From Clostridia bacterium (GTDB lineage Bacteria; Bacillota; Clostridia; Oscillospirales; Acutalibacteraceae), in assembly GCA_017466365.1 (NCBI GenBank), contig JAFTUG010000012.1, forward strand, positions 124,001 through 188,000: DNA of 64,000 nt, given 5' to 3'. A program made the translations under genes and the position numbers. The notes under the pieces are model-generated. The model had not been told where the DNA came from, did no database searches, and saw nothing but the letters and a program-made list of their open reading frames with translations. Numbering within the stretch: position 1 is the stretch's first letter; each line of letters begins with the position of its first letter. This document shows positions 1 through 64,000 of the stretch, in pieces.

Positions 1-35
1 TAAAAAAGCCGCCTTTTGAAAAATATTTTTTTGGA

Positions 36-67
36 AAGGATGTACGCCAAACGGCGTTCCTTTTTTT
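36..67 (+). terminator. Intrinsic terminator of a gene left of the window
   Basis: The arms ACGCC and GGCGT pair around AAAC. A three-base bulge separates them from an outer AAGGA/TCCTT pairing, and a run of seven T follows. It faces rightward, so it probably ends a plus-strand transcript whose gene lies outside the window. No gene is visible in bases 1-218 apart from this and the promoter that follows. Confidence 0.55.
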
Positions 68-150
68 ATCGATGTTTTTACTACAAAAAGCTTTAAAAAT
101 CCGTATAAGTTGTGAGAAATTCCGAATTTAAAAAACAGCGCATAAAAACC

Positions 151-178
151 TTGAAAATAAAGAAAAAAGGCGTATAAT
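151..178 (+). promoter_or_regulatory. Promoter of the SulP transporter gene
   Basis: TTGAAA at 151-156 and TATAAT at 173-178 are separated by 16 bases, a sigma-A-type promoter. The start codon at 219 follows at about 40 bases, with a GGAG ribosome binding site in between. Confidence 0.65.
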
Positions 179-218
179 ACAACCCGAAATAATTAAAATA
201 TTATAATGGAGAATTGTT

Positions 219-1859
219 ATGAACATATTTCAGCCGAAATTATTTTCGTCATTTAAAAGCTACAGCAAAAAACAGCTTGTAAATGATCTTGTTGCGGGGG
301 TTATTGTTGCAATTATAGCGCTTCCGCTTTCAATCGCTCTTGCAATTGCATCGGGTGTTTCTCCCGAAAAGGGTATCTATACCGCTATTGTTGCAGGTTT
401 TGTTATTGCATTTCTCGGAGGCAGTAACGTAAACATCTCGGGTCCGACGGCGGCTTTTGCAACAATTGTTGCAGGAATAGTTGCCCAGTTCGGAACAAGC
501 GGTCTTGTTATTGCAACCATAATGGCAGGTCTTATTCTCATTATCATGGGAATTTGCCGCTTCGGTTCACTTATTAAATATATTCCGCACACCATAACAA
601 CGGGCTTTACCTCGGGTATCGCTCTTACAATAGTTATCGGTCAGATAAAGGATTTTCTCGGTCTTACCTTTCCCGAAGGCATGCCTACGGTTGAAACTGC
701 GGAAAAGGTTGAGGCAATTGCACATTCAATCGCAACAATCAATTGGCAGGCACTTCTCATGGGCGGAATTGCACTTGCAATTCTTATTGTATGGCCGAAA
801 ATCAGCAAGAAAATTCCCGGTTCGCTTATTGCCGTTGTGGTCGGAGTTGTTGTTGTAAAAGTATTTGACATGGATGTAAACACTGTCGGAGATCTTTATA
901 CAATTTCACGTGATTTGCCGAAATTTGCGCTTCCGGGGTTTAGCTTTGATACCGTCAAGCAGCTCATTCCCAGCGCATTCACAATTGCAATTCTTGCAGG
1001 CATTGAGTCGCTTCTTTCATGTGTTGTTTCTGACGGAATGATTAACGATAAGCATAATTCAAATACCGAGCTTATCGCACAGGGCGTAGGCAACATTTGC
1101 TCGGGTCTTTTCGGCGGTATTCCCGCAACGGGTGCAATTGCAAGAACGGCAGCAAATGTTAAAAACGGAGGCAGAACCCCCGTTGCAGGCATTGTTCATG
1201 CTGTTGTTTTGCTCCTCGTTCTCGTTGTTCTCATGCCCTATGCAGCATGGATTCCCATGCCCGTTATCGCAGCAATCCTCTTTATGGTTGCTTATAATAT
1301 GTGCGAGTGGAGACAGTTTGTAAAAATCTGCAAAACCGCACCCAAGAGCGATATTATTGCACTTGTTGTAACCTTTGTTCTGACCGTCGTTTTCGACCTT
1401 GTTGTTGCAATTGCGGTTGGCATGATTATTGCGGTTGTTCTCTTTATGAAGAGAATGGCAGATGTTGCAAATATCAGAACATGGACAAAGGGCGGCGAAA
1501 ATTCTCCCGACAGCGAACGTCTTAAGGAGATTCCCGAGCATACAATGGTTATCGAATTTGAGGGACCCATGTTCTTTGCTTCATCGGAAAAGTTCAATTC
1601 GATAACATTTGAAGAAGGTGTAAAAACCGTTATTCTCCGAATGAGAAACGTTCCCGCACTTGATTCAACGGCAATGCGTGCACTCAATGAAATATATTCA
1701 ACCTGCAAGAAATCAGATTTAAAGCTTATTCTTTCTCATACTAACGAACAGCCTCTTTCGGTTATGAAAAAAGCAGGTTTCTATGATGAACTCGGTGAAG
1801 AAAACTTCCTTCCGAATATTGATGAAGCACTTGCTTATGCAGAAAGCATAAATAAATAA
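219..1859 (+). CDS. SulP/SLC26-family anion permease with STAS domain
   Basis: Integral membrane transporter expected to move sulfate or another inorganic anion (bicarbonate, for example) across the cytoplasmic membrane. The 546-residue protein starts with a short cytoplasmic segment, then a long series of hydrophobic helices from about residue 25 to 425 typical of the SulP core. It ends in a soluble STAS domain at roughly residues 430-540, in which PALDST matches the conserved DST loop of anti-sigma-factor antagonists. Length and domain order are normal for SulP proteins. The gene stands alone between its own promoter and a strong terminator, so it is probably monocistronic. No sulfate assimilation genes are nearby, so the substrate cannot be told from context. 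Confidence 0.9.
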   Translation: MNIFQPKLFSSFKSYSKKQLVNDLVAGVIVAIIALPLSIALAIASGVSPEKGIYTAIVAGFVIAFLGGSNVNISGPTAAFATIVAGIVAQFGTSGLVIATIMAGLILIIMGICRFGSLIKYIPHTITTGFTSGIALTIVIGQIKDFLGLTFPEGMPTVETAEKVEAIAHSIATINWQALLMGGIALAILIVWPKISKKIPGSLIAVVVGVVVVKVFDMDVNTVGDLYTISRDLPKFALPGFSFDTVKQLIPSAFTIAILAGIESLLSCVVSDGMINDKHNSNTELIAQGVGNICSGLFGGIPATGAIARTAANVKNGGRTPVAGIVHAVVLLLVLVVLMPYAAWIPMPVIAAILFMVAYNMCEWRQFVKICKTAPKSDIIALVVTFVLTVVFDLVVAIAVGMIIAVVLFMKRMADVANIRTWTKGGENSPDSERLKEIPEHTMVIEFEGPMFFASSEKFNSITFEEGVKTVILRMRNVPALDSTAMRALNEIYSTCKKSDLKLILSHTNEQPLSVMKKAGFYDELGEENFLPNIDEALAYAESINK

Positions 1860-1865
1860 CAAGAA

Positions 1866-1895
1866 AACCTATGCGCTGAAAACGCATAGGTTTTT
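1866..1895. terminator. Bidirectional terminator between sulP and SGNH hydrolase
   Basis: A perfect 10-bp stem AACCTATGCG/CGCATAGGTT with a 7-base loop is followed by five T on the plus strand and has four A before it for the minus strand. It can end both convergent genes. Confidence 0.85.
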
Positions 1896-1897
1896 GC

Positions 1898-2689
1898 TTA
1901 TTCGGTATAACTTAAATCCGTGCCTATATATCCGACCTCTTTGAAATCCTCAAAATTATGGCGTATAATATAATCAATATAAGAGGCAACCATATGTGCC
2001 GTCAGAACATATCCCATGGGATTCATATGACCGCCCATGTAGAATTTTTTTCTGAATTCGGTATCGTAGTCAGGACCGTATTTGAAAAAATCGAGAACGT
2101 AAGTATTGTCGAAATATTCAGCCAATTCAAAAAGAGCTTTTCTGTGCAGCTCCGTTTTTTCACGGACACGGTGATTTTCGCTTTCTCTCATCATTGTCAT
2201 TAAAAAGAATTTTGCTCTCGGCTGAATTTTCTTTAATCTCTGGATAATCTGTGCATAATAACCCATGAAGGTTTTTCCGTTTTGTGTGCAGTCATCGGAA
2301 TTTATATCGTCGATTGAACCGATTTCCTGTCCCATGTTCTGAATGTCGTTAACACCCAGGGCGATAATGTAGCATTGGCATGCATATTGAGGGTCCCAGA
2401 AACGCATGTTATCGGCAAAGCTTTCGCAATATTCCATGGCGGTCATGCCGCCTCTTGAGAAATTATAACAGGTGCTTGAGCAAAGTCTTGCAAGGTTTTG
2501 ACCCCATGAATATTCAAAATAATCGTGGTAGCCCTTGTTGCCGTCTTTGTCACGGCTTTCAAATTCACCCGAAGAAAGGCTGTCGCCCACAACGCCGATT
2601 TTTCTGAAAATTGCGGTATATCCTCCGCTTTCAGGCATCATTTCAAGCGGCTTTTCATCCGTGCTGAATATCATATCATTTAATTTCAT
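1898..2689 (-). CDS. SGNH/GDSL-family hydrolase (esterase-like)
   Basis: Predicted hydrolase of the SGNH fold, acting on an unknown ester or acetylated glycan. The block I motif GDSLSSG lies at about residues 35-41 (catalytic Ser near 37), the block III motif ALGVND is in the middle, and GGHMNPMG near the C-terminus supplies the catalytic His. At 263 residues it has normal family length. There is no signal peptide, so it should be cytoplasmic. It is transcribed alone from its own promoter, opposite the neighbouring transporter. The substrate cannot be read from the sequence. Confidence 0.82.
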   Translation of the reverse strand: MKLNDMIFSTDEKPLEMMPESGGYTAIFRKIGVVGDSLSSGEFESRDKDGNKGYHDYFEYSWGQNLARLCSSTCYNFSRGGMTAMEYCESFADNMRFWDPQYACQCYIIALGVNDIQNMGQEIGSIDDINSDDCTQNGKTFMGYYAQIIQRLKKIQPRAKFFLMTMMRESENHRVREKTELHRKALFELAEYFDNTYVLDFFKYGPDYDTEFRKKFYMGGHMNPMGYVLTAHMVASYIDYIIRHNFEDFKEVGYIGTDLSYTE

Positions 2690-2710
2690 TTTAACACCTC
2701 TTTGAAGTGG

Positions 2711-2739
2711 ATTTTATCACGGTTTTATGTCACTATCAA
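2711..2739 (-). promoter_or_regulatory. Promoter of the SGNH hydrolase gene
   Basis: Read on the minus strand, TTGATA and TAAAAT are exactly 17 bases apart. AGAGGTG just before the ATG at 2689 is the ribosome binding site. Confidence 0.65.
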
Positions 2740-2789
2740 TAGTTTTTTGCGGATTTCGAGTCTTTTTTATAAAAAATTTATATAAATAC

Positions 2790-2818
2790 TTGTAAATTTT
2801 TTGTAAATATGAGATAAT
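2790..2818 (+). promoter_or_regulatory. Promoter of the NSS symporter gene
   Basis: TTGTAA and GATAAT are 17 bases apart. The gene begins at 2868 after an AGGAGG ribosome binding site. Confidence 0.55.
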
Positions 2819-2867
2819 AACTATCTATTATTTAACTTCACAGTTAAATTTAAGCAGGAGGTTTTTT

Positions 2868-4223
2868 ATGAGCGAAAAAAGAAGCAGTTTTACCGGAAAA
2901 ATCGGTTTTGTTCTTGCTGCTGCAGGTTCTGCGGTAGGCTTGGGCAATATCTGGCGTTTCCCTTATCTCGCAGCTAAATACGGCGGAGGAATTTTCCTTC
3001 TCGTATATCTTATTCTTGCCGTAACATTCGGCTTTGCGCTTATGTGCGCTGAAATTGCACTCGGCAGAAAAACAGGAAAAAGCGCAATTGAAGCTTTTTC
3101 TTCACTTAACAAAAAGTATTCATTTGTCGGTGTTCTTGCATCGGTTATTCCTGCAATGATTCTTCCTTATTATTCCGTAATCGGCGGCTGGGTTACAAAG
3201 TATCTCACCGTTTTCACGATGGGAGGAGTTCACGAAGCGGCAGCGGACGGATATTTTGAATCATTTATAGCAAAGCCCTTTGAGCCTATCGGCTGGTTCC
3301 TTCTTTTTATCGGTCTTACGGCTCTTGTTGTACTTTTCGGTGTCGAAAAGGGCGTTGAAAAGGTAAGCAAAATAATGATGCCGGTTCTTGTTGTTCTTAC
3401 TGTTTTTATTGCAGGCTATTCAGTGTTTATGCCTGGTGCAATGGAAGGTGTCAAGTATTATCTTACTCCTGATTTCAGCAAGTTTTCGGCAACTACCGTT
3501 CTTTCTGCAATGGGTCAGCTTTTCTATTCGATGTCACTTGCAATGGGTATTATGATTACCTACGGCTCATATATGAAGAAGGATGTAAACCTTGAAAAGT
3601 CGGTAAGACAGATTGAAATTTTCGATACGGGTATTGCATTCCTTGCAGGACTTATGATTATTCCCGCCGTTTTCGCTTTCTCGGGCGGTGACGAAACAGC
3701 TCTCGGCAAGGGTCCCGGACTTATGTTTATTACTCTTCCCAAGGTTTTTGAAAGCATGAAGGGCGGCACATTTATCGGTGCTCTTTTCTTCCTTCTTGTT
3801 CTTTTTGCAGCTCTTACCTCATCGATTTCTCTTATGGAAACCGTTGTTTCAATCGTAAGAGATAAACTTGGTTGGAGCAGGAAGGTAACCTGCATTGCAG
3901 TTTTTGTTTTCAGCATTGTTCTCGGTCTGCCTTCATCACTTGGCTTTGGTGTGTGGAGTGGAATTTCTCTTAACGGAATGTCCATTCTTGATATGTTTGA
4001 CTTTGCAAGCAACAGCATTCTCATGCCTATTGTAGCATTGCTTACCTGCATTTTTGTAGGTTATGTAATCAAGCCCAAATGCCTTATCGAAGAAATTGAG
4101 CTTACGGGTGAATTTAAGAGCAAAACTCTCTTTACAATCGTAATCAAATACGTTGCTCCCGTGTGCATTATTCTTATTCTTATTTCTTCGGTTCTCGATA
4201 CACTCGGCATTATGAAAATTTAA
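2868..4223 (+). CDS. Sodium:neurotransmitter symporter (NSS) family transporter
   Basis: Na+-coupled importer, probably for an amino acid or related amine, in the cytoplasmic membrane. The 451-residue protein opens with GFVLAAAGSAVGLGNIWRFP (residues about 10-29), the TM1 signature of the LeuT/NSS fold whose unwound GLGN segment binds substrate and Na+. About 11 hydrophobic helices follow, the usual number for bacterial members. The next gene, a secreted phosphoesterase, starts 15 bases downstream, so the two are probably co-transcribed. The functional link between them is not obvious. Confidence 0.9.
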   Translation: MSEKRSSFTGKIGFVLAAAGSAVGLGNIWRFPYLAAKYGGGIFLLVYLILAVTFGFALMCAEIALGRKTGKSAIEAFSSLNKKYSFVGVLASVIPAMILPYYSVIGGWVTKYLTVFTMGGVHEAAADGYFESFIAKPFEPIGWFLLFIGLTALVVLFGVEKGVEKVSKIMMPVLVVLTVFIAGYSVFMPGAMEGVKYYLTPDFSKFSATTVLSAMGQLFYSMSLAMGIMITYGSYMKKDVNLEKSVRQIEIFDTGIAFLAGLMIIPAVFAFSGGDETALGKGPGLMFITLPKVFESMKGGTFIGALFFLLVLFAALTSSISLMETVVSIVRDKLGWSRKVTCIAVFVFSIVLGLPSSLGFGVWSGISLNGMSILDMFDFASNSILMPIVALLTCIFVGYVIKPKCLIEEIELTGEFKSKTLFTIVIKYVAPVCIILILISSVLDTLGIMKI

Positions 4224-4238
4224 CAGAGAGGTGCAAAA

Positions 4239-5951
4239 ATGAAAAAAGTATTATGTTTTCTTTTGTCTGCGTTTATCCTTGTTTCATCCGTTTCCGTTGC
4301 TGCAGTTGCAGCTGAAAAAGATGATGCCATGAGTTTTGCGGTAGCTTCCGACCTTCATTATAATGTTCCCGAAGAAGAGCTTACCGTAAGCGGCGAAATT
4401 GATGACGAGATCTATTGGTATGCAAACCGCCGTGCCGCAATGGAAAACGAAAGCGGTTGGATTATTGATGAATTCCTCAATCAGTGTGCAGAAAACGATG
4501 AGGTTGAATTTGTCCTTATTTCAGGAGATATTGCTGATAACGGCAAGAGCATTCTTCAGGAGCATTATGATATGGCTGCAAAGTTTGCAGCGTTTGAAGA
4601 AAAAACAGGCAAGCAGATTTATGTTACTGTTGGTAACCACGATGCAGGCAATAGCGAATGCAAAACAACTCTTGCGGATTTCAAAGTAATTTATCACGAT
4701 TTCGGTTATGACCAGGCTCTTACCGTTGTTGAAGAAAACTGCTCCTATACCGCAAATCTCGGCGATAAATACAGACTCATTTCTCTTGACAGCACTGACC
4801 CTGACAGATCAACAGGCGACGGTATGTCAGCTGAAAAAATAACATGGGTTAAAGAGCAGGCGCAGCAGGCAAAGAAGGATGGCAGACAGCCCATCCTTAT
4901 GATGCACCATAACCTTCTTGATCATATGCCCGTTCAGAGCATTTTCAGCAAGGATTTCATTGTTAAGTTCCACTTTACAACCGCAGAGCTTTTCGCAAAC
5001 TGGGGCATAAAGCTCGTATTTACGGGCCATGAGCATTGCAGCGATGCCGCTACATACACAAGCACTCTCGGCAATGTTATTTACGACTTTGCAACAACCT
5101 CACTTACAATGTATCCTCTTCAGTACAGATTCTTTACTCTTACCGATGATGAAATCAAGTATGAGGCAAAGACTGTTGATAAGATTGATACCGCTGCTCT
5201 TTCCGCAGAGGTTGACGGCTATTCGCAGGAGCAGCTTGATCTTATGAATGCAGGTCTTAACGCATATTCAAAGGGCTTCCTTAAAGCAGGTGTACAGTGG
5301 AGACTTACCCGTTCTCTTAAAATGGAGCAGATGGGTATTGAAGAAGATTCAATTTTCTATGACCTTGTAAATACTGCTGTAGGCGGCTTGAGAAAAATTC
5401 TTGAAGAGCCTCTTTACGGTGAAGGCGGAATTCAGCAGCTTGCTGCAGAATATAATATTGAAATTCCCGATAGTGAATACAAAACAGGCTGGGATGTTGC
5501 TCTTGAGCTCGTAGCAGCCCATTACGGCGGCGAAGAATCCTTCGATTTCAGCACAACAGAGGTAACAATCTTCCTGCGTTTGATTGCTCTTGTTCTTCGT
5601 GATGACCTTGCAACTCTTGCCGATGAAGTGTTCTTTGAAGCGGCAAACGAGATTTTCAAGAACTTCGGAACGGATTCATTTGTTACGGATATAACAAAGC
5701 TTGCAACAAAGGTTCTCGGCGGAGTAACTCCCGTTGAATATCTTCTTCTTGCAATTGTTTCGCCTCTTGTTTATTCATTTGCTGTTGACCATGACGGCGT
5801 TAACGATAACCATGGTACTCTTCCCGGTTACGGAACAGTCGAGGCAGAAACCAATGTTCAGAATATTTTCGATAATATTTATGGTGTTTTCAATGATGCA
5901 ATGAAATATTTCTCACTCTTCCTTACCGTAATCTATAATATGATTTTCTGA
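4239..5951 (+). CDS. Secreted calcineurin-like metallophosphoesterase
   Basis: Exported metal-dependent phosphohydrolase of unknown substrate. A signal peptide covers about residues 1-25 (cleavage near AVAA). The full metallophosphoesterase motif set is visible: ASDLHYN (D38, H40), SGDIADNG, VGNHDAG, MMHHN and TGHEH, which would bind two metal ions. The catalytic domain fills the first half. The second half (about residues 330-570) is a helical region I do not recognise, ending in a hydrophobic aromatic stretch (FSLFLTVIYNMIF) that may hold the protein at the membrane. The gene is 15 bases behind the NSS transporter with an AGAGGTG ribosome binding site. A hairpin terminator follows at 6011-6047. 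Confidence 0.85.
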   Translation: MKKVLCFLLSAFILVSSVSVAAVAAEKDDAMSFAVASDLHYNVPEEELTVSGEIDDEIYWYANRRAAMENESGWIIDEFLNQCAENDEVEFVLISGDIADNGKSILQEHYDMAAKFAAFEEKTGKQIYVTVGNHDAGNSECKTTLADFKVIYHDFGYDQALTVVEENCSYTANLGDKYRLISLDSTDPDRSTGDGMSAEKITWVKEQAQQAKKDGRQPILMMHHNLLDHMPVQSIFSKDFIVKFHFTTAELFANWGIKLVFTGHEHCSDAATYTSTLGNVIYDFATTSLTMYPLQYRFFTLTDDEIKYEAKTVDKIDTAALSAEVDGYSQEQLDLMNAGLNAYSKGFLKAGVQWRLTRSLKMEQMGIEEDSIFYDLVNTAVGGLRKILEEPLYGEGGIQQLAAEYNIEIPDSEYKTGWDVALELVAAHYGGEESFDFSTTEVTIFLRLIALVLRDDLATLADEVFFEAANEIFKNFGTDSFVTDITKLATKVLGGVTPVEYLLLAIVSPLVYSFAVDHDGVNDNHGTLPGYGTVEAETNVQNIFDNIYGVFNDAMKYFSLFLTVIYNMIF

Positions 5952-5971
5952 TTATATGAGAAGTGATTTGT

Positions 5972-6115
5972 TGACGAAACGAAGAACAAAGTAAAACTTA
6001 ATAAATGAAGAAGGCTTGCAAAGGTTAATTCCCTTTGCAAGCCTTTTGATTTAGAATTCAGAAATATGATTTCATGTTTTTTAAGCTCTGTGAAACAACT
6101 CTTTGTACACAATGG
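5972..6115. repeat. Intergenic repeat, copy 1 (carries a terminator hairpin)
   Basis: This spacer shares ordered blocks with 42187-42400: CGAAGAACAAA, then AATAAA, then a GGCTTGC.../...GCAAGCC hairpin, then AGCTCT, then GTGAAACAACTCTTTG. Here the blocks are close together. The element lies between convergent genes and ends four bases before the stop codon of the LRR gene. No coding potential is visible. The shared order suggests a dispersed repeat rather than chance. Confidence 0.55.
6011..6047 (+). terminator. Terminator after the metallophosphoesterase gene
   Basis: AAGGCTTGCAAAGG pairs perfectly with CCTTTGCAAGCCTT around a 7-base loop, and the right arm runs into TTTT. It closes the NSS-phosphoesterase unit and forms the core of the intergenic repeat. 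Confidence 0.85.
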
Positions 6116-6119
6116 TTTT

Positions 6120-9100
6120 TCAAAATAGAATTACCGATTGAGAAATAATTCTGTTAATTCCGAAAAGATTTTTGAAAAATGAAATTATTTTGTAAATAAA
6201 GTTTACCTGTGACTGCAGTTCAACAGAATCCGAAACAGAAGCATAGTTTTCTGCTGTTATTTTAACGCTGACCGTGGCATTTCCGTTTTCTACAGACTCA
6301 ACTCTGCATGATTTTCCGTCATCGGAAGGCGAAAGTTTTACTGCGTTGCTGCTTGAGGTCCATTCGATTTTTGCGTTTTCGGGAACAATGTTTTCGTTAA
6401 TATGAAGAATGATTGATTCACCGTATTTCATTGATGTGCTTGACGGCTTGCGAAGTATTTCGCGGTCGCTGTGATTTCCGTTGCATTCAAGGTAAATATA
6501 TTGAGAATAATTTGCATAGTTTCTGACGGTTTCGTTTGATGAGCTTGTGCAGAGGAAAACAGAGTAATTACCGTCCGCAATCCTGAAGCCCTCAATATTT
6601 TTAACGGTTGAGGGGATGTGGATATATTCAAGAGAATAGCAGTCTTTTGCAAATTCTGTGCAAAGAGTTTCAACACCTTCGGGGATATTAAGATTTTTGA
6701 GACCTTCGCAGCCTGAAAATGCCATTTTGCCAATAAGTTTGAGAGATGAGGGAAGAGAAACTGCGGTTAAAGCGGTACATTCGCTGAAAGCTTCTTCACC
6801 TATTTTTTTAAGCTTTGAATTATTGACGAACTTGATTTCGGAAAGAGATGTGCAATTGCTGAATGCAGCGAGTCCGATTTCTTTAACCGAACCGGGAACT
6901 GTGAAGCTCTTGAGATTTGTGCAGTATTCAAATGCTGCAAGGGGAATGATTTCAAGCTTACTGTCAGATGAAAAGTTAACCTTTGAAAGCTTTGTGCAAT
7001 TTGAGAAAGCGCAATTTCCGAAGAATTGAACACTTGCGGGAATTATAATCTCTGCAAGCTCATTGCATTCCTCAAAAGCATAATCCGTAACGGTAACCGT
7101 GCCGGGCTTGATTTCATAGCTGCCGCTTATTGTTTTGTTTGCATTATAAAGGTGATTACCTATATAAAGAACGCCGTGGTCATCGCGGTATTTGCTGTCG
7201 TTAACATAAGCTGTGTTGGTGAAAGCAGAGCTGTTTATGTATGTTATTCCGTCATGGAGGTTGATGGTTTTAAGATTTTCGCAGTCAAGGAAAACTCTGT
7301 CCGGAATTTCGGTTACACCTTCAGGAATGGTAATTTCTTCTAAATTGGTATCAAGGAAGGAAAACTTTCCGAGATATGTGAGGCTTTCAGGAAGAACTGC
7401 TTTGCTTAAATTATTGCAGTTGTTGAATGCATAGTCTGCGATGGTTGTAACACCGTCGGGAATTATGATTTCGGTAAGACCGGTGCCGCAGAATGCTGCA
7501 TAGCCTATTTCTTTAAGGCTGCTGTTTTCAGTTAAAGTGAATTTGTTCAAGAGGCAGCTGTTGAAGGCGTTTTCGCCGATGGTTGTAACACTGTCGGGAA
7601 TATTTACTTCATTGAGCTCAAAGCATCCCCTGAAGGTTCCTTCTGCAATTTCGGTAAGCCCCTCGGGCAGATTGATTTGAGTGAGTTTTGAATAAGCAAA
7701 GGCGTTTTTACCTATGTGATTTACCGTATCGGGAATATTTATTGAACTGATATTTGAGGAAGCATATCTGGGTGCAAAGGCTTCTTCTCCTATTGATTCG
7801 AGTCCCTCGGGAAGAATGACTGTTTCAAGCGCTTCACACGCTTTAAATGCATAAGGCTCAATGGATTTTACACTGCCCGGTACTGTAAAGCTTTTTTCTT
7901 CCTTGTCTTGGGGATAAGCTATAAGTGCGGTTTTGTCTTTATTATACAAAACGCCGTTTTCACTTAAAAAGTTTGGATTATCGGATGCAACATTTATATT
8001 TTTGAATGAATTGTTGATTCCGAATGAAAGACGGCTCATAGTGGTAACGCTTGCGGGAATATTTACGGTTTCAAGTCTGCCGTGAACATTATGAAGAAGG
8101 TTAAATGCGTAATCTGCAATTATTTTTGTGCCGTCTTTAACGTCAATCGTGATTTCGTCGGCGTTTGTTCCGCCTCTGTAGTCATCGGCTTTGATAAGGC
8201 TGCTTCCGATATACAGAACGTAGTTTTCGTAATTATCCGGGTTGCTGGCATATGCAGTATTTTCAAATGCGTCTTTGCCTATTTGCTTGAGCAAATCGTG
8301 GAGTGTTATGCTGTCAAGAGCGGTGCATCCGTTGAAAACGCTTGTGCCGATTTCAAGGACAGTTGAAGGAACTGTGATTTCTTCAAGTGAAGTGCAGTCT
8401 GAAAATGTGCCATCGCGAAGCTTTGTAAGCGCAGCGGGAAATTTAAAGCTGTCAAGTGAGGAGCATCCGCTGAAGGCATATTCACCTATTTCCTTTATTC
8501 CGTTGTGAAGCTGTATTTCTTTGAGTGAGGAGCAGCCATAAAATGCATGGTCGGGGATTTCTTTGATGCTTGAAGGAATATTAATTCCCTTTAATGATGT
8601 GCATAATCTGAAAGCTGAATCACCAAGCTGTGTGACCGATGAAGGAATGTTGATGTTTTCAAGTGAAATGCAAGCAAAAAATGTTTCGCTTTCTATTTGC
8701 TCGATTCCGTCAGGAAGAGTGATGCTTTTGAGGGCATTACATCCGTAGAATGCAGAATTGCCTATAGAATGCACGCTTGACGGAATATTAACAGAAACAA
8801 CATTTTCGCAGCCTGCAAATGCGGCATCTCCTATTTCGGTAATACCGTTTTCGATGGTTATTTTTTTAATTGATTTTTTAAGATACCACCAGGGAGATAG
8901 TTCTGTTGAGTAGTAATAGATTGAATTTTCATATTCAAAGTTGTTTGTTTTACCGCTTCCGAAAATCTTGAGTTCTCCGTTTACTGTATCAAATTTCCAT
9001 TGAACGGTGTCGCCGCAGTAGCCTGTAAGTACTACGCTTTCAGCAGCAACGGCACCTGTGACAGCAGCTGAAACAATAATTAAAGCGGAGAGAAAGAGAG

Positions 9101-9128
9101 AAATTACTTTTTTAAATGTTTTTTTCAT
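6120..9128 (-). CDS. Secreted BspA-like leucine-rich-repeat protein (LRR_5)
   Basis: Large exported surface or secreted protein of 1002 residues. A signal peptide spans about residues 1-28 (ends AVAA). Then come some 30 repeats of about 23 residues of the LRR_5/BspA type, with the pattern AF..C..L..I.IP..V..I, interrupted by longer inserts. At about residues 875-970 lies a Big_2-like beta domain. The last 30 residues include NFIYKIISFFKNLFG, a hydrophobic aromatic tail. Such proteins are used in other bacteria for adhesion to host or other cells; here that role is inference. It lies 19 bases behind its paralogue at 9148-12108, so both are probably on one transcript. The two share their final ~150 residues almost exactly, which points to tandem duplication. 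Confidence 0.88.
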   Translation of the reverse strand: MKKTFKKVISLFLSALIIVSAAVTGAVAAESVVLTGYCGDTVQWKFDTVNGELKIFGSGKTNNFEYENSIYYYSTELSPWWYLKKSIKKITIENGITEIGDAAFAGCENVVSVNIPSSVHSIGNSAFYGCNALKSITLPDGIEQIESETFFACISLENINIPSSVTQLGDSAFRLCTSLKGINIPSSIKEIPDHAFYGCSSLKEIQLHNGIKEIGEYAFSGCSSLDSFKFPAALTKLRDGTFSDCTSLEEITVPSTVLEIGTSVFNGCTALDSITLHDLLKQIGKDAFENTAYASNPDNYENYVLYIGSSLIKADDYRGGTNADEITIDVKDGTKIIADYAFNLLHNVHGRLETVNIPASVTTMSRLSFGINNSFKNINVASDNPNFLSENGVLYNKDKTALIAYPQDKEEKSFTVPGSVKSIEPYAFKACEALETVILPEGLESIGEEAFAPRYASSNISSINIPDTVNHIGKNAFAYSKLTQINLPEGLTEIAEGTFRGCFELNEVNIPDSVTTIGENAFNSCLLNKFTLTENSSLKEIGYAAFCGTGLTEIIIPDGVTTIADYAFNNCNNLSKAVLPESLTYLGKFSFLDTNLEEITIPEGVTEIPDRVFLDCENLKTINLHDGITYINSSAFTNTAYVNDSKYRDDHGVLYIGNHLYNANKTISGSYEIKPGTVTVTDYAFEECNELAEIIIPASVQFFGNCAFSNCTKLSKVNFSSDSKLEIIPLAAFEYCTNLKSFTVPGSVKEIGLAAFSNCTSLSEIKFVNNSKLKKIGEEAFSECTALTAVSLPSSLKLIGKMAFSGCEGLKNLNIPEGVETLCTEFAKDCYSLEYIHIPSTVKNIEGFRIADGNYSVFLCTSSSNETVRNYANYSQYIYLECNGNHSDREILRKPSSTSMKYGESIILHINENIVPENAKIEWTSSSNAVKLSPSDDGKSCRVESVENGNATVSVKITAENYASVSDSVELQSQVNFIYKIISFFKNLFGINRIISQSVILF

Positions 9129-9147
9129 TTTTAAACTTCCTTAAATT

Positions 9148-12108
9148 TTAAAAAATAATAAAAGACTGTGAAATAATTCTGTTTATTCCGAAAAGATTCT
9201 TAAAGAACGAAATAAGTTTATGCAAAAAGTTTACTTGAGACTGCAATTCAACGCAATCCGAAACACAGGCACCGTTTTCAGCTGTGATCTTAACACTTAC
9301 GGTTGCACTTCCGTTTTCGACGGATTCAACCTTGCAGGATTTTCCGTCGGCGGAGGGAGAAAGCTTTACGGCGCTGCTGTTTGAAGTCCATTCAATTTCG
9401 GCGTTTTCGGGGACTATATTTTCGTTTAAATGAAGTATTATAATTTCGCCGTATTTCATCGATGTTGTTGAGGGCTTGCAAAGTATCTCATAGTTGCTGT
9501 GGTTTCCGTTGCATTCATGGAAAATATATCCTGAAGCATCCGCATACTTCTTTGCAAATGAATTTGATGAGTCCGAACAGATGATGGTGTTGTCATAAAC
9601 AACATCAATACCTATTCTTTTTACACTTGAGGGAATGTGAATGTATTTCATTGTTTCGCAGCCGAGGGTGAGGTTGTTGCCGATGGTTTCAAGTCCTTCG
9701 GGAAGAATGAGTCCCGAAATGTTCTTACACATTTCAAATGCCTGATAATCGATTTCTTTCAATGAAGAGGGGAATGTGATTTGAGTTAATCCGTAACAAT
9801 ACAGGAATGCACAGACTCCGATTCTTTTAAGCTTTGTGCATTTGCTCAAATCAAGATTTTTAATGCTTTCACACTGATAAAAAGCAAAATCGCCGATTTC
9901 GCTGATCTCCGTAGGGATGTTGATGCTTGAAAGCTTGCTGCAACCGTAGAAAGCTCCTTCTGAAATTGCTTCGATTTTGCTGCCTGAAGCAATGTTTATT
10001 TTTTGGAGTTTTCGGCAATTTGCAAAAGCACTTTGATTTACGGCAACAACGCTGTCAGGAATTGTTACCTCTGTAAGCTCCTGACATTGCTTGAAAGCTC
10101 CGGCTGTAACTGAAACCGTACCGGGTCTGATTTCATATTTACCGGAAAGCGTTTCGGGTGCTTTGAAAAGGTGGTTATTGATGTAAACAACACCGTATTC
10201 GTCACGGCAGTTTTCGCTGTTTAAATAAGTGCTGAAATCAAAAGCGTTAGGTTCAATGTGAATTGCACTGTCTGCAATGTTTATGCTGTTGAGGCCTTTA
10301 CAAGCATCAAAGGCTCTTTTTTCTATGTTTACTATACCGTTCGGAATTGTAACTTCAGTCAATCCCGTATTGAAGAAGGTAAACTCTTTTACGGCTGTTA
10401 AAGAATCCGGAATATTTATGTTTGTCAGAGATGAGCAATAGATAAATGCTTCATTTCCGATGTACGATACACTGTCAGGCAGATTTATTGATTTGAGTGA
10501 TGAACAGCTGTCAAATGCATTTTCTTCAATTTCTTTAAGGGAACTGTTTTCGGCTATTGTAACGGTTTCCAAGCCACTGTGGGAAAATGCTGCGGCATCG
10601 ATTTTTGTTATACTGCCCGGAATATATACCGACTTAAGACTCGGGCAGCTGGAGAATGCGGAGCTTTCAATTTCCTTAAGTCCTTCGGGAAGAACAACTG
10701 AAGATAAATTGGATTGAGTGAATGCTGCAGCACCGATTTCGGTTATTGTATTCGGAAAATTAATGGTTTTAATACCGATTGAAGGATAGTAATTCATTTG
10801 GAATGCATACTCACCGATTTTTAAAAGTCCGTCGGGAAGAACCACAGATTCAAGATATTTGCATGAATTAAAGGCATAAGGAGCAATTTCTTTTACGGTA
10901 TCGGGAACCGTGAATTCAGGTTCGGGTTTTCCTGCGGGGTATGCAACAAGTACTGTTTTATCCTTGTTATAAACAACACCGCTTTCATCGCTGGAATAAC
11001 AGGTGTTGGCTTCGTCAACAAATATTCTTTGGATAAGATATGAGTGAGACAATGCATTGCGGTTAAAGACGGTTACGCTTGCGGGAATATGCAATTCATT
11101 AATTGTTCTGGCAAAGTCACTTGAACCGACAAAGGCGTTGTCGGCGATTACTTTTATACCGTCTTCGATATGTACTATTGAATTATCATTGCCGGCATAT
11201 GAAAATCTGAGCAGATAATCGCCGTAACGGAACGTGTTGTCTTTAACATAAGTTTTGTCATTGAAAAATGCCGTATTTTTAAATGCGGTGGCATCGATTG
11301 ATTTGATGCCTTCGGGAAGGGTTATGTCTGAAAGAGATGTGCATTTTTCAAAAACGAATTCACCGATTGTATGCACTCCTTCGGGAATATCAATGCTTTC
11401 AAGTGAAGTACAGCCGTAAAATGCTCTTTTTTCAAGAGTTTTAAGAGTTGACGGAAGAACAAGCATTTTCAATGCGGTGCATTCATCAAAAGCATACTTG
11501 CCAATAATTTCCGTGCCCGATGACATGGTTATGCTTTCGAGTCCGGAACAGTTTTCAAATGCCGATTCACCCAATGTTTTAACACTACCGGGAATGCTTA
11601 TGCTTTTGAGTGAAGTGCAGCTGTTGAATGCACTGTAACCGATTTCGGTTACGGAAGAAGGAATCGAAACGGAAGCGAGAGATGTACAGTCCGCAAACGC
11701 CTGTCTGTCGATTACTTCAACTCCTTGAGCAATTTCAATATTTTCAAGCTTTTCGCAGCCGTAAAATGCTGCAGAGCCAATAACCTTTACACTTGAAGGG
11801 ATTGCGGCTTCTGTTACATAGCATTCATAGAAAGCCATATTACCTATTTTTGTAACGCCCTCTCCGACAGTAATGGTATCAATAAGATAACCAACCGAAT
11901 TCCAGGGGTAAAAATAATCGTACATTTCTCCGCTTCCGAAAATCTTGAGATGACCGTCGGTTTCGTTCAATTCCCAACGGACATCGTTTCCGCAAAGACC
12001 TTTACGGATTTCATTTTCCGATGCGGATGCCCACAGCCCTGATACAGCAGTGGCAATAATCGCTGCGGAAATAATGAGAGAAATGATTTTTTTGAGAGTT
12101 TTTTTCAT
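9148..12108 (-). CDS. Secreted BspA-like leucine-rich-repeat protein (LRR_5), paralogue
   Basis: First gene of a two-gene LRR unit, 986 residues. A signal peptide covers about residues 1-30, then come LRR_5 repeats (AF..C..L..I.IP..V..I) to about residue 850, a Big_2-like domain, and the tail NFLHKLISFFKNLFG. One insert, YSSDESGVVYNKDKT followed by a proline-containing strand, is the variant unit seen in many BspA proteins. It has its own promoter at 12196-12224 and a GGAAGG ribosome binding site. The repeat cores have diverged from the downstream paralogue more than the C-terminal modules have. Surface adhesion or glycan binding is the usual suggestion for this family, not shown by the sequence. 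Confidence 0.88.
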   Translation of the reverse strand: MKKTLKKIISLIISAAIIATAVSGLWASASENEIRKGLCGNDVRWELNETDGHLKIFGSGEMYDYFYPWNSVGYLIDTITVGEGVTKIGNMAFYECYVTEAAIPSSVKVIGSAAFYGCEKLENIEIAQGVEVIDRQAFADCTSLASVSIPSSVTEIGYSAFNSCTSLKSISIPGSVKTLGESAFENCSGLESITMSSGTEIIGKYAFDECTALKMLVLPSTLKTLEKRAFYGCTSLESIDIPEGVHTIGEFVFEKCTSLSDITLPEGIKSIDATAFKNTAFFNDKTYVKDNTFRYGDYLLRFSYAGNDNSIVHIEDGIKVIADNAFVGSSDFARTINELHIPASVTVFNRNALSHSYLIQRIFVDEANTCYSSDESGVVYNKDKTVLVAYPAGKPEPEFTVPDTVKEIAPYAFNSCKYLESVVLPDGLLKIGEYAFQMNYYPSIGIKTINFPNTITEIGAAAFTQSNLSSVVLPEGLKEIESSAFSSCPSLKSVYIPGSITKIDAAAFSHSGLETVTIAENSSLKEIEENAFDSCSSLKSINLPDSVSYIGNEAFIYCSSLTNINIPDSLTAVKEFTFFNTGLTEVTIPNGIVNIEKRAFDACKGLNSINIADSAIHIEPNAFDFSTYLNSENCRDEYGVVYINNHLFKAPETLSGKYEIRPGTVSVTAGAFKQCQELTEVTIPDSVVAVNQSAFANCRKLQKINIASGSKIEAISEGAFYGCSKLSSINIPTEISEIGDFAFYQCESIKNLDLSKCTKLKRIGVCAFLYCYGLTQITFPSSLKEIDYQAFEMCKNISGLILPEGLETIGNNLTLGCETMKYIHIPSSVKRIGIDVVYDNTIICSDSSNSFAKKYADASGYIFHECNGNHSNYEILCKPSTTSMKYGEIIILHLNENIVPENAEIEWTSNSSAVKLSPSADGKSCKVESVENGSATVSVKITAENGACVSDCVELQSQVNFLHKLISFFKNLFGINRIISQSFIIF

Positions 12109-12195
12109 TTTTTCAACCTTCCTTTTTATGTTCTTAACTATAAGACGATTGAGAGTGTGTAATGGTTTGCAAAATTTTAAAAAATTGTTAAAAAT

Positions 12196-12224
12196 ATTTT
12201 ACAATTTTTATATATAGCGGTCAA
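12196..12224 (-). promoter_or_regulatory. Promoter of the tandem LRR genes
   Basis: On the minus strand TTGACC and TAAAAT are 17 bases apart, about 90 bases ahead of the start codon at 12108. The AT-rich leader has no obvious terminator or strong stem. The rest of the 275-base gap to lon holds only the lon promoter. Confidence 0.65.
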
Positions 12225-12294
12225 TAACTTATTTAGAGAATCTATTGTTTACACTTTGTTTTTATTTTTATAACTATTTATCCCTTTATTTGTG

Positions 12295-12323
12295 TTGACG
12301 ATTTGATTATAATATTATATAAT
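12295..12323 (+). promoter_or_regulatory. Promoter of lon
   Basis: TTGACG and TATAAT with a 17-base spacer. A second TATAAT at 12339-12344 lacks a matching -35. I see no CIRCE palindrome and no CtsR-type direct repeat, so classical heat-shock repression is not supported. Confidence 0.7.
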
Positions 12324-12383
12324 AATATGCTAAAGTAGTATAATTATAACTAGAAGTCAGCAAAAACCCAGAAGGAGATAAAT

Positions 12384-14792
12384 ATGACCAGAGACGAAAA
12401 AATAAGAATAATGCCTGCGGTAGCACTGCGCGGACTTGTTGTTTTCCCTGACATGTTCATTCATTTCGATGTCGGCAGGGAAAAATCAATTAATGCACTT
12501 CGCAAGGCAATGGATACAGATCAGGAAATTTTTCTTGTTACACAGAAGGATATTTCCGTTGATGACCCTGATTACGGTGAGCTTTATGAAATAGGTGTTG
12601 TTGCAAGCGTAAAGCAGGTTTTAAAGCTTCCCGGAAAAAGCGGCAACGTCAGAGTGGCTGTTGAGGGTCTTTACAGAGCAAGGCTTGTTGAGGGCGTCGG
12701 TGCAGGAAAGAATTATCTTAAAGCAATGATTTTCCCCATTGAGGAGCAGGCTGTCAAAACCGAGGATATCGAATATGCAAAGGCTCTTGTGCGCCATACA
12801 AAGGATATTTTTGCCGATTATTCGGACTGCGCACCACAGATGCCTGCCGACCTTATGACGGGCGTTATGCAGAAAACAGAGCCCGGAGAGCTTGCCGATT
12901 ATATTGCGGGGAATATAATGCTTGAATATGAGGACAGACAGACTGTTCTTTCAACAATCAATCCCGTAAGACGTCTTGAAGAAATGTGTGTTCTTCTTGC
13001 AAGTGAGAGCAATCTGCTTTCGCTTGAAGCGGATATAAATGACAGGGTTCAGGAGCAGATAGATAAAAACCAGCGTGAATATTATCTGCGTGAGCAGATG
13101 AAGATAATTTCCGAAGAACTCGGCGGCGGTGCTTCTCACGAGGAGGAATTAAGCTCCTTCAGAGAAGCGATATTCAATCTCAAAGCTTCCGATGAGGTTA
13201 AGGAAAAGCTTTTCAAGGAGTGCGACAGACTTGAAAAATATTCTTCTCATTCACCCGAGGCAGCTGTAAGCAGAAATTATATCGAAACCTGCATTTCTCT
13301 TCCGTGGGATAATATGAAGGAAGAGAATACGGATATATCAAAATCTCGAAAAATTCTTGAAAATGACCATTACGGTCTCGAAAAAATCAAAAAAAGAATT
13401 CTCGAATATCTTTCGGTGAGAGTTCTTGCTCCCGATATCAGGGGTCAGATTATCTGTCTTGTAGGTCCTCCGGGAGTCGGAAAAACCTCGATTGCACGTT
13501 CAATTGCAAGTGCAACGGGCAGAGATTATGTGAGAATTTCGCTCGGCGGCGTGAAAGACGAGGCGGAAATCAGAGGACACAGAAAAACATATATCGGTTC
13601 AATGCCCGGTAGAATTATCAACGCCATGCAGCAGGCAGGTTCAAGTAACCCCCTTATGCTTCTTGATGAGGTTGATAAGCTTTCGTCGGATTATAAAGGC
13701 GACCCGACATCGGCACTTCTTGAGGTTCTTGATCCTGAACAGAATTCAACCTTCAGAGACCACTATATTGAGCTTCCGTTTGATTTGAGCAGGGTTATGT
13801 TTATCACAACGGCAAATGTTGAGGCAAACATTCCCGATCCTCTCCGTGACAGAATGGAAATAATTGAGCTTGGAAGCTATACGAGCGAGGAAAAATTTCA
13901 GATTGCCAAAAAGCACCTTGTTCCAAAGCAGATTAAGCGCCACGGTTTGACGGCAAGCAAAATGAAAATTACGGATAAAGCATTGAGGCTTGTGATAGAA
14001 GGCTATACCCGTGAGGCGGGTGTAAGAGCGCTTGAACAGAAAATTGCCGCGATTTGCAGAAAGGCTGCAATGGAATTCGTTGAAAACGGAGCAGAGAAAA
14101 TTTCCGTAAAGCCTGAAGATATTGAAGAATTTCTCGGTACACGCAGATATAAAGCCGATACGATGATAAAAGAAAATGAGGTCGGTGTAGTAAACGGTCT
14201 TGCGTGGACAAGCGTCGGCGGCGATATGCTTGAAATTGAAACTGCTGTGCTTAAGGGCAGCGGCAAGCTTGAGCTTACAGGCTCTCTCGGCGATGTTATG
14301 CAGGAAAGCGCAAAGGCAGCGGTGAGCTTTATTCGCTCAAAATCGGATGAGCTTCCCGTAAACGTCAATTTTTATAAAGAAAACGATATTCACATTCATG
14401 TTCCCGAGGGAGCAACTCCCAAAGACGGACCTTCCGCAGGCGTAACGATTGCAACATCGCTTGTATCTGCGCTTACGGGTATAAAGGTTCGTAAGGATGT
14501 TGCAATGACTGGTGAAATTACCCTTCGGGGCAGAGTGCTTCCCATAGGCGGACTTAAGGAAAAGTCAATGGCGGCTTACAGAGCAGGCATCAAAACCGTT
14601 GTAGTTCCTTATGATAACATTTCCGATTTGGATGAGGTCGATGAAAAGGTAAAGGAAAAAATAACCTTCAAGCCTGTCAAAACAGTTGAGGAAGCATGGG
14701 AAATCGCTCTCGAGAAGGAAGAGAAAGCAAAGGATAAGGCGGTAAAACCCGTTGAGGTTGCAAAGTCATCCCGTGCATCAATAACACAGTAA
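12384..14792 (+). CDS. lon: ATP-dependent protease Lon (La)
   Basis: Cytosolic AAA+ serine protease that degrades misfolded and regulatory proteins. The 802-residue chain has an N-terminal LON substrate-binding domain (about 10-200), a helical linker, an AAA+ module with Walker [10 protein letters not shown] near residue 360 and Walker B LLDEVDKL near 427, and a C-terminal S16 protease domain. The protease domain carries catalytic Ser in KDGPSAG (about 683) and Lys in GGLKEKS (about 726). A Lys/Glu-rich tail of about 25 residues ends the chain. engB follows 14 bases later, the common lon-engB arrangement of Firmicutes. The start is set by GAAGGAG eight bases upstream. Confidence 0.97.
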
Positions 14793-14806
14793 GAAAAGGG
14801 TTAGAT

Positions 14807-15385
14807 ATGAGATTTGATAAAACAGAATTTGCGGCTGCTTACGGAACATCAAAACAGCTTCCGCCGTCCAAAGAAGCGGAAATAGTTTTTTCGGGTCGTT
14901 CCAATGTCGGTAAATCATCACTTATAAATAAGCTTTTTAACAGAAAAAATCTTGCAAGAGTCAGCTCCGTTCCCGGTAAAACAATAACAGTCAACTTTTT
15001 TAAAGGTGACGGCGTTTATTTTGTTGACCTTCCCGGTTACGGCTATGCAAAGCGTGAGCAGGCTGAAAAAAAGAGATGGGCAGAGCTTATGGAGGGCTAT
15101 TTTCAGTCAGGAAGAAACATTGCCCTCGTAATTCAGCTTATAGATATGCGCCATGCACCGTCTGCCGATGATATGATAATGCTTAATTTTCTTAAAGAAA
15201 CGGGCATTCCGTTTGCAATCGCTCTAACAAAATGCGATAAGCTCAACAAAACGGAAACGGAAAAGAGAAGAGAGGCACTTAAAACCGAGCTTGCCGATTA
15301 TTCCGACATTAAGCAGATAGAATTTTCGGCAATAAAAGGCACGGGTGTTGAAGAAATGAAGGCGGCAATAGAAGCGGCACTTTAA
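14807..15385 (+). CDS. engB: Ribosome biogenesis GTPase EngB/YsxC
   Basis: Essential GTPase that takes part in late assembly of the 50S ribosomal subunit. All G motifs are visible in 192 residues: P-loop GRSNVGKSS at 30-38, G3 DLPGYGYAK, G4 TKCDK and G5 SAIKGTG. The length is normal. It lies directly behind lon with a 14-base gap and before lysA with a 15-base gap, so it is in an operon. Also known as ysxC or yihA. Confidence 0.96.
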   Translation: MRFDKTEFAAAYGTSKQLPPSKEAEIVFSGRSNVGKSSLINKLFNRKNLARVSSVPGKTITVNFFKGDGVYFVDLPGYGYAKREQAEKKRWAELMEGYFQSGRNIALVIQLIDMRHAPSADDMIMLNFLKETGIPFAIALTKCDKLNKTETEKRREALKTELADYSDIKQIEFSAIKGTGVEEMKAAIEAAL

Positions 15386-15400
15386 CAGGAGGATATTAAA

Positions 15401-16699
15401 ATGTATGTTTCGGATTGCATCTCGGTCAACGGCAGGGGAAATTTGACTGTCGGCGGCTGTGATACCGTTGAAATAGCAAAAGAATTCGGAACTCCTGCTT
15501 ATGTTTTTGATGAAAATGAAATAAGAAAGAACATAAGGGAATTCAGAAAATCAATAGATGAAAACTACGGCGGCAAGGGTCTTGTTCATTATGCAAGCAA
15601 GGCTTTCAGCTGCAAGGAAATATATCGTATATGTGCTTCGGAAAAAATCGGTATTGATGTTGTTTCGGGCGGAGAGCTTTATACAGCGCTTTCTGTAGGC
15701 TTTCCGGCTGAAAAAATTGATTTTCACGGCAATAACAAAACCTATGAAGAGCTTGAAACTGCGGTTGAAAACAATATAGGCAGAATTATTGTCGATAATA
15801 TAACCGAGCTTGAAACTCTCAACTCTATTGCCGCAAAGCACGGTAAAACAGCGGGAATTATGTTCAGAATAAAACCGGGTATTGATGCACATACCCATGA
15901 TTTTGTAAAAACCGGACAGATTGATTCAAAGTTCGGTTTTGCACTTGAAACGGGCGAAGCAATGGAGGCTGTTAAAATAGCACTTGAGATGTCAAACATC
16001 AAGTTGTGCGGGCTTCATTGCCATATCGGCTCCCAGATTTTTGATATCGACCCGTTTGAGCTTGCCGCAAAGGTAATGTTGGAGCTTTTTGCCGATGTTA
16101 AGTCGCAGACAGGTATTGAACTTGAAGAACTCAATCTCGGCGGAGGATTCGGTATCAAATATCTTGAAAGTGATAATCCAAAGCCTTTCGGTGAATATAT
16201 GAAGGCTGTTTCAAAAACGGTTCATGGGTATTGTGAAAAGCTCGGACTTAAGGTTCCGTTTATTCATATTGAGCCGGGCAGGTCAATAGTCGGCGCGGCG
16301 GGAATTACTCTTTATACTGTTGGTGCAGTAAAAGAAATCCCCGATATCCGCACTTATGTTTCCGTTGACGGCGGAATGGCGGATAATCCGAGATACGCAC
16401 TTTATAAATCGGATTACGAAGTCGTTTGCGCAAACAAGGCAACGGAAGAAAGAACCGAAACAGTTACCGTTGCAGGCAAGTGCTGCGAAAGCGGTGATCT
16501 TATTCAGGAGAATACAAAGCTTCAGAGTGTTGAGGCAGGAGATATTCTTGCTGTTCTTTCAACCGGTGCATATAATTACTCCATGGCTTCTAATTACAAC
16601 AGAATTCCCAAGCCTCCCGTTATTATGGTAAAGGACGGAGAAGCGAGAATTATTGTTAAAAGAGAAACTTATGAGCATGTTTCGGAATGTGACATTTAA
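15401..16699 (+). CDS. lysA: Diaminopimelate decarboxylase
   Basis: PLP-dependent enzyme that converts meso-diaminopimelate to L-lysine and CO2, the last step of lysine synthesis. The 432-residue protein has the fold type III motifs: HYASKAFS with the PLP lysine near 67, HCHIGSQIFD, a GGGFG phosphate loop, EPGRSIVG, and CCESGD near the C-terminus from the partner subunit's active site. The ribosome binding site is AGGAGG. It may be co-transcribed with engB. The M16 pair downstream starts after 41 bases. No other lysine genes are in the window. Confidence 0.95.
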   Translation: MYVSDCISVNGRGNLTVGGCDTVEIAKEFGTPAYVFDENEIRKNIREFRKSIDENYGGKGLVHYASKAFSCKEIYRICASEKIGIDVVSGGELYTALSVGFPAEKIDFHGNNKTYEELETAVENNIGRIIVDNITELETLNSIAAKHGKTAGIMFRIKPGIDAHTHDFVKTGQIDSKFGFALETGEAMEAVKIALEMSNIKLCGLHCHIGSQIFDIDPFELAAKVMLELFADVKSQTGIELEELNLGGGFGIKYLESDNPKPFGEYMKAVSKTVHGYCEKLGLKVPFIHIEPGRSIVGAAGITLYTVGAVKEIPDIRTYVSVDGGMADNPRYALYKSDYEVVCANKATEERTETVTVAGKCCESGDLIQENTKLQSVEAGDILAVLSTGAYNYSMASNYNRIPKPPVIMVKDGEARIIVKRETYEHVSECDI

Positions 16700-16740
16700 A
16701 TTAAGGAATAATAATTAAAACAATTTAAGGAAGTGACGCA

Positions 16741-18009
16741 ATGCCTCAAGTCAGAATTTTAGCAGATCAGGTGAGATTGGTTGCTGTCGAAACGGACAGC
16801 TTCAAAACGGGCAGAATTTCTGTTTCCGCAGCGTTGCCTATGGATGAAAAAATGGCGGCAAACTCACTGCTTATATATCTTCTTAAGCGTTCATGCAAGG
16901 AATATCCCGATTTTTCGCTTCTTAACGGAAAGCTGGATGAGCTTTACGGAGCAAGTCTTTCCGCAAGCATAACAAAAATCGGTGAATCGCAGGTGCTTTC
17001 TCTTTCGCTCACCTGCCTTGATGACCGTTTTGCTCTGACCGATGAGAGCATTGCACAGCAGTGTGCCGAGCTTCTTGCAGGCATGGTTTTCAGCCCTAAC
17101 TGCAAAAACGGAAGCTTTGGTGCGGATAATCTTACCGCAGAAAAAAGGCTTCTTATCCAGCGCATAGAAGAGGAGCTTAACGATAAACGCACCTATGCTT
17201 TTAATAAGTGCATAGAATATATGTGTGCAAATGAAGCTTTTGGCAAGGATAAATACGGTTCGATTGAAGAAATACAGAATGTAAAAATGGCCGATGTTTA
17301 TGCCGCGTGGAAAAATATGCTTTCAACTGCCGTTTTTCAGATTACCGTGGTAGGCAGTGCGGTTGATAAGGTTGCAGAAATTTTTACCAAAAAATTTGCT
17401 AAAATCGAACGCAATCCCGTAAAGCCCGAAACGGTGTTTGTCCAGAAAGGCAGACATTTTAACAGATATGAAGAAACCTATCCCGTTAATCAGGGAAAGC
17501 TTGTTATCGGCTTCAGAGCGGGCATGCAGAGCAGCAGAGATAATATTCATGCTATGACCGTTATGAATGATATTTTCGGTATGGGCACATATTCAAAGCT
17601 CTTTATGAATGTTCGTGAAAAGTTGAGCCTTGCCTATTATTGTTGGTCAAGGCTTGTTGCAAGCAAGGGAATCGTTCTTGTTGAGGGCGGTATTGATACC
17701 GATAAGGAAAAGAAGGTTTCTGCAGAAATATTAAGCCAGCTTTCCGATTTGAGAAACGGAAAAACAGATCCCGAAGTGCTTGACTCCTCAAAACGCTCGC
17801 TTAAAGAAAGATATACCTTCACAACACCCGAGGGCATTTGTGCATGGTATGCTTCACAGGTGCTTGAAGAAGAAATAATTACCCCGGAAAACGTAATCGA
17901 AGGCGTTGAAGGAGTTACAATGGAGCAGGTTTGCGACGCCGCAAAGAAGCTCTCGATAGATACAATATTCATGCTCAAGGCGCAGGAGGAGGCAGAAAAT
18001 GAAGATTAA
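16741..18009 (+). CDS. yfmF: M16-family peptidase-like protein YfmF (non-catalytic subunit)
   Basis: Belongs to the insulinase-like M16 family but has no HxxEH zinc motif, so it should be the inactive partner of the protein encoded immediately downstream. In Bacillus subtilis, YmfF and YmfH (also written YfmF/YfmH) with YmfI are linked to 5-aminopentanol-type modification of elongation factor P. That role is carried over by homology only. It has 422 residues, normal for the family. The next gene starts inside its last 11 bases, so translation is coupled. Neither efp nor ymfI is in the window. Confidence 0.85.
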   Translation: MPQVRILADQVRLVAVETDSFKTGRISVSAALPMDEKMAANSLLIYLLKRSCKEYPDFSLLNGKLDELYGASLSASITKIGESQVLSLSLTCLDDRFALTDESIAQQCAELLAGMVFSPNCKNGSFGADNLTAEKRLLIQRIEEELNDKRTYAFNKCIEYMCANEAFGKDKYGSIEEIQNVKMADVYAAWKNMLSTAVFQITVVGSAVDKVAEIFTKKFAKIERNPVKPETVFVQKGRHFNRYEETYPVNQGKLVIGFRAGMQSSRDNIHAMTVMNDIFGMGTYSKLFMNVREKLSLAYYCWSRLVASKGIVLVEGGIDTDKEKKVSAEILSQLSDLRNGKTDPEVLDSSKRSLKERYTFTTPEGICAWYASQVLEEEIITPENVIEGVEGVTMEQVCDAAKKLSIDTIFMLKAQEEAENED

Positions 18010-19270
18010 GCAGCTTACAAACGAAAAGCTCGGTGAAACCGTATTCTGCGCAGAGCATCCGTCAGGTCTTGAAATAAGAGTTATGCCGAAAAAAGGCTAT
18101 ACATCCGCATATGCCGTTTTTGGAGTAAAATACGGCTCGATTGATACAGCAGTACAGAATGATGCCGGAGAATTCGAGACCATTCCCGAGGGCACGGCTC
18201 ATTTCCTTGAGCATAAGCTGTTTGAAAGCGAAGATTTGAATGCTTTTGAACGCTTTGCAAAAACAGGAGCAAGCGCAAATGCATATACAAGCTTTGAAAA
18301 AACCGCTTATCTTTTCAAAGGCTCGGAGAATATAGGCGAGTCTCTCGAAATTCTTCTGGATTTTGTTCAAAACCCCTATTTTACACAGCAGACCGTTGAA
18401 AAAGAGCAGGGGATTATCGGTCAGGAAATCAGAATGTATCAGGATTTACCCGACTGGCAGGTTATGTTCAACCTTCTCAAAGCACTCTATGCATCCCATC
18501 CCGTAAGAATAGATATTGCAGGTACGCAAGAGTCAATTGCAGAAATTGACGCAGATTTGCTTTACAGACTTTATAAGAATTTCTATAATCCCGCAAACAT
18601 GGTTCTCTGTGTTGTAGGTGCAATTGAGCCGCAGGAGGTTTTTGACATCGTTGACAGATGCATCAAAACCGCTGACGGCAAGAAGATTGAAAGAAAGTTT
18701 GAAAAGGAAAGCGCAAGGCCCGTAAGAGACTATATTGAAGAAAAGCTTTCTGTTGCATGCAAGCAGTTTCTTCTCGGCTACAAGGAAGATATTTCCGAGC
18801 CTCTTCTCTCACTTGAAGATGAGCTTGCATCGCAGATTATGCTTGAAGCAATAGCAGGTAAATCTTCGCCTCTTTTCAAGAAGCTTCTTGACGAAGAGCT
18901 GATTGACCTCGGCTTCGGAACGGAGCTTTTCAATGGCTTCGGATTTTCCTGCGTAATGATGGGCGGAACAAGTGCCGACCCCGAAAAAACAGCTTCTGTT
19001 CTTCGTGAAGAAATCAAGAGAATGCAGAAGGAGGGCATTGACCCTGCCGCATTTGAAAGAGCAAAGCGCAAGATTTACGGAAGAATGGTTATGGGCTATA
19101 ACGATATTGATGATACCGCAAATCTTATGATGAATCTTCATTTTAACGGATATGAGCCTTTTGCGGAGCTTGAAGCCTGCAAGAATATAACCCTTGAAAA
19201 AGCGCAGGAAAGACTTGATGCACTCAAAGAAAATGCTTCTGCACTTTCGGTAATCAGTCCGATTGAATAA
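17999..19270 (+). CDS. yfmH: M16-family zinc peptidase YfmH
   Basis: Active M16 metallopeptidase: HFLEH in EGTAHFLEHKLFE (near residue 65) is the inverted zinc-binding motif, and the glutamate-rich segment EKEQGIIGQEIRMYQD supplies the third ligand. The 423-residue length matches the family. It overlaps yfmF by 11 bases, and the pair probably forms a heterodimer. A link to EF-P modification is known for the Bacillus homologues and inferred here. lgt follows 23 bases later with GGAGG. Confidence 0.87.
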   Translation: MKIKQLTNEKLGETVFCAEHPSGLEIRVMPKKGYTSAYAVFGVKYGSIDTAVQNDAGEFETIPEGTAHFLEHKLFESEDLNAFERFAKTGASANAYTSFEKTAYLFKGSENIGESLEILLDFVQNPYFTQQTVEKEQGIIGQEIRMYQDLPDWQVMFNLLKALYASHPVRIDIAGTQESIAEIDADLLYRLYKNFYNPANMVLCVVGAIEPQEVFDIVDRCIKTADGKKIERKFEKESARPVRDYIEEKLSVACKQFLLGYKEDISEPLLSLEDELASQIMLEAIAGKSSPLFKKLLDEELIDLGFGTELFNGFGFSCVMMGGTSADPEKTASVLREEIKRMQKEGIDPAAFERAKRKIYGRMVMGYNDIDDTANLMMNLHFNGYEPFAELEACKNITLEKAQERLDALKENASALSVISPIE

Positions 19271-19293
19271 AATCGGAAACGGAGGAATAATAA

Positions 19294-20301
19294 ATGTCTG
19301 ATTATACGGTTGTATATTTCAAAGGAATTGAAAGAGGCTTCAGTGTACCGAGCGTGCTTGCTGATTTTTCAATTTTCGGAATAGATGTTGAAATTAAATT
19401 TTACGGTGCAATCATTGCATTCGGATTTATGCTTGCCGTTCTTTTCGGCGGCAGAATGGCTTATAAATGGAAAATGAGCCTTGATAAAATGGTGGATGTT
19501 CTTATCTACGGAACTCTTGCCGGAATTATCGGCGCAAGGCTTTATTATGTTTTTTCAAAGTGGGATTACTACGGTGAAAATCTTATTGAAATTCCGCAGA
19601 TATGGAACGGCGGTCTTGCAATTTACGGCGGAATAATCGGCGGCGTGCTTGCCGCATTCGTCGTATGCAAGGTAAGAAAAATGAATTTCTGGAATCTGTT
19701 TGATATTGCATCCATGAGCCTTCTCATAGGTCAGGGTATCGGCAGATGGGGCAATTACACAAACCAGGAAGCATTCGGAATTAATACCGAAATGCCCTGG
19801 GGCATGTGGAGTGAAAAAATTGCCGCAGATATAATCAGAAATCAGGAATTGCATGCGGAAAAAGGTTTCTTTGTTGACCCCGAAAAATTTGTTCATCCAA
19901 CCTTTCTTTATGAATCAATATGGTGCCTTCTCGGCGTTCTTGTTCTCTATATAATCTGCTGCAAGGCAAGAAAATTCAGCGGTCAGATTGCTCTCTGCTA
20001 CGGCATATGGTACGGTGTTGAGAGAATGGTGGTTGAAGGCTTGAGAACAGACAGTCTTTATATCGCAGGCACAACCATCCGTGTTTCGCAGGCACTTTCA
20101 GCCGCAATTGCAGTTGTTTGCGCAGTTCTTCTTGTTGTTCTTTTAATTAAATTCACAAAGAATCCAAAGCCCATTGACGGTGTTGACTTTTTCCTTGAAG
20201 AGGAGCTTAAAAAGCAAGCCGAAGCTGCAAAGGAAGAGGTAAAGCAGACCGAAGAACAGCCCGAAACAACCGAACAGCCCATAGAAAAAGAATGTAATTA
20301 A
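19294..20301 (+). CDS. lgt: Prolipoprotein diacylglyceryl transferase
   Basis: Membrane enzyme that transfers diacylglycerol from phosphatidylglycerol to the lipobox cysteine of prelipoproteins, the first step of lipoprotein maturation. About seven membrane helices are visible. The signature GRWGNYTNQEAFG sits near residues 148-160, and HPTFLYES follows. The chain is 335 residues. The last 40 or so form a cytoplasmic Glu/Gln/Lys-rich tail that is longer than in many Lgt proteins and of unknown meaning. A likely client is the lipoprotein encoded at 22717. Confidence 0.95.
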   Translation: MSDYTVVYFKGIERGFSVPSVLADFSIFGIDVEIKFYGAIIAFGFMLAVLFGGRMAYKWKMSLDKMVDVLIYGTLAGIIGARLYYVFSKWDYYGENLIEIPQIWNGGLAIYGGIIGGVLAAFVVCKVRKMNFWNLFDIASMSLLIGQGIGRWGNYTNQEAFGINTEMPWGMWSEKIAADIIRNQELHAEKGFFVDPEKFVHPTFLYESIWCLLGVLVLYIICCKARKFSGQIALCYGIWYGVERMVVEGLRTDSLYIAGTTIRVSQALSAAIAVVCAVLLVVLLIKFTKNPKPIDGVDFFLEEELKKQAEAAKEEVKQTEEQPETTEQPIEKECN

Positions 20302-20328
20302 TATTTTATTAGGAAAGGAATGAGTCCG

Positions 20329-21177
20329 ATGGCAAAGATTTTTGACGGAAAAGCCGTCAGAGAATATAATCTCGACAAAATCGCACAGCAGGTTGCCGTG
20401 CTCAAAGAAAAGGGTGTTTTGCCTACTCTTGCCGTCATAATAGTCGGTTCAGACCCTGCAAGCCGAATTTATGTGAATAATAAAAAGGCGGCATGTGAAA
20501 GAACGGGAATGCGTTCTCTTGAATATGCTCTTCCTGAAGAAACAACCACAGAGGAATTGCTTGAGCTTATTGATAAACTCAATTCCGATAAAGAGGTTAA
20601 CGGCATACTTTGCCAGCTTCCCGTGCCCAAGCACATAGATAAAAATGCCGTGCTTGAAAGAATACTTCCCGAAAAGGATGTTGACTGCTTCCATCCCGAA
20701 AATGTTGGCAGACTTTCAATCGGCAACGGTGAGCTTGTACCTTGCACACCCATGGGCATGGTAAAGCTTCTCGAATATGAAAACATAGACCCGACGGGCA
20801 AGCATTGCGTCATTATAGGCAGAAGCGATATTGTAGGCAAGCCCATGGCAATGCTCATGCTTGCAAGAAATGCAACCGTTTCAATCTGTCACTCAAAAAC
20901 CGTTGACCTTTCCGAAATAACAAAGCAGGCAGATATTCTTGTTGCTGCAGTCGGTATTGCAAAATTTGTAAAAGCCGATATGGTTAAAGAGGGTGCAATC
21001 GTTCTTGATGTCGGTATGGACAGAGATGAAAACGGCAAGCTTTGCGGCGATGTCGACTTTGATGAAGTGAAAGAAAAAGCTTCATTTATAACTCCTGTTC
21101 CGGGCGGAGTTGGTCCCATGACCATTGCAATGCTTATGAGAAATACTCTTACCGCAGCAGATATTCAAAACAGATAA
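20329..21177 (+). CDS. folD: Bifunctional methylenetetrahydrofolate dehydrogenase/cyclohydrolase
   Basis: Interconverts 5,10-methylene-THF and 10-formyl-THF through methenyl-THF, supplying one-carbon units for purines and initiator tRNA. Visible motifs include YVNNKKAACE around the catalytic lysine, CQLPVPKH, the NADP-binding GRSDIVGKPM and the C-terminal TPVPGGVGPMT. An in-frame ATG at 20320 abuts the AGGAAAGGA ribosome binding site, leaving no spacer. The ATG at 20329, with nine bases of spacing, is the better start and gives 282 residues. Confidence 0.95.
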   Translation: MAKIFDGKAVREYNLDKIAQQVAVLKEKGVLPTLAVIIVGSDPASRIYVNNKKAACERTGMRSLEYALPEETTTEELLELIDKLNSDKEVNGILCQLPVPKHIDKNAVLERILPEKDVDCFHPENVGRLSIGNGELVPCTPMGMVKLLEYENIDPTGKHCVIIGRSDIVGKPMAMLMLARNATVSICHSKTVDLSEITKQADILVAAVGIAKFVKADMVKEGAIVLDVGMDRDENGKLCGDVDFDEVKEKASFITPVPGGVGPMTIAMLMRNTLTAADIQNR

Positions 21178-21189
21178 GGAGAAAAAAAT

Positions 21190-21426
21190 ATGCAAAAGAA
21201 ACTCTACAGAAGCAGAACGGACAGAAAGCTTTTCGGCGTAATCGGCGGAATAGCAAAGTATTTTAATGTAGATGCAACCATTTTAAGAATAATCTATGTT
21301 CTTCTTTCCATTTTCGTAATCGGCTGTCCGATTATTATTTATCTTATTGTGGCTCTTGTTATTCCCGAAGAACCCGAAAACACCGAATATCAGCAGGTGA
21401 ATTATGAGCCTGTTGATAAAAACTGA
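21190..21426 (+). CDS. PspC-domain small membrane protein
   Basis: A 78-residue protein made of a PspC domain. RSRTDRKLFGVIGGIAKYF at the N-terminus is the family signature, followed by a hydrophobic segment at about 33-58 and an acidic tail. PspC proteins act in envelope-stress responses in enterobacteria. In Firmicutes their job is unclear, and no other psp gene is present here. It follows folD by 12 bases with a good AAGGAG ribosome binding site, so it is probably on the same transcript. Confidence 0.88.
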   Translation: MQKKLYRSRTDRKLFGVIGGIAKYFNVDATILRIIYVLLSIFVIGCPIIIYLIVALVIPEEPENTEYQQVNYEPVDKN

Positions 21427-21453
21427 AATTCTTGAAAAATATTAAAAAAAGAT

Positions 21454-21482
21454 TTGACAACACTTGATTGTTGTGCTATAAT
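21454..21482 (+). promoter_or_regulatory. Promoter of the rplU-prp-rpmA operon
   Basis: Perfect consensus: TTGACA, 17 bases, TATAAT. Transcription should begin near 21489, giving a leader of about 115 bases. Confidence 0.9.
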
Positions 21483-21488
21483 CTTTCA

Positions 21489-21604
21489 TGCCGCATATTC
21501 GGGGCGGGTGAGCTATGCCCAAAAATGGATTTATCCATGCCTCCGGTAACCCACTTATAAGAGTTACAAGAATAGCGAGTCTATAAGAAAAGGAATGAAT
21601 TCCG
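21489..21604 (+). ncRNA. Ribosomal protein L21 leader (autoregulatory mRNA structure)
   Basis: The untranslated leader between the promoter and rplU is GC-richer than its flanks and holds several pairings: GGGCGGGT near its start, ATGGAT/ATCCAT, and GGTAACCC. Its position and size match the L21 leader family of Firmicutes, thought to bind an operon product. I assign it from position and general features; a covariance-model search would settle it. Confidence 0.6.
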
Positions 21605-21916
21605 ATGTACGCAATTATTGAAACAGGCGGCAAGCAGTACAAGGTTGAAGCCGGCGATGTTATCTACATCGAAAAGCTTGGCGCAGAAGAAGCAAGCGAG
21701 TACACCTTTGATAAGGTTATCGCTGTCGGAACCGATGACGGTATCACCGTTGGCGCTCCCTATGTTGCAGGAGCAAGCGTTTCCGCAAAGATTGTCAAGA
21801 ACGGTAAGGCAAAGAAGATCACCGTTATGACCTACAAGCCCAAGAAGAACTCCAAGAGAAAGATGGGCCACAGACAGCCTTACACTAAGGTTGAAATCTC
21901 TGCTATCAACGCATAA
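21605..21916 (+). CDS. rplU: 50S ribosomal protein L21
   Basis: Component of the large ribosomal subunit that binds 23S rRNA near the base of the subunit. The 103-residue protein starts [18 protein letters not shown], the conserved L21 N-terminus, and the C-terminal segment with [11 protein letters not shown] is typical. It is first in the classic rplU-prp-rpmA operon. A strong ribosome binding site (AAGGAATGAATTCCG spacing) precedes it. Confidence 0.98.
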
Positions 21917-21927
21917 GTGCTTTCCCT

Positions 21928-22251
21928 ATGATAAGGGTTAAGTTCTTTGTCGGTAACAGACAGCTTAAGGGCTTTGAAATCAGAGGGCATGCGGATTTTG
22001 CCGATATCGGTGAAGATATAGTCTGCGCTTCGGTTTCCTCGGCGGCATATATGGCAGCCAACACGGTGACTGAAATCATCGGAGCAAATGCCGATGCAAA
22101 TGCAGAAAATGGTGCAATGTCATTGAAGATTTATGAGCCTTGCGAAAGAACCGAAACGGTTCTCAAGGGACTGGAGCTTCATTTAACGGAGCTTTCAAAA
22201 CAGTATCCCGACAACATCAAAATAATCTACGGAGGTGTAAAGAATGCTTAA
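21928..22251 (+). CDS. prp: Ribosomal-processing cysteine protease Prp
   Basis: Cysteine protease that removes the N-terminal extension of L27 in Firmicutes and related bacteria. It has 107 residues. The catalytic dyad is visible as His in [20 protein letters not shown] (H21) and Cys (C33), with the usual 11-residue gap. It lies between rplU and rpmA and overlaps rpmA by 8 bases. A weak ribosome binding site suggests translational coupling to rplU. Formerly ysxB or DUF464. Confidence 0.95.
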
Positions 22252-22528
22252 GATAAACATTCAGCTTTTCGCTCATAAGAAAGGTATGGGTTCAACCCGT
22301 AACGGCCGTGACTCCGAATCAAAGAGACTCGGCGCAAAGAGAGCTGACGGTCAGTTCGTTCTTGCAGGTAACATCCTTGTAAGACAGAGAGGTACTCACA
22401 TCCATCCCGGCAACAACGTTGGTAAGGGTTCAGACGATACTCTCTTTGCACTTATTGACGGTACAGTTAAGTTCGAGCGTATGGGCAAGGACCGCAAGAA
22501 GGTCAGCGTTTACGCAGTTGAGCAGTAA
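22244..22528 (+). CDS. rpmA: 50S ribosomal protein L27 with cleavable N-terminal extension
   Basis: Large-subunit protein whose N-terminus reaches the peptidyl transferase centre. The 94-residue precursor begins [18 protein letters not shown]. The first nine or so residues are the extension that Prp removes in Firmicutes, and AHKKG or HKKG would be the mature end. The rest ([31 protein letters not shown]) is the standard L27 core. The start overlaps the end of prp; GGAGG is the ribosome binding site. Confidence 0.98.
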
Positions 22529-22543
22529 TTTACAGTAAAAATC

Positions 22544-22577
22544 AAGGACACAGTCACAACCGACTGTGTCCTTTTTA
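22544..22577 (+). terminator. Terminator of the rplU-prp-rpmA operon
   Basis: AAGGACACAGTC pairs perfectly with GACTGTGTCCTT around a 6-base loop and is followed by TTTTT. Confidence 0.93.
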
Positions 22578-22642
22578 TAATTCTCTTAATAATTTGTTTA
22601 TTTTCTTAAGAAACCCTTTTTTCATCTTAATAATTTGATGCG

Positions 22643-22671
22643 TTGATTATTAATTTTTTTGGCGGTATAAT
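22643..22671 (+). promoter_or_regulatory. Promoter of the lipoprotein gene
   Basis: TTGATT, 17 bases, TATAAT, about 45 bases ahead of the start at 22717. Confidence 0.7.
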
Positions 22672-22716
22672 ACAGACATAACAAAAACATAAATCGAAGA
22701 AGCGAGGAGAAAAAAC

Positions 22717-23556
22717 ATGAAAAATACATTCAAAAAAATTGCGGCAATCCTTACAGTAGCATCAACACTTTTCACTTGCGCATGCGGTGCAAAGACTGAA
22801 CCTGAAACAACAATTGCACCTGTCAAAGAATCGCTTTCTACCGAAATCAGAAATACTTATCTCGGTGTTATCAGAGATTATGAAGAAAAATACGGTGTTT
22901 ACACCGAAACAACCGATGAATACGATACAAAAGGTTACAGAGGAGTTTATTTTTGTGAGCTTTTTGACTGGAATACCGACGGCGTTCCTGAACTTATGAT
23001 TGGTTATACGGAAGAGTTTTCGATCTGGTATAATATCGAATATATGGCAATTTACAGCTTTGAAAATGGTGAAGCAAAACAGCTTTTTGATGAGAAATAT
23101 AATCTTATGCACTTGTCTCTTGACGGTTCACAGAGCGTTACATTTGCAAAAGGAGAAGATGGCCTTGTGCGATTGGTTATTGCAAATGATGAAGCGGAAG
23201 AATGGAATACCAGCGGCGTAGATTATGTTTCATATTCAAATAACATAATTGAAAGAACATCGCTCAATGCTTACGGTTTTTCCGATGAAGAAACTGATGA
23301 CGGAGAATGTTTTGAGAGATATACAATCGACGGAGAAGAAGTTTCTTTCGCTGTATATGATGCAAAAGAAAAGGGACTCGGCGAAAACTTCTATGTTCCG
23401 TTTGTAAATCATATGCCTTATGATAATCTTGTTAAATTCCTTTCTGGAGAAACAGAAAACTATACCAATGAATTCTTTTCAAGCGAGGATTACGAAGACA
23501 CAAAACACGCCGATTGGGTTTATGAAACAGCATTTGGTTACAAAATGACATTTTGA
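22717..23556 (+). CDS. Putative lipoprotein of unknown function
   Basis: A 279-residue exported protein. The N-terminus has Lys residues, a hydrophobic core and then LFTCACG. A cysteine at 23 (or 21) could be the lipid-attachment site, although the lipobox is not a perfect match. A Thr/Glu linker follows, then a domain beginning around residue 45 with FCELFDWNTDGVPELMIGY. That segment resembles the FG-GAP/EF-hand-like acidic loops (DWNTDGVPEL) common in Clostridial lipoproteins and may bind calcium. The rest is acidic and unrecognised. It is a single gene between its own promoter and a terminator. Confidence 0.7.
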   Translation: MKNTFKKIAAILTVASTLFTCACGAKTEPETTIAPVKESLSTEIRNTYLGVIRDYEEKYGVYTETTDEYDTKGYRGVYFCELFDWNTDGVPELMIGYTEEFSIWYNIEYMAIYSFENGEAKQLFDEKYNLMHLSLDGSQSVTFAKGEDGLVRLVIANDEAEEWNTSGVDYVSYSNNIIERTSLNAYGFSDEETDDGECFERYTIDGEEVSFAVYDAKEKGLGENFYVPFVNHMPYDNLVKFLSGETENYTNEFFSSEDYEDTKHADWVYETAFGYKMTF

Positions 23557-23560
23557 TAAA

Positions 23561-23595
23561 ACAATCCGCCCTGCATCGCAGAGCGGATTGTTTTT
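23561..23595. terminator. Terminator between lipoprotein and XRE genes
   Basis: ACAATCCGC pairs with GCGGATTGT around a 13-base loop that can itself pair partly. TTTTT follows on the plus strand. It can serve both convergent genes. Confidence 0.85.
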
Positions 23596-23596
23596 A

Positions 23597-23812
23597 TTAT
23601 TTACTTCGTGGATACTTATCAGGTACGTCTGTTAATCCAAGGATGTAATCAGTGGATGTGTCAAAGTAAATTGCAAGTTTTATCAAAGTTTCAATGGGGA
23701 GTTGCCTTTGTCCCGTTTCATATTGTGAATATGTGTTTTGCTTTATATTAAGATACTCGGAAAGAGTTTTTTGTGTTATATCGTTATCTTCTCTGATATC
23801 TTTTAATCTCAT
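23597..23812 (-). CDS. Small XRE-family helix-turn-helix regulator
   Basis: A 71-residue DNA-binding protein made of a single Cro/CI-type HTH domain: QKTLSEYLNIKQNTYSQYETG at about 14-34 holds the helix-turn-helix, and IETLIKLAIYFDTSTDYILG is the usual closing helix pair. There is no sensor or dimerisation domain. The upstream region carries a 19-base perfect palindrome at 23868-23886 that is the natural candidate operator, so it probably represses itself and/or a divergent transcript. GGAGGGGG is the ribosome binding site. Confidence 0.88.
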   Translation of the reverse strand: MRLKDIREDNDITQKTLSEYLNIKQNTYSQYETGQRQLPIETLIKLAIYFDTSTDYILGLTDVPDKYPRSK

Positions 23813-23860
23813 TAAACCCCCTCCTTAATATTACTATTATATAAATCTCAAAACAAGATA

Positions 23861-23889
23861 TTGACCGATATCACAAATTGTGATATAAT
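23861..23889 (+). promoter_or_regulatory. Divergent promoter with palindromic operator in its spacer
   Basis: TTGACC at 23861-23866 and TATAAT at 23884-23889 are 17 bases apart. The perfect palindrome ATATCACAAATTGTGATAT (23868-23886) fills the spacer and runs into the -10. A protein bound there would block RNA polymerase. The nearest regulator is the XRE gene 55 bases away on the other strand. The next plus-strand gene starts at 24096, leaving a 200-base leader without an ORF. Confidence 0.65.
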
Positions 23890-24042
23890 TGCAATAGAAA
23901 AAGGGATTTACTTTTATAAAATATTTTTGTTTAATTATTTGATTTTTCAACAAAAACAGTAATCATATCAAAATGTAAACTTAACTTTACGTTTGGTTTT
24001 TGTGAATGTAAATCAAAGTTGATGGAAATCAGCACCTTTTTC

Positions 24043-24051
24043 TGCTATAAT
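24043..24051 (+). promoter_or_regulatory. Possible extended -10 promoter of the beta-helix protein gene
   Basis: TGCTATAAT is an extended -10 element 45 bases before the start codon at 24096. No good -35 is found at the right distance. It may work alone or together with the promoter at 23861. Confidence 0.4.
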
Positions 24052-24095
24052 TAATGAGCAATGATACTATCTGTAAATCAAGGGAGGACAAAATT

Positions 24096-25664
24096 ATGAA
24101 AAAAACATTGCTTCGTTCGATTTCTGTTGTTTTGGCTACCGTATTTATTTTCTGCTCGTTTGCTTTTGCTGTAAGTGCTGATGACGGCGGAAATTCTGTC
24201 AAGATCTGTGGTAATACTCTCAACGAAAGCGGCTATTGGCGCATTAACCGTAACCACGAATTTGTTGAGGGCAGCGAAAGATTTTATGACATCGCTTACG
24301 ATGCCGATACCAATACCGTTACTCTTAAGGATGCTGAAGTCTTTACTGTTTACGGTGTATACGGTGAATATAATAATTTAACACATGCAGCTGCCATTGA
24401 ATCATCTTCCGATTTGAATGTTAAGCTTATCGGAGAAAACAAAATAGATGTACTGAATTCTTCTCCTGAAGGTACTTATGGAATATATGTTAATGAGCCT
24501 GATGCTGACATAACTGTTTACGGTGAAGGCAGTCTTACAATTGATGAAAACTATGTTTACAATGATTTTTGCGGAATCAATGCTCGCTATGGCAAAATTA
24601 AAATCAAAGATATTCAGTATAATATGACATTTGAAGGAACGGGCAGAAATGTGTATGCTGTTGGAGCCCGAAATGTCGAAATAATCAATTCCGATCTGAA
24701 CATTTCTTTTGATAAGGTTAGTATTCCGTGCGGAATTTATATAGCTTATAACAATGGTGTTGCTGATATTATTGATTCGGATATTGAAATTAAAGGAAAA
24801 TCGTGCAAATCCATGTGCGGTATTTACGCAAATGATACCAATATTAAAAACAGCACGGTAAATATTAATATTGATGACTGGTCGGATGATCCATTGTATT
24901 TTCAAGATGGAAATAATTACGGTATAAGCTCTATGTATCTCGATGTGGAAAACAGTAATGTTTCATCGGAAATAGTGAATAAATGGTCCGTTGAAAAAAA
25001 CGGTGCATGCACCTTCGGTTATCTTACGGTTAACGGCGAGCCCGTTGCTATGCCGTACGGCTTTTCAGCAGCAAAAAGCTTTTATATTAACGGAGAAGAT
25101 GTTCGTTATTCCGCAATTTACCTGAATTCCGGAGCGAGTGTTTACAATCCGCTTCAACACGAAGATGGCGGATATTTCACCGTTGTTGACGGCGTTATTG
25201 ATGACTGTTCATCGGAAGCAGACTGGAATATTCACTATGACAGAAACACAAATACGCTTACCTTGAAAAACGCAAATCTTAAATATATGCTTCGCAATAT
25301 GGGCTATGCAAATATAGTTCTTGAAGGTGAGAATACAATTGTTGTAGATTCGGGTTATGCTATGGCAGGCGATTGTCCCCATAATTTTGCGGGCAACGGA
25401 ACACTTACTCTTGTTTCAAATGATGCTTGTTATAAATTCCTGAATGGTAATCTTGAATTTGGTGATAACTTTGACGTAACTGCAAGCACGAGTGTTGATG
25501 GTGCCGATGCTGCAGAGTTTAATGCCGATAACTCGGAAAACTACAAATGGATGAAAATTACCGTTATACCAGAGGTTGAAGAAGAAAAAGAATTAAACTT
25601 CTTTGAAAAAATAATTCAGTTCTTTAAAAATCTTTTTGACTCAATTTTCTCAATCTTTGCATAA
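24096..25664 (+). CDS. Secreted beta-helix-like repeat protein, unknown function
   Basis: A 522-residue exported protein with a signal peptide at about 1-27 (ends AVSA). Short strands such as NVEIINSDLNISF, VADIIDSDIEIKG and NIKNSTVNINI recur at about 25-residue spacing, as in right-handed parallel beta-helices. A longer unit occurs twice, near residue 62 (YDADTNTVTLKDA) and near residue 385 (YDRNTNTLTLKNA). The C-terminus, ELNFFEKIIQFFKNLF, matches the tails of the two LRR proteins at 6-12 kb. The start at 24096 is chosen over 24054 because GGGAGG lies just upstream. The function may be adhesion or polysaccharide binding, which is inference. Confidence 0.7.
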   Translation: MKKTLLRSISVVLATVFIFCSFAFAVSADDGGNSVKICGNTLNESGYWRINRNHEFVEGSERFYDIAYDADTNTVTLKDAEVFTVYGVYGEYNNLTHAAAIESSSDLNVKLIGENKIDVLNSSPEGTYGIYVNEPDADITVYGEGSLTIDENYVYNDFCGINARYGKIKIKDIQYNMTFEGTGRNVYAVGARNVEIINSDLNISFDKVSIPCGIYIAYNNGVADIIDSDIEIKGKSCKSMCGIYANDTNIKNSTVNINIDDWSDDPLYFQDGNNYGISSMYLDVENSNVSSEIVNKWSVEKNGACTFGYLTVNGEPVAMPYGFSAAKSFYINGEDVRYSAIYLNSGASVYNPLQHEDGGYFTVVDGVIDDCSSEADWNIHYDRNTNTLTLKNANLKYMLRNMGYANIVLEGENTIVVDSGYAMAGDCPHNFAGNGTLTLVSNDACYKFLNGNLEFGDNFDVTASTSVDGADAAEFNADNSENYKWMKITVIPEVEEEKELNFFEKIIQFFKNLFDSIFSIFA

Positions 25665-25669
25665 ACAAA

Positions 25670-25699
25670 CCGCTCTGCTAATTGCAGAGCGGATTTTTT
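25670..25699. terminator. Terminator between beta-helix protein and DUF gene
   Basis: CCGCTCTGC pairs perfectly with GCAGAGCGG around TAATT and is followed by ATTTTTTT. The last bases overlap the stop of the convergent gene. Confidence 0.9.
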
Positions 25700-26082
25700 T
25701 ATGTCTTATCTATCCATATATCAAGTTCTTCAATGGGGAGATTATTGCAGGTTTCAAATGCATCCGAAAGCAAAACGGTTTGTATAAAATCTCCGTAATA
25801 TTCGTGCCATGAACAGGTAAGGAGATTTTTGATATTTTCTTTGGGATTATAAATCAAATCGGTATGAATTTGTATCGGTTCATCATCGCCGTCGGAAAAC
25901 TGCCTGACCATAGAAAACAACAGCATTGTTTTGCCGTTTTGTTCGACTGTCCCGACTTCAAATAAAAACATTTCATTCTCGCCGTCAATTTTTATTCGGC
26001 ACATCCTGCTGAATATATCAACAATTGTCAGCAGCGGTGTATCGGTTTTGATATTTGATTTAAGAAAAGTCAATATTTTCAT
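25699..26082 (-). CDS. Hypothetical small acidic protein
   Basis: 127 residues, no recognised domain, no signal peptide or membrane segment. It is rich in hydrophobic and acidic residues, with the central motif FEVGTVEQNGKTMLLFSMVRQF and CSWHEYYGDF near residue 90. It starts ten bases after the stop of the upstream GNAT gene. The AGGTG at the end of that gene is the likely ribosome binding site, giving the ATG at 26082; a GTG at 26091 is also in frame. Co-transcription with the acetyltransferase is likely. Confidence 0.6.
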   Translation of the reverse strand: MKILTFLKSNIKTDTPLLTIVDIFSRMCRIKIDGENEMFLFEVGTVEQNGKTMLLFSMVRQFSDGDDEPIQIHTDLIYNPKENIKNLLTCSWHEYYGDFIQTVLLSDAFETCNNLPIEELDIWIDKT

Positions 26083-26091
26083 AAAAAACAC

Positions 26092-26652
26092 CTAGTTTAA
26101 CAAAACATAATAGTTGTCATATTCAGTTCTGTCATGGCCGATTAATTTTTCATCACTTAATTCAAAACCAAGTTTGTTAAGTGCAGAGATTCTTTCTTTT
26201 GCTTCGAGAACAGCTTTCGTTGCAACTTTATCGCAGTGAAACATTTTGAAAACTTTAACGAGAATGAGGGAAAGAATGTTGACTATTTTATTTTCAAATT
26301 CATAATCACTTCTCAAGTCTAAACGAAGCAAACCGCATTTGGTGAAATAATCATTTGATTTTCTGTGGAAAAGTTCTATTGTTCCGATAGCCTGCATGGA
26401 TGATTTATCAATGATTGACCAACGAACAAACCCTTTTCTTTCATACTCAAAAAACCAATACTCTATAGCTTCCAACATTCTTTTTTCAGTTGTGTAATAA
26501 AAATCATCACCGCCGCAGTTATCGCTGTTGAAAAACGGAACAGCGTTTTTATCCGAATAAACTCTTAATAAATCCAAGCAATCGTTCGTTGAAACATATC
26601 TCAATAAAAAATATTCATTTTCAAATGCCGGGCATTTTTTATAAACATCCAT
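26092..26652 (-). CDS. GNAT-family acetyltransferase (RimJ/RimL-like)
   Basis: Predicted acetyl-CoA-dependent N-acetyltransferase of about 186 residues with unknown acceptor. The N-terminal part (YFLLRYVSTNDCLDLLRVY) and the central IGTIELFHRK strand resemble the RimJ/RimL type. The acetyl-CoA-binding helix region is less typical than usual: LRLDLRSDYEFENKI replaces the common Arg/Gln-x-x-Gly-x-Gly/Ala loop, so activity is not certain. The start is ambiguous (26679, 26661 or 26652); AAGGAT spacing favours 26652. A repeat fragment lies immediately upstream. Confidence 0.65.
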   Translation of the reverse strand: MDVYKKCPAFENEYFLLRYVSTNDCLDLLRVYSDKNAVPFFNSDNCGGDDFYYTTEKRMLEAIEYWFFEYERKGFVRWSIIDKSSMQAIGTIELFHRKSNDYFTKCGLLRLDLRSDYEFENKIVNILSLILVKVFKMFHCDKVATKAVLEAKERISALNKLGFELSDEKLIGHDRTEYDNYYVLLN

Positions 26653-26679
26653 AGTTTTCATCCTTATATAATACCTCAT

Positions 26680-26720
26680 CCGTCACTGCGGGGACACCTT
26701 CTCCTTAAGGAGAAGGCTTT
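26680..26720. repeat. Half-copy of the MITE-like repeat
   Basis: CCTCATCCGTC, then ACACCTTCTCCT, then AAGGAGAAGGC repeats the left half of the element at 46341-46514. The core CCTTCTCCTTAAGGAGAAGG is a perfect 20-base palindrome. It fills the gap between uvrA and the GNAT gene and may act as a transcript-end hairpin. Confidence 0.65.
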
Positions 26721-26721
26721 T

Positions 26722-29547
26722 CTATTTCAGTACCTCTTTCAGATACATTCCTGTATAGGATTTCTTGCATTTTGCAACCTCTTCGGGTGTGCCTTGAGCA
26801 ACGATTTTACCGCCGCCGTTACCGCCCTCGGGTCCGAGGTCAATGATATGGTCGGCAACCTTGATAACATCGAGATTATGCTCAATAACAATAACCGTGT
26901 TGCCCTTATCAACGAACTTCTGCAAAACATCAATCAGTCTGTGAACATCGGCTGTGTGAAGCCCTGTTGTGGGTTCATCGAGAATATAAACGGTTTTACC
27001 CGTTGACTGCCTTGCAAGCTCCGTTGCAAGCTTAACTCTCTGTGCTTCACCGCCCGAAAGGGTTGTTGCGGGCTGACCTATTTTGATATATCCCAGACCT
27101 ACATCATAAAGGGTTTTTATTTTACGGTGAATTTTCGGAATGCTCTCAAAGAAATTCATACCTTCCTCAACCGTCATATCAAGAATATCGGCAATGTTTT
27201 TGCCTTTATAATGCACCTCAAGAGTTTCTCTGTTGTATCTTTTTCCCTTACAAACTTCGCAAGGCACATAAATATCGCTCATAAAGTGCATTTCAATTTT
27301 TACAATGCCGTCACCCTGACACGCTTCGCATCTTCCGCCCTTGACATTGAATGAAAAACGATTTGCCTTGTAGCCCTTTTTCTTTGAATCAACGGTTGAA
27401 GCGAATAAATCTCTGATATCGTTGAAAACTCCCGTGTAGGTTGCAGGGTTTGAACGCGGAGTTCTGCCGATAGGGGATTGGTCAATGTCGATAACCTTAT
27501 CGAGATATTCTGTTCCCGTGATTTTGTCGTGGTCACCGGGAACTTTTTTTGCACCATTAAGATGAGTCACAAGATATTTATTAAGGATTTCATTAACGAG
27601 TGATGATTTGCCCGAGCCAGAAACACCGGTTACGCAAATAAACTTACCGAGCGGGAATTCAACGTCAATATTTTTAAGGTTATTTTCCTTTGCGCCGTGA
27701 ACAACAAGCGATTTTCCGTTGCCTTCTCTGCGCTTTTCGGGAACGGGAATAAATTTCTTACCGCTTAAATATTGACCAGTAACCGATTTTTCGCAGTTCT
27801 TTATATCCTCTACACTGCCGCAGCAAACTATTTCACCGCCGTGAATACCTGCCCCCGGGCCTACGTCTACAATGTAGTCAGCGGCTTCCATTGTTTCTTC
27901 ATCGTGTTCAACAACAATAAGGGTGTTGCCGATATCACGCAGATGGCGCAGAGTGTTGAGGAGCTTCGCATTGTCTCGCTGATGCAGACCAATACTCGGT
28001 TCATCGAGAATATAGAGAACACCCATAAGCGAAGAACCGATTTGTGTTGCAAGGCGAATTCTCTGTGCCTCGCCGCCCGAGAGGGTAGCGGAAGGTCTTG
28101 CAAGAGAAAGATAATCAAGACCTACGCTTGAAAGAAATTCAAGTCTGCCTTTGATTTCCTTAATAATCTGACTGCCTATCATTTCATCACGCTCACGAAG
28201 CTTTAGATTATTAAGAAACTCTATTTCTTCTCCGATTGATTTATTGGAAAATTCATCAATGTTTATATCTCCCACGGTAACACCGAGGGATTCTTTTTTT
28301 AGCCTTGCGCCGCCGCATTCGGGGCACTTGACGGAGGACATATAGCCTTCTATTTCATTTCTTGACCATTCGCTTGTGGTTTCTCTGTATCTTCTTTCAA
28401 GGTTATTTATGATGCCTTCAAAATCAGTCATATATGTGCCGCTGCCGTATTCGCTCTTGCGTTCAAGCTTGATTTTTTTGCCGTCTGTTCCGTAAAAAAT
28501 AACATCCTTTGCCTTTTTGGGAAGGTCTTTAAACGGGGTGTCGAGCGAAAAATCATATGCTTTTGCAAGACCTTCATAATACATCTGTGCGATTGTACCG
28601 CCGTCTGCAATACTCCAGCCGCTTGCCTGAATTGCGCCGCCTTTTATTGAAAGCTCGGGATTCGGAACAACCAGCTTCGGGTCAACCTTCATAAAAACAC
28701 TTAAACCCGTGCATTTCGGGCATGCACCAAATGGGTTGTTGAATGAGAATGAACGAGGTTCAAGCTCTTCAATGTTAACGCCGTGTTCTGGGCATGCGTA
28801 GTTTAGCGAATAAAGCTGCTCTTCACCGTCAATAACGTCAATCAGCAAAAGACCGTCGGTAAGATTTGTTGCCGTTTCAATGGAATCCGCAAGCCTTGAA
28901 CGGATACCGTCTTTTATAACAAGTCTGTCAACAATTACTTCAATATTGTGTTTTATATTCTTCTCAAGTTTTATTTCTTCAGATAAATCGTAGGTGATGC
29001 CGTCAATTCTGACTCTTGCGAAGCCTCCCTTGCGGATTGACTCAAGCTCTTTGACAAACTCACCTTTTTTACCTCTTGCAATGGGTGCCATAACCTGGAT
29101 TTTTGTGCCTTCCTCCATTGAAAGAACACGTTTTGTTATGTCATCAACTGTCTGCTTGCTTATTTCTCTGTTGCACACAGGGCAATGCGGAATGCCTATC
29201 CTTGCATAAAGCAGACGCAGATAGTCATAAACCTCCGTAACCGTGCCGACGGTTGAACGGGGATTCTTTGAGGTTGTTTTCTGGTCGATAGAAATGGCGG
29301 GGGAAAGACCTTCAATGCTGTCAATTGCGGGCTTTTCCATCTGACCGAGGAACTGCCTTGCATATGATGAAAGCGATTCAACATATCTGCGCTGACCCTC
29401 GGCATATATAGTGTCAAAGGCGAGCGAAGATTTGCCGGAGCCTGAAAGACCCGTAAAAACAACAAGCTTGTCACGGGGTATTTGTATATCAACATTTTTA
29501 AGGTTATGCTCTTTAGCACCCTTTACGGTTAAATATTTTGATGCCAT
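26722..29547 (-). CDS. uvrA: Excinuclease ABC subunit A
   Basis: DNA damage recognition ATPase of nucleotide excision repair; a UvrA dimer loads UvrB at lesions. The 941 residues hold two ABC ATPase modules: Walker [10 protein letters not shown] at about 33-41 and GVSGSGKSS near 640, each with an LSGGEAQR signature. Zinc-finger cysteines are present (CPVCNRE near 120, CPKCTG and CPECGG in the middle, CEACQGDG...CEVCKG near 740). The length is normal. It starts 3 bases after uvrB and shares the SOS-controlled promoter at 31530-31576. Confidence 0.98.
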
Positions 29548-29550
29548 TTA

Positions 29551-31509
29551 TTATTTTCCTTTTCTTAATTTCTCAATTCTGTCACGAAGATATGCCGCAT
29601 GCTCAAATTCAAGGATTTTTGCTGCCGCTTTCATTTCTGCGGTGAGCTTGACTATCATTGCTTCCCGCTCTTTCTTGCTCATCTTTGAAATTGCCTTTTC
29701 TTCATCGCTTTTTGCGGAGATTTCAATTATTTCGTGAACATCTTTAACGATTGTCTGCGGCGTAATGCCGTGTTCCTCGTTATATGCCATCTGCTTCTGT
29801 CTGCGGCGTTCGGTTTCTGTTATCGCTCTTTCCATTGACGGTGTTACGCAGTCTGCATACATAATAACTGTGCCCTTGGCATTTCTTGCGGCTCTGCCTA
29901 TTGTTTGAACAAGAGAGGTTTCAGAGCGAAGGAAGCCTTCTTTATCCGCATCGAGTATTGCAACAAGCGATACCTCGGGGATATCCAGACCCTCACGCAG
30001 AAGGTTGATGCCGATTAAAACATCAAATTCGCCCAAGCGCAGACCCCTTATGATTTCCATTCGTTCAATAGTATCAATATCGTGGTGCATATAGCGCACT
30101 TTTATATCAAGATTTTCAAGATAATCCGTTAAATCTTCAGCCATTCGTTTGGTAAGAGTTGTAACGAGCACTCTTTCGCCCTTTACGGTTCTTTCGTTGA
30201 TTTCGGAAACAAGGTCATCAATCTGCCCTTCGACGGGTCTTACGGAGATTTCGGGGTCAAGAAGTCCTGTGGGTCTTATAACCTGCTCTGCAATCTGTGC
30301 GCTCTTTTCTTTTTCCAAATCACCCGGAGTTGCGCTCACAAATATTTTCTGACCTGTTCTTTCATAGAATTCATCGAATGTAAGCGGTCTGTTATCGTAA
30401 GCGGATGGGAGGCGGAAACCGAAGTTTATAAGACTTTCTTTTCTTGCTCTGTCACCGCCGTACATAGCTCTTACCTGCGGCAATGTAACATGAGATTCAT
30501 CAACAAACAAAAGAAAATCCTCGGGGAAATAGTTGAGAAGTGTAAACGGTGCAGAGCCGGCAGGTCTGCCTGACATGATTCTTGAATAGTTTTCAATGCC
30601 CTTGCAAAACCCCGTTTCACGAAGCATTTCAATATCATATTCCGTGCGCTGACGGATTCTTTGCGCTTCGAGAAGCTTACCGTTTTCCTGAAAATACTTT
30701 TCTCTTTCAAGCATTTCGCTGAATATATTTGAAATGGATTTTTCCATTTTATCGGGTGCGATAACATAGTGCGATGCAGGATAAATCGCTGCATGGGAAA
30801 GCACGCTTTTTACCTGACCGGTCAGTGCATTTATTTCGCTTATTCTGTCTATTTCATCGCCGAAAAATTCAACCCTTATTCCGTTTTCGTTTGAATAAAC
30901 AGGGAATATTTCGACAACATCGCCTCTTACTCTGAATTTATTACGGCTGAAATCAATATCGTTTCTTTCGTATTGAATGGAAACAAGCTTTTCAATAAGC
31001 TCATCACGGCTTTTTTCCATTCCCGTGCGAAGAGAAATAACCATGCTGCGGTAGTCAATCGGGTCGCCGAGAGTGTAAATGCACGAAACGCTGGCAACGA
31101 TAATTACATCACGCCTTTCAGAAAGGGCGGAGGTTGCCGAGTGACGGAGCTTGTCAATTTCGTCATTAACGGCGGAATCTTTTTCGATATAAGTATCCGT
31201 GGTCGGAATATATGCCTCGGGTTGATAATAATCATAGTAACTGACAAAATATTCAACGGCATTCTCGGGAAAGAATTCACGGAATTCAGAGCAAAGCTGT
31301 GCGGCAAGAGTTTTGTTATGGGCAAGCACAAGAGTCGGTCTGTTAACCTTTTCAATGATGTTTGCCATCGTAAAGGTTTTACCAGAGCCTGTTACACCGA
31401 GCAAGGTTTGCTCGCTGTATCCTTTGTTAAGTCCGTCAACAAGCTGTGCTATAGCCTGTGGTTGGTCGCCCGTCGGTTTATATTTAGAGTGCAAAACGAA
31501 CTTATCCAT
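29551..31509 (-). CDS. uvrB: Excinuclease ABC subunit B
   Basis: Helicase-like subunit that verifies DNA damage and recruits UvrC. 652 residues: Walker [10 protein letters not shown] at 38-46, the beta-hairpin [10 protein letters not shown] near 95, helicase motifs including [10 protein letters not shown], and a C-terminal UVR domain ([19 protein letters not shown]) that contacts UvrC. The ATG at 31509 is preferred over 31524 because GGAGGAAGGTT lies directly ahead of it and the family begins with this sequence. It is first gene of uvrB-uvrA. Confidence 0.98.
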
Positions 31510-31529
31510 AACCTTCCTCCTCACATTAT

Positions 31530-31576
31530 GAACAAATGTTCTAATAAATTATATCATACATATTTTTAAATGTAAA
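31530..31576 (-). promoter_or_regulatory. uvrB promoter with LexA (SOS) box
   Basis: On the minus strand TTTACA and TATAAT are 17 bases apart (31571-31576 and 31548-31553). GAACAAATGTTC at 31530-31541 matches the Firmicutes LexA/DinR consensus GAAC-N4-GTTC perfectly and sits over the predicted transcription start. This predicts SOS induction of uvrB-uvrA. lexA itself is not in the window. Confidence 0.88.
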
Positions 31577-31646
31577 CCATTTATTTAAAATAATTTGTGA
31601 ATATCAACAAATTTCATAAACAGGAGTCGTAAACTGTCTTTGTTTG

Positions 31647-31675
31647 TTGACATTTTATACAAATAGTGGTAAAAT
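31647..31675 (+). promoter_or_regulatory. Promoter of rfbA-rfbC
   Basis: TTGACA, 17 bases, TAAAAT, divergent from the uvrB promoter about 75 bases away. Confidence 0.75.
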
Positions 31676-31738
31676 AACTTAAAGTATAGTAAAATATTTT
31701 GCGGCATTGCATCTCATTTTTGAAATGGAGTGTTTATT

Positions 31739-32683
31739 TTGAAAGGTATTATTCTTGCGGGCGGTTCGGGTACAAGACTTTACCCTCTCACAATGGTAAC
31801 AAGTAAGCAGCTTCTGCCCGTTTACGATAAGCCCATGATATATTATCCCCTCTCAACGCTTATGCTTGCGGGAATCAGGGATATTTTAATTATTTCAACA
31901 CCTTACGATACTCCCCGTTTTGAAGAATTGCTCGGAACGGGAAGACAGTTCGGCATAAATCTTTCTTACGCAGTTCAGGAAAGTCCTGACGGTCTTGCTC
32001 AGGCATTTATTATCGGTGAGAAGTTTATCGGCGATGATGATGTTGCAATGATTTTGGGAGATAATATTTTTTACGGCAACGGTCTCGGACATATGCTCCG
32101 TCAGGCCGCAAAAAATAAAAACAGAGCAACCATTTTCGGATATTATGTTGATAATCCGCAGGCTTTCGGCGTTGTTGAATTTGATGAAAACGGCATTCCT
32201 GTTTCAATTGAAGAAAAGCCCGAAGTTCCGAAGTCGAATTATGCCGTAACAGGTCTGTATTTTTACGATAACAGAGTTGTTGAATTTGCAAAATCACTCA
32301 AGCCTTCAAAAAGGGGAGAGCTTGAAATAACCGATATCAACCAGATGTATCTTGACAGAGGTGACCTCGATATAAAACTCATGGGCAGAGGTTTTGCATG
32401 GCTTGATACGGGAACGGTTGAGAATCTAACGGATGCTGCGAACTTTATCAGAACCGTTGAAAAGCTTCAAGGTATCAAAATTTCAGCACCCGAAGAAATT
32501 GCTTATAATATGCGTTGGATAAGCCGCGAGGCACTTTTAAGCTCTGCCGAGAAATACGGCAAATCCTCTTACGGTCAGCATCTTCGCTCTGTTGCGGAGG
32601 GCAAAATTCTTTATACCGGCGGAAAACCAGGTGAAAGACCGTGCTGGGGTGCAGAAGGAGATTTAAACTATGACGTTGAATAA
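31739..32683 (+). CDS. rfbA: Glucose-1-phosphate thymidylyltransferase
   Basis: Makes dTDP-glucose from dTTP and glucose-1-phosphate, the first step of dTDP-rhamnose synthesis. 314 residues. The signature [11 protein letters not shown] lies at about 7-17; [10 protein letters not shown] and the catalytic-region [11 protein letters not shown] follow. The start is a TTG at 31739: GGAG lies 8 bases upstream, and the resulting MKGIILAGG is the conserved family beginning. A GTG at 31730 overlaps that binding site and is rejected. Also called rmlA. rfbC overlaps its end. Confidence 0.95.
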
Positions 32684-33221
32684 AACGGCTGTTGATGGCG
32701 TTTTTGAAGTTTTGCCGCAGATTTTCGGAGATAACCGAGGCTGGTTTTATGAAAGTTATTCCAAAGAGAAGTTTGAAAAGCTTGGAATAACTGCTGAATT
32801 TATTCAGGATAACCGTTCATTTTCCGCTCAAAAGGGAACTTTGAGAGGCTTGCATTGCCAAACAAATCCCAGAGCACAGGCAAAGCTTATAACCTGCCTC
32901 AAGGGCGCAATTCTTGATGTTGCGGTTGATATTCGCAAGGGTTCACCGACATATATGAAATGGGTTGCCGTTGAGCTTAACGAAGATAATAAAAAAATGC
33001 TTTTTATTCCCAAAGGCTGCCTTCACGGCTTTGTGACTCTTACGGATAACGTTGAGGTTACTTATAAGGTTGATGAGCTTTATTCACCCGAAAATGACAG
33101 AAGCATTTGCTTTAAAGACCCTGCATTTGGTGTTGAATGGGGAATTGAAGATCCCGTTCTTTCCGAAAAAGATAAAAATGCACCGCTGCTTTGCGACAGC
33201 GATGTTGAATTTAATTTTTAA
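32670..33221 (+). CDS. rfbC: dTDP-4-dehydrorhamnose 3,5-epimerase
   Basis: Third enzyme of dTDP-rhamnose synthesis, epimerising C3 and C5 of dTDP-4-keto-6-deoxyglucose. 183 residues with the cupin fold signature: LRGLHCQT with the catalytic His near 62, [14 protein letters not shown], and PKGCLHGF. It overlaps rfbA by 14 bases with AGAAGGAG upstream. The dehydratase (rfbB) and reductase (rfbD) needed to complete the route are not in the window and must be elsewhere. Also called rmlC. Confidence 0.95.
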
Positions 33222-33290
33222 AATTTACCTGTATATATAATTTGTTTCGGCTCATAATAATTACGAAAAGCAATTAAGGAGTTGAAACGA

Positions 33291-33515
33291 ATGCTTGATA
33301 AAATTTCACTGGCTCTTGTGATAATCGGCGCGCTCAACTGGGGCAGCATCGGTCTGTTTCAGTTTGACCTCGTCGCATGGATTTTCGGCGGTCAGGGAGC
33401 AATTCTCAGCAGAATTGTTTATACGCTTGTTGCCCTTGCGGGTATCTGGTGCATTTCCCTGCTTTTCAGAGAATCCGATGCTATCGTTAAGGCAGAATCG
33501 GACGATATACAGTAA
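33291..33515 (+). CDS. DUF378 (YuzA-like) small membrane protein
   Basis: A 74-residue protein with two hydrophobic helices (about 5-25 and 40-60) and the DUF378 signature ALNWGSIGLFQFDLVAWIFG between them. Its function is unknown. The ATG at 33291 is chosen over the TTG at 33282 because AAGGAG at 33276-33281 touches the latter. It ends before a strong terminator and may be transcribed with rfbAC or alone. Confidence 0.88.
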   Translation: MLDKISLALVIIGALNWGSIGLFQFDLVAWIFGGQGAILSRIVYTLVALAGIWCISLLFRESDAIVKAESDDIQ

Positions 33516-33520
33516 AATAA

Positions 33521-33554
33521 AAACCGTTGACTTTTGAAAGTCAGCGGTTTTTTG
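33521..33554. terminator. Terminator after the DUF378 gene
   Basis: AAACCGTTGACTT and AAGTCAGCGGTTT form a 13-bp stem with one G-T pair around a 4-base loop and run into TTTTTT. Upstream A residues let it serve the convergent gene as well. Confidence 0.88.
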
Positions 33555-33560
33555 TTGATA

Positions 33561-34628
33561 TTAAAGCCAGCCTAGAATAGAAAATATGTTGAGTATAAGC
33601 TTCATGGAATGAGAGTTGAAGCCTGCTTTTATCTTTTCCTGATAAAAATAGCTTATTTTATAGCTTAAAGAAACTGTTTCTCTTGCTTGCGAAATTTCTC
33701 TGCCGTCTGTTATTTCAAACGAATCAATCCATGCAATTGAAGAAGGACTTTCAATTGAATTACCATTGCCGTCGATTGTTTTCATGTCGGGATAATCAGT
33801 CTCGTTTATCCGGAAGTCGGTTACAAGGTTATCCCAGAGATTATGATTGAAAATGAACGGTATTGAATCAAGAAGCGTAACATCGGGAGCAGAGGCGTAT
33901 GATGTAAGTCTCAAATCTCCTTTTCTGTTGCTTACCTCGGAAAGGCGGTTATAGGATTTCAAAATAGTTCTTTTATAACTTGAATATGTATCGCTTTCGG
34001 AACCTATAAACCAAACGGGCATATTTTTTAAAGACTCTGCTTCGTTTTTGCTGATTGCTTTGTTGGGACACATAATAGTTGCGGTTGCAAAATCATTCGG
34101 ATAAGAGGTTGCAAGATTAATTGCACCGTTTCCGCCGAGACACCAGCCGATTATGTGAATTCTGTTTGTGTCGATATTGGAATTTTTAGTGCAAAAATCA
34201 TCTATTGCCTCTTTCAAAGAAGGAGTCAGTTTGGAGGAATCCCAATAAGTCCAATCCTCTTCGGGAGCACGGGCGATAAAGAGATAAGCTCCTCCGTCCT
34301 TGAAATATGCCTGATATTCAGCCGTTGACCATGCAGCCAGCGAATTTGCGATAAGCTCAAAGCCCTCCTGCAATCCTTCAAGCGCACCTGCCATAATAAC
34401 GATAAGAGGATACTTATTATCTGCCGATGCACCGTTTTCAACGGGTGAATAATAGCTGTAGTCGATATCGATGCCGTTAACCTCGGGACCGACATCTCTT
34501 AACCATGTTGATCTTGTTTCGTCAATGCGGTAATCAACACTTTTCGGAATATCAAGCAAAGAAATGTTTGAAAGAATTAAAATACCGCAGATAATTAATG
34601 CTAAAACGGAAAGAATTATTTTTTTCAT
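33561..34628 (-). CDS. Exported alpha/beta hydrolase with a cysteine nucleophile elbow
   Basis: 355-residue protein with an N-terminal hydrophobic segment (about 1-28) that is a signal peptide or membrane anchor. The alpha/beta-hydrolase nucleophile elbow reads GWCLGG near residue 165, so cysteine stands where serine is usual, as in dienelactone hydrolases. GSESDTYSS may give the acid and FNHNLWD the histidine. It may be a feruloyl-esterase or DLH-type enzyme; the substrate is unknown. The start at 34628 follows GAGGAG; an ATG at 34646 precedes that site. It has its own promoter and does not appear to belong to the rqcH operon upstream. Confidence 0.75.
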   Translation of the reverse strand: MKKIILSVLALIICGILILSNISLLDIPKSVDYRIDETRSTWLRDVGPEVNGIDIDYSYYSPVENGASADNKYPLIVIMAGALEGLQEGFELIANSLAAWSTAEYQAYFKDGGAYLFIARAPEEDWTYWDSSKLTPSLKEAIDDFCTKNSNIDTNRIHIIGWCLGGNGAINLATSYPNDFATATIMCPNKAISKNEAESLKNMPVWFIGSESDTYSSYKRTILKSYNRLSEVSNRKGDLRLTSYASAPDVTLLDSIPFIFNHNLWDNLVTDFRINETDYPDMKTIDGNGNSIESPSSIAWIDSFEITDGREISQARETVSLSYKISYFYQEKIKAGFNSHSMKLILNIFSILGWL

Positions 34629-34656
34629 ACACTGCACACTCCTCATGTATACAACT

Positions 34657-34685
34657 ATAATATATCTGTGTTTATAAATTGTTAA
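34657..34685 (-). promoter_or_regulatory. Promoter of the exported hydrolase gene
   Basis: On the minus strand TTAACA and TATTAT are 17 bases apart, about 30 bases before the start codon. Confidence 0.55.
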
Positions 34686-34693
34686 ATAATCTG

Positions 34694-35407
34694 TTAATTG
34701 TAAATTTTTCTTGCGACTATTGTTATAACATCTGTTGTTAAATCTGAAATGCAGTTTTTTCTTGGAATATCATATCTTTGGTTGCGGACAGTGCTTTTTA
34801 TAATTTCCCACCCTTTGAAAGCATTGTTAAGTAAATCCGTCAGCTCTTGTGTTTTAAGATTAACCTCAAATTGCGGAATAAGCTCTTGTCCGGTTTCTTT
34901 ATTGACTTCTGTTATTTGAGAATTGATTATCAGGCAAACGATGCCGTTTTTCGTTACGCCGTTGCTTATTTCTGTAAGCTTGTTTTTAAATGAATCGGTA
35001 TTGTCTGTGTGCTCCAAAGCAGAAATAGCAATTATTAGGTCATAATGGTTTGGAGTAATCTGAAAATCATCTATGGAAGAAACCAATCCGTTGATTTCTT
35101 TTTCAACATCATAATTAATACTGTTGCTATTTAGTTCTTTAACAGCAAAATCAAGAATGTCAACACAGTCAATTTTGCACTTACCTTTAAATTCTTGTGC
35201 AAGCGGAATACAGTTTCTGCCGACTCCGCATCCTAAATCTAAAATATTTATATAATGGTAATTTGAAAAATAAGGAATCAAATCCGTAACGGTTTTTACT
35301 GGCTTTTGCAGCCAACTGCCGCTTTCAAAAAGCTTGGCAGTTGAATAAATTTCAATATGTGAGGCTTTTTCCGCATCACGAATTGATTTCAATTGTTTTG
35401 TGTTCAT
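34694..35407 (-). CDS. Class I SAM-dependent methyltransferase
   Basis: 237-residue methyltransferase of unknown substrate. The SAM-binding motif ILDLGCGVGRNCIPLA (motif I, about 50-65) and DLIIAISALEHTDN (motif IV region) are clear, and the overall layout is of the Methyltransf_11/25 kind. The start ATG at 35407 shares bases with the stop codon of rqcH (ATGA overlap), so translation is coupled and a role near ribosome-associated quality control or translation is possible, though only by context. An upstream in-frame start would lie inside rqcH. Confidence 0.8.
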   Translation of the reverse strand: MNTKQLKSIRDAEKASHIEIYSTAKLFESGSWLQKPVKTVTDLIPYFSNYHYINILDLGCGVGRNCIPLAQEFKGKCKIDCVDILDFAVKELNSNSINYDVEKEINGLVSSIDDFQITPNHYDLIIAISALEHTDNTDSFKNKLTEISNGVTKNGIVCLIINSQITEVNKETGQELIPQFEVNLKTQELTDLLNNAFKGWEIIKSTVRNQRYDIPRKNCISDLTTDVITIVARKIYN

Positions 35408-37161
35408 TTCTTTTTCTTTAACCTTTCGCAAAGCTCTCTGTCAGGAGTGACCCACATGGTATTGTAGGTGTGATAAATAACCTTGCCCGGTTTTGCGCCT
35501 GAAGGTTTTTTTAGTGAACGCACTTCGGTGTAGTCCACTGCAACCTGCGATGACTCTCTGCCGCCGCTGTGATATGCCGCAAGTATCGCCGCCTGACGGC
35601 AGGTAAGCTCCGGTATTATATCTCCGTTGCCGATAACAACAACATGAGAGCCGGGAATTTTTTGAGTATGGAACCATGAATCGTCTTTTGCCGCTGTTTT
35701 AAATGTCAGCATATCGTTCTGAACATTGTTTCTGCCAACCAAAATCGTGTATCCGTCATCCGAAACGTATTCCATTGGAGGCATTGGTTTTGTCTTTTTT
35801 GTTTTATCGTTTTTAGCACGCTTTAAATAACCCTGCTCATAAAGCTCATTGCGAATTTCTGCAAGCTCTGTATAGCCGTCCGCACGGTTTACCGAATCAA
35901 TAACCGTTTCGAGATACGCAAGCTCCTGCTCACTTTGCTCGATTAATTCACCGAGCATTTGCTCTGCAGTTTTTGCCTTGCGGTATTCCTTGAAGTATTT
36001 TTGTGCATTGGCGGCAGGGGAGAGTGCAGGATCTGCGGCAATTCTGATAACTTCGTTATTGTTATAAAAATTTTCAAGGTCATAGAAAACGGAGCCTTTT
36101 TCAAGACGGTATTGATTTGCAAGAATAAGCTCTGCGTTTATTCGTAATTTATCCTTGTCTGCACAAGCTTCAAGCTCTGCCTGTCGGCTCTGAAGCTTTC
36201 TTGCCGCTCTTGCCGCTGCGTTGTTAAGAAGTTTAAGAAGCGACTGGCTGCGCTGTTTTGTTCTTTCAAAACGGTCTTTTTCGTAATAAAAATCGTCAAG
36301 AAGCTGAGAAAAGCTTTCAAAGGTTTTTGATGAAACCGCGAAACCGTATTGTGTTATATCTGTAAATGTAAAGTCGTATGGCTTTACAGCATCACGCATG
36401 AGCATGGTCGGAATTCCGCTTCCGCCGATAAGTGTTTCTCTTATTTCGGTAAGCTTTTTAAGAAGCCTTTGACCGAACATATCGTTTATTTCGGAAACAG
36501 CTATATCACCGCCGCAGACAAAAGACGCAATCTCACGGCTTATCAAGGGTGAGACACCTTCAAGAGTGTCGAGAATCGCACCTGAAAGTCTTTTACCGGT
36601 GCAATTTTTTATCAGGTTAACGGCGGTTTCGGGGTCAGTTTCGGTAAGATTTGCCTTGCCTTGACGTGGCGGGAACTCATATTTGAACATAGGTAAAATT
36701 TGTCTTACCGAGGATTGTGTAAAGTCAACTCGCTTTACAGAATCAACAATATTTCCTTCAGAGTTGATAAGAATAATATTGCTGTGTTTCGCCATTATTT
36801 CAACGCAAAGAGTAAAGGTTACCGCATCCCCGATTTCGTTTGTGCCCGCAAGGTCAATAAAAACCACACGGTCGAGACCGAGTTGGCGTATATCGGTAAT
36901 AACCGCACCCGTAAGATGCTTTCTGAAAAGCATACAGAGCATGGGCGGTGTTGCGGGGTTTTCGGGAGCATTTGCCGTCAGGTGCAGCCTCGGACTGTTT
37001 GCCGATGCTGATATCAGCAGACGGTATGCGCCTTCTCTCGAACGCAGATGAAACACCAGCTCATCTTTCGACGGCTGATGGATTTTTTCAATTCTGCTTC
37101 CTATGATGTATTCCGAAAGCTCTTGCTTTAATAAATTTAGTGTAATTCCGTCAAGGGGCAT
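35404..37161 (-). CDS. rqcH: Ribosome quality-control protein RqcH (NFACT family)
   Basis: In Bacillus, RqcH binds stalled 50S subunits with peptidyl-tRNA and adds C-terminal alanine tails that mark the chain for degradation. 585 residues: NFACT-N domain first (MPLDGITLNLLKQEL, with KHSNIILINSEGNIVDSVKR near 120), helix-hairpin-helix segment in the middle, long coiled coil at about 280-430, and NFACT-R (DUF814) near the end with VGRNNVQNDMLTFK and DSWFHTQKIPGSHVVV. It overlaps nif3 by 25 bases. ClpXP and Lon, which could clear such products, are encoded elsewhere in the window. Older annotations call it fibronectin-binding protein A. Confidence 0.93.
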   Translation of the reverse strand: MPLDGITLNLLKQELSEYIIGSRIEKIHQPSKDELVFHLRSREGAYRLLISASANSPRLHLTANAPENPATPPMLCMLFRKHLTGAVITDIRQLGLDRVVFIDLAGTNEIGDAVTFTLCVEIMAKHSNIILINSEGNIVDSVKRVDFTQSSVRQILPMFKYEFPPRQGKANLTETDPETAVNLIKNCTGKRLSGAILDTLEGVSPLISREIASFVCGGDIAVSEINDMFGQRLLKKLTEIRETLIGGSGIPTMLMRDAVKPYDFTFTDITQYGFAVSSKTFESFSQLLDDFYYEKDRFERTKQRSQSLLKLLNNAAARAARKLQSRQAELEACADKDKLRINAELILANQYRLEKGSVFYDLENFYNNNEVIRIAADPALSPAANAQKYFKEYRKAKTAEQMLGELIEQSEQELAYLETVIDSVNRADGYTELAEIRNELYEQGYLKRAKNDKTKKTKPMPPMEYVSDDGYTILVGRNNVQNDMLTFKTAAKDDSWFHTQKIPGSHVVVIGNGDIIPELTCRQAAILAAYHSGGRESSQVAVDYTEVRSLKKPSGAKPGKVIYHTYNTMWVTPDRELCERLKKKK

Positions 37162-37937
37162 AATAATTCCTCGTTAACAAAGTATTCTGCAGGTGATTCC
37201 TGCGGTATAATTTCAACATCACAGTCAAAATTATCTTTAAGCTTTTTTGCCAAAACCGCAACAACGGGATTTTCTGTTTCAAAATGTCCTGCTGAAATAA
37301 GTGTTATTCCCATTGCTTTTGCATCGAGAAACTCGTGATGCTTTGCTTCTCCGGTAATATAGGCATCGCAGCCTGAATTTGCTGCATCGTGAATAAAATC
37401 TGTTCCTGCGCCGCCGCAGAGAGCAACTTTTTTGATTATCTTTCCGCTGTCAGCCATTGCAGCACATGTTGAAAGCTTTTCAGAACAAAGCTTTGCAAGC
37501 TCTGCACCTGAAATGGCGCTGATTTCCGCAACCCTGACCATTTCTGTTTCGCCGTTTTCGGAAAGAGGATATGCATTTTTAAATCCGAGTGCCTCCGCAA
37601 GGGCATCGTTTACTCCGCCTTTTGCAATATCAAGTGATGTGTGTGTACATATTGCGGAAATTCCGTTTTTGATAAGCAGATATGTCGGGTCGCTTGAAAA
37701 AACGGTTTTTATTCCCCTGAAAATAACAGGATGATGGCTTACAATAAGCTCAATACTTTTTTCGGCCGCATAATTAACAGCCTCCGCCGTTATGTCAAGC
37801 ACAACGCCGATTTTGGCGATTTTGCTGCTTTTATCACCTATGATAAGTCCGCTGTTATCCCATTCGCATTGCTTTTCAAAGGGGGCAATACTGTTTATAT
37901 ATTCAAAAACCTCATTAACAGTCGGTTTGCATTTCAT
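37137..37937 (-). CDS. Nif3-like dinuclear metal-centre protein (YqfO)
   Basis: 266-residue member of the NIF3/GTP cyclohydrolase I type 2 family. Metal-binding motifs are visible: LIVSHHPVIFRG near 65, CTHTSLDIAKGGVNDALAE near 97, and SAGHFETE near 225. These proteins form hexamers with a two-metal site; the cellular role is still unsettled. It overlaps trmK upstream by 23 bases and rqcH downstream by 25. The trmK-yqfO pairing is common in Firmicutes. GGAGG precedes the start. Confidence 0.92.
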   Translation of the reverse strand: MKCKPTVNEVFEYINSIAPFEKQCEWDNSGLIIGDKSSKIAKIGVVLDITAEAVNYAAEKSIELIVSHHPVIFRGIKTVFSSDPTYLLIKNGISAICTHTSLDIAKGGVNDALAEALGFKNAYPLSENGETEMVRVAEISAISGAELAKLCSEKLSTCAAMADSGKIIKKVALCGGAGTDFIHDAANSGCDAYITGEAKHHEFLDAKAMGITLISAGHFETENPVVAVLAKKLKDNFDCDVEIIPQESPAEYFVNEELLCPLTELH

Positions 37938-38610
37938 TTATAATTTCCTCCGTTTCGGAAGTAACTTTTTTAATATATTCGGCTTTTTCGGATGTGCCGT
38001 GAAGTCTTTCTGCCTCAAGCTTTGTTATCAGTCTTGATAAAATATTTTTAAGAAAAAGCTTTGCTTCAGGCTTTCTGCATTTGGGCAATTCACCCGTATA
38101 TATATAAGAAACGGGTCTTTCTTTAATGCAGCCCGTATACTCGGCTGCCATGGCACAGTAAATTTTTCCCGAGTCAATGCATGCATCTTCAAACAGAATT
38201 TCAAATCCGTTTTCAATAAAATATCTGCGTATATCCTCTGCGTGCGATTGCGGCTGAACGATGAGCCTTTTTGATGAATCTTTAAGCCAATCCGTTCTTG
38301 AAACAAGCTCCTCCATGAGAGTGCCGCCCATGCCGCACATTATAAAATCCTGAGCTTCAAACGGCTCGATTTCATCAAAACCGTCTGATAAACGGAGGGT
38401 GATTTTGTCATTTATGCCGTATTGTTCAACCGTTTTCAGAGCATTATTAAGCGGACCCTTGCGAACATCGCACGCAAGAGCCTTTGGTGAAATGCTGTTT
38501 AAAACAAGAAAGGCGGGGAGATAGGCGTGGTCCGTGCCGATATCGGCAACGGTATTACCCTGACGCACCATTCTCGCCGCCATGAGCATTCTTTCTGAAA
38601 GATTAAGCAT
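37915..38610 (-). CDS. trmK: tRNA (adenine(22)-N1)-methyltransferase TrmK
   Basis: SAM-dependent enzyme that methylates N1 of A22 in tRNA. The start MLNLSERMLMAARMV at 38610 is the conserved family beginning and overlaps the DUF1858 stop by 8 bases; an ATG at 38655 lies inside that gene. Motifs: VADIGTDHAYLPAFLV (SAM binding, about 25-40), IMCGMGGTLMEELV and LIVQPQSHAEDIRRYF. 231 residues, normal. Next to nif3 as in many Firmicutes. Confidence 0.92.
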   Translation of the reverse strand: MLNLSERMLMAARMVRQGNTVADIGTDHAYLPAFLVLNSISPKALACDVRKGPLNNALKTVEQYGINDKITLRLSDGFDEIEPFEAQDFIMCGMGGTLMEELVSRTDWLKDSSKRLIVQPQSHAEDIRRYFIENGFEILFEDACIDSGKIYCAMAAEYTGCIKERPVSYIYTGELPKCRKPEAKLFLKNILSRLITKLEAERLHGTSEKAEYIKKVTSETEEIINEMQTDC

Positions 38611-38809
38611 TCTGTGCAAGGAAAGCGTTGATTTTTGCGATAAGCTCGTCAGCATTTACACCGTGAACCATGCAAGCCTGTGCAACGGATTCGTTTCTTG
38701 CGGAAGGGCAGCCGAGGCAATGCATTCCCATTTCAAGGAAGAAGGGAGCAACCTCACGGTTTGCATCGAGAATTTCGCCGATTTTCATATCTTTTGTGAT
38801 TTCAGTCAT
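38603..38809 (-). CDS. DUF1858 small protein with CxxC motif
   Basis: 68-residue protein of the DUF1858 (hybrid-cluster-associated disulfide) family: MKIGEILDANREVAPFFLE and then MGMHCLGCPSARNESVAQAC. The CLGC pair may bind metal or form a disulfide. Function unknown. It is first in the operon, with its own promoter at 38845-38873. AAAGGA before the ATG at 38809 sets the start. Confidence 0.88.
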   Translation of the reverse strand: MTEITKDMKIGEILDANREVAPFFLEMGMHCLGCPSARNESVAQACMVHGVNADELIAKINAFLAQNA

Positions 38810-38844
38810 TGTAAAACATCCTTTCAATATAAATTTACATCAAT

Positions 38845-38873
38845 ATCTTATCATAAATTTTTTTGAATATCAA
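38845..38873 (-). promoter_or_regulatory. Promoter of the DUF1858-trmK-nif3-rqcH operon
   Basis: On the minus strand TTGATA and TAAGAT are 17 bases apart. Confidence 0.6.
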
Positions 38874-38879
38874 TAGTAT

Positions 38880-38908
38880 TTGACATTCTTGTTATAACAT
38901 TGTAAAAT
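38880..38908 (+). promoter_or_regulatory. Promoter of the flavoprotein genes
   Basis: TTGACA, 17 bases, TAAAAT. It diverges from the promoter at 38845-38873; the two -35 boxes are only six bases apart, so the two promoters may compete. Confidence 0.75.
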
Positions 38909-38942
38909 ATATATTCAGTAAAAATACAAAGGAGGCGCAGAT

Positions 38943-40157
38943 GTGAAAAGCTATGATCTGATTGTTGTCGGCGGATGCTCTGCGGGTATAGTTGCTGCAA
39001 TAACCGCAAAACGCAGAAATCCCGAAATGAAAATTGCAATTCTCGAAAAACTGCCGAGAATAGGGAAAAAGCTGCTTGCTACAGGTAACGGCAAATGCAA
39101 TCTTACCAACGAGAATGCGCCGGAGCATGATTATGTCGGAAAAGAATTTGCCTCCTTTGCTTTTGAAAAATACAGCCCCGAAAAGGTGAAAGAATTTTTC
39201 TGCTCGCTCGGATTGCTTTGCTATACCGATTCTTGCGGCAGAGTTTATCCCGAAAGTAATACGGCGGCTTCTGTTGTTGATGCTTTGAGATTTGAGCTTG
39301 AGCGGCTTAAAATCGATGTATACTGCGAGACTGCAGTTACAGATATAAAGCATAAAAAGGATTTCATTATTAACGGCGAATTTGTCTCTAAAAAGCTGAT
39401 TATTGCCGCAGGAGGAAAATCATCACCGTCTCAAGGCTCTGACGGCAGCGGATATGCACTTGCTAAAATGCTCGGTCATTCGGTTACAAGGCTTTATCCC
39501 GCTCTCGTGCCTTTGTGTGTTTCTCCCGAAATAACAAAGCCTATGAAGGGCATCAGGGTCAGAAATGTTAATCTGACTCTTAAAGGAGAAAAGAAAATTG
39601 CACAGACAAGCGGTGAAATACTTTTTACCGATTACGGACTATCGGGAATAGCCGCAATGGAGCTTGCCGCATCGGCACAGAAATACATTGATACTGTCAA
39701 GTCAAATCCCTTTACTTATATTGATTTTATGCCCGATATGACATATGATAAGATTGTTGATTACCTTATAAATCTCAATAATATCAAGGGGTTTGCCAAT
39801 ATTGATAATTTGCTTACGGGATTTCTACCCAAAGCTGTCGGAATAGCAATTTGTAAAGCTTCAAAACTTTACAAATCAGATAAGCTTATATCCGACCTGA
39901 ATGAAAAGGATATCAGAAAAATCGCCGAAAAAATAAAGAGCTTTCCGCTTGAAGTGACAGGCTCAAAGGGATTTAAGGATGCTCAGGTTACAAGCGGCGG
40001 TGTTAAAACCGATGAAGCAGATGAAAAAACCATGCAATCAAAAATTTGCAAAGATTTATATTTTGCAGGTGAGATATTTGATGTTGACGGTGGCTGCGGA
40101 GGTTTTAATCTCCAATGGGCTTGGGCGTCGGGTATGCTTGCAGGTGAACTGAATTAA
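38943..40157 (+). CDS. HI0933/BaiN-family FAD-dependent oxidoreductase
   Basis: 404-residue flavoprotein. The N-terminal dinucleotide fold has VVGGCSAGIVAAI, a variant of the usual GGGAAG, followed by GKKLLATGNGKCNLTN, the hallmark of this family; the C-terminus reads FDVDGGCGGFNLQWAWASG. The true substrate of most family members is unknown; BaiN from Clostridium acts on bile-acid intermediates, but family membership alone does not show that here. The start is a GTG at 38943 with AAAGGAGG upstream. The next gene, also a flavoprotein, follows by 12 bases. Confidence 0.88.
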   Translation: MKSYDLIVVGGCSAGIVAAITAKRRNPEMKIAILEKLPRIGKKLLATGNGKCNLTNENAPEHDYVGKEFASFAFEKYSPEKVKEFFCSLGLLCYTDSCGRVYPESNTAASVVDALRFELERLKIDVYCETAVTDIKHKKDFIINGEFVSKKLIIAAGGKSSPSQGSDGSGYALAKMLGHSVTRLYPALVPLCVSPEITKPMKGIRVRNVNLTLKGEKKIAQTSGEILFTDYGLSGIAAMELAASAQKYIDTVKSNPFTYIDFMPDMTYDKIVDYLINLNNIKGFANIDNLLTGFLPKAVGIAICKASKLYKSDKLISDLNEKDIRKIAEKIKSFPLEVTGSKGFKDAQVTSGGVKTDEADEKTMQSKICKDLYFAGEIFDVDGGCGGFNLQWAWASGMLAGELN

Positions 40158-40169
40158 CGAGGAATAGTT

Positions 40170-41777
40170 ATGATTAAAATTAACGAAATTAAATTGCCGC
40201 TGGATAGTAACGAGGGCGCACTTCGCACTGCTGCGGCAAAGGCATTGAGATGCAGAGAGGATAAAATAAAATCCTTGCAAATAACCAAAAAAGCGGTTGA
40301 CTGCAGAAAAAAAGATAATATTTTTTTTGTTTATAATGTTGCGGTTGAGGTGGATTCGGATGAAAATTCCGTTGTTTCCCATGCAAAAAATTCAAAGGTT
40401 GAAATTGGAGTTCCGTATAAATATGAAATGCCTGAAATCCGAAGAACAAGCACCTTACGCCCCGTAATTGCAGGCTTCGGACCTGCGGGCTTTTATGCGG
40501 CACTTATTCTTGCAAGAGCAGGGTTTAAGCCTCTTGTTATTGAACGCGGTGCCGATGTTGATACGAGAACAAAGGATGTAAATAATTTCTGGACAACTAA
40601 AAAGCTTAATACCGAAAGCAATGTTCAGTTCGGTGAAGGCGGTGCAGGCACATTTTCGGACGGTAAACTGACAACGGGAATCAAAGACCCGCTTTGCAGA
40701 AAGGTTGTTGAGGAACTTGTTGCACACGGTGCGCCTCCCGAAATCGCTTATTCATCAACTCCGCATATCGGAACTGATAAGCTCGGTGCGGTTGTCAAAG
40801 CATTCCGTGAAGAAATCATTTCACTCGGCGGTGAAGTTCGCTTCGGTTGGAAGCTGACTGATTTGATAATTGCAAACGGTGTTATTCAGGGTGTAACCTG
40901 TCGAAATTCCGATGGCGGAATTGAGGATATAGAAACGGATACTCTTCTTCTTTGCATCGGTCATTCGGCAAGAGATACGGTTGAAATGCTTCACGGAAAG
41001 GGAGTAAATATTATTCAGAAGCCCTTTTCTGTCGGTGTCCGTATTGAGCATCCCAGAGAGATGATAGATAAAGCGCAGTACGGCTCTTTTGCAGGTCATC
41101 CCGCACTCGGAGCCGCAAACTATAAGCTTGCATGCCATCCCGAACATGGCAGAGGTGCCTATACTTTTTGTATGTGCCCCGGAGGAACGGTTGTTGCGGC
41201 AGCATCGGAAGAAGGTCATGTTGTTGTTAACGGCATGAGCGAATATGCCCGAGACGGCGAAAATTCAAATGCCGCTTTACTTGTCGGAATTGAACCCGAG
41301 CATTTCGGCAGCGACCATCCTCTTGCAGGTATGGAGCTTCAAAGAAAAATTGAGAAAACCGCATTTGAGCTTGGCGGAGGGGACTACAGTGCACCATGCC
41401 AGACTATCGGCGATTTTCTAAATAATACTCCCTCAAAAAAACTTTCCTATGTTAAGCCTACTTGCGCAACGGGTGTAACTCCCGGTGATATCCGAAAGGT
41501 TCTCCCCGAAAAGGTTACGGATATCATGGCAAAGGCTATTGTTAAAATGGATAAAAGCCTCAACGGATTTGCACTTCCCGACGGTGTACTCACGGCTCCC
41601 GAAACCCGTTCTTCCGCACCCGTCAGAATCCTGCGTGATGACCTTTATCAGTCAAATATCAGAGGACTTTATCCATGCGGTGAGGGTGCGGGATATGCAG
41701 GTGGCATTGTTTCTGCGGCAGTTGACGGAATAAGATGTGCTCATGCAGTTCTGATTGACGAAAGCGATGAGTGGTGA
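40170..41777 (+). CDS. FAD-dependent dehydrogenase (COG2509 type)
   Basis: 535-residue flavoprotein of unknown reaction. There is an N-terminal ~85-residue domain, then AGFGPAGFYAALILARAGF (FAD binding, about 95-113), FGEGGAGTFSDGKLTT in the middle, and SSAPVRILRD and GEGAGYAGGI near the C-terminus; these are typical for the family. It lies 12 bases behind the HI0933-like gene in one transcript. Its substrate and partner are unknown. Confidence 0.88.
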   Translation: MIKINEIKLPLDSNEGALRTAAAKALRCREDKIKSLQITKKAVDCRKKDNIFFVYNVAVEVDSDENSVVSHAKNSKVEIGVPYKYEMPEIRRTSTLRPVIAGFGPAGFYAALILARAGFKPLVIERGADVDTRTKDVNNFWTTKKLNTESNVQFGEGGAGTFSDGKLTTGIKDPLCRKVVEELVAHGAPPEIAYSSTPHIGTDKLGAVVKAFREEIISLGGEVRFGWKLTDLIIANGVIQGVTCRNSDGGIEDIETDTLLLCIGHSARDTVEMLHGKGVNIIQKPFSVGVRIEHPREMIDKAQYGSFAGHPALGAANYKLACHPEHGRGAYTFCMCPGGTVVAAASEEGHVVVNGMSEYARDGENSNAALLVGIEPEHFGSDHPLAGMELQRKIEKTAFELGGGDYSAPCQTIGDFLNNTPSKKLSYVKPTCATGVTPGDIRKVLPEKVTDIMAKAIVKMDKSLNGFALPDGVLTAPETRSSAPVRILRDDLYQSNIRGLYPCGEGAGYAGGIVSAAVDGIRCAHAVLIDESDEW

Positions 41778-41781
41778 GATT

Positions 41782-42177
41782 ATGGAAATAAAGCTTGAAA
41801 AACTCACCGATGAACAGCTTGCAAAGCGAATGTCAAAATATATTGCAACTTTGCAGAGTATAACCGTAAGAGCCGAATATTATTCGATGGGTCAATGCCC
41901 CGAAAAGGAACGCAAGGAGCTTAATGCTGATTATTCGTGGGTCAGGGATTCTATTCGCGGGGATTTGAACTATCTTAACTATAACAAGGATAAAAAAGGC
42001 AGTAAGCTTTTGTGGGATAAATATTATCCCTCGGTCAATGAAGCGGCGGCATGGGGACTTTACGCAGACCACGAGGGTGGTTTTGACGATGAATATTTCA
42101 AAAGCATTGCAGTTGCAGAAGAAAAGCTGACAAAGTATTATTCTTATGACTTTTGGAGAATAATTGCAGAGGAATAA
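41782..42177 (+). CDS. Hypothetical protein behind the flavoprotein genes
   Basis: 131 residues, hydrophilic, rich in Lys, Glu and Tyr, without signal peptide or membrane segment. Visible segments include ELNADYSWVRDSIRGDLNYL and AAAWGLYADHEGGFDDEYF. I do not recognise a family. The ATG at 41782 is 5 bases after the upstream stop codon, and GGTGAG inside the end of that gene may be the ribosome binding site; a TTG at 41755 is also in frame. Operon membership is likely. Confidence 0.62.
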   Translation: MEIKLEKLTDEQLAKRMSKYIATLQSITVRAEYYSMGQCPEKERKELNADYSWVRDSIRGDLNYLNYNKDKKGSKLLWDKYYPSVNEAAAWGLYADHEGGFDDEYFKSIAVAEEKLTKYYSYDFWRIIAEE

Positions 42178-42186
42178 AAAGGACTG

Positions 42187-42400
42187 CTTCACAAAGCGAA
42201 GAACAAAAGAAACTGAATTAATAAAAGTTTGGCTTGCGAAGGTAGGTAACCTCTGCAAGCCATTTTAAAATTGTGCCGATAATGAAAAGTAATCTTTATG
42301 TTTCTTTTAGCTCTTTTTCTGAACTCGACGTATAGTACACACGCCTGTCGTTCGGAGAAAAGAGCTTCTTCATCTCCGTGAAACAGCTCTTTGCATAATT
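42187..42400. repeat. Intergenic repeat, copy 2, with an inserted hairpin
   Basis: It shares with 5972-6115 the ordered blocks GCGAAGAACAAA, AATAAA, GGCTTGC...GCAAGCC, TTTTAGCTCT and GTGAAACAGCTCTTTG. Between the last two lies an extra inverted repeat: AGCTCTTTTTCTGAAC (42309-42324) against GTTCGGAGAAAAGAGCT (42350-42366). No ORF is visible in the spacer before the M23 gene at 42450. Confidence 0.55.
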
Positions 42401-42449
42401 AATGCTTCGCATTCATATAATTAACCAAAACTTTTTCGGGGGAATTATA

Positions 42450-43376
42450 ATGGACTATGATTTTCAGCAGCCGCAAAGAGAAGAACGTGATGAATACAGA
42501 AACAGATTCAAGTTTACCGATGAAGATGCACCGAAAAGAAACGGCCCATCCAAATCAAAGCCAAAAACAAAAACCGATTATCTGATAAGACTTATTCTGC
42601 TTCAAGGTATTTTGAGCATTCTAATAGTTTCGGGCGTTTTCCTTGCCTCAAAAATCAGCCCGAATTTTTTTGCTGAAATGAAAGAAGATTACGGCAGAAT
42701 TATGCAAACGGATATGTCGGCAGGGGATATAGCGAGTCAGCTTAAAGAGGCGGCGGAATTTGTTCTCAAACCCGTTCAGTCAACCGAGACGGATGAAGAA
42801 ATTCGGGCTGTTATGGCGCAGACTTCGGAAAATATTTCCGTCACTTCATATGAAGTAACAAGCGATGAAACGGGAGAAACAATTGCCGTTGGCGAAATGG
42901 TGAACGGTTCGGGTGGCGATGATACCGAATCCGCAAAAGGCACTTCTTTTGCAAGCTATTTTGTAAACGCTGATCCGATTATACCCGTTCAGGGCGCAAG
43001 AATAACCTCACGATTCGGCTACAGAACCCATCCCATAACAGGCAAATACGGATTTCATACCGGTCTTGACCTTGCGGCTGCAGAGGGTACACCGATATCC
43101 TCCGTCTTTTACGGCAAAGTAACCAAAACAGGTGAGGATGATTCATGGGGCAAGTATGTTCTTGTTGAACATTCCGACGGCTTTGAAACCTTCTATTGCC
43201 ATCTTTCGGAGATTTACGTTGAAAATGGAGCTGTTATAAGGCAGGGCGAAACGGTTGGTCTTGTCGGTTCAACGGGAATGTCAACGGGTCCGCACCTTCA
43301 TTTTGAAGTGAGAATAAACGGCATAAGGGTCGACCCCGAATTGCTTCTCTATCCCGAAAATGCCGATGAAGCTTGA
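42450..43376 (+). CDS. Membrane-anchored M23 peptidase-like protein, SpoIVFA-like
   Basis: 308 residues: a charged N-terminal cytoplasmic part, one membrane helix at about 42-64, an acidic linker, and an M23/LytM domain at about 180-300. The zinc ligands HTGLD and HLHFE and the FYCHLSE motif are all present, so it may be an active endopeptidase, unlike the degenerate domain of Bacillus SpoIVFA. The next gene is an M50 protease overlapping by 17 bases, the same order as spoIVFA-spoIVFB, which makes a sporulation role plausible. The ATG at 42450 with GGGGGA upstream is preferred to 42402. Confidence 0.78.
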   Translation: MDYDFQQPQREERDEYRNRFKFTDEDAPKRNGPSKSKPKTKTDYLIRLILLQGILSILIVSGVFLASKISPNFFAEMKEDYGRIMQTDMSAGDIASQLKEAAEFVLKPVQSTETDEEIRAVMAQTSENISVTSYEVTSDETGETIAVGEMVNGSGGDDTESAKGTSFASYFVNADPIIPVQGARITSRFGYRTHPITGKYGFHTGLDLAAAEGTPISSVFYGKVTKTGEDDSWGKYVLVEHSDGFETFYCHLSEIYVENGAVIRQGETVGLVGSTGMSTGPHLHFEVRINGIRVDPELLLYPENADEA

Positions 43377-43977
43377 TTTCGGTAAAACAACATTAAAAAT
43401 AAATGTATCATTTGCCGTTGCCGTTACTCTGACTCTGATTATCGATGAAAGCGGAGTAGGTGCAATTGCGCTGCTTTGCTGCATTATACACGAAGCAGGT
43501 CACATAATCTGCCTGCTGATTTTGGGTGAAAAGCCTAAAAAAATCGAGCTGTCATTTTACGGAATCAAGCTTGAACGTTTTCCTATGTACGCTCAAGACA
43601 CGGAAGGAGATTTAACGGTTTATGTATCGGGACCTGCGGCAAATCTGTTGTTTTCGGCTGCGGTTTTTCTTTTGAGCAATTTTTTTGTAACTCTGCGCAT
43701 TGCGGCGATAATCAGCCTTTGTATAGGAATATTCAACCTTATACCTTGCAGACCTCTTGACGGCGGAAACATACTTTATACAGTTCTTTGCAGAAATACA
43801 AAACACAAAACGGCGGATAAGATATGCCTTGCAGTAACAATTGCCGTGCTTATTCCTATGGCTGTTGCGGGAATTTTTCTGTTGACACGAAACGGCAACA
43901 TAACTCTGCTTGCGGTTACGGTATATGTTGCGGCTGCGAGTATATTTGAACATAAAAAAACCGCTCTTGAAGCATAA
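43360..43977 (+). CDS. M50 site-2 protease family protein, SpoIVFB-like
   Basis: 205-residue intramembrane zinc metalloprotease. HEAGH at about 44-48 is the HExxH-type motif, and PLDGGNILY near 132-140 gives the third ligand. About five to six membrane helices are visible. Bacillus SpoIVFB (288 residues) cleaves pro-sigma-K and has a C-terminal CBS domain; none is visible here. It overlaps the M23-like gene by 17 bases. By position and pairing it is the best SpoIVFB candidate, but its substrate is inferred only. Confidence 0.8.
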   Translation: MPMKLDFGKTTLKINVSFAVAVTLTLIIDESGVGAIALLCCIIHEAGHIICLLILGEKPKKIELSFYGIKLERFPMYAQDTEGDLTVYVSGPAANLLFSAAVFLLSNFFVTLRIAAIISLCIGIFNLIPCRPLDGGNILYTVLCRNTKHKTADKICLAVTIAVLIPMAVAGIFLLTRNGNITLLAVTVYVAAASIFEHKKTALEA

Positions 43978-43989
43978 CTTCAGGAGCGG
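43954..43989 (-). terminator. Terminator of the third LRR gene
   Basis: CCGCTCTTGAAG and CTTCAGGAGCGG form a 12-bp stem with one G-T pair around CATAA. Seven A on the plus strand give the T run on the minus strand. The stem overlaps the last codons of the M50 gene. Confidence 0.85.
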
Positions 43990-43998
43990 TAATTCTGT

Positions 43999-46125
43999 TT
44001 AGTACCAAAGGAAACCGAGAAGGAAAATTCGGATTAACCATTGCCACCATGCATAAGAAACCGTGATTTCGCATGAATCTGAAATATCTGTGCCTTCAAT
44101 TGTTGCAGTGATTGTTGTTGTACCCGAACCTACTGCGGTAATGTTGCCGTTTTCGTCAACGGTTGCAACCTCAGGGTTGGAGGATTCCCAAAGAATTGAC
44201 TCATCTGAATCCTCTGACAATGTTGCGGATAATTTAAAAGAAGTCTTATAGGTGATATTTGCTTGATTCTGACTTAAATTTAAAAATTCAACGGAAGATG
44301 TGATGATTTCATAATCGACACCATAAGTGATTGCATATTCTAATCCGGCGGAGTCGGCAAAACAATACATTTTAAAGCCTATAATTTTGTTCGCACCTTC
44401 TGCAATACCGCCTCTAGTGAATGAGGTGTTGGTAAATCCAAATGCAAACTCTCCGATATTTGTTACGCTTTTAGGAATGGTTATTTTTTTCATGCTGTCA
44501 CAAGAATCGAAAGCATAATTTCCAATGCTTAACAAATTGGTTGGCAGTTTTACATCGGTAATATTATAACAATCACTGAAAGCACCGCTTTTTATATTGG
44601 TAACGCTGTTTGGAATAATAACATTTTCTAAATTACAGCATCCTGAAAATGCGTTAACGCCTATTGCTGTTACTCCGTTGGGAATGGGGTATTTTGTATT
44701 GCTGTTCTCGCAAGGGAATTTTAGTATCTCGCTTTTATTTTTATTAAATAAGACACCGTATTCATCGTTTGAGAAATAATTGTTTTCATCTGATACCGTT
44801 ATCGTTTTTATTGTTTTACTTTGCCAAAGACTACTGTTTTCATTATTGACTGATTTTCCGATTGTAATATGCTCACAGTTTCCTAATGTGTTATATACGG
44901 TAATAACGCTGTCGGGAATATAATATTCTGTTAGACTGCATCCATAAGGAAATTGAATAAGCTCGGTTTTTTCTTTGTTAAATAATACGCCGTATTCATC
45001 GTTTGAATAAAATTTGTTGTCGGGAGAAACAGTGAATTCATTTATATTTGTGCATTCTGAAAAAGCGTAGGTTCCGATTCCTTCAACAGAAGATGGAATC
45101 GCAATTGAAAGCAAGCTTTCACATCCAGAAAAAGCATTTTCATCTATTGACTTTACCGAATTGCCGATGATTGCTTCTTTTAGGTTGCAGCAATCATAAA
45201 ATGCATGTCGACTGATTTTATTTACACTGTTGCCGATTATAACTTTGGTCAATTCATCACAGCATCTGAATGCTTCTGTGCCGATATCAACAACACTGTC
45301 AGATATAATTAAAAAAACAAGGTTTTGGTTTTCATAGAACGCTTTATCTGAAACTGATAAAACTGTTTCGGGGATTTCGTATTCTGTTTCTTTGTTTTGT
45401 TTGGGGCAGAAAAGCAGTTTTGTTTTTTCTCTGTTAAATAATATTCCGCAGGAATCGCTTGAAAAGTGCTCGTTTTCGTTCGATACTGTTATTACTTCAA
45501 GATTATTTGTTTTTCTAAAGTAATCTGTGTCAAGGTTTTTTACCGATTTTCCGATTGTAATATGAGTAAGTTTGTCACAGTCATCGAAAGCGGTATCTGC
45601 GATGGTTACAACTGTATCGGGAATAGCATATTTGTTATTGCTTTTTCCTGAAGGATAATGAATAAGTTCTGTTTTATCTTTATTGAAAAGCACACCTTGT
45701 TCATCGTTTGAAAAACAAGGATTTTTAGAGTCAACAATTATTTTTTCAAGACTTGATGCACCCGAAAAAACGCCATCACCGATGCTTTTAACGGTTTCAG
45801 GTATGGTTATGCTTGTAAGCTCTGTACAGTTTCTAAATGCGCTGTGCATAATGGAAGTTACGGGATACCCTTCTATTTCGTTGGGTATTGTAATATCTCC
45901 GGTTACCGATGAGCGTGCAGTAATAGCAGCTTCTTCATCTATTATTTTGTATCTAAATCCATTATAGGTTAAATTTCCGATAGGTATGGTTGTTAATCGT
46001 TTGCGTGTTGTAGAAACGCTTTGTGCACCCGGTGTAGAGAATGCCGAAACACTCGATATTCCTAATCCGAGCACCAATAACAAAATGGTGATTAGAACAA
46101 TGTTTTCTTTAAAATTTTTCTTCAT
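43999..46125 (-). CDS. Secreted BspA-like LRR protein with Big_2 domain
   Basis: 708 residues. A signal peptide or anchor covers about 1-28. Then LRR_5 repeats (AF..C..L..I.IP..V..I) are interleaved with four copies of a longer unit containing FSNDEYGVLFNK-type sequence followed by a K(T/S)E(L/I)(I/L).(F/Y)P strand. A Big_2 domain follows at about 605-685 (NPEVATVDENGNITAVGSG). The chain ends YAWWQWLIRIFLLGFLWY, an aromatic hydrophobic tail. The ATG at 46125 with GGAGG directly upstream is chosen over 46203. Its expression is likely controlled by the leader RNA and terminator at 46145-46288. A surface role is inferred from the family. Confidence 0.88.
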   Translation of the reverse strand: MKKNFKENIVLITILLLVLGLGISSVSAFSTPGAQSVSTTRKRLTTIPIGNLTYNGFRYKIIDEEAAITARSSVTGDITIPNEIEGYPVTSIMHSAFRNCTELTSITIPETVKSIGDGVFSGASSLEKIIVDSKNPCFSNDEQGVLFNKDKTELIHYPSGKSNNKYAIPDTVVTIADTAFDDCDKLTHITIGKSVKNLDTDYFRKTNNLEVITVSNENEHFSSDSCGILFNREKTKLLFCPKQNKETEYEIPETVLSVSDKAFYENQNLVFLIISDSVVDIGTEAFRCCDELTKVIIGNSVNKISRHAFYDCCNLKEAIIGNSVKSIDENAFSGCESLLSIAIPSSVEGIGTYAFSECTNINEFTVSPDNKFYSNDEYGVLFNKEKTELIQFPYGCSLTEYYIPDSVITVYNTLGNCEHITIGKSVNNENSSLWQSKTIKTITVSDENNYFSNDEYGVLFNKNKSEILKFPCENSNTKYPIPNGVTAIGVNAFSGCCNLENVIIPNSVTNIKSGAFSDCYNITDVKLPTNLLSIGNYAFDSCDSMKKITIPKSVTNIGEFAFGFTNTSFTRGGIAEGANKIIGFKMYCFADSAGLEYAITYGVDYEIITSSVEFLNLSQNQANITYKTSFKLSATLSEDSDESILWESSNPEVATVDENGNITAVGSGTTTITATIEGTDISDSCEITVSYAWWQWLIRIFLLGFLWY

Positions 46126-46144
46126 TAATAAATCCTCCATAACT

Positions 46145-46288
46145 AAAAAGTGCGCAGCCGAAGCCACGCACCGAAAAACGCAGCCTCGTTCTTGTTGCAA
46201 CACAATTCAAACCGACATAGGAATGACAAACTAAGCATACGTTTTTACCAAACGCATACCTATGCCGTAATTTTAAAAATTGTGTTGC
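46145..46288 (-). ncRNA. Structured leader RNA ending in a terminator (candidate riboswitch or attenuator)
   Basis: Read on the minus strand from the predicted start, GCAACACAATT pairs perfectly with AATTGTGTTGC (11 bp). Inside it CGGCATAGG pairs with CCTATGTCG, and ATGCGT with ACGTAT. Then comes a terminator: GTGCGTGGC, TTCG, GCTGCGCAC, TTTTT (46145-46171), immediately before the GGAGG of the LRR gene. CGAGGCT just upstream can pair with GGCTTCG of the terminator, a possible antiterminator. I do not recognise a known riboswitch class. A terminated sRNA is the alternative. Confidence 0.6.
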
Positions 46289-46294
46289 GCAAAT

Positions 46295-46323
46295 ATTATA
46301 TCACAGAGAAATTCCATAATCAA
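46295..46323 (-). promoter_or_regulatory. Promoter of the leader RNA and third LRR gene
   Basis: On the minus strand TTGATT and TATAAT are 17 bases apart. The predicted start at about 46288 coincides with the first base of the outer stem of the leader RNA. Confidence 0.75.
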
Positions 46324-46340
46324 GCAGAAATAAATTTTCT

Positions 46341-46514
46341 GTTGCTTGTACAACCACCTCATCCGTCGCTATGCGACACCTTCTCCTCAAGGAGAAGGCT
46401 GATCGGCAAGCAAAATTACAGATGAATATTTGGTTTAAAAGAAGCTTTTTGTTATGGCTTCCCCTTGAGGGGAAGCTCCGTCATAGACGGTGATGAGGTG
46501 GTTGCGTAAGCAAC
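46341..46514. repeat. MITE-like element with terminal inverted repeats
   Basis: The ends GTTGCTTGTACAACC+ACCTCATC and, on the other strand, GTTGCTTACGCAACC+ACCTCATC match at 20 of 23 positions. Each half carries a further hairpin (CCTTCTCCT/AGGAGAAGG on the left, CTTCCCC/GGGGAAG on the right). It has no ORF and no clear target duplication. A half-copy lies at 26680-26720. The rest of the 466-base gap between genes holds the leader RNA and its promoter. Confidence 0.7.
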
Positions 46515-46591
46515 AATTAAAATCTCCTGTAGATTTTTTGGAAAACTTATGCTATTATATATTAGTTAAATTAATTTTCAGGAGAATTTGT

Positions 46592-48448
46592 ATGTATCCG
46601 AAAGAACTTGAAAAATTTTTGCTTAAGGTTCAGAAGCCCGGCAGATATACGGGCGGTGAGCTTAACAGCATTGTGAAAGACAAATCAAAAATCGATATCC
46701 GCTATGCATTCTGTTTTCCCGATACCTATGAAATCGGTATGTCGCATCTCGGCATGAAAATTCTTTACTCTCTTGTAAATGCAAGGGAGGATGCTTGGTG
46801 CGAAAGAGTTTTTGCTCCGTGGGTTGATATGGAAGAGGTAATGCGTGAAAACAATATTCCTCTTTATGCACTTGAAAGCGGAGATGCAATAAAGAATTTC
46901 GATATTCTCGGTTTTACCATGCAGTATGAATTGAGTTACACCAATGTTCTTAATATGCTCGATCTTGCAGGCTTGCCCGTAAGATCAAAGGACAGAACCG
47001 CTCTCACTCCTATTGTAATTGCAGGCGGTACATGTGTATGCAATTCAGAACCCATGGCTGAATTCTTTGATATCACTCTTCCCGGTGACGGCGAAGAGGT
47101 TACAAATGAGCTTATCGATTTGCTTAAAGAATATAAGGCAAAGGGCGCAACAAAGCAGGAATTCCTTGTTGCCGCTGCACAGATTAAGGGCGTTTATGTT
47201 CCTTCGCTTTACGAGGTTGAATATAATGATGATAAAACCGTTAAATCCGTAACTCCCACAAACGGCGCACCCGAAAAGGTGGTTAAAAGAAACGTTGCGA
47301 ATCTTGATGAAATGTTTTCACCCACGGAATTCGTTGTCCCGTTTCTTGAAGTTGTTCACGACAGAACAACGGTTGAAATTTTCAGAGGCTGCATAAGAGG
47401 CTGCCGTTTCTGTCAGGCAGGATTCCTGAACAGACCTTTAAGAAGCAAATCCCCCGAGGTTGTTGAAGCGCAGTGCAAAGCTATCTGCGACAGCACGGGT
47501 TATGATGAAATTTCGCTTTGCTCATTAAGCACGAGCGACTACAGGGGTCTTGAAACTCTTATAAAAAACATGCTTCCGTGGACAATCGATGAAAAAATCA
47601 ATATTGCTTTGCCTTCTTTGCGTGCGGATAATTTCCCGAAGGAGCTTATGGAAAAGCTCAATGCAGTCAGAAGAAGCGGACTTACTTTTGCACCCGAAGC
47701 AGGTACACAGCGTTTGCGTGACGTTATCAACAAGAATATAACCGAAGAAGAGGTTTTGCATACTGCTGCACAGGCGTTTTCGGGCGGTTGGACTGCCGTG
47801 AAGCTCTATTTTATGATAGGCTTGCCTACCGAAACGGAGGAGGATATCCGCGGCATTTCGAACCTTGCCCAAGCGGTTGTTGACGAATTCTATAAGAATC
47901 CCGATAAACCCAAGGGCAAGAGTGTAAGCGTAAGCATAAGCCTCGCTTCGCTTGTTCCCAAGCCCTTCACCCCCTTCCAATGGGAGCCGCAGGATAAACC
48001 CGATACCCTTATCGAAAAGCAGGATTTCCTTGTTTCCTGCGTAACAACAAGAAAGGTCAATGTTTCAAGGCATGTTCCCTGGACAAGCTTCCTTGAGGGC
48101 GTTTTTGCAAGAGGTGACAGACGCCTTGCCGATGTTATTGAAACAGCATGGCGCAAGGGCTGCAAGCTTGACGGCTGGTCGGAGCATCTTAAAAAAGAAG
48201 CCTGGGAAGAAAGCTTTGAAGAAAACGGAATTGATCCGTTCTTTTATACTGCAAGACGCCGTGATTATGATGAAATTCTCCCCTGGGAGCATATGGATTA
48301 CGGTGTTACAAAAAAATTCCTCATCAGTGAAAATAAAAAAGCCCATGAAGGCGTAACAACTGCTTGCTGCCGTGAAAAATGTGCAGGCTGCGGCGCAAAT
48401 AAACTCAACGGAGGTGCATGCGATGAAATCGGTAAGACTGTGGTTTAA
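46592..48448 (+). CDS. B12-binding-like radical SAM protein (TIGR03960 family)
   Basis: 618-residue iron-sulfur protein of unknown substrate. The N-terminal part (to about 230) resembles a cobalamin-binding-like domain; the radical SAM motif FRGCIRGCRFC (CxxxCxxC) lies near 265-275; the C-terminus has a Cys-rich end CCREKCAGCGANKLNGGAC. The next gene belongs to TIGR03936, its constant partner in Clostridia, and overlaps by 26 bases. In relatives the pair often precedes rng and rplU, hinting at RNA or ribosome modification. AGGAG fixes the start at 46592, discarding a longer reading from 46490 inside the repeat. Confidence 0.9.
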   Translation: MYPKELEKFLLKVQKPGRYTGGELNSIVKDKSKIDIRYAFCFPDTYEIGMSHLGMKILYSLVNAREDAWCERVFAPWVDMEEVMRENNIPLYALESGDAIKNFDILGFTMQYELSYTNVLNMLDLAGLPVRSKDRTALTPIVIAGGTCVCNSEPMAEFFDITLPGDGEEVTNELIDLLKEYKAKGATKQEFLVAAAQIKGVYVPSLYEVEYNDDKTVKSVTPTNGAPEKVVKRNVANLDEMFSPTEFVVPFLEVVHDRTTVEIFRGCIRGCRFCQAGFLNRPLRSKSPEVVEAQCKAICDSTGYDEISLCSLSTSDYRGLETLIKNMLPWTIDEKINIALPSLRADNFPKELMEKLNAVRRSGLTFAPEAGTQRLRDVINKNITEEEVLHTAAQAFSGGWTAVKLYFMIGLPTETEEDIRGISNLAQAVVDEFYKNPDKPKGKSVSVSISLASLVPKPFTPFQWEPQDKPDTLIEKQDFLVSCVTTRKVNVSRHVPWTSFLEGVFARGDRRLADVIETAWRKGCKLDGWSEHLKKEAWEESFEENGIDPFFYTARRRDYDEILPWEHMDYGVTKKFLISENKKAHEGVTTACCREKCAGCGANKLNGGACDEIGKTVV

Positions 48449-49085
48449 AAAAGACGGACTTGCCGTCTATATCTCTCACCTCGATATGAACCGCTGCATG
48501 ACAAGAGCGGTGCGCCGTGCGAATATTCCGCTTTGGTATACAGAAGGCTTCAATCCTCATCCGTATATGACATTTCTTATGCCTCTTCCTCTCGGTCAGT
48601 CAGGTATGCGTGAACCGCTTGATATAAGAATCGAGGAGGAACTTTCGTTCAAAGAAATAAAGAACAGACTCAATTCTGTTATGCCAGAAGGAATAGAAAT
48701 TGTAGATGTTGCAAAACCGATTTGCAAACCCAATGAAATTGCTGCAGGTGAATATGAAATCGATGTTGAATTTTCATCCGAAGGTGAAGCGGAGGGCTTT
48801 GCGGCAGGTGCCGCATCGGTAATTGAAAGCGGAGTTCTCAATGCTGAAAAACGAAGCAAGAGGGGAATAAAAACCGTCAATCTTTGCGAGCTTATCCGTT
48901 CGTTTGAGATTTGCTCCGACGGAAATTTCGTTCGTGTAAAAACCGTTCTTGCTGCAGGTAACTCCGTTAATCTTAATGCAGAGCTGCTTATGAGCGCGCT
49001 ATGCAATGAATTTTCCGCAGAACCCGAAAAGACGGAGATAGTCAGAACAAAGCTTTTAAGGGAAGATTTAAGCATATTTGAATAA
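48423..49085 (+). CDS. Radical SAM-associated protein (TIGR03936/DUF2344)
   Basis: 220-residue partner of the preceding radical SAM protein. The conserved start RLWFKKDGLAVYISHLDMNR and FNPHPYMTFLMPLPLG are characteristic. No catalytic motif is known; it may bind the substrate RNA or protein. The ATG at 48423 with GGAGG just upstream lies inside the end of the radical SAM gene, so the two are coupled; an earlier start at 48372 has no binding site. Confidence 0.9.
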   Translation: MKSVRLWFKKDGLAVYISHLDMNRCMTRAVRRANIPLWYTEGFNPHPYMTFLMPLPLGQSGMREPLDIRIEEELSFKEIKNRLNSVMPEGIEIVDVAKPICKPNEIAAGEYEIDVEFSSEGEAEGFAAGAASVIESGVLNAEKRSKRGIKTVNLCELIRSFEICSDGNFVRVKTVLAAGNSVNLNAELLMSALCNEFSAEPEKTEIVRTKLLREDLSIFE

Positions 49086-49162
49086 TATCAAACCCGCCAA
49101 AATGCAAAATCCCGTCATTTTGTTTAAATTCTCAAAAACTTGCGAATTTAACAAAAAAATGC

Positions 49163-49191
49163 TTGCATTCCTTTAAAAGATATGATATTAT
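49163..49191 (+). promoter_or_regulatory. Promoter of rplS
   Basis: TTGCAT, 17 bases, TATTAT, about 135 bases ahead of the rplS start. Confidence 0.65.
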
Positions 49192-49197
49192 ATTACT

Positions 49198-49326
49198 CGC
49201 ATTTGTGCCGTCAGTTGCGGCTTCGGCTCTCAAAGACGGGGTTTAATGCCAATAACATTAAAGCGGATGTTCCTCTTTTAGATAAAATCTATTATGAACA
49301 CCTGAAAAAATCGGAGGAAAATAACA
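49198..49326 (+). ncRNA. Ribosomal protein L19 leader (candidate)
   Basis: The untranslated leader of about 125 bases has a GC-rich front part (GCCGTCAGTTGCGGC, then AAAGACGGGG) and TTTAATGCCAATAACATTAAA, a stem of TTTAATG with CATTAAA. Position and size fit the L19 leader family of Firmicutes, thought to sense L19. The assignment is by position and general resemblance; a covariance search is needed. Confidence 0.55.
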
Positions 49327-49671
49327 ATGGATGCACTCAAATTGATCGCACAGGATTCACTCAAATCCGAAGTTCCCGCAATCGAAATCGGTGATACCGT
49401 TAAGGTTCACGTTAAGATTCGCGAAGGTGACAAAGAAAGAATTCAGGTTTTTGAAGGCACTGTAATCGCTCGCAAGGGTTCAGGCATTTCCGAAACCTTC
49501 ACAGTTCGCCGCCTTTCATACGGTGTAGGTGTTGAAAGGGTATTCCCCCTTCATTCCCCCAACGTTGCAAAGGTTGAGGTTGTAAGACACGGTCGTGTCC
49601 GCAGAAGCAAGCTTTATTACCTCAGAGACAGAGTCGGTAAGGCTGCTAAAGTTAAGGAACAGATCAGATAA
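49327..49671 (+). CDS. rplS: 50S ribosomal protein L19
   Basis: Large-subunit protein at the interface with the 30S subunit. 114 residues with the conserved [23 protein letters not shown] segment (split here only by eye), [19 protein letters not shown] and [22 protein letters not shown] precedes the start and a strong terminator follows, so it is a single gene. The first lepB gene starts 102 bases after it. Confidence 0.97.
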
Positions 49672-49681
49672 TGAGCATGAG

Positions 49682-49715
49682 GGTGTAACAATTTTAGGGT
49701 TGTTACACCTTTATT
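49682..49715 (+). terminator. Terminator of rplS
   Basis: GGTGTAACAA pairs perfectly with TTGTTACACC around an 8-base loop; TTTATTGTT follows. Confidence 0.88.
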
Positions 49716-49773
49716 GTTATTTCTTTAATTAATTACTTCATAATCAAATTATTATTGCGAAAGGGGGAATACC

Positions 49774-50364
49774 ATGAGAAGAATTGAAGAATTCTGGATT
49801 GAATTCAATCCGCCTGCAGTTCAGGAAGAAGTGAAAACCTCGGGAGCGCTTCAATTGGTCTATGATATGGTCGATTCCCTGAAAGGCGCAATTATAGTTG
49901 TATTTCTTGTTTTCGCTTTCATATTCAGAGCGATAGGCGTTGACGGCGAATCAATGGTTCCTACGTTAAATGACGGTGACTGGGTTGCAATTTCGGGTGT
50001 TACAACAAGCATCGAACGGGGCGATATAGTTGTTGTTACTCAACCGTGGGAAAGAAACGTTCCGATTATAAAGCGTGTTATTGCTGTCGGCGGTGATACG
50101 GTATATATTGATTTTGACAGCAGCAAGGTTTATGTTAACGGCACTGAAATTTATGAGCCTTATATCAAAGAGCCTACAAAAACAAGCTACGATGTTGAAT
50201 TTCCGCTGACTGTTGAGGAAGGCAAGATTTTTGTCATGGGCGATAACCGCAATGTTTCGCTTGACAGCCGTTCAAGTAAAATCGGTCTTATTGATGAGGG
50301 ATATGTTCTCGGTAAGGCGCTTGTAAGGCTTCATCCCGCAGCGGAATGGAAAATTTACGACTGA
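49774..50364 (+). CDS. lepB: Type I signal peptidase
   Basis: Membrane serine protease that removes signal peptides from exported proteins. 196 residues: one membrane helix at about 37-55, catalytic Ser in DGESMVPTL (about 60), catalytic Lys in IIKRVIAVGGD (about 100), and the conserved MGDNRNVSLDSR box. A second signal peptidase gene follows, overlapping its end region. The start has AAGGGGG upstream. Confidence 0.94.
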   Translation: MRRIEEFWIEFNPPAVQEEVKTSGALQLVYDMVDSLKGAIIVVFLVFAFIFRAIGVDGESMVPTLNDGDWVAISGVTTSIERGDIVVVTQPWERNVPIIKRVIAVGGDTVYIDFDSSKVYVNGTEIYEPYIKEPTKTSYDVEFPLTVEEGKIFVMGDNRNVSLDSRSSKIGLIDEGYVLGKALVRLHPAAEWKIYD

Positions 50365-50378
50365 AAGAGGTGCTTTTG

Positions 50379-50942
50379 ATGTCTGAAAATATAAATGACA
50401 AAAAGGAACAAGGCGGTTTTGTCCGCACATGCTTTGACGTTGTTTCAATAATTGCATCGGCAATAGCGGCGGTTGCAATAGTTTTTATTTTTCTTTTCAG
50501 AACGGTCGGTGTTGTAGGCGATTCCATGTATCCCACTCTTCATAATACTGACAGAATTATTCTTTCCGCGTTTTATGATGAATCGGAAAACGGCGATATT
50601 GTTGTTACCTGTCAGCCGTCCAAGTCACCTGTTATTCCCGATGTTCTTGTTAAAAGAGTAATTGCCACAGAGGGTCAGACGGTTGATATTGATTTTGAAA
50701 AGGGTGTTGTTTACGTTGACGGTGTTGCTCTTGACGAGCCGTACATCAACGAACCCACGCATGACAGAGAGAATTTCTATGAACCCGTAACCGTTCCCGA
50801 AGGATATGTTTTTGTTATGGGTGATAACCGAAATCATTCAACGGATAGCCGTGATAACCGAGTAGGACTCATCAGAGAAGAATATATACTCGGAGAGGCA
50901 CTTTTCAGAATTGTGCCTTTCGGACAGTTTAAGATAGGTTAA
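50379..50942 (+). CDS. lepB: Type I signal peptidase, second copy
   Basis: 187-residue paralogue of the preceding gene: membrane helix at about 15-40, catalytic Ser in VGDSMYPTL (about 49), catalytic Lys in LVKRVIATEG (about 92), and MGDNRNHSTDSR. The two proteins differ throughout, so they are not a recent duplication. The ATG at 50379 with AAAGAGG upstream is preferred to 50346, which lies inside the previous gene. rbgA follows 4 bases later. Confidence 0.93.
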   Translation: MSENINDKKEQGGFVRTCFDVVSIIASAIAAVAIVFIFLFRTVGVVGDSMYPTLHNTDRIILSAFYDESENGDIVVTCQPSKSPVIPDVLVKRVIATEGQTVDIDFEKGVVYVDGVALDEPYINEPTHDRENFYEPVTVPEGYVFVMGDNRNHSTDSRDNRVGLIREEYILGEALFRIVPFGQFKIG

Positions 50943-50946
50943 AATT

Positions 50947-51798
50947 ATGAATGAAAATATGACGGTTCAGTGGTTTCCCGGCCATATGGCGAAAACCCGC
51001 AGACTAATAAAAGAAAGCCTGCATCTTGTTGATGCGGTTTGCGAAATAGTTGATGCAAGAATTCCCGAAAGCAGCAGAAATCCCGAGATTGATGAAATTG
51101 TGGGCTCAAAGCCGAGAATAGTTTTGCTCAACAAGTGTGACCTTGCAGATGATAATGCAACTGCAAGAAAAATAAAAGAGCTTGCTTCAAAGGGCATAAC
51201 CGCATTGCCTGTTGACTGCAGAAGCGGCAAGGGGCTTGATAAATTTCAAACTGCCGTAAGAGAGGTTCTTAAAGATAAAATAAAAGCCAATACCGAAAAG
51301 GGCATGGCGGGTAAATCTCTCCGTGTTATGGTAGTCGGAATACCCAACACGGGCAAATCCTCATTCATTAACAGGATGGCGGGTAAGAACCGTGCAAAGG
51401 TTGCCGATAAGCCCGGTGTTACAAGGAGCAATCAATGGTTTACAATCGGCTCTGGAATAGAGCTTCTTGATACTCCCGGTGTTCTTTGGCCCAAATTTGA
51501 GGACCCAGAGGTAGGCTTTAAGCTTGCTTTTATCGGTTCGGTTAAGGATGAAATCCTTGACAGCCAGGAAATTGCGGTAAGACTCCTTCTTGTTATGCAG
51601 AAGAATTATCCTCAAAGGCTCACTGAAAGATATAAAATAAGCGATTTTGAAGATATTGAGCCCTATGAGCTTTTGGAGCTTATAGGTGCAAAAAGAGGAA
51701 TGCTTATAAAGGGCGGAGAAACGGATACGGAAAGAGCGGCGGTTATGCTGCTTGATGAGTATCGTTCAGGAAAGCTCGGGAAGCTTACTCTTGATTAA
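50947..51798 (+). CDS. rbgA: Ribosome biogenesis GTPase RbgA/YlqF
   Basis: Circularly permuted GTPase needed for late 50S assembly (L16 incorporation) in Bacillus. 283 residues with G4 LNKCDLAD (about 61-68) ahead of G1 GIPNTGKSSFIN (about 130) and G3 DTPG, the permuted order. The start MNENMTVQWFPGHMAKTRR is typical. In the operon behind the signal peptidases, an arrangement (rplS-lepB-rbgA-rnhB) common in Firmicutes. Confidence 0.96.
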   Translation: MNENMTVQWFPGHMAKTRRLIKESLHLVDAVCEIVDARIPESSRNPEIDEIVGSKPRIVLLNKCDLADDNATARKIKELASKGITALPVDCRSGKGLDKFQTAVREVLKDKIKANTEKGMAGKSLRVMVVGIPNTGKSSFINRMAGKNRAKVADKPGVTRSNQWFTIGSGIELLDTPGVLWPKFEDPEVGFKLAFIGSVKDEILDSQEIAVRLLLVMQKNYPQRLTERYKISDFEDIEPYELLELIGAKRGMLIKGGETDTERAAVMLLDEYRSGKLGKLTLD

Positions 51799-51839
51799 CA
51801 AACGGCGGATTGTCCGCTGTTTAAGTTAGAGGTGTTGTT

Positions 51840-53024
51840 ATGAGAAAAAAGATGGCGGTTTTTCTTGCAGTAATTATCGCCCTTGACGTTATAGCACTCG
51901 GCGTTATTTTCTTTACAAGGAATTCCGATAACAGGCTTGATATCAGCGCAGATGCCGTTCCCGGTGCAGATCCGACCACTACCGAGGAACAGATATTGTT
52001 TTCATCTGTCAGCTTTGTTGCCGTCGGTGATAATCTTATCCACAAGCCGATTTATAATCAGGCGGCGGCAAGAACGAGCGAGGGCTATGATTTTTCCTAT
52101 GCTTATGAAAATTTTGAGGAAATAATATCGGAGCCCGATGTTGCCATTCTTAATCAGGAAACAATTATTTCAACCGAGCATAATGTTTCAACCTACCCCA
52201 TGTTCAATTCGCCCGTTGAGGTTGGCGAAGAAATGCTTGAGCTCGGTTTTGATGTTTTCAATATAGCGACCAATCATTCAATCGACTGTGGCGAAAAGGG
52301 CTTGATTTCCGCAATTAATTTCTGGAAAAGCAAGAACGCAATAACCTGCGGTGCTTATCTCAACAGAGAGGATTATTCAAATATCCCAATGCACGAGGTA
52401 AACGGAGTTAAAATTGCTTATCTCGGCTTTACGGATTCCACAAACGGTCTATCTCTTCCCGAGGATTCGGAGGTCATTCTTGTCCGTGCAGCGGAGGAAA
52501 CCCGCCTGCAGCAGAGAATTATTGATGCAAAGGCAATTGCGGATGTTGTTGTTGTGAGCGCTCATTGGGGCAATGAATATACACATGAGCCTACCGACGG
52601 TCAGCGCCTGCTTGCTGAAAAGCTTGCGTCATGGGGTGCGGATGTAATTATCGGCACTCATCCCCACGTTATTCAGCCTGTTGAATATATATATAATGAG
52701 GACGGCAGCAAAACTCTTGTTGCCTATTCACTCGGTAATTTCATTTCTGCACAAAACAGAGGTCCGAGGATGCTCGGCGGAGTTCTGAATTTTGAAATTG
52801 TAAAAAACAACGCAACAGGTGAGTTAAGCTTTGAAAATGTTAAGTTTTCAGGTGCCGTAACCCATTACGGTCAGAGTTACTCAAATCTTCGTATTTATCC
52901 TCTTGATGAGTATACGGAAGAGCTTGCATCCAAGCATGGAGTATTAAGCAAAACCTCCGAGTTCAGCTTGCAGTATCTTTATGATATTATAAATAACGTT
53001 ATAGATAAACAGTTTCTTATATAA
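51840..53024 (+). CDS. CapA-family (PGA_cap) predicted phosphoesterase
   Basis: 394 residues with an N-terminal membrane helix or signal (about 4-26). The PGA_cap fold motifs VAVGDNLIHKP, LNQETIIS, IATNHSIDCG, SAHWGNEY and GTHPHVIQPVE are present; they line a two-metal site like that of calcineurin phosphoesterases. CapA proteins are tied to poly-gamma-glutamate capsule, but most Firmicutes homologues have no capsule genes nearby, and none is here. So enzymatic role and substrate are unknown. It may belong to the rbgA operon; a terminator follows. Confidence 0.85.
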   Translation: MRKKMAVFLAVIIALDVIALGVIFFTRNSDNRLDISADAVPGADPTTTEEQILFSSVSFVAVGDNLIHKPIYNQAAARTSEGYDFSYAYENFEEIISEPDVAILNQETIISTEHNVSTYPMFNSPVEVGEEMLELGFDVFNIATNHSIDCGEKGLISAINFWKSKNAITCGAYLNREDYSNIPMHEVNGVKIAYLGFTDSTNGLSLPEDSEVILVRAAEETRLQQRIIDAKAIADVVVVSAHWGNEYTHEPTDGQRLLAEKLASWGADVIIGTHPHVIQPVEYIYNEDGSKTLVAYSLGNFISAQNRGPRMLGGVLNFEIVKNNATGELSFENVKFSGAVTHYGQSYSNLRIYPLDEYTEELASKHGVLSKTSEFSLQYLYDIINNVIDKQFLI

Positions 53025-53029
53025 ATAAC

Positions 53030-53075
53030 AAGCTGCGGCGGTAAACAGTCTGACTGATTGCCGTGCAGCTTTTTG
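53030..53075 (+). terminator. Terminator after the capA-like gene
   Basis: AAGCTGC pairs with GCAGCTT and, after a small internal loop, GGTAA with TTGCC; TTTTT follows. Confidence 0.7.
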
Positions 53076-53091
53076 TAATAGGTGGTAAATT

Positions 53092-53694
53092 ATGGATTAT
53101 CAATACGAATTAAGTGCAAAAAACATGGGGTACAAAGCGGTTTGCGGAGTTGATGAGGCAGGCAGAGGACCTTTGGCCGGTCCTGTTTTTGCTGCGGCGG
53201 TTATTCTTCCCGAAAACTGCGAAATAGATGGTCTCAATGATTCAAAAAAGCTTTCCGAAAAGAAGAGAGAAGCTCTTTTTGAAATTATAAAGGAAAAGGC
53301 AATAAGTTGGAGTGTTGCAAGTGTTGATGAAAAAGTAATTGATGAAATCAATATTCTTCAGGCAACCTATCTTGCAATGAAGAATGCCGTTGAAGGTCTT
53401 GATATTGCTGCGGATTACGCCTTGATTGACGGCAACAGAATGCCCCCGATTGAAATTGAAGGCGAAACTATTGTTAAAGGTGATGCAAAGAGCATGTCTG
53501 TTGCGGCGGCATCAATTCTTGCGAAGGTAAGCAGAGACAGATTTATGCTTGAACTCGATAAACAGTATCCGCAGTATCAGTTTGCAAAGCATAAGGGCTA
53601 CGGCACAAAGCTTCATTACGAAATGCTTACGGAACACGGAATTTCACCGTGCCATCGTATGACCTTTCTTAAATCGTTTACGGGTGAAAAATAA
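53092..53694 (+). CDS. rnhB: Ribonuclease HII
   Basis: Endonuclease that cuts RNA in RNA-DNA hybrids and single ribonucleotides in DNA. 200 residues. The signature GVDEAGRGPLAGPV (D21, E22) and ALIDGN (Asp near 114) and KVSRDRFM give the four acidic residues. The start has AGGTGG upstream. yraN overlaps its stop codon by one base, as often seen. Confidence 0.96.
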   Translation: MDYQYELSAKNMGYKAVCGVDEAGRGPLAGPVFAAAVILPENCEIDGLNDSKKLSEKKREALFEIIKEKAISWSVASVDEKVIDEINILQATYLAMKNAVEGLDIAADYALIDGNRMPPIEIEGETIVKGDAKSMSVAAASILAKVSRDRFMLELDKQYPQYQFAKHKGYGTKLHYEMLTEHGISPCHRMTFLKSFTGEK

Positions 53695-54056
53695 TGATTA
53701 AGAACAAAACGGGTGTGTGGGGAGAGATTTTTGCGGCAAGATATCTGCGTGATAACGGCTATGATATTCTTTCTTCAAACTATGTATGCCGCTTTGGTGA
53801 GCTTGATATTGTTGCCGAAAAAGACGGTATATTCTGCTTTGTTGAAGTGAAAACAAGAAATCAAAGCACAAAAATCAGACCCATGGAAGCTGTTGACGAA
53901 GGAAAACAGAAGAGGCTTGAAATGGCGGCTAAAAGCTTTTTATCCTCCGCAAAAATCAGCGGTGAATCACGCTTTGATGTCTGTGAGGTTTACCTTGATG
54001 ATAACAACGCGCTTTGCAGCATAAACTATATAAAAAATGCGTTTCAGGTGATGTGA
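53694..54056 (+). CDS. UPF0102 (YraN) endonuclease-like protein
   Basis: 120-residue protein with the restriction-endonuclease-like motif GELDIVAEKDGIFCFVEVKTR (E-x..D..EVK, split catalytic acids at about 39-58). Function unproven; possibly DNA repair or recombination. It shares one base with rnhB upstream and one base with the dipeptidase gene downstream. Confidence 0.92.
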   Translation: MIKNKTGVWGEIFAARYLRDNGYDILSSNYVCRFGELDIVAEKDGIFCFVEVKTRNQSTKIRPMEAVDEGKQKRLEMAAKSFLSSAKISGESRFDVCEVYLDDNNALCSINYIKNAFQVM

Positions 54057-55021
54057 TGAGGCTTTTTGATTTGCATTGTGATACGGCAGGGGAGTGCTGT
54101 AACAGAAAAATTCCTTTGTATAGAAACAATCTTCATATAAGTTTGTGTAAAGGTGAATTACTTGACGAATGGTGTCAGGTTTTTGCAATCTGGATACCTG
54201 ATGAGCTTCGGGGCAAAAATGCTTTTGAGTATTTTGTTAATGTTATTAAAAACCATAAAAGTGAAATAAATCAAAATGCGGACAAAATTCAATTATGTCA
54301 ACGATTTTCGGACATAGAAGAAGCTTTGAAAAACCGCAGATGCGCTGCAATAACCGCCGTTGAGGGCGCTTCTCCTTTTGCTGAAAAAGATGCAGTTTTT
54401 GTTGCAAAAGATTATGGTGTAAAGCTTATCACCTTGACATGGAACGGCGAAAATGAAGTCGGTTACGGCTGTCAGTCAGGCGTTGATTCGGGACTCAAGG
54501 AATGCGGAAAAGCACTTTTGCGGGATATGCGTGAGCTTAATATTGCCGCTGATGTATCTCATCTCAACAGGGCAGGCTTTTATGATGTGATTTCGAGCGG
54601 TGCGAGAGTTATTGCATCGCATTCAAACTGTGAAAGCGTGCTTCTCAAAACTCGAGAAGACAGCGAGGATAAATTTTTTTCCTGTCGCCGAAGTCTTAAT
54701 GATGAACAGATAAAACTGCTGATTGAGTGCGGCGGATTAATTGGAGTAAATTTTTGTAAAAGCTTTCTCGGAGATGAGGGCGATGACGGCTTTGAGGCTG
54801 TTTATCGGCATATATCTCACATTCTCGAATTGGGCGGCGAAAATGCTCTTGCAATCGGTTCAGATTTTGACGGATGCGAGATTAATCCAGATATTGCGGG
54901 GGTTGATAAAATTCCCGATTTAGCCGCTTTTTTGACCGAAAAAGGCATGAGTTTAGCTTTAATTGATAAGATTTTTTTCTTCAACTCACAAAATTTCTTT
55001 AAAAATGTTTTACAAGTGTGA
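54056..55021 (+). CDS. M19-family (renal-type) dipeptidase
   Basis: Zinc-dependent dipeptidase, cytosolic, 321 residues. FDLHCDT (zinc ligands His and Asp, about 4-10), ITAVEGA (bridging Glu), DVSHLNRAGFYDV, IASHSNC and AIGSDFDG all match the family. The start ATG at 54056 overlaps the yraN stop by one base, and GGTGATG provides weak binding; a longer start at 54014 lies within yraN. The thrC promoter begins inside its last codons. Confidence 0.92.
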   Translation: MRLFDLHCDTAGECCNRKIPLYRNNLHISLCKGELLDEWCQVFAIWIPDELRGKNAFEYFVNVIKNHKSEINQNADKIQLCQRFSDIEEALKNRRCAAITAVEGASPFAEKDAVFVAKDYGVKLITLTWNGENEVGYGCQSGVDSGLKECGKALLRDMRELNIAADVSHLNRAGFYDVISSGARVIASHSNCESVLLKTREDSEDKFFSCRRSLNDEQIKLLIECGGLIGVNFCKSFLGDEGDDGFEAVYRHISHILELGGENALAIGSDFDGCEINPDIAGVDKIPDLAAFLTEKGMSLALIDKIFFFNSQNFFKNVLQV

Positions 55022-55037
55022 AATAATATGTTATAAT
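55009..55037 (+). promoter_or_regulatory. Promoter of thrC
   Basis: TTTACA, 17 bases, TATAAT. The -35 lies inside the dipeptidase gene. The leader is only about 40 bases, too short for a T-box. Confidence 0.75.
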
Positions 55038-55080
55038 ACCATGAATGTTTTTAAATTATTTCCGAAAAGGATGATGTTAA

Positions 55081-56565
55081 ATGAACTATGTAAGTACCAG
55101 AGATACCGCGGTTAGGGTTTCTGCTTCGCAGGCAATTACCAAGGGAATTTCATCAGAAGGCGGTCTTTTTGTTCCCGAAAACCTTCCTAAAGTTTCGATG
55201 AGCGAAATCGAAAAGATTGCAGGTCTTGATTATATCAGCAGAGCAAAGTCAATACTTTCTTTGTTCCTTACCGATTTCACCGAAGCAGAGGTTGACTCAT
55301 GTGTTAAGGGTGCATATGAAACAGGCTTCTCAAGCGAGAAGGTTGCACCTCTCGAAAAAATCGAGGAAGGCGTACATATTCTTGAGCTTTTTAAGGGTCC
55401 CACCTGTGCATTCAAGGATATGGCTCTTCAGATTCTTCCCAGACTCCTTACCGTTTCCAGCGGCAAGGCTGCTCCCGGAACAAAAATCGTTATTCTTGTT
55501 GCAACCTCGGGTGATACCGGCAAGGCTGCCCTTGAAGGCTTCAAGGATGTTGAAAATACACAGATTCTTGTTTTCTATCCCAGCGACGGCGTAAGCCCCA
55601 TGCAGAAGCTTCAGATGTGCACTCAAGAAGGTGCGAATGTTTCGGTAAGTGCAATTGAAGGTAATTTTGACGATGCACAGAGCGGTGTTAAGAGAATTTT
55701 TACCGATAAATCAATTGCAGAAAAGCTTGCCGCTAATTCAATGGCATTCTCATCCGCAAACTCAATTAACTGGGGCAGACTTTGCCCGCAGATTGTATAT
55801 TATTTCTCTGCTTACTGCGATTTGCTTGCCAACGGCGAAATCAAAGCAGGCGACGAAATCAATGTTGTTGTTCCTACGGGTAACTTCGGCAATATTCTTG
55901 CAGCTTACTATGCCAAGGAAATGGGACTTCCCGTTAAGAAGCTTATCTGCGCTTCCAACAGCAACTCCGTTCTTACCGAGTTCCTTACAACGGGTGTTTA
56001 TAACAGAAACCGTGAGTTCTTCACAACCATTTCACCTTCAATGGATATCCTCATCTCGAGCAATCTTGAAAGACTTCTCTATTCAATTGCAGGCAGCGAA
56101 AAGGTGACCGATTGGATGAAGCAGCTTTCCGAAAACGGCAAGTATGAGGTTGATGCGGATACTCTTTCTGCAATCAAGGCTCAATTTGCGGCAGGTTGCT
56201 GCGATGATGATGCAACAAAGGCAACTATTGCAAAGGTGTTTAAGGAAAAGAACTATCTTTGCGATACTCATACCGCTGTTGCAGTTAAGGTTTTCTATGA
56301 TTATAAAGCAGAAACAGGTGACAACACTCCCGCTGTTATTGCTTCAACCGCAAGCCCCTTCAAATTCAGCGCTGCCGTTCTTGAAGCTGTTGACGGAAAG
56401 AACGATAATCTTGATGAATTTGAAATGGTTGAACGTCTTGCTGCCGTAACAGGCAAAAGCTGCCCCGAGCAGCTTGCAAATCTCCGCGATAAGGCTGTGA
56501 GATTCGACGGCTGCTGCTCAAAGGACAGCATGGACGGCGTAGTATTCGATATGCTCGGTATCTGA
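55081..56565 (+). CDS. thrC: Threonine synthase
   Basis: PLP enzyme that converts O-phosphohomoserine to threonine. 494 residues: N-terminal STRDTAVRVSASQAI, PLP lysine in TCAFKDMA (about 111), TSGDTGKAA, FSSANSINWGRL and PTGNFGNILAAYYA are characteristic. Length and start are normal, with AAAAGGATG upstream. No other threonine gene is in the window. A Cys-rich DUF1540 gene faces it immediately after its stop. Confidence 0.96.
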   Translation: MNYVSTRDTAVRVSASQAITKGISSEGGLFVPENLPKVSMSEIEKIAGLDYISRAKSILSLFLTDFTEAEVDSCVKGAYETGFSSEKVAPLEKIEEGVHILELFKGPTCAFKDMALQILPRLLTVSSGKAAPGTKIVILVATSGDTGKAALEGFKDVENTQILVFYPSDGVSPMQKLQMCTQEGANVSVSAIEGNFDDAQSGVKRIFTDKSIAEKLAANSMAFSSANSINWGRLCPQIVYYFSAYCDLLANGEIKAGDEINVVVPTGNFGNILAAYYAKEMGLPVKKLICASNSNSVLTEFLTTGVYNRNREFFTTISPSMDILISSNLERLLYSIAGSEKVTDWMKQLSENGKYEVDADTLSAIKAQFAAGCCDDDATKATIAKVFKEKNYLCDTHTAVAVKVFYDYKAETGDNTPAVIASTASPFKFSAAVLEAVDGKNDNLDEFEMVERLAAVTGKSCPEQLANLRDKAVRFDGCCSKDSMDGVVFDMLGI

Positions 56566-56566
56566 T

Positions 56567-56740
56567 TTACATTGTGCTGGTTGCGTTATCGTTGAGTTTA
56601 AAGGTTGAACACTGTGTTTCGCCGCACTTACAGGCTGATGAATTGCCCACTTCAATGCTGCCTGCGGTGCAAGCAGTTTCGCCCTTGTGATAAACGCAGT
56701 TCTTTGCAAAACATGTTATTTCGCTGATTTTCTTATCCAT
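56567..56740 (-). CDS. DUF1540 Cys-rich small protein
   Basis: 57 residues with the spaced cysteines of the DUF1540 family: ITCFAKNCVYHKG, then CTAGSI, then ACKCGETQC. They probably bind a metal such as zinc. Function unknown; the family is frequent in spore-forming Firmicutes. AAAGGAG before the ATG at 56740 fixes the start. It ends one base from the thrC stop, without a clear terminator. Confidence 0.88.
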   Translation of the reverse strand: MDKKISEITCFAKNCVYHKGETACTAGSIEVGNSSACKCGETQCSTFKLNDNATSTM

Positions 56741-56828
56741 TGATGTTTCTCCTTTCATTTTTTACGGAGAATATCCGCAATGATATTATGAGCGAATTTA
56801 TCTGAATTATTTAAGAAAGGAAATGTCT

Positions 56829-57515
56829 ATGGCTCTTTTTGCAATCGGAGATACGCATCTTTCGCTTGCTACGGGTAAGTCAATGAATATTTTCGGCGGC
56901 TGGACGGATTATGAACAGCGGCTTGAAAAAAATTGGCGCAGACTTGTAAGCGATAATGATACGGTTGTAATAGCGGGAGATATTTCCTGGTGCATGAATC
57001 TTGAGCAGGGTCTTGAGGATTTCCGTTTTCTTGATTCTCTGCCGGGCAGAAAAATAATTCTCAAAGGCAACCACGATTATTGGTGGGCAACCAAGAAAAA
57101 ATCGGACGAGTTTTTTGAAAAATATTCTTTGTCTACCCTCAATATCCTTCATAATAATACATACACAGAGGGCAAATTTGCAATATGCGGCACAAGGGGC
57201 TGGTTTTTCGATGCGGAAAGCGATGCCGATAAAAAGGTAGTGCTTCGTGAAGCGGGCAGACTGCGTGCCTCAATCGCCGCTGCAAAGGAAACCGGGCTTG
57301 AACCCGTTGTGTTTCTTCACTATCCGCCGATTAACATAATTCAGAAGTGCGATGAAATATATAATGTTCTTGTTGAAGAAAACATTACACGCTGTTATTA
57401 CGGTCATTTGCATTCATATTCCCATGCAGGTGCGTTTATCGGAGAGAATGATGGAATAAGATTTTCTCTGATATCAAGCGATTATCTTGAGTTTTGCCCT
57501 GTGTTGGTGTATTAA
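56829..57515 (+). CDS. Cytosolic calcineurin-like phosphoesterase
   Basis: 228-residue predicted phosphohydrolase. Motifs: FAIGDTHLS (metal ligands Asp and His), IAGDISW, LKGNHDYWW, VFLHYPP and YGHLHS, the complete five-motif set. No signal peptide. The family (COG1768) has no established substrate. The ATG at 56829 is favoured over 56823, which nearly touches the AAAGGA ribosome binding site. Confidence 0.87.
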   Translation: MALFAIGDTHLSLATGKSMNIFGGWTDYEQRLEKNWRRLVSDNDTVVIAGDISWCMNLEQGLEDFRFLDSLPGRKIILKGNHDYWWATKKKSDEFFEKYSLSTLNILHNNTYTEGKFAICGTRGWFFDAESDADKKVVLREAGRLRASIAAAKETGLEPVVFLHYPPINIIQKCDEIYNVLVEENITRCYYGHLHSYSHAGAFIGENDGIRFSLISSDYLEFCPVLVY

Positions 57516-57620
57516 CCTTTGGCATTATTACCAAAAATACGGCAAAAAAACCGTAAAAATTAACCGAACATAAGAATTTATAAATATATATAAATAAATA
57601 TAGAAATTTCAAAAAATATT

Positions 57621-57629
57621 TGTTATAAT
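57621..57629 (+). promoter_or_regulatory. Extended -10 promoter of tig
   Basis: TGTTATAAT is an extended -10 element. The -35 (TAGAAA, 17 bases upstream) is weak. Just before the ribosome binding site a short stem TCGGCA/TGCCGA is present at 57650-57668. Confidence 0.5.
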
Positions 57630-57682
57630 CTATTGCGTTAAAATATCAATCGGCAGAATTTGCCGAAACGGAGGAATTCTAA

Positions 57683-59101
57683 ATGAGCTTAGTATCAGCT
57701 AACAAAACAGAAACCAACACCTATGCAGTTGAAATCGCTGTTTCCGCAGAGGATTTCAGAGCTGCAATTCAGCAGGCTTATCTCAAGCAGAGAAAGTCAA
57801 TTCAGATTCCCGGTTTCCGTAAGGGCAAGGCTCCTCTAATGATGATTGAGAAGCTTTACGGCAAGGAAGTTTTCTTTGAAGATGCACTTGACATCGTTTT
57901 CCCCGAAACAGTTCAGGCTGCTTATGAAGAAGCAGGCATTATTCCCGTTGATCAGCCTCGTGATTTCGACGTTAAGACAATGAGCAAAGAAGAAGGCGTT
58001 GTTATGTCCTTCAACGTAACAGTTAAGCCCGAAATCACTCTTAAGGCTTACAAGGGTCTTACCGCTGAAAAGGCAGAGGTTAAGGTTACTGCGGAAGAAA
58101 TCGATCACGAAATCGAGCATATGCTTGACAGAGGCGCAAGAATCGTTAATGTTGACGACAGAGCAGTTAAAGACGGCGATATTACCGTTATCGATTTTGA
58201 AGGCTTTGTTGACGGCGTAGCATTTGACGGCGGCAAGGCAGAAAAGTATGAACTCACAATCGGTTCAGGTTCATTCATTCCCGGTTTTGAAGAGCAGATT
58301 ATCGGCCACTCAATCGGCGAAGAATTTGACGTAAACGTTACATTCCCCGAAGCATATGCTCCCGAGCTTGCTTCAAAGGCAGCAGTTTTCAAGATTAAGC
58401 TTCACGAAATCAAGGTTAAGGAGCTTCCCGAGCTTGATGACGAATTCGCAAAGGATATGGGCGAATACGAAACAGTTGCTGACCTTAAGAAGGGCATTGA
58501 AGAGGATATGCTCAAGAGAAAGCAGGACAGCGCACAGCATGCATTTGAAGATGCAGTTATTGATGCACTCTGCCAGAATGTTGAAGGCGAAATTCCCGAA
58601 TGCATGTATGAAAACAAGGCAAAGGAAAACATTGATTCCTTCGCACAGAGAGTTGGCCAGCAGGGCATCGACCTTGATACTTACCTCATGTATATGGGTA
58701 TGGACAAGGCAACCTTCGAGGGTCAGATGAGAGAGCGTGCAGTTGCAGATGTTAAGATTGAGCTTGCAGTTGAAAAGATTATCGAGCTTGAAGGTCTTAA
58801 GGCTTCCGACGAAAAGGTTGAGGAAGAATATGCAAAGATGGCTGAAATGTATCAGCTTGATGTTGAAAAGATTAAGGAACTTGTTCCTGCAGAAACAATC
58901 GCTGCTGAGCTTGTAAGACAGGATGCTCTTAAGCTTGTTATTGATGCTGCAAAGGCAAAGAAGCCCGTAGCAAAGAAGGCAACAAAGAAGGCTGCCGAAA
59001 AGAAAGAAGAAGACGAAGCTGAAGAAAAGCCCGCAAAGAAGCCTGCAGCAAAGAAGACAACAAAGAAAGCAGCAGAAAAGAAGGAAGAAGCTGCTGAATA
59101 A
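57683..59101 (+). CDS. tig: Trigger factor with a Lys/Ala/Glu-rich C-terminal tail
   Basis: Ribosome-associated chaperone and prolyl isomerase. 472 residues. The N-terminal ribosome-binding motif GFRKGKAP is at about 44-51; the FKBP-type PPIase domain is around 150-240 (SFIPGFEEQIIGHS); the helical chaperone domain follows to about 420. The last 50 residues are unusual: two copies of a unit KKP.AKK.TKKAAEKKEE, lysine-, alanine- and glutamate-rich, not part of typical trigger factors. It is followed by clpP and clpX as in many Clostridia. Confidence 0.95.
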   Translation: MSLVSANKTETNTYAVEIAVSAEDFRAAIQQAYLKQRKSIQIPGFRKGKAPLMMIEKLYGKEVFFEDALDIVFPETVQAAYEEAGIIPVDQPRDFDVKTMSKEEGVVMSFNVTVKPEITLKAYKGLTAEKAEVKVTAEEIDHEIEHMLDRGARIVNVDDRAVKDGDITVIDFEGFVDGVAFDGGKAEKYELTIGSGSFIPGFEEQIIGHSIGEEFDVNVTFPEAYAPELASKAAVFKIKLHEIKVKELPELDDEFAKDMGEYETVADLKKGIEEDMLKRKQDSAQHAFEDAVIDALCQNVEGEIPECMYENKAKENIDSFAQRVGQQGIDLDTYLMYMGMDKATFEGQMRERAVADVKIELAVEKIIELEGLKASDEKVEEEYAKMAEMYQLDVEKIKELVPAETIAAELVRQDALKLVIDAAKAKKPVAKKATKKAAEKKEEDEAEEKPAKKPAAKKTTKKAAEKKEEAAE

Positions 59102-59143
59102 TTCTTTCATATTTTAACTATACTTGAATATGAGCATAAAGAG

Positions 59144-59170
59144 TAAACCGGTTTTAATACCGGTTTATTC
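59144..59170 (+). terminator. Terminator after tig
   Basis: TAAACCGG pairs perfectly with CCGGTTTA around an 8-base loop. The T run is weak (TTTATTCATT), so read-through to clpP is possible. Confidence 0.65.
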
Positions 59171-59215
59171 ATTCTAAAAATCCATTATTTATTGCGGAGA
59201 AAGGATTGAATTTTT

Positions 59216-59797
59216 ATGGCATTAGTACCCTATGTTGTTGAACAGACAAACCGAGGCGAGCGTTCTTATGATATTTTCTCCCGCCTTCTTAACGACAGAA
59301 TTATCGTTCTTTCCGACGAGGTAAACGACACAACCGCAAGCATCGTTGTTGCACAGCTCCTTTTCCTTGAGGGTCAGGATCCCGATAAGGATATCAGCCT
59401 TTATATCAACAGCCCCGGCGGTTCGGTTACCGCAGGCATGGCAATTTATGATACAATGCAGTATATCAAGTGCGATGTTTCAACCATCTGCATGGGTATG
59501 GCTGCTTCCATGGGCGCATTCCTGCTCTCATCCGGTGCCAAGGGTAAGAGATTTGCTCTCCCCAACAGCGAAATTATGATTCATCAGCCTCTCGGCGGTG
59601 CAAGAGGTCAGGCAACCGAAATCAAGATTGTTGCAGACCATATTCTTAAGACCAGAGAAAAGCTTAACAGAATTCTTGCTGAAAATACAGGCAGAAGCAT
59701 TGAGGAAATCGCAAGAGATACAGAAAGAGATAACTACCTCACAGCTCAAGAGGCTATGGAGTATGGCCTTGTTGATAAGGTAATCGACAGAAGATAA
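59216..59797 (+). CDS. clpP: ATP-dependent Clp protease proteolytic subunit
   Basis: Serine peptidase that forms the double heptamer of the Clp protease. 193 residues. The catalytic triad is visible: Ser in GMAASMGAF (about 98), His in IMIHQPLGG (about 123) and Asp in [12 protein letters not shown] (about 172). Upstream tig and downstream clpX give the standard order. No CtsR-like repeat was seen upstream. Confidence 0.98.
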
Positions 59798-59839
59798 CAG
59801 TTAATTATATTTTTAGTATAATCCCACAGGAGGCAAACC

Positions 59840-61126
59840 ATGCCCAGAGATGACGAAAAACGTGTATCATGCTCGTTTTGCTATAAAACACAGGATCAGG
59901 TTGATAAGCTTATTGCAGGTCCCAATGTTTATATCTGCAACGAATGCATCGACCTTTGCTGCTCGATAATAGAATCCGAGCCTTCGCATAAGCGCCGCTC
60001 GGCAGATTTATCAACCCTTCCAAAGCCCGTAGAAATCAAGGCAAAGCTTGATGAATACGTAATCGGTCAGGATGCGGCAAAAATCGCATTGAGCGTTGCG
60101 GTGTATAATCATTATAAAAGGATAGAGAGCAAGGGCGTTTCCGAGGTCGAGATTCAGAAGAGCAACATTCTTCTTCTCGGACCCACGGGTGTAGGCAAAA
60201 CCATGCTTGCACAAACTCTTGCCAAAATTCTTGATGTACCTTTTGCAATTGCAGATGCAACAACTCTTACCGAGGCAGGATATGTAGGTGAGGACGTTGA
60301 AAATATCCTTTTAAGAATAATTCAGGCTGCTGATTTTGATATTGAAAGAGCCGAAAGAGGAATTATCTATGTTGATGAGATTGATAAAATCGCCCGCAAG
60401 AGCGAAAATCCGTCAATAACAAGAGATGTAAGCGGCGAAGGCGTTCAGCAGGCACTCCTTAAGATTATTGAAGGCACGGTTGCAAATGTACCTCCCCAGG
60501 GCGGCAGAAAGCATCCGCAGCAGGAGTTTATTCAGATTGATACATCGAATATTCTTTTTATTTGCGGCGGTGCGTTTGACGGCATTGAAAAGATAATCGA
60601 AAAACGTTCTGAAGGCTCAACTCTCGGCTTCGGTGCACAGATAAAGAGCAAATCCGAGGCTGCAAAAGAGAATCTTATGGAAAAGGTTATTCAGCAGGAC
60701 CTTGTGAAGTTCGGTCTTATTCCCGAATTGGTCGGCAGAATGCCCGTTGTAACAACTCTGCGTGAGCTTGATAAGGATGCGCTTGTTAAAATACTTACAA
60801 CGCCTAAAAACGCAATCGTAAAGCAGTATAAGGAGCTTTTCAAACTTGATGGTGTTGAGCTTGAATTTGACGATACAGCACTTGAAGCAATTGCCGATAA
60901 GGCGCTTGAAAAGAAAACGGGTGCAAGAGGACTTCGCTCAATTATCGAAAGTGTTCTTATGCCGATTATGTATACCGTTCCTTCCGATTCAACGGTTGAA
61001 AGAGTGTGCATAACTGCAGCTTGCGTTAATGACGGTACAACACCGCTTATCGAACGCAACCCCGAAAAGAAAAAGGTTAAAGTATCTCCTCCGCCGAAGG
61101 TAACAAAATCAGGCAAGGTTGGGTAA
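59840..61126 (+). CDS. clpX: ATP-dependent Clp protease ATP-binding subunit ClpX
   Basis: AAA+ unfoldase that feeds substrates to ClpP. 428 residues: N-terminal C4 zinc-binding domain (CSFC...CNECIDLC at about 11-37), Walker [10 protein letters not shown] near 115, Walker [11 protein letters not shown] near 175, and the sensor and C-terminal small domain with [15 protein letters not shown] precedes the start. A strong terminator follows; lon is 45 kb away rather than adjacent. Confidence 0.98.
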
Positions 61127-61131
61127 AAATT

Positions 61132-61165
61132 AACGGACTGTTCATAATGAACAGTCCGTTTTTTA
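61132..61165. terminator. Terminator between clpX and the MATE gene
   Basis: AACGGACTGTTCAT and ATGAACAGTCCGTT pair over 14 bases around a very small loop and end in TTTTTT; it can serve both strands. Confidence 0.93.
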
Positions 61166-62521
61166 ATCTCTTGTGACCGTTTTAACCCAATTGAAGCTGT
61201 TGACTTTGACCAGTGCAACGGCACATTTTAATATCTGGTCTGCTTTTAGGCAAGCGAAGGTAACAACAACGGGAAACTTGAATACAAATGCGCTCAACGC
61301 ACTCAAGGGCAAAACGATAAGCCACATAAAAATGATATCATTTTTTAAAACAAATGAGGTTTCGCCGCCGCCTGACACTATTCCGCAAAGCGCAGGTGCT
61401 TCATACGCCGTGCCGATAATCGTTACCGAAAGCACCCATATAAACTGATTGGTGATTTCGATTGTTTCGGGTGAAGCATCATAAAAATCAATAATGAGAT
61501 TTTTGGTCAGAAGCAGAATGCCGCTCGATATAACACCGATACCTAGGAAAATAAGCTGCAAATTCTTGCTTCTTTTCTTTATTATCTCCATGGGCTTGTT
61601 TTCGCCTATAGTTTTTCCTATCAGCACGCAGGCAACATTGCTCGATGCATAGCAGATAACCGTTGCAACCTGAAAAATCGTTGTTGCAATGCTGTTTGCC
61701 GCAATTGCGCTTTCAATCAGTCTGCCTATGATTGCACCCTGTATGCTCATTGCAATACCCCATGAAACGCTGCTCATCATAAGCGGTAAGCCCGTTTTGA
61801 AATAGTCCTTTACCATTTGTTTATCCGTGACAAACAAATCTTTTATCTTCATTTTAAGCTTTTTATCAATGAATAAGAGGTAAATAACGGTAACAATAAG
61901 TTCAATCAATCTTGAAACGAGAGTTGCAATTGCCGCACCTCTGATTCCCATTTCAGGCGCACCGAATTTGCCATAAATGAGTGCATAATTGAGCAAAATA
62001 TTGATTGCGAATGATGAAAGTGAAACATAAAAACCGATTTTTACCGTTTCAACACTTCTTAAGATTGAAAGGATAATTGTTGAAAGAGTAAACATTAAAT
62101 ATGTATGCTTTATTATATCAAGATAAAGAACCGCCTGCTCAATTACGGCTTCTTTATCCGTAAAAAGGCGGATAAGTGCTTCGGGGGCAACTGCCGCAAA
62201 GGCAAAAATCAATATTGTGAAAATTATTCCGAGCCATATCGCAACGGCTGAAACTTTGTGTATGGGCTTCGTTTCCTTTTTCCCCCAATATTGCGATGCG
62301 ATAACCGCCATGCCCGAGGAAACACCCGATGCAGCCATGTTGAGAAAAAACTGAATGTTGTTGCAGATTCCTACGCCGCTTAACGCAGTCTCGCTGTAAG
62401 CGCCCATCATAACAGAGTCTGCAAGGTTAACTCCGAATGCAATGAGATTTTGACCTGCCATTGAAAGGGTCATGGTTATAAATGCTTTGTAAAAGCTTTT
62501 ATCCGATAGCTTCTTTTCCAT
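61163..62521 (-). CDS. MATE-family efflux transporter
   Basis: Na+- or H+-coupled exporter of the multidrug and toxin extrusion family. 452 residues with 12 hydrophobic helices in two halves; the conserved region FGVNLADSVMMGAYSETALSG (about 28-48) and RIGAAIATLVSR-like segment are typical (here GIRGAAIATLVSRLIE). The substrate is unknown. GGAGA precedes the start and it has no close operon partners. Confidence 0.93.
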   Translation of the reverse strand: MEKKLSDKSFYKAFITMTLSMAGQNLIAFGVNLADSVMMGAYSETALSGVGICNNIQFFLNMAASGVSSGMAVIASQYWGKKETKPIHKVSAVAIWLGIIFTILIFAFAAVAPEALIRLFTDKEAVIEQAVLYLDIIKHTYLMFTLSTIILSILRSVETVKIGFYVSLSSFAINILLNYALIYGKFGAPEMGIRGAAIATLVSRLIELIVTVIYLLFIDKKLKMKIKDLFVTDKQMVKDYFKTGLPLMMSSVSWGIAMSIQGAIIGRLIESAIAANSIATTIFQVATVICYASSNVACVLIGKTIGENKPMEIIKKRSKNLQLIFLGIGVISSGILLLTKNLIIDFYDASPETIEITNQFIWVLSVTIIGTAYEAPALCGIVSGGGETSFVLKNDIIFMWLIVLPLSALSAFVFKFPVVVTFACLKADQILKCAVALVKVNSFNWVKTVTRD

Positions 62522-62652
62522 ATTTCGTCTCCGTATAAAATAGTAAAATAAAGTATATCACCATAAAATTTGAAATACAAGAAAAATTAGTGTTTTCTTA
62601 AGAAAATGATAAGAAATTTATTCTTATTCAGAATAATGCGGAGATATGCAGG

Positions 62653-62661
62653 TGCTATAAT
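62653..62661 (+). promoter_or_regulatory. Extended -10 promoter of the HAD gene
   Basis: TGCTATAAT, 35 bases before the start at 62697, with no clear -35. Two perfect palindromic pieces (TTTTCTTAAGAAAA and ATAAGAA...TTCTTAT, about 62593-62630) lie upstream and could be regulator sites. Confidence 0.45.
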
Positions 62662-62696
62662 TCAAACAGAGATAAAATATAATAAGGAGAGCGAAA

Positions 62697-63263
62697 ATGA
62701 ACGTTTATGATTTTGATAATACGATTTATAAAGGTGAATCGGGTGTTGACCTGTTTCTCTATTTTTTAAAGCGTGACCCTAAACTTATAACTGCGCTCCC
62801 GTGGGCGATAAGCTGCATTGCGAGATATAAAGCAACAAAAATGACCCTTGATGAGGCGCTCAATAAATATGCAGGGGTTATTGAGAGCTACGCGGCAAAG
62901 ATTGATGATATCGAAGGAAATGTTACAAAATTCTGGGATAAAAACATCAAAAAAATTAAGCCGTTTTATTTAGAGCAGAGGCGGGATGACGATATAATCA
63001 TTTCGGCGTGCGTTGATGTTGTGCTTGAAGAAATATGCAAAAGAATCGGTATCAAGAATTATGTAGGCTCTGCAGTTGACCTTGAAAAAAGAAAGCTTCT
63101 CAATTTCTGTTACAGAGAAAACAAAGTGAAGGTATTTAAAGAAAAATTCCCCGATGCGGTTATTGATAATTTTTATACGGATTCATATAACGATCAGCCC
63201 ATGATTGACCTTGCAAAGAATGCATATCTCGTCAAGGGCGATAAAATAACAAAGATAAAGTAA
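62697..63263 (+). CDS. HAD-IB family phosphatase
   Basis: 188-residue HAD-superfamily hydrolase. Motif I YDFDNTIYKGES (catalytic Asp pair at about 4-6), motif II Ser in IISACVDVV, motif III Lys in LEKRKLLNF and motif IV TDSYNDQPMID are all present, which puts it in the IB subfamily with phosphoserine phosphatase-like enzymes. The substrate is unknown. It has GGAG upstream of the start. Confidence 0.85.
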   Translation: MNVYDFDNTIYKGESGVDLFLYFLKRDPKLITALPWAISCIARYKATKMTLDEALNKYAGVIESYAAKIDDIEGNVTKFWDKNIKKIKPFYLEQRRDDDIIISACVDVVLEEICKRIGIKNYVGSAVDLEKRKLLNFCYRENKVKVFKEKFPDAVIDNFYTDSYNDQPMIDLAKNAYLVKGDKITKIK

Positions 63264-63270
63264 AAAGCAG

Positions 63271-63314
63271 CATACCCTCCTCAAAAATCGTAAGCGATTT
63301 TCAGGGAGGGTATG
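63271..63314. terminator. Long hairpin between HAD and ABC transporter genes
   Basis: CATACCCTCC and GGGAGGGTATG, plus AAAATCG and CGATTTT, form a 20-position near-perfect stem around TAAG. No T run follows on the plus strand; on the minus strand CTTTTTAC follows a few bases later. It may end both genes. Confidence 0.55.
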
Positions 63315-63315
63315 G

Positions 63316-64000
63316 TTATTCTTGTTGATATTTTTCTGCCTGGAGATTGAACATATAAGCATATTTTCCGCCCAATGCCATGAGCTCATCATGTGAGCCG
63401 CTTTCAACTATTTCACCGTTTTCAAGCATGTAAATAACGTCTGCCATAACGGTTGTTGAAAGCCTGTGAGAAATAAAGATAACTGTTTTATCCTCGGCGG
63501 CTCTCGACATAGCCTCATTGAGAGCATATTCGGAAACGGGGTCGAGATTTGCGCTGGGTTCATCAAGAATTGCAAACGGGCATTTTTTGTAGAATGCTCT
63601 TGCAACAGCGACCTTCTGACCTTCACCGCCGGAAAGCGAAAGACCGTTATCATCGAATTCGCGGAGCAAAATTGTATCAGTACCGTTCTTAAGTTCTTTG
63701 TTGAAGCTGCTTTCCTTAAGTGCGGCAAGAACTCTTTCTTTGTCGGGATGATCATTCATCGCAACGTTTTCTCCGATTGTTGCGCCGAAAAGAGAGAAAT
63801 CCTGGAAAACGGCGGCGTAGTTTTCGTGATAAGAGTGGATATCCCATTCTTTTATATCCGTGCCGTCAACGGTTATTTTGCCTTCCGTCACATCATAAAG
63901 CCTTAAAAGCAGGTTTGTAAGAGTTGTTTTTCCTGCACCGTTATATCCTACAAGCGCAATTTTCTGATAAGGCTTGATTTCAAGATTTATATTCTTGAGA
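63316..64000 (-). CDS. ABC exporter, ATP-binding domain (5' end beyond the window)
   Basis: The reading frame runs off the right edge, so only the last ~227 residues are seen. They form a nucleotide-binding domain: Walker A GYNGAGKTT (just beyond 63900 on the minus strand), Q-loop VFQDFSLF, signature LSGGEGQKVAVARAF, Walker B CPFAILDEPSANLD, and the switch His in ISHRLST. The layout is that of an ABC exporter of the MsbA/multidrug type whose membrane domain lies in the missing part. The substrate is unknown. An ATG at 63891 within the domain is not the real start. Confidence 0.9.
   Translation of the reverse strand, partial: LKNINLEIKPYQKIALVGYNGAGKTTLTNLLLRLYDVTEGKITVDGTDIKEWDIHSYHENYAAVFQDFSLFGATIGENVAMNDHPDKERVLAALKESSFNKELKNGTDTILLREFDDNGLSLSGGEGQKVAVARAFYKKCPFAILDEPSANLDPVSEYALNEAMSRAAEDKTVIFISHRLSTTVMADVIYMLENGEIVESGSHDELMALGGKYAYMFNLQAEKYQQE

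Follow-up and report, generated by a model that had tools for sequence, protein, structure and literature searches.

The window analysed here, a 64,000-nucleotide stretch of a Clostridia bacterium contig, holds on its minus strand a gene for a protein of 708 amino acids, counted from the ATG at 46125, which combines BspA-type LRR_5 repeats with a Big_2 Ig-like domain and bears out the BspA-like gene proposed in an earlier note made from the letters of this DNA alone; the open reading frame list starts the frame of this gene at GTG 46203. Ahead of the gene lies a compact leader with a promoter and a terminator of its own. The features, in order along the minus strand, are these:

46295..46323, minus strand: promoter, TTGATT, 17 nt, extended -10 (TG, A, TATAAT), from the sequence and a pattern scan
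46145..46289, minus strand: leader RNA, matched by covariance model R1 (103.3 bits, E = 4.5e-20)
46278..46288, minus strand: 5' strand of the outer stem P1, from folds; helix 1 of the family
46259..46267, minus strand: 5' strand of P2, from the fold; the P2/P3 arm is highly variable among copies
46236..46258, minus strand: P3 hairpin, with GGTAAAAA, from the fold and the alignment of relatives
46233..46241, minus strand: S1, the putative anti-antiterminator strand (CGTATGCTT), from family covariation, its pairing in the window by eye
46213..46221, minus strand: 3' strand of P2, from the fold and the tandem-copy comparison
46197..46207, minus strand: 3' strand of P1, from folds; helix 1 of the family
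46178..46188, minus strand: S2, 5' strand of the antiterminator, from folds and family covariation
46159..46169, minus strand: S3, 3' strand of the antiterminator, overlapping the 5' side and loop of the terminator, from folds and family covariation
46145..46172, minus strand: intrinsic terminator (S3:S4), 9 to 10 bp, TTCG loop, TTTTT, from the sequence, a pattern scan and the fold
46134..46138, minus strand: ribosome-binding site GGAGG, from the sequence
43999..46125, minus strand: the gene for the 708-amino-acid protein

The architecture that the earlier note had read from the letters is present, with minor corrections. The TTGATT-17-TATAAT promoter lies at 46323-46295, with a TG ahead of the -10 box in addition, and the perfect 11-bp outer stem is formed by 46288-46278 with 46207-46197 (12 bp in the fold prediction, with an extra U-G pair). 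The inner stems had been given as 9 and 6 bp; the 9-bp stem stands, and in place of the 6-bp stem the fold gives 9 bp, with P3 pairing 46258-46250 to 46244-46236, P2 also of 9 bp and three to four weak pairs separating P1 from P2. The terminator at 46172-46145 is canonical as described (a stem of 9 to 10 bp, a TTCG loop and five T), and the distance from the T-run to the start of the GGAGG is 6 nt instead of the stated 10 bases. The exclusive antiterminator between CGAGGCT and GGCTTCG is present too, and its pairing can be lengthened to 11 bp (46188-46178 with 46169-46159); as isolated hairpins, the antiterminator and terminator of the window have predicted energies of -16.0 and -14.8 kcal/mol. 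By eye, S1 of the window can pair with 46186-46179 in S2 over 8 bp with a bulged U46237.

The leader fold is more stable than all 200 of 200 dinucleotide shuffles (z = -4.6). A pattern scan of positions 44000 to 48500 found 13 promoter-like sites against 10.5 expected and 6 terminator-like sites against 4.7 expected, neither in excess of chance, so single matches of this kind prove nothing; what carries weight is that relatives conserve the whole ensemble. An inverted repeat at 46353-46502, with ACCACCTCATC at each end, separates the leader promoter from an opposite-strand open reading frame listed from 46490 and looks like a REP- or MITE-type palindrome.

The leader is one member of a multi-copy family, which, along with the S1:S2 pairing and the tandem cassettes described below, is an addition to what the earlier note contained. 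A second copy elsewhere in the same genome, 76% identical across most of the query, also precedes a protein with LRR_5 and Big_2. A DNA search recovered matches in 21 of 45 genomes of the same genus, one of them (L023) a 24-base promoter-like stretch only. We built covariance model R1 from an alignment (A1) of 25 relatives, one of which is the window copy itself (L004); it matched the window leader again in the same-genus search (E = 3.2e-19) and, at E ≤ 0.001, recovered the leader in at least 26 of the 45 genomes. At the same threshold, matches occurred in at least 149 of 398 sampled genomes of the family (at least 60 of 135 genera), at least 117 of 345 of the order (at least 66 of 163 genera) and at least 100 of 391 of the class (at least 57 of 223 genera); these are lower bounds because runs on more than 40 genomes scored only 7 to 9 candidates per genome (64 in the genus run) under stricter filters, and they are not additive, the samples at the five ranks from genus to phylum overlapping. 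The E-values from R1 are rough, and many of the searched genomes are incomplete assemblies. In the phylum sample, which served as a specificity control and includes some genomes from the window's own class, R1 matched 1 of 299 genomes, the window's own.

Twelve genomes picked because they had matched carry 2 to 30 matches each at E ≤ 0.001. The 30 in the richest of them (G1011) are mutually nonoverlapping, and 17 have E < 1e-10; among the matches in other genomes, a few are opposite-strand shadows. A scan for the exact core pattern returned 33 named stretches, of which 31 are titled Clostridia, Clostridiales, Oscillospiraceae, or Ruminococcaceae and the others Eubacterium (one) and Bacillota (one), with ruminant guts named in many of the titles. 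A phage origin was also considered: two unannotated faecal "Bacteriophage sp." records (MT837627.1 and MT835845.1) hold part of the leader, covering 52% and 32% of the query, and an exact pattern scan of viral contigs gave 0 matches. In two loci (L031 and L033) the P2 arm is far longer, with a near-identical insert carrying an extra hairpin common to both.

The earlier note had staked its reading beforehand on covariation among relatives, and the stems do covary. Across the 95 distinct rows of alignment A2, the model structure is paired in 90.2% of cells, a count that leans towards the model since A2 was fitted to R1, and two-sided changes fill 588 cells against 221 in shuffles and 84 to 150 in slid controls, kinship among the rows inflating the shuffle tests and two shadow rows being retained among the 95. 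P1 (helix 1) is paired in 96.6% of cells, with two-sided changes in 8 of its 12 pairs, and the terminator (helix 6) in 100%; alignment is poor in the middle of P2, where 67.5% and 43.6% of cells are paired. Letters conserved in at least 90% of the A2 rows lie mostly within paired strands, and few are unpaired. Alignments A2, A3, and A4 together hold 222 rows, nine of which (seven opposite-strand shadows and two weak same-strand matches, L139:530 and L218:1267) were removed before the count of 197 distinct copies used below, where identical copies were collapsed and near-identical ones kept; the 197 were thinned to 169 for the partner permutation, folding, and NTG and frame analyses.

Four strands, S1 to S4, can be joined in series. 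The pairings S1:S2 and S2:S3 lie outside model R1 and were spotted by eye and counted afterwards. S1 sits directly 3' of P3 and in its common type pairs with S2 over 10 bp with a bulged U; on A2 this pairing holds in 92.1% of cells, with two-sided changes in 8 of 10 pairs, and none of 500 shuffles equalled the observed value on any of five measures. The antiterminator S2:S3 is paired in 94.1% of cells with two-sided changes in 5 of 11 pairs, but its covariation is modest and weaker than that of S1:S2: two of the five measures were matched by 11 and 16 of 500 shuffles, and the pairing slid by -1 gives 19 two-sided cells against the 15 observed. By eye, S2:S3 appears weakened in one locus (L222). 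S1 has a second possible partner in the 5' side of P3 (87.8% of cells paired on A2). For this pairing two of the five measures do not rise above the shuffle level (reached by 208 and 310 of 500), and R1 itself already contains one of the seven pairs.

Members tend to match their own partner strands. S2:S3 reaches 12.27 bp with own partners against 11.82 bp when partners are permuted (highest of 60 permutations, 12.02; n = 169), and S1:S2 reaches 9.13 bp against 8.42 bp (highest, 8.72; n = 166). Among the 153 members in which S1:S2 could be parsed (parsing failed for three of 156), S1 carries CTTC in 5 of the 7 whose S2 carries GAAG and in 13 of the other 146. When the transcript is cut before S4, the antiterminator appears in the minimum-energy fold of 167 of 169 members, which, with the covariation in relatives, supports the riboswitch- or attenuator-like design that the earlier note had proposed. 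Folded whole, the RNA adopts the antiterminator in its minimum-energy structure in 110 of 169 members and the terminator in 55, and the isolated hairpins average -12.9 and -14.4 kcal/mol, respectively, over the family. As expected of an attenuation leader, the mutually exclusive antiterminator and terminator lie between the promoter and the start codon. The conservation of sequence in S1, S2, and S3, which P2 lacks, would be accounted for by each of the three strands having two partners.

The cassette is rigid. A TGnTAnnnT motif stands immediately upstream in 192 of 197 distinct copies, 156 of these 192 have a -35 spacing of 17, and the end of the -10 box is 6 nt from P1 in 183 of 197. Beyond the U-tract, a Shine-Dalgarno (SD)-like motif follows within 40 nt in 140 of 197 copies and at 5 to 8 nt in 103, and an open reading frame of at least 45 amino acids with an SD begins within 260 nt in 175 and within 40 nt in 123; no such frame occurs within 260 nt in the remaining 22 of 197. 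We also considered a leader peptide, which was not supported: an SD-spaced leader frame of at least 6 amino acids occurs in just 5 of 169 members. An NTG falls within S2 in 148 of 169 members and is an ATG in 106 of them; all three frames relative to the U-tract are represented among the 148 (87, 42, and 19), so that none is preserved.

Complete cassettes also occur in series, two to four per row, in 16 hand-picked loci that gave 20 neighbouring pairs (a separate set of 52 rows, used for this comparison alone). The median identity within these pairs is 81% over the 60 nt upstream (range, 51 to 100%), 90% over the last 62 nt and 65% in the inner arm; for random members the corresponding values are 61% in the inner arm and 78% over the last 62 nt. 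In L222, L126, L178, and other tandem loci the P2/P3 arms are about as divergent as those of random members, with flanks that are sometimes near-identical. Copies 1 and 2 of L126, for example, have flanks 95 to 100% identical and arms 64% identical; in other pairs, such as those of L125, the flanks have diverged as well. A locus in a different genome of the same genus (L085) combines the arm of copy 1 with flanks resembling those of copy 3, and this mixture suggests, at the level of sequence, recombination between copies. The notion of P2/P3 as a fast-mutating tag was not supported, L085 having preserved a copy-1 arm within copy-3-like flanks. Additional terminators separate the upstream tandem units from the gene. 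Near some cassettes lie tRNA genes, possibly integration sites (L203:2124-2373 and L229:3282-3531, which are one place, and L235:321-394), and in L234 a Gut-1 RNA (RF01706, 72.7 bits, at 3192-3263 on the minus strand) lies about 245 nt upstream of the leader on the same strand.

The genes behind the leader are diverse. We scanned 168 downstream proteins, trimmed to 340 amino acids, against Pfam (three of 171 were dropped as overlapping another entry), and BspA-type LRR (LRR_5) was the commonest target, in 37 of 168 (27 of 85 in set A5 and 10 of 83 in set A6). Further families among those listed (25 of 33 for the set of 85 proteins and 25 of 53 for the set of 83) include DUF6273, CHAP, XRE-type HTH, double zinc ribbon, ricin-type lectin, EcoRI methylase, and many singles; in these lists no metabolic pathway is prominent, and the targets have none in common from which a ligand could be named. 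Some single matches, such as a tRNA synthetase 180 nt downstream, are probably unrelated neighbours. Genes for an EcoRI-type adenine methyltransferase stand behind the leader in two of the 85 (A5) and one of the 83 (A6), L081 being one of the three. For set A6, PADLOC returned chiefly models of XRE-type regulators and one methyltransferase, and PHROGs placed 10 of the 83 proteins in each of two uncharacterised families, with regulators in at most 6 of 83, a pair of Sie-like proteins, and phage families represented once each. A crude and generous heuristic called a signal peptide or lipoprotein in 72 of 122 downstream proteins and 16 of 50 open reading frames of the window, a moderate enrichment. 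A function common to the targets was considered and rejected.

Comparison with catalogued RNAs agrees with the earlier note in recognising no known class. At gathering score, Rfam 15 gave 0 matches in the window and 9 in 20 leader loci, none of them covering a leader; at E up to 10, five and six subthreshold matches appeared, all far under their cutoffs, and the T-box model (RF00230) was absent from all Rfam matches to the window and leader loci. Transcriptional riboswitches, of which the c-di-GMP riboswitches with transcriptional expression platforms are an example, likewise have a structured 5' leader, an exclusive antiterminator and terminator, pseudoknot-like long-range pairing, and many cell-surface targets; the present leaders differ in having no Rfam match at gathering score, in a unit that includes a fixed promoter and in their tandem occurrence. 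Of what marks a riboswitch sensor domain, structure and covariation are present, yet few unpaired letters are conserved. In trp-type attenuators four strands pair 1:2, 2:3, and 3:4, much as S1:S2, S2:S3, and S3:S4 exclude one another in series here, but the leader family has no conserved leader peptide. The T-box leaders of Firmicutes share the principle of antiterminator against terminator, but no Rfam match lies over a leader and the targets are not amino acid genes as a group.

ToxI resembles the leader in being a repeated folded RNA before a gene, but the leader family repeats whole cassettes of about 150 nt, each with its own promoter, and ToxN is not among the Pfam families listed (25 of 33 and 25 of 53) for the 168 downstream proteins. 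ToxI, a type III toxin-antitoxin RNA, is mentioned in the accessible part of PMC8040213. Gut-1 and Clostridiales-1 are, according to the accessible part of PMC2864571, structured RNAs of gut bacteria, as the leader is, the latter from Clostridiales; neither matches a leader, and Gut-1 merely adjoins one. We found no description of the leader RNA in the accessible parts of the literature searched, which included PMC8040213, PMC8632094, PMC2864571, and PMC11109978, although it may figure without a name in the motif lists of PMC8040213.

We consider it probable, from sequence comparison, that the window leader belongs to an apparently undescribed Clostridia class of transcription-attenuation leaders, riboswitch-like, whose switch is likely driven by a small molecule or ion. 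Each forms a self-contained cassette in which the RNA comes with its own promoter and terminator and usually with a ribosome-binding site. Sequence comparison establishes the conserved helices, the exclusive pairings, the rigid cassette, and the wide spread; we infer the start site, the switching in the cell, the direction of the response, and the signal. RNA polymerase would start at or beside P1, and S3, once transcribed, would pair with S2 as the antiterminator and allow read-through into the gene. If S1, held in the P2/P3 arm, captured S2 instead, S3 would be free for S4, the terminator would form, and an RNA of about 145 nt would be released; pairing of S1 with the 5' side of P3 would leave S2 free. 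Because S1 has these competing partners, its choice between them is likely the sensing step, governed by the fold of P1, P2, and P3 together with a signal that is most likely a small molecule or ion. Against this reading stand the modest covariation of the antiterminator, the two shuffle-level measures for S1 with the 5' side of P3, the scarcity of conserved unpaired letters from which a ligand pocket could be made, targets with no common pathway, the 22 of 197 copies lacking an SD-bearing frame within 260 nt, the terminators between upstream tandem units and the gene, the seemingly weakened S2:S3 of L222, and the S1:S2 of only 8 bp in the window.

In place of a metabolite or ion, the same attenuator could respond to a protein acting in trans, to an antisense RNA, or to the speed of the polymerase. 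The few conserved unpaired letters, the diverse targets, and the closeness in energy of the competing hairpins all fit such a trigger, which we regard as possible and less probable than a small molecule or ion. That the cassette is a small-RNA gene, whose terminated product of about 150 nt is stable and works in trans while the downstream gene is a passenger, is unlikely. It would account for the promoter and terminator of its own, a transcript that would start at a stem, complete tandem cassettes with no intervening gene, up to 30 matches per genome, and the 22 of 197 copies with no SD-bearing frame within 260 nt, but it leaves the conserved antiterminator with no evident use, and the SD-like motif 5 to 8 nt past the U-tract (103 of 197 copies) and the SD-bearing frames starting within 40 nt (123 of 197) speak for a leader joined to its gene.

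Unrelated neighbours, multiple and tandem copies, and tRNA genes adjoining some loci would also suit a mobile repeat, a MITE-like palindrome that merely delivers a promoter and terminator. Two-sided compensatory changes in the stems and the long-range pairing, the narrow distance of the SD-like motif, and inner arms only about 61% identical between members, unlike recent insertions, make this improbable. Ribosome-mediated attenuation through a short frame opening at the NTG in S2 has in its favour the presence of that NTG in 148 of 169 members (ATG in 106) and the likeness of GGAGC-U-AUG to a compressed start site; it is nevertheless very improbable, since the NTG lies about 2 nt from GGAG, members differ in its frame relative to the U-tract (87, 42, and 19 of 148), ordinarily SD-spaced leader frames of at least 6 amino acids occur in only 5 of 169 members, and the window copy has no ATG inside S2.

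Under the preferred reading, an attenuation leader driven by a small molecule or ion, the family has several implications. A class present in at least 57 of 223 sampled genera of Clostridia, with up to 30 matches per genome and no matching Rfam 15 model, is a sizeable gap in the catalogue. The leader RNA is short, its predicted start and stop are sharp, and it can be transcribed in vitro, which makes the signal directly testable. More speculatively, and we think it rather unlikely in this full form, promoter and switch as one portable cassette, with up to 30 matches in a genome and in tandem arrays, would subject accessory and surface genes of Clostridia that are otherwise unrelated to a shared signal, and released leaders could cross-act in trans because the S1 strand of any copy is able to pair with the S2 strands of many other copies. 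If true, such trans action would give the gene-less tandem units a function and the divergent P2/P3 arms a reason, each copy folding on itself. The leader class marks surface and accessory genes of mostly uncultured Clostridia, and it may be a widespread gene switch.
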